DNA from: a virus
Length of the DNA: 24,413 nt
IMG/VR virus record: IMGVR_UViG_3300045454_000012
Location: 1-24,413 of that record
Strand: one strand, 5' to 3'
Shown: positions 1 to 24,413 of the stretch, piece after piece
How the letters are laid out: each line of letters starts with the position of its first letter
Numbering within the stretch: position 1 is the stretch's first letter
Made by a program: the position numbers and the translations under genes
Notes under the pieces: generated by a model
Seen by the model: only the letters and a program-made list of their open reading frames with translations
Told to the model about the DNA's origin: nothing
The model's database searches: none

Positions 1-44
1 AAGGCATCCACATTCCCGACACCGCGACAGGAGCGCCACAGTGA
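1..44 (+). CDS. C-terminal tail of an upstream gene (partial)
   Basis: A reading frame is open from the window edge and ends at a TGA at 42-44. Its last residues read GIHIPDTATGAPQ. The stop overlaps the GTG of the next gene as GTGA, the same junction style used repeatedly further on, which is the main reason to believe it is the end of a real gene. Thirteen residues are too few to name a product. Confidence 0.4.
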   Translation, partial: GIHIPDTATGAPQ

Positions 45-271
45 GCCGAAACAGTGAACGACCCGCAGGCTTAGAAAGAACATCGCTCACGACATACGCG
101 CCGAGTTTTCGCGAGGCCGACCCCGCCAACGGCCGATCCGCAGGCGCAAGGGCGTGGCACGAACTCGGCCTGCTTATCGCCAACCCGGCGCATTTCAGTT
201 GGTCCGGGGCAACGCAGATCAAGCAATTGGCGGAAGAGCTTTATGGCAAGCGCAGGGAGGAAGCGGAATGA
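41..271 (+). CDS. small protein of unknown function
   Basis: A 76-residue protein starting at GTG 41, preceded by AGGAG about 7 bases upstream. The first 30 residues look disordered. The rest (AWHELGLLIANP, then a helical stretch ending in YGKRREEAE) looks like a small folded helical domain with a charged end. I recognise no family with certainty; small proteins of this style occur just before terminase genes in sphingomonad phages. It overlaps the next gene by ATGA, so the two are probably translationally coupled. No function is assigned. Confidence 0.65.
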   Translation: MSRNSERPAGLERTSLTTYAPSFREADPANGRSAGARAWHELGLLIANPAHFSWSGATQIKQLAEELYGKRREEAE

Positions 272-507
272 TCGAGCGGCATCGAGCGGCACCCGGCGAC
301 ACCCTAGCCGACTGGAATCCTGATTTGGGACTGGTTCCGAACTGGCCCGAAAAAGGCCGTTATCGCAAATATTCGACCGCATGGGATTTCATTGGGTATG
401 CGGACGAGCCTCAATATCCCGGACAGCACCGGAGCCGTTTCCCGCCACAATGGACGCCATATCAGTGCTTCCTATCCCGCGACTGGCCAGATGAGGTGCC
501 GAAATGA
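268..507 (+). CDS. small tryptophan-rich protein of unknown function
   Basis: A 79-residue protein starting at ATG 268, inside the stop of the gene before it (ATGA) and preceded by GGGAGG. The same frame is open further upstream, but the coupled ATG with its ribosome site is the better start. The protein holds six tryptophans among many prolines and aromatics, for example PNWPEK, TAWDFIGY and PPQWTPYQ, so it is probably a small compact domain. No known family is recognised. It ends in ATGA overlap with the following gene, forming a three-gene chain. Confidence 0.65.
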   Translation: MIERHRAAPGDTLADWNPDLGLVPNWPEKGRYRKYSTAWDFIGYADEPQYPGQHRSRFPPQWTPYQCFLSRDWPDEVPK

Positions 508-1223
508 TCGATCGGGACGAAGAACTTTGCAGCGCGAGCGAACATCTCGCCAATGCCGTGTCGAAACTGGTCGGCCAGCCGGATGCCCCCCTCCCGCACC
601 AGAAGCGCGAGGCGGATCGCGTCGCCGCCCTGATCGCGCGTGACCGTGCCGAAGCCGAGCGCGAAGCGGCACGGCAGGCGGCGATCATCCAGGTAGCCGA
701 AGGGATCACCGTGAACATCGGCAACACCGTGGTCGAACCGACGCCGGAATGGCTGGCAAAGGGGAAGAGCCGTGCGGTTGCTGTCGGCGGGGAGCGCTGG
801 ACCGACCAGCCGATCACCACGCGGCGGCGGGTCGAGACCAGCCATGCCGAGCGGGCCTATAATGCCGGGCGGATCACAGCGCGCCAGTGCAAGGCCTGCC
901 AATGGTATCGCGAGCAGCACGAGAAGAGCGGCCTTTCCGGCAATGTGAAGTCGACCAGCTTTGAGCCTCGCATCTCTGGTTCCGCCAGCATCGGACTGCC
1001 ATTCACGCCGCGGCAGATCGAGGCGCAAAAGGAGATAGACAACGCCCGGCTGATGATTCCGTCGAGACTGGAAAAGTTCTTCGAGGCGGTCGTCCTCGGC
1101 GATACCCCGATCACCCGCGCGGCGAGGATCGCCTATGCCGGGCGCCATCCCCTCGACGGACTGCGGTGCTGCGCCGACCGGGTGGCGGATTATGTGGAGT
1201 ATTCGACGGGAAAGCCGATATGA
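504..1223 (+). CDS. unknown protein preceding the terminase genes
   Basis: A 239-residue protein starting at ATG 504, which overlaps the previous stop. Residues about 33-60 form a charged helical segment rich in Arg, Glu and Ala. A second region runs from PTPEWLAKGK through an Arg-rich stretch and a CKACQWYREQH segment; one CxxC pair is visible but no second pair to complete a zinc site. The last 60 residues (SRLEKFFEAVVLGDTPITRAAR onward) are helical. I have seen similar proteins just ahead of phage packaging genes but know no assigned function. Its place corresponds to where lambdoid phages carry late regulators, so a regulatory role is possible but is inference from position only. Confidence 0.7.
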   Translation: MIDRDEELCSASEHLANAVSKLVGQPDAPLPHQKREADRVAALIARDRAEAEREAARQAAIIQVAEGITVNIGNTVVEPTPEWLAKGKSRAVAVGGERWTDQPITTRRRVETSHAERAYNAGRITARQCKACQWYREQHEKSGLSGNVKSTSFEPRISGSASIGLPFTPRQIEAQKEIDNARLMIPSRLEKFFEAVVLGDTPITRAARIAYAGRHPLDGLRCCADRVADYVEYSTGKPI

Positions 1224-1345
1224 TGCGAGACTGGAAGCAACTGTTTGACACTTCCGAACGGAATATGTATCAATCCGCCACATCAGAAATTGCGCCTACC
1301 GAGTTGTGCGCGGTTTCGCCCTCCCAAAAATCGCGAGTTTTCTGA
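1220..1345 (+). CDS. possible 41-residue ORF, doubtful
   Basis: ATG 1220 overlaps the previous stop (ATGA) and its own TGA overlaps the ATG of the small terminase gene (TGATG), so it would fit a coupled chain exactly. Against it: third codon positions are only about 56% G/C, well below the neighbours; there is no clear ribosome site; and the stretch contains a good promoter candidate at 1245-1273. It may be a leader peptide, a translational relay into the terminase gene, or just the promoter and leader region that happens to stay open. Confidence 0.25.
   Translation: MMRDWKQLFDTSERNMYQSATSEIAPTELCAVSPSQKSRVF
1245..1273 (+). promoter_or_regulatory. candidate sigma70-type late promoter with spacer dyad
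   Basis: TTGACA at 1245-1250 matches the -35 consensus fully. After exactly 17 bases comes TATCAA at 1268-1273 (4 of 6 to TATAAT). Inside the spacer, 1252-1263 reads TTCCGAACGGAA, two 5-base inverted arms around AA, a possible operator. The stretch is AT-richer than the surrounding DNA and sits 70-100 bases before the small terminase start. A transcript would begin near 1280. In lambda-type phages the late operon starts upstream of terminase, which fits. Chance matches cannot be excluded without mapping. Confidence 0.5.
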
Positions 1346-1995
1346 TGGCGCAGACGGTTTCCATATCGTCTCGGATCGAGGCATTGGAAGCCGCCGAGAG
1401 GCGCATTTCGACTATTGAAGCGACGAAATTGTCGTCAATGCCGATGGCTGAAGCCTTGTCGGTGTCATGGCCGACGCTGCGCCGATGGTGTGATCTTCCC
1501 GCATTTGCCGACAGCGGCGCATTCGTTCGCGGCGGGAACGGCATCGAATGGGAGTTCGACCCGAAAAAGACGGTTGCCGCCCTGCTCGCCCATTTCCGGG
1601 GCGAGATGACGAAGCGGCAGGATCGCAACCGGCGTGTCGTGGAATCGGTCGGTCTGGATATGGACCCCGAGGAAGCGGGGCGGATCGACATGGCCGAGCT
1701 TACCCGGCAGGTGAACCTCACGCTCGCCATTCAGGAAAACAAGATGAAGTCCGGGGGCTATGTCCCGGCGACCGACCTGCGCGACTTCCTGCGCGGATAT
1801 AACCAGTCAGCCGTTTCAGCGGTGCTCGGGGTGGGGTCAAAGATCGACCCGACCGGCGCCCTGCCCGCCAGCATCCGCACGGCGATGACTGAGGAACTGC
1901 GCAAGGTCGCGGTCGGGATGCAGTCGATGTGCAGCAAATTCGTCAGGGAGTCCGGTGCGGGTTCTAACCAAGCAGGAGATCGCGGAAGCATGTGA
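1345..1995 (+). CDS. terminase small subunit (Nu1-like)
   Basis: A 216-residue DNA-packaging protein expected to bind the phage packaging site and recruit the large terminase. The start chosen is ATG 1345; the frame continues upstream to a GTG at 1306, but MAQTVSIS is the natural beginning. Residues about 35-75 form a winged-helix-like segment (MAEALSVSWPTLRRWCDLPAF, followed by FVRGGNGIEWEFDPKKTVAALLAHF), the pattern used by Nu1-type subunits to pick a specific site. Residues about 108-150 form a helical, probably oligomerising region. The 3' end overlaps the large terminase gene by about 40 bases if that gene starts at GTG 1955. Gene order directly before a gpA-type terminase strongly supports the call. 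Confidence 0.8.
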   Translation: MAQTVSISSRIEALEAAERRISTIEATKLSSMPMAEALSVSWPTLRRWCDLPAFADSGAFVRGGNGIEWEFDPKKTVAALLAHFRGEMTKRQDRNRRVVESVGLDMDPEEAGRIDMAELTRQVNLTLAIQENKMKSGGYVPATDLRDFLRGYNQSAVSAVLGVGSKIDPTGALPASIRTAMTEELRKVAVGMQSMCSKFVRESGAGSNQAGDRGSM

Positions 1996-4078
1996 GATGA
2001 TCGCGCGGGATGCGTTCTGCGCCGACATCTTCACCATCGCGACCGAAACGCTCCGCTTCCTTGAGCCGCCGCGAGACATATCGACCCTCGAATATTCGGT
2101 CGAACATCGGAAAATACGCCAGTCCGATGGCGAGACGGCGGATTGGTCGCTCGACCTAACCCCCTATCTCGCCGCGCCCATGGCCGCGCTCGACGCGCCC
2201 GGCGTCAACGAGGTCATCGTGCCCAAGCCTGCGCGCTCGGGCGGCACTGTCGTCGCCGAGAATTATGCGCTCAAGACGATGGAGTTCGGCCCATCCGGCG
2301 ACATCATGTGGTATCTCGCCGGGCCGGACGAAGTGTCCAGCTATGCCGAGCGCGTCTTCAAGCCGCTGTTCGAGGATCACGAAGGGGTGGCCGCAAAGAT
2401 AGGCGGCGGCCAGAGCGACAATACGCTGCGGCGCAAGCGGATCGGCGGTTACACGGTCGAGCTGCTCGCGATGTCGGGCAAGACGACGACCAACCGTCAG
2501 GGCCGGTTCATCGTTTTCGACGAGCCCGACAGCTACAACAAGAAATTCGCGTCGAACTTCCTTGAGCAGGGCCGCCAGCGCCAGCGCATGGTCGGCTCGC
2601 TGCGCAAGATTTACGCCTGCGCGCACCCCGACATAGGATGGTCGGGCGGCATTGCGCAGGCATGGCTCCAATCGAGCCGCGGCATATTCGTGATGGCCTG
2701 CGCGGAATGCGGTGGTCACGCATCGCCCTACCCGACGAAGCACTGGCCCGACGTGCCGCGCTTCAAGCTGGATTACAAGCGAGCGCCCGAACGAACGCCG
2801 ATCGGCGAGCGGCTGAAACTGGCGCGGGAGACGGCGGCCATGATCTGCCCCCATTGCGGCGTCGAACTCGACGATGCCCAGCGCAAGGAAATGGTCGCGG
2901 GCGGCGATTACATGCACGCAGGGCAGTCGCTCGACGCGGACATCGGGATCATGGGCGACCTCGATCCAACGATCACGATGGGCTTCTGGATTCACGCGCT
3001 CATGGTGTCGCAGGTCACGCTGGCCGAACTTGCGGTCGAACTGGAAGGCGCGCGCGAACATCGCGAGCGCACCGGCAAGACGGACAAGCTGCGGCAGGTC
3101 ATGGTCCGCACCTTCGGCGAGGTTTTCGAGGGTGCTGCTGGATCGGAGAACGTCGATGCGGCAGCGCTTCGCGAGCGCACGAAGTCGATGGCCACGGGCG
3201 TCGAAGCGGTCAGCTTTCGCATGGGCGAGGTTCCCCATGGCGTCCTGTTCGCCACCGCGGCGATCGACACCGGCGGCAATCGCTTCGATGTCGTCATTCG
3301 CGGCTGGGATCTGGAACGCCGTTCGTGGCTGATCGACCGCTTTACCATCCGGCAGAGGAAGCACCCCGACGGCGTGATGCGCGATATTCGGCCGACGCGG
3401 GTCGCCGACGACTGGATGGTGCTTGAAAGTCAGGTGATCGACCGGCTGATTCCGCTGCAATCGGACCCGGCGAAAGCCCTGCCCGTCGCGGTTACGATGA
3501 TCGACACGGGCGACGGCAACGCGACCTGGCTCGCCTATGAGTTCGCGCGCCGCATGGACAGGAAGCGCTGGGGCGACTGGCGCAAGGTGCGCTGCATCAA
3601 GGGCGTCGGCGGCAAGCGTGAACGCCTCTCGGCGCCGACGAAGATTAGCAAGGACAGCGAGGGCAAGGTCGTCCAGCCGGTCATCACGCTCCACACGCTC
3701 GGCGTCGACGATCTGAAGCGTGACACGGTTTCGGACCTCGCGATCGCTGATGGTTCGCCGGGGCAATGCTATTTCGCGCTCAACACGCCGAAAGACGTCT
3801 TCGACGAGTTTTTCAACGAGACGGAGCAGGAAGGGAAATGGGTTCGCAGCGGGCCGAATGAGACGCTCGACCTCTATGCCTATGCGGAAGCAGGGCGCAT
3901 CCTGCTCGAACCTGACCGAAAGAGCCGAATTTGGGGCGAGATCGAAAAGCGTCCGATTTGGGCCCGCGCCGTGAGCCTCGTCGACGACGTGGAACCAGAG
4001 ACGCCCACATCTGAAACCCCGAGGCCAGCCAAGCCGTCGCTGCTCGATCGCTTCGACCGGCTCAACTCGCGCCGATAG
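1955..4078 (+). CDS. terL: terminase large subunit (lambda gpA family)
   Basis: A 707-residue ATP-driven packaging motor and nuclease that cuts concatemers and pumps DNA through the portal into the prohead. A deviant Walker A, KPARSGGT at 91-98, matches the gpA type (KSARVGYS in lambda). Walker B is RFIVFDE at 184-190 with catalytic D189 and E190. Paired cysteines at C249/C252 and C298/C301 form the zinc-binding-like element seen in this family. The nuclease domain has acidic motifs AIDTGG (D438) and MIDTGDG (D517). Length is close to the family norm (lambda 641). Start: GTG 1955 follows AGGGAG at 4-base spacing; ATG 1997, just after the small-subunit stop and preceded by GGAAG, is a real alternative and would place the Walker lysine near its lambda position. 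Confidence 0.95.
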   Translation: MRVLTKQEIAEACEMIARDAFCADIFTIATETLRFLEPPRDISTLEYSVEHRKIRQSDGETADWSLDLTPYLAAPMAALDAPGVNEVIVPKPARSGGTVVAENYALKTMEFGPSGDIMWYLAGPDEVSSYAERVFKPLFEDHEGVAAKIGGGQSDNTLRRKRIGGYTVELLAMSGKTTTNRQGRFIVFDEPDSYNKKFASNFLEQGRQRQRMVGSLRKIYACAHPDIGWSGGIAQAWLQSSRGIFVMACAECGGHASPYPTKHWPDVPRFKLDYKRAPERTPIGERLKLARETAAMICPHCGVELDDAQRKEMVAGGDYMHAGQSLDADIGIMGDLDPTITMGFWIHALMVSQVTLAELAVELEGAREHRERTGKTDKLRQVMVRTFGEVFEGAAGSENVDAAALRERTKSMATGVEAVSFRMGEVPHGVLFATAAIDTGGNRFDVVIRGWDLERRSWLIDRFTIRQRKHPDGVMRDIRPTRVADDWMVLESQVIDRLIPLQSDPAKALPVAVTMIDTGDGNATWLAYEFARRMDRKRWGDWRKVRCIKGVGGKRERLSAPTKISKDSEGKVVQPVITLHTLGVDDLKRDTVSDLAIADGSPGQCYFALNTPKDVFDEFFNETEQEGKWVRSGPNETLDLYAYAEAGRILLEPDRKSRIWGEIEKRPIWARAVSLVDDVEPETPTSETPRPAKPSLLDRFDRLNSRR

Positions 4079-4097
4079 CAAAAAAGGACGAACGTCA

Positions 4098-4343
4098 ATG
4101 TACGCATTCATCTTCAACCAGCGCGTCAAGCATCTGCGCCTCGATTTTCACCCGACCGTGGTTTACGGCTTCGAAGATCCCGACGCGGCGCCCTTTTTCA
4201 CCGCGCTTGGCTTCGGTGAAACGACCGATGAAACCCCCGTGGTCGTCATTTCCGCCGACGAACTGAACATTGACCCGGAAACGGTGATGGCATCGTCCAA
4301 CTATGGCGAGCGCCGCGGCCAGCGCGTTATCGAAGGGGGCTGA
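4098..4343 (+). CDS. small protein of unknown function
   Basis: An 81-residue protein with ATG 4098 and AAGGA about 10 bases upstream. It begins MYAFIFNQRV and appears to alternate short beta strands and turns, with an acidic middle (GETTDETPVVVISADELNIDPE). There is no signal peptide or membrane segment. It sits directly after the large terminase, where lambdoid phages place the small gpW-type joining protein, but it does not look like gpW, and a better gpW match lies at 7017-7541. Three bases separate it from the next gene, so the two are probably co-translated. No function is assigned. Confidence 0.75.
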   Translation: MYAFIFNQRVKHLRLDFHPTVVYGFEDPDAAPFFTALGFGETTDETPVVVISADELNIDPETVMASSNYGERRGQRVIEGG

Positions 4344-4346
4344 ATA

Positions 4347-4712
4347 ATGGCGAAGCGCATGAACGACGCGGGCGCTGATGCGGCCCTGGCCTATTGGTCC
4401 GATGCGGACAAGATGGTTCTCTGTTCCGCCGAGCCGACAAACTACACCGAAGCCAACGCCACCTATGCGCTGGCTGATGTCGCACCGACGTTCGATGCTA
4501 TCGCTAATGGCGATGTATCGGGCCGTAAGCGCGGGGTGCAAGCCAAGACAGGTGTTGCGGTCGTCACGTCCGGCACGGCGACGCATATCGCGCTAATTAA
4601 GACTGGCGACACTACTCTCCGATATGTTTCGACGACGGCCAGTCAAGCGGTCGCATCCGGCGGCACCGTTGATATCGGCGCGTGGGCGATCGAAGTCCGC
4701 GATCCGACCTGA
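4347..4712 (+). CDS. probable virion-associated protein of a widespread phage family
   Basis: A 121-residue protein. The pattern MAKRMNDAGADAALAY at the start, then CSAEPTNYTEANATYALADV, a GRK motif, SGTATHIAL and a final VDIGAWAIEVRDPT is one I recall from many phage genomes, where the protein is uncharacterised and sits beside structural genes. It looks mainly beta-stranded after a short N-terminal helix. It lies between the terminase and a repeat-rich fibre-like gene, so a role as a small virion component, such as a fibre base or decoration, is plausible. That role is inference from context. Confidence 0.75.
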   Translation: MAKRMNDAGADAALAYWSDADKMVLCSAEPTNYTEANATYALADVAPTFDAIANGDVSGRKRGVQAKTGVAVVTSGTATHIALIKTGDTTLRYVSTTASQAVASGGTVDIGAWAIEVRDPT

Positions 4713-4716
4713 CCTA

Positions 4717-4736
4717 ACGGGCGGTAGATAGCCCGT
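4717..4736 (+). promoter_or_regulatory. stem-loop covering the start codon of the repeat protein gene
   Basis: ACGGGC at 4717-4722 and GCCCGT at 4731-4736 pair perfectly around the loop GGTAGATA. The right arm includes the first two bases of the GTG start at 4735, and the left arm and loop hold the only purine-rich sequence that could bind ribosomes. Folding would therefore reduce initiation. It is a short stem and could be coincidental. Confidence 0.35.
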
Positions 4737-7020
4737 GGCGACATTAACGGCAGGCGTTGACGGTACAGCAACCGGCTACAGCGACGGGACGCTTGGCGGC
4801 TCCGCATTCGGCACCTTCACCGGGACGCTTGGCGGCGCGACGGTAAACCTGCTCGCCACCGATAGTGCCACGCCGAATGTTATCGATGTATTCACCGCCG
4901 CAGGCAGCTTTTCGGCAGTTAACGGCAAGCCCCTCGACATCGACGGGACGATTTACCCACAATCGGCCTGCACTGATTTTGGCACGTTCGTTCGGTCCAC
5001 CTACACTGCTACCGGATTTTTGTTCGTCAACACCACGGTCTATGCGGTCGATTTAGCCGTCTATGCAGGGCCGACGCATGTAGGAACGACGCTCGGGCTG
5101 GGCGGCGCCGGATCGATTGCCGTAGCCTTCGGTTCGACGGGCCGCGCTGCAGGCGACCGCATGTTCATCGTCGTGATGACGGCGAACGAGGCGGTTCCTG
5201 CCGTCGCGGGTTGGACGGTTGTCACACCGGACAGCGGCACGGCGTCACGCGGAACGGCAGGAGCCGCTGGCGGGGTTCGTTGCACCGTTCTGACCAAGGT
5301 CAGCGACGGGACAGAAACAAACGTCACGATCGGCGACAGCGGCAACATTCAATATGCTGCCGGGATTGTCGTTCGCGGCGACAGCGGGGCAGATGTCGAT
5401 CTTGGCGTCAGCATCGGGGGCAACGCCGCAGCATCGACGAGCGGCAGCTTTACCGGCGTAACGACGGACGGTGACAATCAGCTTATCCTGACGTTCGTCG
5501 CCACTGACCGCGATGCGTCTGCGGCAAGTTGGTCAAGCCAGTCGAATGCCAATCTCGGAAATCTGACCGAGCGGTTCGACGGCGGCACCTCGACCAACAC
5601 AGGTGGCGGTGTCGCGATCTATACCGGCGAAAAGCTGGTTGCGGGCGCGACGGGAACGACGACGGCCACGCAAGCGGCGAGCGCGGCATATTGCTGGATC
5701 ACGCTGGCGGTCAAGAATGCCGCGGGTGGCACCCCATCGGTAACAGTCAACGGCGCTGCCCATACGCACACGGCATCCAGCCCGTCGCTTGCGGCGAAGT
5801 CATCGGTGACGCCGAACAGTGCGGCGAGCGTTCATGTTGCATCGTCGCCGTCGCTGGCGGCGAAATCGACGGTCTCGCCAAATGGCGCGGCTCACGCGAA
5901 CGTGGCGAGCAGCCCGACCATATCGGCGCAGTCGTCGGTCGCACCGGAAAGCGCTTCGCATGTCAGCACGGCAAGCAGTCCGACCATCGGGACGCCGGTT
6001 GCGATTTCGCCGGATAGCGCGGCATCGGCGACGACATCGACCGAACCGACCATCGCGGCCAAGTCGTCGATCGCGCCCGAGAGTACGGCGCATGCGCACA
6101 CGGCACAAAGCCCGACGATCACGACGGCGAACAGTGTGGCGCCGGATAGCGCGGCCCATGCCCAGGAGGCGAGCGAGCCGACGCTTGCAACGAATAATCA
6201 GGTGGCGCCGGATTCGGCTGCGCACATTACGGTATCGAATAGTCCGACGGTCGCCGCGGCATCCACGGTGGCTCCTGACGGTGCAGCACACGACCTCGCA
6301 GCAGGACAGCCGAGCATCGCAGCCGCTTCGTCGGTGGCTCCCGATGGTACATATCATGCGTCGACAGCGACCAGCCCGTCAGTTTCGACCGGCGGATCGG
6401 TTGCGGTGGACGGAAGTACCCACGAACAGGATGCGACGTCCCCGGCTGTCGCAGCACGATCGGCCGTACAGCCGAACGACGCGAGCCATGACAGCGCAGC
6501 GACCAGCCCGTCGATCGCGGCCAATTCATCGGTGGGTGTCGAAAGCGCCGCGCATGTTCACGAGGCGACAAGCCCGAGCCTGTCGGGTGCGCTCGCCATC
6601 GCGCCCGCATCGGCGGTCCATGCGCACGTGGCAGGGCAGCCAAACATCGCCTGGAAAGGGCTGATCGCAGCCAATGATGCGGCGCACGAATTGACGTCGA
6701 CCGAGCCCGGTATTGCGGCCCGGTCAGCCATCTCGCCTTACTCTGCGGCCCACGATCAAGCTGCAACCTCGCCCCTGCTTGCGTCTGCCAGCTCGATAGC
6801 GGTGGCGTCCGCCGTCCATGCAACTCTGGCGTCGTCGCCCACGGTAAGGATCACCCTCCCCCCGTCTAACCTTCGGACGGCAGGGGGACCAAGGCCGCGC
6901 AGCGTCGCGACCACAGAACAAAGCCGCGTTGCCTCTCCGAGCCGGGAGGCGCGCATCGCCCAACCCGCCAGACCGCCGCGCGTGGTCGCGACCGCAACTC
7001 GGAAGAGGATCGCATCTTGA
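4735..7020 (+). CDS. repeat-rich structural protein, probable phage fibre
   Basis: A 761-residue protein starting at GTG 4735, 22 bases after the previous stop. Residues 1 to about 115 are Gly/Thr/Ala-rich beta strands. About 115-330 resemble the beta-sandwich domains of phage fibres (AAGDRMFIVVMTANEA, WTVVTPDSG, AYCWITLAVKNA). Residues 334-707 are 17 back-to-back units of exactly 22 residues with core SAAHxHxAxSPxLAAxSSVxP. Residues 722-761 are a degenerate 9-residue repeat with Arg first in each unit, making the end strongly basic. I recall phage proteins combining a 22-residue HALTS/HxH repeat with ESRT-type 9-residue repeats; this is a diverged relative. The next gene begins with a fibre-adaptor-like domain, suggesting this protein is displayed on the virion. 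Its exact location is unknown. Confidence 0.8.
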   Translation: MATLTAGVDGTATGYSDGTLGGSAFGTFTGTLGGATVNLLATDSATPNVIDVFTAAGSFSAVNGKPLDIDGTIYPQSACTDFGTFVRSTYTATGFLFVNTTVYAVDLAVYAGPTHVGTTLGLGGAGSIAVAFGSTGRAAGDRMFIVVMTANEAVPAVAGWTVVTPDSGTASRGTAGAAGGVRCTVLTKVSDGTETNVTIGDSGNIQYAAGIVVRGDSGADVDLGVSIGGNAAASTSGSFTGVTTDGDNQLILTFVATDRDASAASWSSQSNANLGNLTERFDGGTSTNTGGGVAIYTGEKLVAGATGTTTATQAASAAYCWITLAVKNAAGGTPSVTVNGAAHTHTASSPSLAAKSSVTPNSAASVHVASSPSLAAKSTVSPNGAAHANVASSPTISAQSSVAPESASHVSTASSPTIGTPVAISPDSAASATTSTEPTIAAKSSIAPESTAHAHTAQSPTITTANSVAPDSAAHAQEASEPTLATNNQVAPDSAAHITVSNSPTVAAASTVAPDGAAHDLAAGQPSIAAASSVAPDGTYHASTATSPSVSTGGSVAVDGSTHEQDATSPAVAARSAVQPNDASHDSAATSPSIAANSSVGVESAAHVHEATSPSLSGALAIAPASAVHAHVAGQPNIAWKGLIAANDAAHELTSTEPGIAARSAISPYSAAHDQAATSPLLASASSIAVASAVHATLASSPTVRITLPPSNLRTAGGPRPRSVATTEQSRVASPSREARIAQPARPPRVVATATRKRIAS
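5734..6855 (+). repeat. 17 tandem 66-base units encoding 22-residue repeats
   Basis: Every unit is exactly 66 bases with no insertion or deletion. Conserved positions are a V/I-x-P near residue 3-5, a SAAH-type core with His at residue 10, an acidic or His residue near 12, and SP (or EP/QP) at 16-17. The DNA has diverged between units much more than the protein pattern, so the array is old and held by selection rather than recently amplified. The fixed length suggests one structural turn per unit, as in a beta-solenoid or trimeric fibre shaft. Confidence 0.9.
6898..7017 (+). repeat. degenerate 9-residue Arg repeat at the end of the fibre-like protein
   Basis: Reading from residue 722 the sequence falls into RSVATTEQS, RVASPSREA, RIAQPARPP, RVVATATRK and a final RIAS. 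That is four full units and a partial one, each beginning with Arg followed by hydrophobic residues. This resembles the EDRTLVVPA-type 9-residue repeats that I recall ending some phage structural proteins, though the acidic residues are mostly lost here. Confidence 0.55.
7005..7009 (+). promoter_or_regulatory. ribosome binding site for a TTG start
   Basis: GAGGA at 7005-7009 lies 7 bases before TTG 7017, inside the last codons of the preceding gene. It supports the rare TTG start, which overlaps the upstream stop as TTGA. Confidence 0.6.
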
Positions 7021-7541
7021 GCGCCAACTGGCCAGCCAAAGACCCCGACGAGGTTCTGGATTATTCGTGGGACGTGCCGCTGGACGCGGGCGACACGATC
7101 ACCGGCACCCCGACCCGCGTGGTCATCGCCGGCACGGTAACCGCAGAGGTTCCGACAGTGAACGGCGCGCTGGTCACGACATTCGTCTCGGGCGGGGTCG
7201 CCGGCGAAACCGCTGTGATCGAAATGAAGTGCCAGACCGCCGGCGGACGGTCATTTGAAGAAACGTTCGTGCTGCCGATCAAGGATTCGGCGGCGGTCCC
7301 GACCGATGCGGACAATTTACGCGCAGACATCGCTGCGCTCGAAAAAGCGCAGATGGACCTGGCTTCGGGCAAGATGGTGACCGAGGTGTGGCGCAGCGGT
7401 CGGCGCCTGATTTACGGCAAGATCACGATCAGCGCGCTGCAAACCCTGATCGACCTGAAAACGCGCAAGCTGGCGGAAGCGGAACAGGTTGCAGCTGGCA
7501 AAAAGCGTCGCCGCGCGATCACGCTGGGCTGGCCGAACTGA
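7017..7541 (+). CDS. fibre-adaptor-like domain fused to gpW-like head-tail joining domain
   Basis: A 174-residue protein with TTG start 7017 overlapping the previous stop. Residues 1 to about 90 (NWPAKDPDEVLDYSWDV, DTITGTPT, TFVSGGVAGE, TAGGRSFEETFVLPIKD) match the beta-sandwich pattern of small phage fiber-tail adaptor proteins. Residues about 98-155 (DNLRADIAALEKAQ, GKMVTEVWRSGRRLIYGK, ISALQTLIDLKTRKLAEAE) match the helix-hairpin-helix plan of lambda gpW, which joins the filled head to the tail at the portal. A basic tail KKRRR follows. Lambda gpW is 68 residues and stands alone, so the fusion is notable. The portal gene follows immediately, the gpW position. The domain calls are by pattern; the gpW part is the surer. 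Confidence 0.8.
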   Translation: MSANWPAKDPDEVLDYSWDVPLDAGDTITGTPTRVVIAGTVTAEVPTVNGALVTTFVSGGVAGETAVIEMKCQTAGGRSFEETFVLPIKDSAAVPTDADNLRADIAALEKAQMDLASGKMVTEVWRSGRRLIYGKITISALQTLIDLKTRKLAEAEQVAAGKKRRRAITLGWPN

Positions 7542-7542
7542 C

Positions 7543-9192
7543 ATGAGCATGTTCGGAAAAATGAGCGCTGCGGTCACCGCGGCGCGATCGGCGTTGCTCG
7601 GCAGCAATCAACGTGACGCGGCGCGCCGGGACATCTCGGAAATGCGGGGATGGTCCAAACGTCCGGGTTTCGCGGGCACGGTATCGCAGAGCGACATCGA
7701 CCTGATCCTGGGCCGAGCGCGCGACCTCGACGAGAATAATGGCTGGATCAACGGCGGCCTCGACCGCCGCGTCGAAGCGGTCATCGGCGGCCGCATCCAA
7801 CTCTCGGCCCAGCCGGTCTACTCGCTGCTCGGCCGCGACATCGGCTGGCGCATGGACTGGTCGCGCAAGGTGCAGGCGCGGTTCAAGGTTTGGGCGAACG
7901 ACATCGAGCGTCGCAATGATGCCCGCCAGCGCCTCTCTTTTGGGGCGCAGGCAAAGCTCGCCTATCTGACGTATTTCCGCGATGGCGAGGTGGCGGCAGA
8001 GGTTCGTGACGACTTTCGCGGCATGTCGAACCCGACCAACATCATGCTGGTCGAGCCCGAGCGGATTTCGACCCCGGATTATCTCGTTCACGAGGAAGGT
8101 CCGATGCTGCGCAACGGCGTTCGCATGGACGCCAATGGGGCGGCGATCGGCTATTACGTCCGCTCGGGCCACCCCGATGACCCGCACGCGGCGCTGCGCG
8201 CGACGCGGTGGGACTATATCCCGGCGCGCGGGCCGACCGGGCGCGCCAAGTTCGTCCACGCCTTCTCGCCGCGCCGCGTCGAGCAGATGCGTGGCATCTC
8301 GCGCCTCGCCGAGGCGATGGTGCCGTCGAAGATGGTCGACCGCATCGACCGCGCCGAACTGGCGGCTGCGCTCAAGTCGGCGATCTACAGTTTTTTCATC
8401 AAGTCGCCCGGCACGACGACGGACCTTGAAGAGGCGCTTGCACCGGGAAGCGAGCAGGCCGGCGAAGGCTGGATCGAAGATTATCTCGACTATCGCGGGC
8501 GCAACCCCGTCACGGTCGACAATGCCAGCGTCGTTCATCTGCTCCCCGACGAGGATGTGGTTCAGCCGAACCGCAACAGCCCGAACAGCAATTATCCCGA
8601 TTTCGTGCGGTTCGTGCTTCAGAAGATCGCCAGCTCGATGGGGATCAGCTACCAACAGCTGTCAGGCGACTGGGCAAGTATAAATTACTCGTCGGCGCGC
8701 GCGCTGCTCAACGAAATCTGGCGCTCGATCCTTGAAGATCGGCACTTCTTCACGCAAGCGTTCCTTACCCCGCTCTATGCCGCATGGCTGGAATGGGAAG
8801 TCGCGAACGGCGATGTGAAGATTCCCGGTGGCCCCGCGGCTTTCTATCGCAACAAGACCGCGATTTGCTTCGCCGAATGGATCGGGCCGGGACGCGGATC
8901 AGTGGACCCGAACAAGGAAGCCGACGCGGCGAACAAGGACACGGCGGCGGGCCGGACATCGACAATCGAGCATATCCTCGAACGCGGACGCGACCCCGAC
9001 GACGTGCTTGCCGAGGAGGCATTCTATCAGGCCGCGCGCGACGGGATGGGCCTCGCGCCGGTGCAGCACGACATCAAGGCGGCTGCGGAAGGCGCCGACA
9101 GCGGCGCTACCGGCACCGAAGAGGATCGGGACGGCGACGGCGTCCCGATGGAGGAGCGCCGCAAAGCCAAACCGAAGGGGGAAGAGCAGTGA
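7543..9192 (+). CDS. portal protein (lambda gpB family)
   Basis: A 549-residue protein that forms the dodecameric ring at the head vertex through which DNA enters and leaves. The start chosen is ATG 7543, just after the gpW-domain stop; the frame runs further upstream but would overlap that gene. Family marks are RDIGWRMDW and the basic-aromatic helix near 100-118, the strand NIMLVEPERIS, RNGVRMDANGAAIGYYV near 188-205, and the hallmark SYQQLSGDW with INYSSAR at 380-386. The C-terminal 30 residues are charged and low-complexity, as in many gpB relatives. Length is close to lambda (533). It overlaps the protease gene by GTGA. Confidence 0.95.
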   Translation: MSMFGKMSAAVTAARSALLGSNQRDAARRDISEMRGWSKRPGFAGTVSQSDIDLILGRARDLDENNGWINGGLDRRVEAVIGGRIQLSAQPVYSLLGRDIGWRMDWSRKVQARFKVWANDIERRNDARQRLSFGAQAKLAYLTYFRDGEVAAEVRDDFRGMSNPTNIMLVEPERISTPDYLVHEEGPMLRNGVRMDANGAAIGYYVRSGHPDDPHAALRATRWDYIPARGPTGRAKFVHAFSPRRVEQMRGISRLAEAMVPSKMVDRIDRAELAAALKSAIYSFFIKSPGTTTDLEEALAPGSEQAGEGWIEDYLDYRGRNPVTVDNASVVHLLPDEDVVQPNRNSPNSNYPDFVRFVLQKIASSMGISYQQLSGDWASINYSSARALLNEIWRSILEDRHFFTQAFLTPLYAAWLEWEVANGDVKIPGGPAAFYRNKTAICFAEWIGPGRGSVDPNKEADAANKDTAAGRTSTIEHILERGRDPDDVLAEEAFYQAARDGMGLAPVQHDIKAAAEGADSGATGTEEDRDGDGVPMEERRKAKPKGEEQ

Positions 9193-10130
9193 GGCCGATC
9201 GGCGCGGGGCCGCAGCCCTATACGAACGTCGCGCGTCAGCTTCTCGACCGCCCGCTCGCGATTCTGCCGCACCAGCTCGAAGCGACCCTGCTCGCATTGC
9301 AGGCGCGGCTCGGGTTGGTCGAAATCAGCACAATCGATGCTACCGCGATGGAAGCGAAGGCCATCATCGAGCGCAGCGCGCTCAGCGGCGACGCACGGCG
9401 CGAATGGGACAGCGGACGCTCGTTCCATACCGATGGCGAGGTCGCCGTGATCCCGATCGTCGGCACGCTCGTTCCGCGGTTCGGCTGGCTCGACCCCATG
9501 TGCGGCATGACTGGCTATGACGGGCTGACCCGCAAGTTGCGCGATGCGATGCGCGACCCGGCGATCGAAGCCATCTGGTTCGACATCGACAGCCCTGGAG
9601 GCGCGGTCGCTGGTCTCGAACAGTTTGTGCTCGAACTCGCCGAGTTCGCCGACGCTGGCGGCAAACCTATTTATGCGTGGGTCAACGAGCAGGCGTGCAG
9701 TGCGGCCTATGCGATCGCGTCGGTATGCCACAAGGTTTACGGCCCCGAAACGGCTATGGTCGGCTCGATCGGCTGCTGCATGGCGCATACCGACATCACC
9801 GGCGCGCTCGACGAAGCAGGCGTCAAGGTGACGATCATCCGATCGGGCGAACGCAAGATGCGTGGCAGCAGCGTCGAAAAGCTCGACAAGCTGACGCTCG
9901 CCAAGTTCCAGGCGAGCTGTGACGCCGTGCGCGACCGTTTCGCGCAGATCGTTGCCATGGGGCGCGGCATCACGTTTGAAGCCGCCATGCAAACTGAAGC
10001 CGACTGGTTCGAGGGGTCCGAGGCTGTGGGCCTCGGGCTGATGGATGCTGTGACGACCGAGCGCGAAGCATGGTCCCGCATGGAAGAAGAAATCGACCGC
10101 AACAAGCGTGAAAGGAGATCGGCCAGATGA
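9189..10130 (+). CDS. prohead protease, S49 family (lambda gpC-like)
   Basis: A 313-residue ClpP-fold serine protease expected to degrade scaffold and trim head proteins during maturation. The start is GTG 9189, overlapping the portal stop (GTGA) and preceded by GGGGGAAG; a longer open frame upstream lies within the portal gene and is rejected. DSPGG at 134-138 is the oxyanion-forming motif. Ser171 in ACSAAYAIA is the likely nucleophile, and Lys223 in SGERKMRG the likely general base, giving the Ser-Lys dyad of S49 peptidases. Lambda gpC (439 residues) carries the scaffold Nu3 in its C-terminal part; here the protein ends after the protease domain and the scaffold is a separate downstream gene. 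Confidence 0.93.
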   Translation: MRPIGAGPQPYTNVARQLLDRPLAILPHQLEATLLALQARLGLVEISTIDATAMEAKAIIERSALSGDARREWDSGRSFHTDGEVAVIPIVGTLVPRFGWLDPMCGMTGYDGLTRKLRDAMRDPAIEAIWFDIDSPGGAVAGLEQFVLELAEFADAGGKPIYAWVNEQACSAAYAIASVCHKVYGPETAMVGSIGCCMAHTDITGALDEAGVKVTIIRSGERKMRGSSVEKLDKLTLAKFQASCDAVRDRFAQIVAMGRGITFEAAMQTEADWFEGSEAVGLGLMDAVTTEREAWSRMEEEIDRNKRERRSAR

Positions 10131-10678
10131 GCCGCTTTGCCGGACTTCCCGCTGCCCTGAAGGCGACCACGGCCGCCGCGAAGGATCAGCCCGAAGAAAT
10201 CGACGACACCGACGGCGACGGCGAACAGCCGCCCGCCAAATCCAAGAAGAAGGAGCCTGTTATGGCTGACGAAAATCAGAGTGCGGCTCTCGACGCCGCG
10301 AAAAAGGAAGGTCACGACGCCGGTTTCAAGGCCGCGACCGACCGTTTCAGCGCCGTGATGGCGAGCGAGCATTATGCCGGGCGCGAAGCATCTGCGGGCA
10401 AGCTGCTCACCAAGGCCTCGCTTTTCAGTGCGAGCGCCGACGACATCACCGACCTGCTCGCTGACATGCCCAAGGTTGAGCGCGCCGCGCTCACCGAAGA
10501 GCAGCAGCGCGAAGCCGCCGAAGAAGGCGGCCGCAAGGAAATGCAGGCCGTGCTCGCCAAGGTAAAAAACAGCAACATCGACGCCGACGCCGGCAAGGAT
10601 GGCAAGGCAAAGGCGGAATCTTCCGCATCCGTTTGGGACAGCGCGATCAACGCGGTCTGCCCCGACGCGCGCAAATAA
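10127..10678 (+). CDS. probable head scaffold protein (Nu3 counterpart)
   Basis: A 183-residue, Ala/Glu/Lys-rich protein coupled to the protease by ATGA and preceded by AAAGGAG. Residues 1-45 are a charged linker (EEIDDTDGDGEQ, then PPAKSKKKE). About 50-145 is a helical region typical of scaffolds (AALDAAKKEGHDAGF, ALTEEQQREAAEEGGRKEMQAVL). Position between S49 protease and decoration protein, as in lambda, makes a scaffold the best call; sequence alone would not prove it. An internal ATG at 10262 with its own strong ribosome site could yield a 138-residue short form lacking the linker. Confidence 0.75.
   Translation: MSRFAGLPAALKATTAAAKDQPEEIDDTDGDGEQPPAKSKKKEPVMADENQSAALDAAKKEGHDAGFKAATDRFSAVMASEHYAGREASAGKLLTKASLFSASADDITDLLADMPKVERAALTEEQQREAAEEGGRKEMQAVLAKVKNSNIDADAGKDGKAKAESSASVWDSAINAVCPDARK
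10250..10255 (+). promoter_or_regulatory. internal ribosome binding site within the scaffold gene
   Basis: AAGGAG at 10250-10255 stands 6 bases before an in-frame ATG at 10262. This is as good as or better than sites used for the window's true gene starts, and it would produce residues MADENQSAAL to the end as a separate shorter protein. Confidence 0.55.
10262..10678 (+). CDS. short form of the scaffold from an internal start
   Basis: The same frame and stop as the gene at 10127, beginning at ATG 10262 (138 residues). It contains the whole helical part and drops the charged 45-residue linker. In lambda, Nu3 is likewise made from an in-frame internal start, there inside gene C. Whether both forms are made here, and whether the short one is the main scaffold, is inferred from the ribosome site only. 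Confidence 0.5.
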   Translation: MADENQSAALDAAKKEGHDAGFKAATDRFSAVMASEHYAGREASAGKLLTKASLFSASADDITDLLADMPKVERAALTEEQQREAAEEGGRKEMQAVLAKVKNSNIDADAGKDGKAKAESSASVWDSAINAVCPDARK

Positions 10679-10703
10679 TCTCTGAACGAAAGGAGACAAA
10701 ATC

Positions 10704-11078
10704 ATGCCTACCCTCACCGAAGGTCAGCACGAAGGCGAGTTCATCGGCCAGCTCGCCATGGGCGTCGGCTATCACGTCGATCAGGTCACGGTCCTGTTGG
10801 GCCAGAACCTCGTCGCTGGCGCCGTGCTCGGCAAGGTCACCGCGAGCGGCAAATATGTCGCCTATGACAACGCGGCCGCCGATGGCCGCGAAACCGTGGC
10901 AGGAATCCTCGTCGCCGCGGCGGACGCCACCGCCGCCGATGTAACGACCGCGCGCGCGATGCTGCGCGGTCCCGCCATCGTCAACAAAAACGACCTCATT
11001 TGGGGCGCCGGTATCGACGCCATCGAACAGGCCGCCGCCATCACCGCGCTTCTGGCGCTCGGCATCAAGGCCGTCTGA
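10704..11078 (+). CDS. head decoration protein (lambda gpD family)
   Basis: A 124-residue protein preceded by AAAGGAG. Trimers of this family bind the expanded capsid at threefold positions and stabilise it against DNA pressure. The family pattern is plain: EFIGQLAMG near the start, LVAGAVLGKVTASGKYV near 35-50, DNAAADGRETVAGILVAAADA, then a RGPAIVNKNDLIW segment near 90-105. Lambda gpD is 110 residues. It sits between scaffold and major capsid genes, the expected place. An 80-base gap follows, in which I see a weak, imperfect GC-rich dyad but no clear terminator or promoter. Confidence 0.92.
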   Translation: MPTLTEGQHEGEFIGQLAMGVGYHVDQVTVLLGQNLVAGAVLGKVTASGKYVAYDNAAADGRETVAGILVAAADATAADVTTARAMLRGPAIVNKNDLIWGAGIDAIEQAAAITALLALGIKAV

Positions 11079-11158
11079 TCCACTCCACATCGCTGAGCCA
11101 GTCACCCGGCAGCACGCGCTGACCGGCAACGGCTCCGCGCATCCAAAGGACATCGAAA

Positions 11159-12184
11159 ATGCACTTCGACATCTTCAATGACGATGCCTTCAGCCTCTCG
11201 TCGATGACCGCAGCGGTCGAGAAAATGCCCTCCGTTCCGGGCTTTCTCGGTTCGCTCGGCCTGTTCGGCTCCGGCGAGGGCATCACGACCGACACTCTGA
11301 CCATCGAGCGCAAGGATTATGTCCTGTCGCCGATCAAGACCTCGCTTCGCGGCACCGAGCCCCCGATGGGTTCGACCGAGAAGGCCAAGCTGCGCAGCTT
11401 CGCCCTTCCGCGCGTCGCAAAGTCCGATCAGGTTTTCGCCCGCGAAATCGCGAACGTCCGCGCCTTCGGCACCGAGAGCGAGCTGCTGACGGCGGCAAAG
11501 CTCATTGCCCAGAAGCAGATGAAGCTCTTGCAGGAATATGAGCTGACCATGGAACTGCACCGCCTCGGCGCGATCCAGGGCATCCTGCTCGATACCGACG
11601 GCTCGACGCTGTATAACTATTTCACCGAGTTCGGCATCGCGCAGCCGGCGGAAATCGACTTCGACCTCGATGCCGCTACGCCTGCGCCCGGCGTGCTGCG
11701 CACGTTGATCTCGAACAGCGTCATCCGTCCGATCGCGCGTGCGCTCGGCGCCGGATGGAACCCCGGCGTTCGCATCATCGGCCTGTGTGGCGACACCTTC
11801 TACGACCAGTTCTGCAACCACGCGGACGTGCGGACGACCTATAACAACTGGCAGGCGGCGGAATCGCTGCGCACCAGCACGGCATTCACGACCTTCCGCT
11901 TCGGCGATGTCGAATGGGTCAATTACAAGGGCACCGACGACAACAGCACCGTGGCGGTCGGCACCGGCAAGGTGCAGTTCATCGTCGCGGGCGTCCCCGG
12001 CCTCTATCGCCGGATCAACGGCCCCGGCGAAGATTTCGAAACGTCCAGCACCCTCGGGCGTCCGATCTATTCGAAGCTGATCCGCGACGACAAGCGCAAC
12101 CAGTGGGTGCAGCCGGAAATCTATTCCTACCCGCTGCACATGGTCACGCGCCCCGAAGTCCTGCTTCGCGGTCGCAACACCTGA
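11159..12184 (+). CDS. major capsid protein (lambda gpE family)
   Basis: A 341-residue HK97-fold shell protein, matching lambda gpE in length (341) and layout. ATG 11159 follows AAAGGA. Recognisable parts are the N-terminal MHFDIFNDDAF followed by the NPxLP-like stretch around PGFLGSLGLF, TDTLTIERKDYVLSPIK, the long backbone helix LLTAAKLIAQKQMKLLQEYELTMELHRLGAIQG, YNYFTEFGI, and a C-terminal strand region ending YPLHMVTRPEVLLRG, the typical family ending. There is no N-terminal scaffold domain, in keeping with the separate scaffold gene. It is followed by a strong stem-loop, and its expression is probably set apart from downstream genes. Confidence 0.94.
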   Translation: MHFDIFNDDAFSLSSMTAAVEKMPSVPGFLGSLGLFGSGEGITTDTLTIERKDYVLSPIKTSLRGTEPPMGSTEKAKLRSFALPRVAKSDQVFAREIANVRAFGTESELLTAAKLIAQKQMKLLQEYELTMELHRLGAIQGILLDTDGSTLYNYFTEFGIAQPAEIDFDLDAATPAPGVLRTLISNSVIRPIARALGAGWNPGVRIIGLCGDTFYDQFCNHADVRTTYNNWQAAESLRTSTAFTTFRFGDVEWVNYKGTDDNSTVAVGTGKVQFIVAGVPGLYRRINGPGEDFETSSTLGRPIYSKLIRDDKRNQWVQPEIYSYPLHMVTRPEVLLRGRNT

Positions 12185-12190
12185 TCGACC

Positions 12191-12212
12191 GGGCGGAGTT
12201 TCGGCTCCGCCC
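12191..12212 (+). terminator. strong stem-loop after the major capsid gene (attenuator or mRNA stabiliser)
   Basis: GGGCGGAG at 12191-12198 pairs perfectly with CTCCGCCC at 12205-12212 around the loop TTTCGG. The position is just after the capsid stop. No T-run follows, so it is not a classical intrinsic terminator. It could act as a partial terminator or protect the capsid message from 3' decay, keeping capsid protein more abundant than the proteins downstream. Confidence 0.65.
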
Positions 12213-12241
12213 TCCCCCGCTGATCCCGAAAGGAAATCGCC

Positions 12242-12529
12242 ATGCGCATCCGTGCATTGCAGACCTTCACCATAGCGCTGCCCGACCGAATGGTCGTTCT
12301 CAATGCTGCCAAGGGGAAGGTCAAAGCCGATGAAGCCGACATCGCCGATGAAGTCGCCCAGCAATATATCGACGCCGGGATGGCCGCTGTGGTTCGGGGC
12401 AAGACCGCTCCCGCCGCCGAAGACCAGCCCGCCGACGACGCGAAGTCGGCTAAGGCGGGCGCCACCGATGCAGCGAAGGACGATGCTTCGAATGAGGCCG
12501 CCCCTGCCGCCGAGGACAAGGCACCCTGA
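12242..12529 (+). CDS. small protein in the gpFI position
   Basis: A 95-residue protein with AAAGGA before ATG 12242. Residues 1 to about 55 form a small beta/helix domain (MRIRALQTFTIALPDRMVVLNAAKGKV, then EVAQQYIDAGMAAVV) of a kind common next to capsid genes. The remaining 40 residues are Ala/Asp/Glu/Pro-rich and probably disordered. Its position after the major capsid gene matches lambda FI, which helps packaging, but the sequence resemblance is not enough to claim homology. It overlaps the next gene by TGATG. Confidence 0.75.
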   Translation: MRIRALQTFTIALPDRMVVLNAAKGKVKADEADIADEVAQQYIDAGMAAVVRGKTAPAAEDQPADDAKSAKAGATDAAKDDASNEAAPAAEDKAP

Positions 12530-12876
12530 TGCCCTCCCCGCTCGAATCTGCGACCGATGATCGGCTTGATCCCGTCTCGGTCGAGTATTTGGGCGACACC
12601 TTCACCTATACGCCGGCGGGGGGCGAGCCCTCCACCGGCGTCTACGGCTTTGTCGACTATGGCGAGGAAATCGCCAACCCGGTGACACCGAGCCCCGGCG
12701 TCGTGTCGCAGGTGATCGTCATCGAACTGCTCGCCTCGGCCTTCCCCGTCCGCCCGAGCGACGCCTGCCGCGTGACCGGGCTGCATCGCTACCCGAACGA
12801 CATTTACAAGCCCGTCGGCGCGGTTGCGTTCGACCGCGGATTCTGGCGCTTCTCGATCCAGAAAGTGCCCGCCTGA
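12529..12876 (+). CDS. probable head-tail connector/stopper (gpFII position)
   Basis: A 115-residue protein starting in TGATG overlap and ending in another TGATG. The pattern is mostly beta: VEYLGDTFTYTP, VYGFVDYGEEIA, QVIVIELLASAF, the turn PSDACRVTGL, and a final RGFWRFSIQKV. Length and the arrangement (a strand, a GxxxD loop, then a motif describing a variable set point and a closing W/F strand) resemble lambda FII-type attachment proteins (117 residues), which cap the packaged head and receive the tail. The call rests on topology and gene order. Confidence 0.65.
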   Translation: MPSPLESATDDRLDPVSVEYLGDTFTYTPAGGEPSTGVYGFVDYGEEIANPVTPSPGVVSQVIVIELLASAFPVRPSDACRVTGLHRYPNDIYKPVGAVAFDRGFWRFSIQKVPA

Positions 12877-13361
12877 TGCCCGCAGATACGGCATGGACCA
12901 AGCTCGCCGCCAAGGTGAAGCAAGTCCTTCAGGATGCGGCGACCGGCGCGGGCCGCACGATCAACATCTTCACCTCGGCCGATCGCAGCGACATGGACGC
13001 TCTCGGCGAGGCCGACCTTCCCGGCGTCGTCATCGGCATGGGCAAGGTTGATTTCGAATATGCCGAGCACATGGCGCAGATGCGTCACACCGGCGTCATC
13101 CTGTTTTCCGTGCAGAGCGGCATAGAGACCGGCCTGCACATCGACCCGTCCAATCAGGACGCAATCGCCTTCATCGTCGAGGCCCTTGCGGCGAGCGACT
13201 ATCTCGACGGCTGGGTTGAGTTTCTGGACCCGGTGAGCATGGACGCATCGGAGCAGGCGGCGCCGAACGTCGGCGAAGCGCTGCTGACGATGACCTGCAC
13301 GCTTTACACCCCGACCGGCGACTTCCGCACGATCATCGGAACCGACGGCACCCCACACTGA
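12876..13361 (+). CDS. probable tail terminator / minor tail protein (gpU-like)
   Basis: A 161-residue protein starting in TGATG overlap. An N-terminal helix (AWTKLAAKVKQVLQDA) leads into INIFTS, LPGVVIGMGKVDFEYA, a strand TGVILFSVQSG, a helix AIAFIVEALAAS, and an ending TMTCTLYTPTGDFRTI. This alternating plan is that of tail terminator proteins, which form the ring ending tail tube growth and docking on the head. Lambda gpU is 131 residues. The gene lies between the connector candidate and the tail tube, as expected. A gpZ-like role is the main alternative. Confidence 0.65.
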   Translation: MPADTAWTKLAAKVKQVLQDAATGAGRTINIFTSADRSDMDALGEADLPGVVIGMGKVDFEYAEHMAQMRHTGVILFSVQSGIETGLHIDPSNQDAIAFIVEALAASDYLDGWVEFLDPVSMDASEQAAPNVGEALLTMTCTLYTPTGDFRTIIGTDGTPH

Positions 13362-13374
13362 GAAAGGACTGACC

Positions 13375-13575
13375 ATGGCACGCAAGCCTGACGTGCTGGC
13401 CGTCGCGCCAGCGATGCCGAGCGGCAGCGTCGATTTCAACGCCTTCCACGACGCGATCGCCCGCGGCGCCACCGCCGAGCAAGCGATCGCGGCGGGCGCC
13501 GGAAATAAGCCCGAACCCAAACCGGTGCCGGAACCCGATCCCGAACCGACCCAGTCCGCCGACGACGCGGCCTGA
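13375..13575 (+). CDS. small acidic, proline-rich protein of unknown function
   Basis: A 66-residue protein with AAAGGA before ATG 13375. Residues 16-42 could form a short helical domain (VDFNAFHDAIARGATAEQA). Residues 44-60 alternate Pro with Lys, Glu and Asp (KPEPKPVPEPDPEP) and would be extended. It sits directly before the tail tube gene. I recognise no family. Good ribosome sites on both sides and high third-position G/C support it as real. Confidence 0.65.
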   Translation: MARKPDVLAVAPAMPSGSVDFNAFHDAIARGATAEQAIAAGAGNKPEPKPVPEPDPEPTQSADDAA

Positions 13576-13592
13576 TCCAAGGAGACTGACCC

Positions 13593-14783
13593 ATGCCCTT
13601 CGCCACCCGCAAGGCGCGCCACACCGCGCTGGCAGTGATCACCCAGGCCGTTCGCGGCACTTTCGTCGATCCGGCGGCAAATCTGATGCCCTGCTCGAAC
13701 ATGCAGCTCAACATCACGTCGGTGACCGTCGCCAACCCCGAATATACCGGCACCGTCGACCAGAATGGCGATGAAGTGGTCGGCAAACAGGCCACCATCA
13801 GCTTCGACGTCAATCTCCGCGCACCCGGCGGTCTTGATGTCCCTGCTGCCGGCGCGTTCCTGCCCGGCATTCTGCTCGTCAACGCGAAGATGACCGAGGT
13901 CCGCACCACGGCGGCCATCCCGGCGGCGCCCGAGGCGCTGTCTGACGGCACCACGACGGGCTTCACCGGCGGCGTGGGCATGGCTGCGACGGCTGACCTC
14001 TACAAGGCGATGCTCGTTCGCCTGCTCGGGGTCGATACGGGGCTTCCCGGCATCTCGGCAATCCGCACCAACGACGCCGCCAAGGTCGTCGAACTCTGCG
14101 AAACCTTCACCGCGCCGCTCGCGGGCAATTATCAGATCCCGAAGCAACTCGCCTATGTGAACGACCTCAGCTCGACCGATCCATTGCCGCTGTCGATCAA
14201 GGCTTGGCTCGGCGGCAAGCGCTACGATCTGGTCGACTGCCAGGTGACCTCGCTCGCGGTGTCGGTGCAGACATCGACGTCGCGACAGGGCAGCATCCCC
14301 GTGCTGCGCGTCACGCTGTCGGCGATCATCAACGCGACGGCCGATGAAGCCACCCCGTCGATCCCGTCGCTCGGCCCGACCCCGAAATATCGCGACGGCA
14401 AGCAATTCATCGCGCAGAAGGCCGTCGGCGGTTCGGGTTTCGAGCTGAACTATGGCATCCAGACCGACGCCGCGCCCAATCCGAACATGGAAGTCGGCGA
14501 CGAGGGCGACGAGATCACCTCGAAGCAGATCACGCTGACCCCGAACCTGCTCAGCTATCTGAAGGCGGATTTCGACACGCTCGCGATGGCCGATGCACAG
14601 GCCTATCACAGTTTCTTTGCGCTGTGGGGCTCTGGATCGGGCCAGATCGTCGGCGTCGTCGTTCCCGACGCGCGCTTCACCCATGCTGGTGACGACCTGG
14701 GCGGCACGCACATCACGCAGTCGCCGCAAATGTTCGTCGACGTGATGAGCAAAGCCGCCGCGATCGTCTTTCCCTACTTCTGA
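13593..14783 (+). CDS. major tail tube protein
   Basis: A 396-residue protein preceded by AAGGAG. It is expected to stack as hexameric rings forming the tail tube. Typical features are the N-terminal ITQAVRGTFVDPAANL, the strands MQLNITSVTVANPEYTGTVDQNGDEVVGKQATISFDVNLR, a long loop region, and C-terminal strands ending VMSKAAAIVFPYF. It is larger than lambda gpV (246), which leaves room for an extra domain in the middle (about 90-330). Its place between terminator and assembly chaperone fits. No immunoglobulin-like C-terminal domain is evident. Confidence 0.8.
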   Translation: MPFATRKARHTALAVITQAVRGTFVDPAANLMPCSNMQLNITSVTVANPEYTGTVDQNGDEVVGKQATISFDVNLRAPGGLDVPAAGAFLPGILLVNAKMTEVRTTAAIPAAPEALSDGTTTGFTGGVGMAATADLYKAMLVRLLGVDTGLPGISAIRTNDAAKVVELCETFTAPLAGNYQIPKQLAYVNDLSSTDPLPLSIKAWLGGKRYDLVDCQVTSLAVSVQTSTSRQGSIPVLRVTLSAIINATADEATPSIPSLGPTPKYRDGKQFIAQKAVGGSGFELNYGIQTDAAPNPNMEVGDEGDEITSKQITLTPNLLSYLKADFDTLAMADAQAYHSFFALWGSGSGQIVGVVVPDARFTHAGDDLGGTHITQSPQMFVDVMSKAAAIVFPYF

Positions 14784-14800
14784 TAGAAAGGCTGTCCCCC

Positions 14801-15601
14801 ATGGCCATGCAGAGGATTCCGCTCGACAGTGGCGAAATCATGACATTCGTTCCGGCGGCGCTGTCCCATGTGGACGCGCCGCCTTCTTTTGCGCTCAAGG
14901 CGCCCACGAGGCGCGAGCGCGAGCGCATGGAATATGCCCTGCTCGAAGAGGGCCTTCGCCACCATAGCGAAGAGGATATGCGCGACACGACAATCGACGA
15001 GCTTTGCCGCCTTTGGGGCGTCGGGCGCGATGACGAGAATGTGCAGCGCGTCCTTTCCTATTGGAAGGCCCTCGACGACTATATCGAAGAGGCGGACGCG
15101 CTTCGAGCCGAAGCCGAGGCCGCGCGAGAAGCGGGCGAAGAACCGCCGGCTGACCTCGCTCCGTTCGATCACCCCGACCGCGATGCGGTGAACACGCTCC
15201 TGCAAGACCTGTCGGGCGCGTCCGAGGCGCTGCGCCGTATGAGCGTCGACGAAATCCGCTGGAACAAGGAGTTTCCACGCTTCGCCATCGCGCATTGCGT
15301 GAAGCGCTGGACCGGGCTCGACAAGAACCCGCGCCTCCATGCGGGCGTGATCGAGATCGACAGCGTCTGCGACATGCAGGACGAGATCATCGAGAAATAT
15401 GGCGACGCGGGCCGCGCCGCGCTCATGCAGCTCACGGCAGCGGTGACCCGGCGCTTCTACCTCGACCGGAGTGCGGAAAAAAACTCAAAATCGCCTGCGC
15501 CGTCAGCGCCGACCCCGGCAGTTACCAAGGGAACTGGATCGGGGTCGACCAATGGGAAATCCCCGGCGTCGGGCTCTTCACCCGAAACCCCCGTCGCGTA
15601 G
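14801..15601 (+). CDS. tail assembly chaperone, short form (gpG-like)
   Basis: A 266-residue cytoplasmic chaperone expected to coat the tape measure protein before tail tube assembly. It is helical and charged, with RRERERMEYALLEEGL near 35-52, a long helix LRAEAEAAREAGEE near 104-118, and EIIEKYGDAGRAALMQLTAAVTRRFYL near 192-218. After residue 228 the frame turns into Ser/Pro/Thr/Gly low-complexity sequence up to the stop. A -1 slippery heptamer lies at that junction, and the -1 frame there is clearly coding-like. This is the standard G/GT arrangement between tube and tape measure genes. Confidence 0.85.
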   Translation: MAMQRIPLDSGEIMTFVPAALSHVDAPPSFALKAPTRRERERMEYALLEEGLRHHSEEDMRDTTIDELCRLWGVGRDDENVQRVLSYWKALDDYIEEADALRAEAEAAREAGEEPPADLAPFDHPDRDAVNTLLQDLSGASEALRRMSVDEIRWNKEFPRFAIAHCVKRWTGLDKNPRLHAGVIEIDSVCDMQDEIIEKYGDAGRAALMQLTAAVTRRFYLDRSAEKNSKSPAPSAPTPAVTKGTGSGSTNGKSPASGSSPETPVA

Positions 15602-15774
15602 CCGACACGCAATGCTTCAAGCTCATCCGGCTCTACCATCAATGCGATCGCGGCATGATGGGGCACGACTGGCCCGACGGCCGAGGCCTGCTCGATCAAC
15701 CGAACCTTCTGGTCGAAGCCTGGGCGGTGATCGGAGAAGCTATCGAGCGAGCGCGAAAGGGTGAGCCGCTTTAG
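14801..15774 (+). CDS. tail assembly chaperone GT fusion made by -1 frameshift
   Basis: Ribosomes slipping back one base at A-AAA-AAC would read on in the -1 frame to the stop at 15772-15774. The product is about 324 residues: 228 from the first frame and 96 from the second. The added segment begins LKIACAVSADPGSYQGNW and ends with a helix (NLLVEAWAVIGEAIERARKGE), so it looks like folded protein. There is no start codon between the slip site and its conserved part; the first ATG is the MM before GHDWP. In lambda, GT is made at a few percent of G and its T part binds tail tube subunits. Frameshifting is inferred from sequence. Confidence 0.78.
15477..15484 (+). other. -1 ribosomal frameshift site with downstream stem-loop
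   Basis: Seven As and a C, read in frame as GAA AAA AAC, give the heptamer A-AAA-AAC of the X-XXY-YYZ class. Downstream, GACCCCG at 15511-15517 pairs with CGGGGTC at 15540-15546, with AGTT/AACT pairing inside. A smaller GCGC/GCGC hairpin lies at 15497-15509. The larger stem starts 26 bases after the site, longer than the usual spacer, so its role as the stimulator is uncertain. Confidence 0.78.
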
Positions 15775-16471
15775 GGGGCGGGTGGCCGTGCCATCCCGGA
15801 GCGCCTTCGATCAGTTCGAGCGTGCTTCGATGGGGCGGCTACAGGCGGCCGCGCTGAACGCTACAGCTCGCGCCGCGCTGACCGCCAAGCGCAAACTGCG
15901 CGCCGATATGCAGGGTGCAGGCCTCGGCCGTCTTGGCAATGCGGTCGACCATGGATCGGACGCCGAAAAGGGCGGCCGCGTGCGAACCATGGGTCAAGGT
16001 TGGTCGGTGTCGGGCTGGCTCGCGATCCGAAGCCGGTCGGAGCGCACCATCGGGGCGATTGAAAGTTATACCGCGGGGGCTGAAATCACGCCGAAGCGCG
16101 GGCGCTGGCTCTGGATCGCAACCGATGAAATCCCGATCCGTGCGGGCCGCCAGAGGATGACCCCATCGCTCTACAATCGCATGGGATTCGCGTCGAAGAT
16201 CGGGCCGCTCATGCCCGCAAAGTCGTCGAACGGCACACCATTACTGATCGTCCGCAATGTCGGCGTCAGCGCCTCGGGCAAGCCCCGTTCGGCCCGTTCG
16301 CTGACCAAGAGGGGGATGCCCCGCCGGGGGCAGCAGCAGGTCGATTTCATCGTCGCTTTTTTCGGCATCCCGCACACGTCGCGCCGGGCGCGCGTGGACG
16401 TTGACGCCATCGTCGCCGAGGCGCGGGCATCGCTGCCCGGCCTCATCGCTCAGGAACTCGGTAGGAGATAG
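15761..16471 (+). CDS. DUF6441-like phage protein
   Basis: A protein of up to 236 residues. Features that I associate with DUF6441 are a helix of Ala/Arg near 25-50 (ATARAALTAKRKLRADMQGAGLGRLGNAV), a WSVSGWLAIRSRSERTIGAIESYTAG region, RGRWLWIATDEIP, and basic loops before VDFIVAFFGIP. Its role is unknown; family members sit among tail genes. The start is unclear. GTG 15761 overlaps the GT stop but has its ribosome-like AAGG directly against the codon. GTG 15788 (after AVPSR's Ala) lies 9 bases after AGGGGG and is a credible alternative. Confidence 0.75.
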   Translation: MSRFRGRVAVPSRSAFDQFERASMGRLQAAALNATARAALTAKRKLRADMQGAGLGRLGNAVDHGSDAEKGGRVRTMGQGWSVSGWLAIRSRSERTIGAIESYTAGAEITPKRGRWLWIATDEIPIRAGRQRMTPSLYNRMGFASKIGPLMPAKSSNGTPLLIVRNVGVSASGKPRSARSLTKRGMPRRGQQQVDFIVAFFGIPHTSRRARVDVDAIVAEARASLPGLIAQELGRR

Positions 16472-16476
16472 GGGAC

Positions 16477-19400
16477 ATGGCCAACGGCACGACCGCGTTT
16501 CCGGCATTCATCCGCGCCGAATATGATCCGTCGGGCGGCGGCTTCCGCGATTTCGAGACGGCCTTCGCGAAAAGCGCACAAAAAGCCGAGCGGCAGTTTA
16601 CGCAAGCGTTCGACCAGATCGGCACGAAACTCGCGCAATCGCTGAACCGAGGCATCGGGGCGAACGGCAAGCTCGACCTCGGCACCGCCGAAATGCGGCA
16701 GGCGACGGCCGAGGCGAAGTTCGCGGAACAGGCGTATAGCGACCTCCTGCGCACCGCCACTCTGCTTGCGCGCGAAACCGGCGACACGAGCAGCGCAACG
16801 CGCAATTATATCGCCGCTTTGTCGGCGCAGCGCATCGAAGCCGCGCAGATCGTCCGCGAGAACGAGGCCCAGCTCGCGACCTACACACGCCTTCAGGCGG
16901 CGCTCGACGTCACGGCGGACAAAAACAGCAGGCTCGCGCAAAGCTATCGTGAGACCTATGCCGAAGCGGCCCGCGCCGCCCAGTTGGAAGTCGCCAACAG
17001 CAGGTTCGGCGCTTCGATCGCCCCCGCCCTCGGTTCTAGCGCACTCAATAACGGCGCGGGCTACCGCGAACTCGAGCAGGCCGCGCGCGCCGCCGACGCC
17101 TATGAGCGCCAGCTTGCGGAGCTTCGCCAGCAGGTCGACCCGCTCGCGTTCGAGCAGGCGCGTGTGAACAAGGAAATGGCGTTTGCGGCGGAAGCGTATC
17201 GCCGCGGCGACATCTCGGCTGACCAGTTGGCCGCCCGCAACCAGCAGTTAAACGCATCGCTCACCCAGATGCGCGGCGGCTTCCGCGAAACGCGCCAGGG
17301 CATGATCCAGGTCGGCCAGCAAATGCAGGACGTCGCGATCAGCTTCATCGGCGGACAGCGCGCCGGAACGGTGCTCGCGCAGCAGCTTCCCCAACTTGCG
17401 TTCGCCGCTAGCAATTTCGGCGGGAAGATCGGCGCGGTCGCAACGATCCTTTCGGGGCCGTGGAGCCTTGCGCTCGTGGGCGGATCGTTCCTTCTCGGTG
17501 CCTTCATCGACAATCTGCTGGGCGCGGACGACGCGGCGAAAAAGGCCGAGAAATCCACCTATGACTTCACGGCGGTGCTCGACACACGGCTGCTTTCGGT
17601 GACGAAGTTCTCGGACGCGATCAAACAGCTCAACGATAGGACGCGCGCCCTGATCGATACCCAGGCGCTTCTCATCGACAGCAGCCTTGCTTCGGCTTCG
17701 GGAGCGGTGGCGGATGCGCAGCGGCGGATCGCCGACATCGATCGCCAGTTGAAGGCTCTTGGCCCCGCGCCATCGGGTCCGTTGAGCTTCATCCCCGGCT
17801 TCGGCGAGCTTGGCTCCACGACGGCCCGGCGCGACGCCCTCCTCCAACAGCGCAAGGCGCTTGCCGAGACGCTATCGAGTGCAGAGCAGGCGCGCGCGCA
17901 GGCGGAAATCGCGCTCGCGCAGCGCCGCATCGACGAATCGATCGACCGGGCGGAAGGCATCAAGGGCTCGTTCGACCGCCAGATCGCCGAACTGCGCCAG
18001 CGCCGCATCGAAAGCGCGAAGGCGGATTCGTCCGATCCGGCGACGGCGGCGGGTCAGCGCTACAATCTCGGCGACCGCTATCTCTCGCAAGCCGAGTTCG
18101 AGCGCCGCTATGCCGAACTGCGACGCAATCAGGACAAGGCCCTCGAAGCACAGAAAGCGGCGGAGCGGGCGCAGCGATCGAAGTCGCTGCCCCCCGTCAC
18201 GCTGCGCGAAGTGACGCAACTCATCGCCGGTCAACTCGGTGGCCAGATCACCAGCACGACGGGCGGAAAGCACGTCAAGGGCAGCTATCACTATAGCGGC
18301 CAAGCGGTCGATTTCGTGCCGCGCGGCGGGATGGGCGCGCTTTCCAAGGACGAAATCCGCGCCGCGTTCGGCGCCGCCGGCATCCAGATCAAGGAATTAC
18401 TCGGCCCCGGCGACAAGGACCATGACGATCACTTCCATGTCGCCTTCGCCAAGCGCCGCCAGAGCGTCGAGCAGGTTCAGGACGCGCTGCGCCGGATGGA
18501 AGAGGCCTCGCAGCGCGCCGCCGAGAAGATGCAGCGCGACATCGACAGCGCAGCGGAATCGGTGTCGCAGCTGCGCGGACAGTTCGACCGCGCGCCGCGC
18601 GACATCGACCGGGCCGCGGCGGCCGTGATCGACCTCAATCAGGCGATCGACGAAGCAGACAAGAAGCTGAAGGCCGGGGGGCTGACCGACGCACAGCGCG
18701 GGGTGGTCGAGCAAACCAAGCAGCGCGCGATCGAAACGCGCGACCAGATCATTCCCGAGTTTCTGACACGCCCGATCACCGAAAGCATCGCGGAAACCCG
18801 CGACCTGATCGACGCCCAGAACCTTTTGATCCAAGGGCGCACGGCGGAATATGACCGCCTGCAGGACAGCATCGAATTGGCCCGCCTTCTCGGCGCGGAA
18901 TCGCTCGACCAGCTGGAAACCCAGATCGAGCAGCGCGGAATCGCGCGGGAAATGGCTGAAGCCTATTACGAGCAGCAGCGCATTCTACGTCAGCAGAGCG
19001 TGGAATTGCAGCATCAGCAAGAACAACAACAAATCCTGCTCGGCATCGTCGACGACGTGTCAAACGCGACCAAGGCCGCGATCTACGACCTGTTCGACGG
19101 CAAGGGCATCAAGGCAGCGCGCAATTTCTTCAACGACATCTACGACATCACCAAGCGCCAGATGACCGAAGAGGTTTACGAGGCGCTGTTCGGCGACATG
19201 TTCCGGCAGCAAAAGCTGAAAATCCTCGGCCTCGATCAGGTGGACGAAACCGGCAAGGAGATGGCGAAGGCGATCCGGGTCACCATCGACCCGATCCGCG
19301 ACCTCGGCAATGCGGCCGCGGCGGCAGCGCGCCAGATCAGCGGTTCGATCGCGGCAAACGACAACGATTCGGTCGACAAGATCGTGAAGGGCCTCACCTC

Positions 19401-20838
19401 GTCGCCCAAGACGGGCGCGAAATCCATCGGCGGCACCAACATTTTCAGCGAGGACATCGTCGTCAATGCGTTCCGGTCGAACGAGAATATCAACAGTGAA
19501 CTGAAAAAGCTGAATAAAACTGCGGCCGACGGCCTCGGAAAGAACGGAAGCCTAACCAAGTCGCTCGGCGGCATCGGCGATGTGGTTTCCGGTGCTCTGC
19601 GCGGCGCGGCGGTCGGAGAAATGACCTCCGGCCTCCTGAAAAGTCTTGGCCTCAAGCAGAGCAAGCTGGGCGCCCAGATTGGCGGCGCGGCTGGATCGTT
19701 TCTGCCGATCCCCGGCGGCGAGATAATTGGCAGCATCATCGGCGGAACGATCGGCGGCCTCTTCAAAAAGACCCCGCGCGGTTTCGCGACGATCGGCGGC
19801 GAGGGCAGCAATCTTCGGATCACGGGCACCGGCGGCAACAGCAAGAATGCGCGCGAGGCGGGTGTCGGCGCGGCGGGGGCAACGATCGATACGCTTGCAC
19901 AAATCGCGGAAGCGCTCGGCGGCACCTATGACGCATCGCGTGGCAGCGTGTCGATCGGCCGCAGCGGCGACAGTTGGCACGTCGATATCACGGGCCGGGG
20001 CCGCCTGAAAAAATCGCAAGGCGGGTTCGATTTCGACGATGATTACGAAGCTGCGGTGCGCTTCGCGACGATGGACCTCATCAAGGACGGCGTGATTGCC
20101 GGGCTGCGCGCCTCAACCCAACGGCTGTTGCAACAGGGCAAGGACATCGACGCCGCGCTGAAAAAGGCGCTCGACTTCGAGAGCGTATTCACGCGGCTCA
20201 AGGAATATGACGATCCGGTCGGCGCGGCGCTGGATACGCTCGACAAGGAGTTTTCCCGCCTCAAGACGATATTCGCCGAAGCCGGGGCGAGCACGGCCGA
20301 ATATGCCGAGCTTGAACGGCTCTACGGGATCGAGCGCGCGGATGCGGTGAAGGAAGCGGCCGAGCGGCTGACGTCTGGCCTGCAATCGCTCTATGACGAC
20401 CTCACCATCGGCGACAATGGCCGGTCTCTGCGCGAGCGCCTGGCCGCGGCGCAATCGGCCTATGACCCGCTCAAGGAGCGCGTGCTCGCCGGTGACAAGA
20501 CCGCCTATGACGACTTCGCCGAAGCCGCGCGCGCCCTGCTCGACATCCGGCGCGAGTTCAGCGGGTCGCAGACGCCCTATTTCAACCTGCTCGACGAGAT
20601 CACTGCGCTCACGAAGCAGCGTATCGACGCGGAGAAAAATGTCGTGTCGATCGCCGAGAACCGGGACAGCCCGTTCAGCTCGAACGGGCAGGCGACCGGC
20701 GCTAGTGATAACGCCGCGGTTGTCGGGGCGATTGATCGCCAGACCGAAGTTCTCACGGCGGGCTTCCGGGCACTTCTCGTGAGCGGCGGAGGCGGCTTCA
20801 CAGGGGGCGGTGGGTTCACCACCAATCCGTTCCTGTGA
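16477..20838 (+). CDS. tape measure protein with embedded M15-type peptidase domain
   Basis: A 1453-residue protein that sets tail length and enters the cell envelope during injection. ATG 16477 follows AGGAG and GGGGA. Residues 1-300 are helical and coiled-coil-like. A hydrophobic segment spans about 307-345. Further helices lead to residues 571-660, an M15-type metallopeptidase-like domain: SYHYSGQAVD at 603-612 is the SxHxxGxAxD motif (His605, Asp612), and DHFH at 651-654 supplies HxH (His652, His654), likely zinc ligands. A Gln-rich stretch lies near 833-852. A second Gly-rich hydrophobic segment spans about 1069-1096. The C-terminus is Gly-rich. The peptidase would cut peptidoglycan peptides so DNA can pass. 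Confidence 0.92.
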   Translation: MANGTTAFPAFIRAEYDPSGGGFRDFETAFAKSAQKAERQFTQAFDQIGTKLAQSLNRGIGANGKLDLGTAEMRQATAEAKFAEQAYSDLLRTATLLARETGDTSSATRNYIAALSAQRIEAAQIVRENEAQLATYTRLQAALDVTADKNSRLAQSYRETYAEAARAAQLEVANSRFGASIAPALGSSALNNGAGYRELEQAARAADAYERQLAELRQQVDPLAFEQARVNKEMAFAAEAYRRGDISADQLAARNQQLNASLTQMRGGFRETRQGMIQVGQQMQDVAISFIGGQRAGTVLAQQLPQLAFAASNFGGKIGAVATILSGPWSLALVGGSFLLGAFIDNLLGADDAAKKAEKSTYDFTAVLDTRLLSVTKFSDAIKQLNDRTRALIDTQALLIDSSLASASGAVADAQRRIADIDRQLKALGPAPSGPLSFIPGFGELGSTTARRDALLQQRKALAETLSSAEQARAQAEIALAQRRIDESIDRAEGIKGSFDRQIAELRQRRIESAKADSSDPATAAGQRYNLGDRYLSQAEFERRYAELRRNQDKALEAQKAAERAQRSKSLPPVTLREVTQLIAGQLGGQITSTTGGKHVKGSYHYSGQAVDFVPRGGMGALSKDEIRAAFGAAGIQIKELLGPGDKDHDDHFHVAFAKRRQSVEQVQDALRRMEEASQRAAEKMQRDIDSAAESVSQLRGQFDRAPRDIDRAAAAVIDLNQAIDEADKKLKAGGLTDAQRGVVEQTKQRAIETRDQIIPEFLTRPITESIAETRDLIDAQNLLIQGRTAEYDRLQDSIELARLLGAESLDQLETQIEQRGIAREMAEAYYEQQRILRQQSVELQHQQEQQQILLGIVDDVSNATKAAIYDLFDGKGIKAARNFFNDIYDITKRQMTEEVYEALFGDMFRQQKLKILGLDQVDETGKEMAKAIRVTIDPIRDLGNAAAAAARQISGSIAANDNDSVDKIVKGLTSSPKTGAKSIGGTNIFSEDIVVNAFRSNENINSELKKLNKTAADGLGKNGSLTKSLGGIGDVVSGALRGAAVGEMTSGLLKSLGLKQSKLGAQIGGAAGSFLPIPGGEIIGSIIGGTIGGLFKKTPRGFATIGGEGSNLRITGTGGNSKNAREAGVGAAGATIDTLAQIAEALGGTYDASRGSVSIGRSGDSWHVDITGRGRLKKSQGGFDFDDDYEAAVRFATMDLIKDGVIAGLRASTQRLLQQGKDIDAALKKALDFESVFTRLKEYDDPVGAALDTLDKEFSRLKTIFAEAGASTAEYAELERLYGIERADAVKEAAERLTSGLQSLYDDLTIGDNGRSLRERLAAAQSAYDPLKERVLAGDKTAYDDFAEAARALLDIRREFSGSQTPYFNLLDEITALTKQRIDAEKNVVSIAENRDSPFSSNGQATGASDNAAVVGAIDRQTEVLTAGFRALLVSGGGGFTGGGGFTTNPFL

Positions 20839-23714
20839 TCGCCTTCATCGAGGTCACCCCGCGCTGGCCCGCCCCTTCTACTCCGATCCGGGCCTGTTCG
20901 GCCGCCGACCCGCGCGCGCAGTCGTGGGACGGCCATATCTGGGCCGCGGCGATATTCGATCCCGGCACCCTCGCCGTCACGCTGTTCAACGGCGCGATCG
21001 GCAGCGCGGTCGAGGCGTCGGTCGCGCCGATGACGCTTGCCGAGGAAGCCCTGCTCGAATCCTTCCCCGCCGCGAAGGGCGTTCGCTGGGAGGGCGCCTC
21101 CTATCGGCTTTGGGTCGGCGAGGTCTCGACCGGCGGGGTGACCGCGAACGAGGTGTCGCGGGGACGGGTGTCGCGCTTCGAGAAGGACGGGGCGGCGATC
21201 AAGCTGTCGCTCGACCCCGCCGGCGAAGCGGGCGCGGCCAAGGTGCTCGATCTGGAATATGCCGGAACCGGAGGCGCAGAAGGCAGCGCAAACCTCAAGG
21301 GGAAATTGAAACCATGGCTTTTCGGCCATGCGCAGAATGTCGAGCCCGTGCTGATCGACGAGGATAATTCGGTCTATCAGTTTTCGGGATATGGCCCGAT
21401 CCAGTCCGTCGACGCTCTTTACGAGCGCGGAAGTAGTTTCGGGGCCAGTGTGGGCGACCATGCGAGCTATGCGGCACTGGTCGCGGCGTCGATCCCGGCT
21501 GGTCGTTGGGCCACTTGCCTCGCATCGGGCATGATCCGGCTCGGCGCTCCGCAATACGGGGTCATCACCGGCGATGTGAAGGGTGACTATCAGGGGGAGG
21601 TGCAGCGGCGTCACCCCGGCGCCATCCTCCAACGGATCGCCGCGCATCGCTCAATCACCGCTCTCGACACTGCCAGCCTGAACGCGCTGGACGCTTTCGC
21701 CGCGACCCTGCCTTCGGGCGGCAACATCAATCTGCTGCTCAGCGAGCAAACGACCTTCATCGACCTCGCGCGCAAACTGGCGGCGGGCTTCAACGCTCAG
21801 GCGGGGTTCGACCTAATGGGTCGCCTCATCACGCCGCGAATCAAGTTCGGGGCGTCGAGCTTCACGATCCATTCGCAGGGCAAAAGGGAGCCGCTGGTCG
21901 TCGATTTCGTCGAAGCCGACACGCCTCCGCCATACAAGCAGATCGTCATGTCTGGCGAGATTTGCTGGCGCGTCCACGACCTCGCGAACGACATCGCCTT
22001 TTATGCGATCCCGACCGAGCGCGGCGTCTATGACGACGCGGAAACATATCGCGAAGGCGATATTGTCGTTTTGACGGACGGATCGCGCTGGATTTACGTC
22101 AATCCAGCACCGACGGCCGGCAACGCGCCGCCGACCTGGCCCGAAACATCGAACGCCTGGTGGACCAACCTCACCCCGCCCAGCGCCGCCCCGACCGATC
22201 GCTCGCCGACGCCGCCGCTCGATCTGAACGAAGGCACCATCTGGATCGCCCCCGACGGGCATCCCTACCGCTTCGGGCGGCGGCCGTGGATCGGCGCGGA
22301 CGGCAATGCGTGGATCGGCGCCGACGGCGAGCCGTGGCTCGGCAGCGGCTATGAGGACGTGCAGGACCAGCTCGGCGTGCAGGCGATGGCGGCGGCCGAA
22401 GCGGTGACCGCGCAGGTCGCGCGCATCGCCTCGGACGGATGGCTGACGGCGGGCGAAAAATCTGGCCTCGTCCTGTCGCACAAGGCGATGATCGAGAACC
22501 ATATCGCGCTCGACGCGAAGGCGGCGGGGCTGGGGGTCGCGGCGACCGAGCGCACGAACGCGACGAATGCGGTCAACGCGCTCAACGCCTATCTGACCAG
22601 CCTGTCCCCCGCGTGGAACGACACGACGCAGGACAGCGAGGCCGACGCCGCGACGATAACCGGCCTGTGGGGCGACGCGGCGCAGAAGGTCGCGCTGTTG
22701 CAGGCGGCGGTGCAAGGCCTGCCGGGACCGCAGGGCGATCCGGGCACGAACGGCATCGACGGCATCGACGGCGACGACGGCAAGCTGGTCGAGTTCGTCT
22801 GGAAGCGCGCGGAGAGCCAGCCCGCGACGCCGACGGGCAACGGCATTCCGTCTGGCTGGTCGGACGATCCGCCCGCGGGCAGCGACCCTTTGTGGATGTC
22901 GAAGGCCAAGCAGGAACTCGACGGCACGCTGGTCGCGGGCGAGAGCTGGTCGACGCCGGTCCGGCACGACGGCCCACCGGGGATCAGTCCCGTTTCAGCG
23001 GTGGCGGTCCCCGCCAGCAAACAGTTCACGGCCGACTCCGACGGCGTCGTCAAGATGGGTCAGTTGCCGTTCAATGTCGCGATCGACGCGATAAAGGCGG
23101 GCGCGCCGATCGGCGGCACGGTTTCGGTTGTGAGCGTGTCGGGATGCACCGCGACGGCGATTTCGGGTGGCTTCACGATCGACACGATCAGCGCCGACGC
23201 GGGCTTCGTCCAGTGGAAGATCGTCGCGACCGACGGGCAGGAAGTCATCGGCAAGATGAGCTTTTCTCGCCAGCGCGACCCCGCCTCGGGGGGCTCGGTT
23301 TCGGTGAACTTCAGCAGCACATCGTGGTGGGGAGACGGCAGCTATGCGGCGAGTGGCCCGACGACGGTGTTGCCCGCGTCCTCGATCGGAAAGCTGCGCA
23401 TTTCGGGCTACGCCAGTTTCTATTCGGCCGCCAATGGCACCGCGACGCTGACGGCGAAGCTGCAATATCGGGCGGTCGGCAGCGGGACATGGATCGACAG
23501 CGGCTTTTCGGCGACGGGCAATGCCTTCAAGTCTCCGGACCTCGAGGGCGAGCCGGGCGAGAACAGCCCCGGCGACGTGTTCCCAAATGGTGAGCTGACC
23601 GGGCTCACCGCGGATGCGCCCTATGAAATCCAGCTGGTCGGCAATCGGTCGACATCGGGAACGGCGATCGCTAGCGCGACCGGCTTTGTATCGATGACGC
23701 AGGTGCTGACATGA
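20835..23714 (+). CDS. tail hub/tip protein with carbohydrate-binding-like and collagen-like segments
   Basis: A 959-residue protein with GTG 20835 overlapping the tape measure stop (GTGA). Residues 1 to about 375 form a beta-rich region like the hub/tip proteins of siphovirus tails (YRLWVGEVSTGG, FGHAQNVEPVLID, QFSGYGPIQSVDALY). About 398-447 match the chitin/carbohydrate-binding pattern: YREGDIVVLTDGSRWIYV, then PPTWPET and a WW pair. Residues 484-505 are an 8-residue repeat. About 530-625 form a helical domain (DGWLTAGEKSGLVLSH, AYLTSLSPAWND) that I recall from other phage tip proteins. Seven Gly-X-Y triplets lie at 628-648, and beta-sandwich material closes the protein. It probably binds the cell surface. 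It replaces the separate lambda M, L, K, I and J genes, which I do not see. Confidence 0.8.
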   Translation: MIAFIEVTPRWPAPSTPIRACSAADPRAQSWDGHIWAAAIFDPGTLAVTLFNGAIGSAVEASVAPMTLAEEALLESFPAAKGVRWEGASYRLWVGEVSTGGVTANEVSRGRVSRFEKDGAAIKLSLDPAGEAGAAKVLDLEYAGTGGAEGSANLKGKLKPWLFGHAQNVEPVLIDEDNSVYQFSGYGPIQSVDALYERGSSFGASVGDHASYAALVAASIPAGRWATCLASGMIRLGAPQYGVITGDVKGDYQGEVQRRHPGAILQRIAAHRSITALDTASLNALDAFAATLPSGGNINLLLSEQTTFIDLARKLAAGFNAQAGFDLMGRLITPRIKFGASSFTIHSQGKREPLVVDFVEADTPPPYKQIVMSGEICWRVHDLANDIAFYAIPTERGVYDDAETYREGDIVVLTDGSRWIYVNPAPTAGNAPPTWPETSNAWWTNLTPPSAAPTDRSPTPPLDLNEGTIWIAPDGHPYRFGRRPWIGADGNAWIGADGEPWLGSGYEDVQDQLGVQAMAAAEAVTAQVARIASDGWLTAGEKSGLVLSHKAMIENHIALDAKAAGLGVAATERTNATNAVNALNAYLTSLSPAWNDTTQDSEADAATITGLWGDAAQKVALLQAAVQGLPGPQGDPGTNGIDGIDGDDGKLVEFVWKRAESQPATPTGNGIPSGWSDDPPAGSDPLWMSKAKQELDGTLVAGESWSTPVRHDGPPGISPVSAVAVPASKQFTADSDGVVKMGQLPFNVAIDAIKAGAPIGGTVSVVSVSGCTATAISGGFTIDTISADAGFVQWKIVATDGQEVIGKMSFSRQRDPASGGSVSVNFSSTSWWGDGSYAASGPTTVLPASSIGKLRISGYASFYSAANGTATLTAKLQYRAVGSGTWIDSGFSATGNAFKSPDLEGEPGENSPGDVFPNGELTGLTADAPYEIQLVGNRSTSGTAIASATGFVSMTQVLT
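22284..22349 (+). repeat. short tandem repeat encoding PWIGADGN-type units
   Basis: Two 24-base units and a partial third encode PWIGADGN, AWIGADGE and PWLGSG. The two full units are nearly identical in DNA, suggesting recent duplication. Each carries an exposed-type Trp and an ADG turn, following closely after the carbohydrate-binding-like segment. Confidence 0.7.
22716..22778 (+). repeat. collagen-like Gly-X-Y stretch
   Basis: Seven uninterrupted triplets read GLP, GPQ, GDP, GTN, GID, GID, GDD. Short collagen-like stretches are common in phage fibres, where they trimerise or link domains. A later GEP-GEN-SPG piece near 23548 is too broken to count. Confidence 0.75.
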
Positions 23715-24046
23715 CCGCCTTTCGTCACGCCCCCACTGGCGAGGTCCATATCTCGGCCGATCCCGAGGGATATGAAGCGCCGGATTGGGAAGCTCTGCCC
23801 GATCCGCCAGCCGGAAACGGTCCCTGGTTGTGGGTCGATGGCAATTGGTCCCTCGACGACGCTCCTGCGTGGGCCCGCCTTCGCGCCGAGCGCGCCGAGC
23901 GCCTGCGCGCCTGCGACTGGACGCAGTTGCCCGACGTTCCCGAAACGACGCGCCTCGCCTGGCAACCCTATCGCCAGGCGCTCCGCGACCTTCCCGACAC
24001 CATCACCGATCCGTTCGCGCCCGATTGGCCGACGCCGCCCGCATAG
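23711..24046 (+). CDS. tail fibre assembly chaperone-like protein
   Basis: A 111-residue protein starting at ATG 23711 in ATGA overlap with the hub gene. Residues 1-55 carry several Trp/Pro/Asp motifs (DWEALPDPPAGNGPWLWVDGNW). Residues 56-110 match the phage tail assembly chaperone pattern well: RLRAERAERLRACDWTQLPDVP, then AWQPYRQALRDLPDTITDPF and a closing WPTPP. Such proteins help tail fibres fold or trimerise and normally sit next to the fibre gene, as here, where a fibre-like gene follows 9 bases later. Confidence 0.85.
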   Translation: MTAFRHAPTGEVHISADPEGYEAPDWEALPDPPAGNGPWLWVDGNWSLDDAPAWARLRAERAERLRACDWTQLPDVPETTRLAWQPYRQALRDLPDTITDPFAPDWPTPPA

Positions 24047-24055
24047 GGGAGCATC

Positions 24056-24413
24056 ATGCCCGACGTTAATAACCCTGCCCTCACGACCGCAACCGCCGCG
24101 CAGACCCGCGGCACTGGCTCGCGGATGCTCGGCTATTACATGGATGGCCCGGTCAAGGTCGATTGTCTGTTCGACACGGCGAACTTTCTGACGAAGGACA
24201 GCGGCGGCAACTATCTCATGGATGGTGCGAGCGGGGTTTCGGTGCAGCTTCGCAACACCGGCGACGAAAATCGCGGCGGCAAGATAACGGTCACCGGCAC
24301 TGGCGGCGGCACCTTCGATGTCGGAACGACTTCGAGCGTCTATGCGCTCACCTTCAGTATCGATGGCGTCGAGCGAGCGAGATTGAGCGCAGAAGGCCGT
24401 TTCGGGATCGGCA
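24056..24413 (+). CDS. tail fibre-like protein, N-terminal part (cut by window end)
   Basis: ATG 24056 follows GGGGA about 6 bases upstream, and the frame stays open for 119 codons to the window end. The visible part includes GSRMLGYYMDGPVKVD, repeated Gly/Asn-rich turns (SGGNYLMDGASG, RGGKITVTGTGGG) and SIDGVERARLSAEGRFGIG. The last motif is the style found in phage fibres just before the tip or chaperone domain. The position after a fibre assembly chaperone supports a fibre. Total size and the receptor-binding end are not visible. Confidence 0.7.
   Translation, partial: MPDVNNPALTTATAAQTRGTGSRMLGYYMDGPVKVDCLFDTANFLTKDSGGNYLMDGASGVSVQLRNTGDENRGGKITVTGTGGGTFDVGTTSSVYALTFSIDGVERARLSAEGRFGIG

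What the first reader, a model, noticed from the sequence alone, without database searches (positions are those of the whole stretch)
4098..7541. Possible neck-anchored fibre cassette inserted between terminase and portal
Lambda has only the 68-residue gpW between gpA and the portal. Here four genes fill the gap, and the last fuses a fibre-adaptor-like domain to a gpW-like domain. gpW binds at the portal-tail junction, so the fused adaptor could tether the 761-residue repeat protein there as a collar fibre or whisker. Such fibres could aid host attachment or tail joining. The domains are seen by pattern; the assembly model is inference.
Basis: partly seen in the sequence, partly recalled or inferred. 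Interest (0 to 1): 0.75.

Follow-up and report, generated by a model that had tools for sequence, protein, structure and literature searches.

The report
Phage neck fibre fused onto adaptor
In this virus of sphingomonad-type bacteria, the small protein that joins head to tail has been fused to a fibre-holding domain and sits next to genes for a long repeat fibre and a whisker-like protein, so the virus most likely carries extra fibres around its neck, built by a swappable module that has joined at least three different head-to-tail proteins.

Summary
Between terL and the lambda-type portal lie four co-directional ORFs, and the last (7017-7541, 174 aa) is a true fusion. Residues 8-86 are the fibre-tail adaptor domain Gp77 (PF23148, E 7e-16; fold match 8jou_B, Z 12.1). 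Residues 98-174 are gpW (E 1e-23 with a profile of stand-alone gpW relatives). A natural control exists: 17 relatives have only a gpW gene between terL and portal, including a Sphingopyxis prophage whose portal is 80% identical. Gp77 is absent from all eleven fusion-less records searched. The 121-aa neighbour folds like chains of Sf14 and Bas63 neck structures (Z 10.5, 10.3). The 761-aa fibre has 17 repeats of 22 residues and an arginine nonapeptide tail, which recurs in 13 of 19 fibres beside Gp77 (58 Arg pairs at spacing 9, 13.5 expected). Gp77 is also fused to the unrelated adaptor DUF4054, and in 28 of 30 sphingomonad chromosomal loci it directly precedes an HK97 gp6-type connector. All three adaptor types correspond to the first ring below the portal. 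Best reading: a portable neck-fibre module, here covalently built into the gpW ring. Virion location, copy number and tail docking are inferred. New variant of a known kind.

The parts
1955..4078 (+). Large terminase (lambda gpA type); left flank of the insertion site
   Evidence: PF05876 E 3e-35 and PF20454 E 2e-46
4098..4343 (+). 81-aa protein; conserved first gene of the cassette; function unknown
   Evidence: Relatives ahead of g121 in L005, L010, L012, L026, L028, L030; no credible family match
4347..4712 (+). 121-aa whisker-fold protein (g121), likely a neck-fibre component
   Evidence: AF2 pLDDT 93; Foldseek rank 1 9c39_K Sf14 neck E 3.5e-4, Bas63 connector 8e-4; VIA Z 10.5 and 10.3; homologue L094 43% identity, E 4e-29
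4735..7020 (+). 761-aa repeat fibre protein
   Evidence: 22-aa repeat, 17 copies; relatives in L005, L009, L012, L028, L030
5740..6861 (+). Fibre shaft: 17 x 22-residue repeats (residues 336-709)
   Evidence: Lag-22 autocorrelation 154 against a shuffled maximum of 69
6898..7017 (+). Arginine nonapeptide tail (R722, R731, R740, R749, R758): candidate docking peptide for Gp77
   Evidence: Arg period 9 in 19 Gp77-adjacent fibres: 58 pairs observed, 13.5 expected, z 14; none of 5000 shuffles above 26
7001..7009 (+). Shine-Dalgarno-like GGAAGAGGA ahead of the TTG start of the fusion gene
   Evidence: Sequence; identical in L028
7017..7541 (+). Gp77-gpW fusion protein (174 aa): fibre adaptor built into the head-tail joining protein
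   Evidence: homologous fusions in L028, L030, L032, L033, L049, L050
7023..7286 (+). Gp77 beta-sandwich domain (residues 3-90)
   Evidence: PF23148 E 7e-16; 8jou_B Z 12.1, rmsd 1.5 over 85 residues
7308..7538 (+). gpW domain (residues 98-174): two helices, GRR hairpin, basic C-arm; the only gpW found in the window
   Evidence: E 1.1e-23 with the gpW profile; 45% identical to the L027 stand-alone gpW, E 6e-17; alignment A2
7543..9192 (+). Portal protein (lambda family); right flank
   Evidence: PF05136 E 9e-83

Best explanation
The region is a portable neck-fibre module inserted at the terL-gpW junction of a lambda-type siphophage. The 174-aa product replaces the ordinary gpW. Its C-terminal half forms the dodecameric adaptor ring below the portal, and its N-terminal half places Gp77 collar domains around that ring. 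The 761-aa repeat fibre, probably with the whisker-fold 121-aa protein and the 81-aa protein, is held by those Gp77 domains, most likely through its C-terminal arginine nonapeptide tail, giving collar fibres or whiskers that add host-surface contacts beside the tail tip. Shown by sequence or predicted fold: both domains of the fusion, the fold of g121, the repeats and tail, and the gene set and its absence in sister phages. Inferred: assembly on the virion, tail-Gp77 docking, copy number (12 if every gpW is fused, against 15 in the collar of phage DEV), and the adsorption role.
For: Both domains confirmed. Fusion-less sister phages keep a stand-alone gpW in the same place (17 with a 240-294 bp gap), and no Gp77 was found in eleven fusion-less records, so the fused protein is the phage's gpW. 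Gp77 is fused to a different adaptor family, DUF4054, in L001, L005 and L009 (E 3e-20 to 6e-18; L009 matches the Pam3 adaptor, E 2e-7). In 28 of 30 sphingomonad chromosomal loci an HK97 gp6-type connector follows Gp77 directly, with 1-4 nt overlap where the start is clear (TIGR02215 E 7e-29). gpW and the RcGTA g6 adaptor are each the first dodecameric ring below the portal (PMC10721106; PMC7296036). DEV has 15 N-terminal barrels forming a collar at the 12-fold adaptor, 'like in the podophage GP4' (PMC10925440). Gp77 resembles Milano and 7-7-1 collar proteins (Z 9.1-9.6). g121 resembles Sf14 and Bas63 neck chains; Sf14 whiskers are attached by its adapter gp37 (PMC11821841). The Arg-9 tail recurs in Gp77-adjacent fibres. 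The fusion state needs four changes on both the portal and terL trees, of which well-supported branches force two and four.
Against: No experiment places these proteins on a virion. Four fusions (L032, L033, L049, L050) have no fibre or g121 next to them in the fragments held, so Gp77 may have another partner or role there. In mycobacteriophage Faith1 and relatives Gp77 lies among minor-tail genes, so Gp77 alone does not prove a neck position. Twelve fused copies would differ from the 15-fold collar known for DEV. g121 does not match the Gp80/whisker families by sequence. It is not known whether the N-terminus of gpW faces outward. L026 and Faith1 fibres lack the Arg-9 tail.
Confidence: 0.75

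Rival explanations
1. The Gp77-gpW fusion makes a collar that stabilises the head-tail joint, as the Milano collar is thought to do, and the neighbouring fibre is an independent cargo gene not held by it.
For: The Gp77 fold resembles the Milano and 7-7-1 collar proteins, and the Milano collar displays no fibres; four fusions have no adjacent fibre; L031 has a long inserted gene with an unfused gpW and no Gp77.
Against: The fibre gene overlaps the fusion start by 4 nt, and fibre, g121 and Gp77 stay together in several backbones; Gp77's named role in GP4 is fibre-tail adaptor (Pfam; entry title); the Arg-9 tail marks fibres beside Gp77.
Confidence: 0.13
2. The cassette encodes tail-tip or side fibres that attach elsewhere; the fusion is a chance by-product of insertion at a tolerant site, and the two domains act separately, perhaps after cleavage.
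For: In mycobacteriophages Gp77 lies among minor tail genes; the site between terL and gpW also takes unrelated genes, including lysis-type genes in L032 and L049.
Against: Gp77 has joined two different adaptor families in frame and abuts a third; chance insertion would not pick the same functional ring each time; the g121 fold matches neck proteins.
Confidence: 0.08
3. Gp77-gpW is only an assembly or packaging checkpoint, with no adsorption role for the fibre.
For: gpW clamps and stabilises packaged DNA in lambda (PMC10721106), and any neck change could affect packaging.
Against: Fibre length and N-terminal region vary widely between relatives (219-881 aa), as for receptor-facing fibres, while Gp77 and the tail are kept.
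Confidence: 0.04

Closest known systems
Podophage GP4 fibre I with fibre-tail adaptor gp77 (PDB 8JOU) and Bcep22-like relatives (BcepIL02 gp55-gp57)
   Same: Gp77 domain (PF23148); order of small fibre protein, repeat protein with Arg tail, then Gp77; annotated as virion-associated in BcepIL02
   Different: Stand-alone Gp77 in a short-tailed phage; a 15:12 collar is reported for DEV 'like in' GP4; no fusion to a head-tail adaptor
Lambda gpW head-tail joining protein
   Same: Sequence family, position between terL and portal, GRR hairpin, basic C-arm
   Different: Lambda gpW is 68 aa with no extra domain; here a Gp77 domain precedes it
Phage Sf14 and Bas63 neck whiskers (9C39, 9MT4)
   Same: g121 fold (Z 10.5 and 10.3); Sf14 whiskers attached at the neck through an adapter protein
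   Different: Contractile-tail phages; whisker genes follow the portal; no convincing sequence similarity
Milano and 7-7-1 collar proteins
   Same: Gp77-like beta-sandwich fold (Z 9.1-9.6); ring around the neck
   Different: Two-domain collar protein in four stacked 15-mers without fibres; a separate gene
Sphingomonad chromosomal HK97/GTA-like clusters (L093, L094)
   Same: Fibre, g121 homologue and Gp77 directly ahead of the first-ring connector gene
   Different: Separate, overlapping genes; HK97 gp6-type connector instead of gpW

Membership tests
gpW (PF02831) | Sequence profile match over the two-helix and hairpin core | tested here: met
   Direct Pfam 13.4 bits, below cut-off; relatives at the same locus pass the cut-off; locus-specific gpW profile E 1.1e-23 over residues 98-174
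gpW (PF02831) | Gene lies between large terminase and portal and is the only gpW copy | tested here: met
gpW (PF02831) | DNA-clamping hairpin arginine and portal-binding C-arm | tested here: met
   SGRRLIY aligns with lambda DGRRVEF and a KKRRR C-arm is present (roles from PMC10721106)
gpW (PF02831) | Dodecameric ring under the portal | not testable with these tools
   No complex prediction available
Gp77 fibre-tail adaptor (PF23148) | Profile match above curated cut-off | tested here: met
   58.9 bits against 27
Gp77 fibre-tail adaptor (PF23148) | Fold of GP4 gp77 | tested here: met
   8jou_B E 2.4e-6, TM 0.83 of target; Z 12.1
Gp77 fibre-tail adaptor (PF23148) | Holds a fibre on the particle | not testable with these tools
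   Needs cryo-EM or binding assay; gene adjacency only
Gp80 / whisker family (PF23140, phrog_240) for g121 | Profile match above cut-off | tested here: not met
   No Pfam hit; hhalign of A5 to FelixO1 ORF55 gives probability 1.6%
Gp80 / whisker family (PF23140, phrog_240) for g121 | Same fold as neck whisker or GP4 fibre I proteins | tested here: met
   9c39_K Z 10.5, 9mt4_L Z 10.3, 8jou_a Z 6.2; so 'folds like', not filed as a member

The most novel reading that the evidence does not exclude
Tailed phages share a mobile neck-fibre module (fibre with an arginine nonapeptide docking tail, whisker-fold protein, Gp77 collar domain) that repeatedly targets the first ring below the portal, whichever adaptor family forms it. 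Fusion to that ring fixes the number of Gp77 docking sites at 12 and removes the 15:12 mismatch seen in the DEV collar.
Probability: 0.4. Interest if true: 0.75.

Novelty: new variant of a known kind. Interest (0 to 1): 0.6.

Why it matters
Fibres on long flexible-tailed phages are usually looked for at the tail tip. A fibre built into the head-tail adaptor would add a second, neck-level site of host contact and shows how receptor-binding parts can move between unrelated phages by plugging into a conserved ring. The fusion makes a structural question testable: can a domain known from 15-fold collars work in a 12-fold ring, and how is a fibre tail docked? The Arg nonapeptide tail gives a simple sequence signature for unannotated neck-type fibres in environmental phages and in chromosomal GTA-like clusters.

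Tried and rejected
Direct PDB sequence searches with g121, with a profile of its family, with a second family member and with the fibre tail gave nothing usable; the match of the 81-aa protein to a designed repeat protein is five weak partial hits and was dismissed. Pfam has no family for the 81-aa, 121-aa or 761-aa proteins, and PHROGs gave only chance-level hits for the 121-aa one. The first genome-contig scan with the Gp77 alignment found no relative; the second, with TerL, gave the fusion-less Sphingopyxis prophage that served as control. The GP4 capsid paper does not mention gp77 or fibres, and the GP4 fibre paper (J Mol Biol 2023) is not held; GP4 statements rest on Pfam names, PDB titles and citing papers. 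In one search one fibre (L082) was read in the wrong frame and one (L094) was doubtful; the test was repeated on a clean set. Whole-fusion relatives were sought in named phages: no record covers 80% or more of the window, L009 or L049 fusions, and L033 has no match at all. Further gpW relatives (L100-L113) are stand-alone in 13 of 14 cases; L112 is a longer ORF whose extra N-terminal stretch matches no profile used here. The fold search covers mainly the Gp77 half; the gpW half was barely tested by fold.
Full report
What is there. The window is a complete IMG/VR record of 24,413 bases carrying head and tail genes of a lambda-type siphophage. Between the large terminase (1955-4078) and the lambda-family portal (7543-9192) lie four co-directional ORFs of 81, 121, 761 and 174 aa. 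The junctions are tight: gaps of 19, 3, 22, -4 and 1 nt from terL to portal, with a GGAAGAGGA ribosome site ahead of the TTG start of the 174-aa gene. The closest relative, L028, has the same start context.

The fusion is real. Pfam finds Gp77 (podophage GP4 fibre-tail adaptor) in residues 8-86, far above cut-off, but gpW only below cut-off. Relatives settle the gpW half. Portal relatives were collected and the terL-portal interval read in 25 of them, the Sphingopyxis prophage L027 included. In 17 the interval is 240-294 bp and holds only a stand-alone gpW. Six others carry a Gp77-gpW fusion (L028, L030, L032, L033, L049, L050). In L036 terL was not found in the locus, and L031 has a large insertion ahead of an unfused gpW. 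L027 has TerL 77% and portal 80% identical, and an 81-aa gpW 45% identical to residues 98-173 of the window fusion. L027's gpW and three fusions pass Pfam's gpW cut-off, and a profile of stand-alone gpW proteins hits the window at E 1.1e-23. The GRR hairpin, which holds the DNA-clamping arginine in lambda, and the basic C-arm are kept (roles from PMC10721106).

Gain or loss. Each of the 15 records with Gp77 searched has one copy; eleven fusion-less records have none. The fused state needs four changes on both the portal tree and the terL tree, of which well-supported branches force two and four. L035 shares TerL at 90% but portal at 67%, so recombination falls in this interval. Named phages hold no close relative of the whole fusion.

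The module goes with the first ring, not with one protein family. In L001, L005 and L009 Gp77 is fused instead to DUF4054; L009's copy matches the Pam3 adaptor. In L004 the C-terminal half matches phrog_17985, to which the window's gpW half is also weakly similar. In genomes of the Sphingopyxis family PF23148 occurs above cut-off in 66 of 299, and in 28 of 30 loci examined an HK97 gp6-type head-tail connector follows, with 1-4 nt overlap where the start codon is clear; 13 of 30 have a g121 homologue upstream, and L094's is 43% identical to the window's. gpW and the RcGTA g6 adaptor are both the first dodecameric ring below the portal.

Structure. The AF2 model of the fusion (mean pLDDT 81, about 90 over the Gp77 part) matches GP4 gp77 at Z 12.1, and next the collar proteins of phages Milano and 7-7-1 at Z 9.1-9.6. 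The 121-aa protein (pLDDT 93) matches chains in the Sf14 neck and Bas63 connector structures at Z 10.5 and 10.3, and GP4 fibre I at Z 6.2. Sf14 has two sets of neck whiskers, attached through adapter gp37 (PMC11821841); that the matched 108-residue chain is a whisker protein is inferred from its size and from the FelixO1 gene order. Sequence comparison does not place g121 in the Gp80 or whisker families, so it is called whisker-fold, not a member.

The fibre. Residues 336-709 are 17 copies of a 22-residue repeat. The last 40 residues are arginine nonapeptides: RSVATTEQS RVASPSREA RIAQPARPP RVVATATRK RIAS. The same period-9 arginine tail closes fibres beside Gp77 in Lacusarx, Microcystis phage Mwe-JY26, BcepIL02, Itty13 and several IMG/VR phages. 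Over 19 fibres, 58 Arg pairs at spacing 9 are seen against 13.5 expected, with no shuffle above 26; only lags 9 and 18 stand out strongly. Thirteen of 19 have three or more such pairs, against 6 of 171 control ORFs. This fits a docking peptide for Gp77 but is not proof of binding.

Mechanism. In phage DEV 15 N-terminal fibre barrels form a collar at the 12-fold adaptor, 'like in the podophage GP4' (PMC10925440). Here a Gp77 domain is tied to gpW, so the simplest model is a gpW ring with Gp77 domains around it holding the repeat fibre by its tail. If every gpW is fused, the collar has 12 places, not 15. Ring formation by the gpW half follows from homology; Gp77 position, fibre docking, copy number and a role in adsorption are inference.

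Limits. Four fusions lack an adjacent fibre in the fragments held. In mycobacteriophages Gp77 sits among minor tail genes. No complex prediction or virion data were available. Literature was limited to open papers; searches found no description of this fusion or of the Arg-9 tail, which is not proof that none exists.

Noticed in passing
L094 11616-13955: Chromosomal HK97/GTA-like cluster with the Gp77 module also encodes a non-contractile tail sheath TIM-barrel protein (PF23845, PF23844) joined to a distal tail domain (Rcc01695 family).
   Followed up: no
L063-L092: 66 of 299 genomes of the Sphingopyxis family carry Gp77, mostly stand-alone and followed directly by a head-tail connector; they may be GTA-like elements with neck fibres.
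   Followed up: partly
L031 1684-5685: Same insertion site filled by a different set (102-aa, 1119-aa and 118-aa ORFs) with gpW left unfused and no Gp77 in the record.
   Followed up: no
L032 1102-2998; L049 3619-5322: Lysis-type genes (by sequence pattern: peptidase in L049, Rz-like in both) lie between terL and the Gp77-gpW fusion.
   Followed up: no
L027 14029-14595: 188-aa ORF resembling an HNH endonuclease (by sequence pattern) between portal and S49 protease genes.
   Followed up: no
L013 2982-3350; L014 8001-8369: g121 homologue in larger phage records without a Gp77 match, so g121 may have another anchor there.
   Followed up: no
window 22283-22348: 24-base tandem repeat encoding WIGADG-type repeats inside the 959-aa protein encoded after the tape measure gene.
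   Followed up: no
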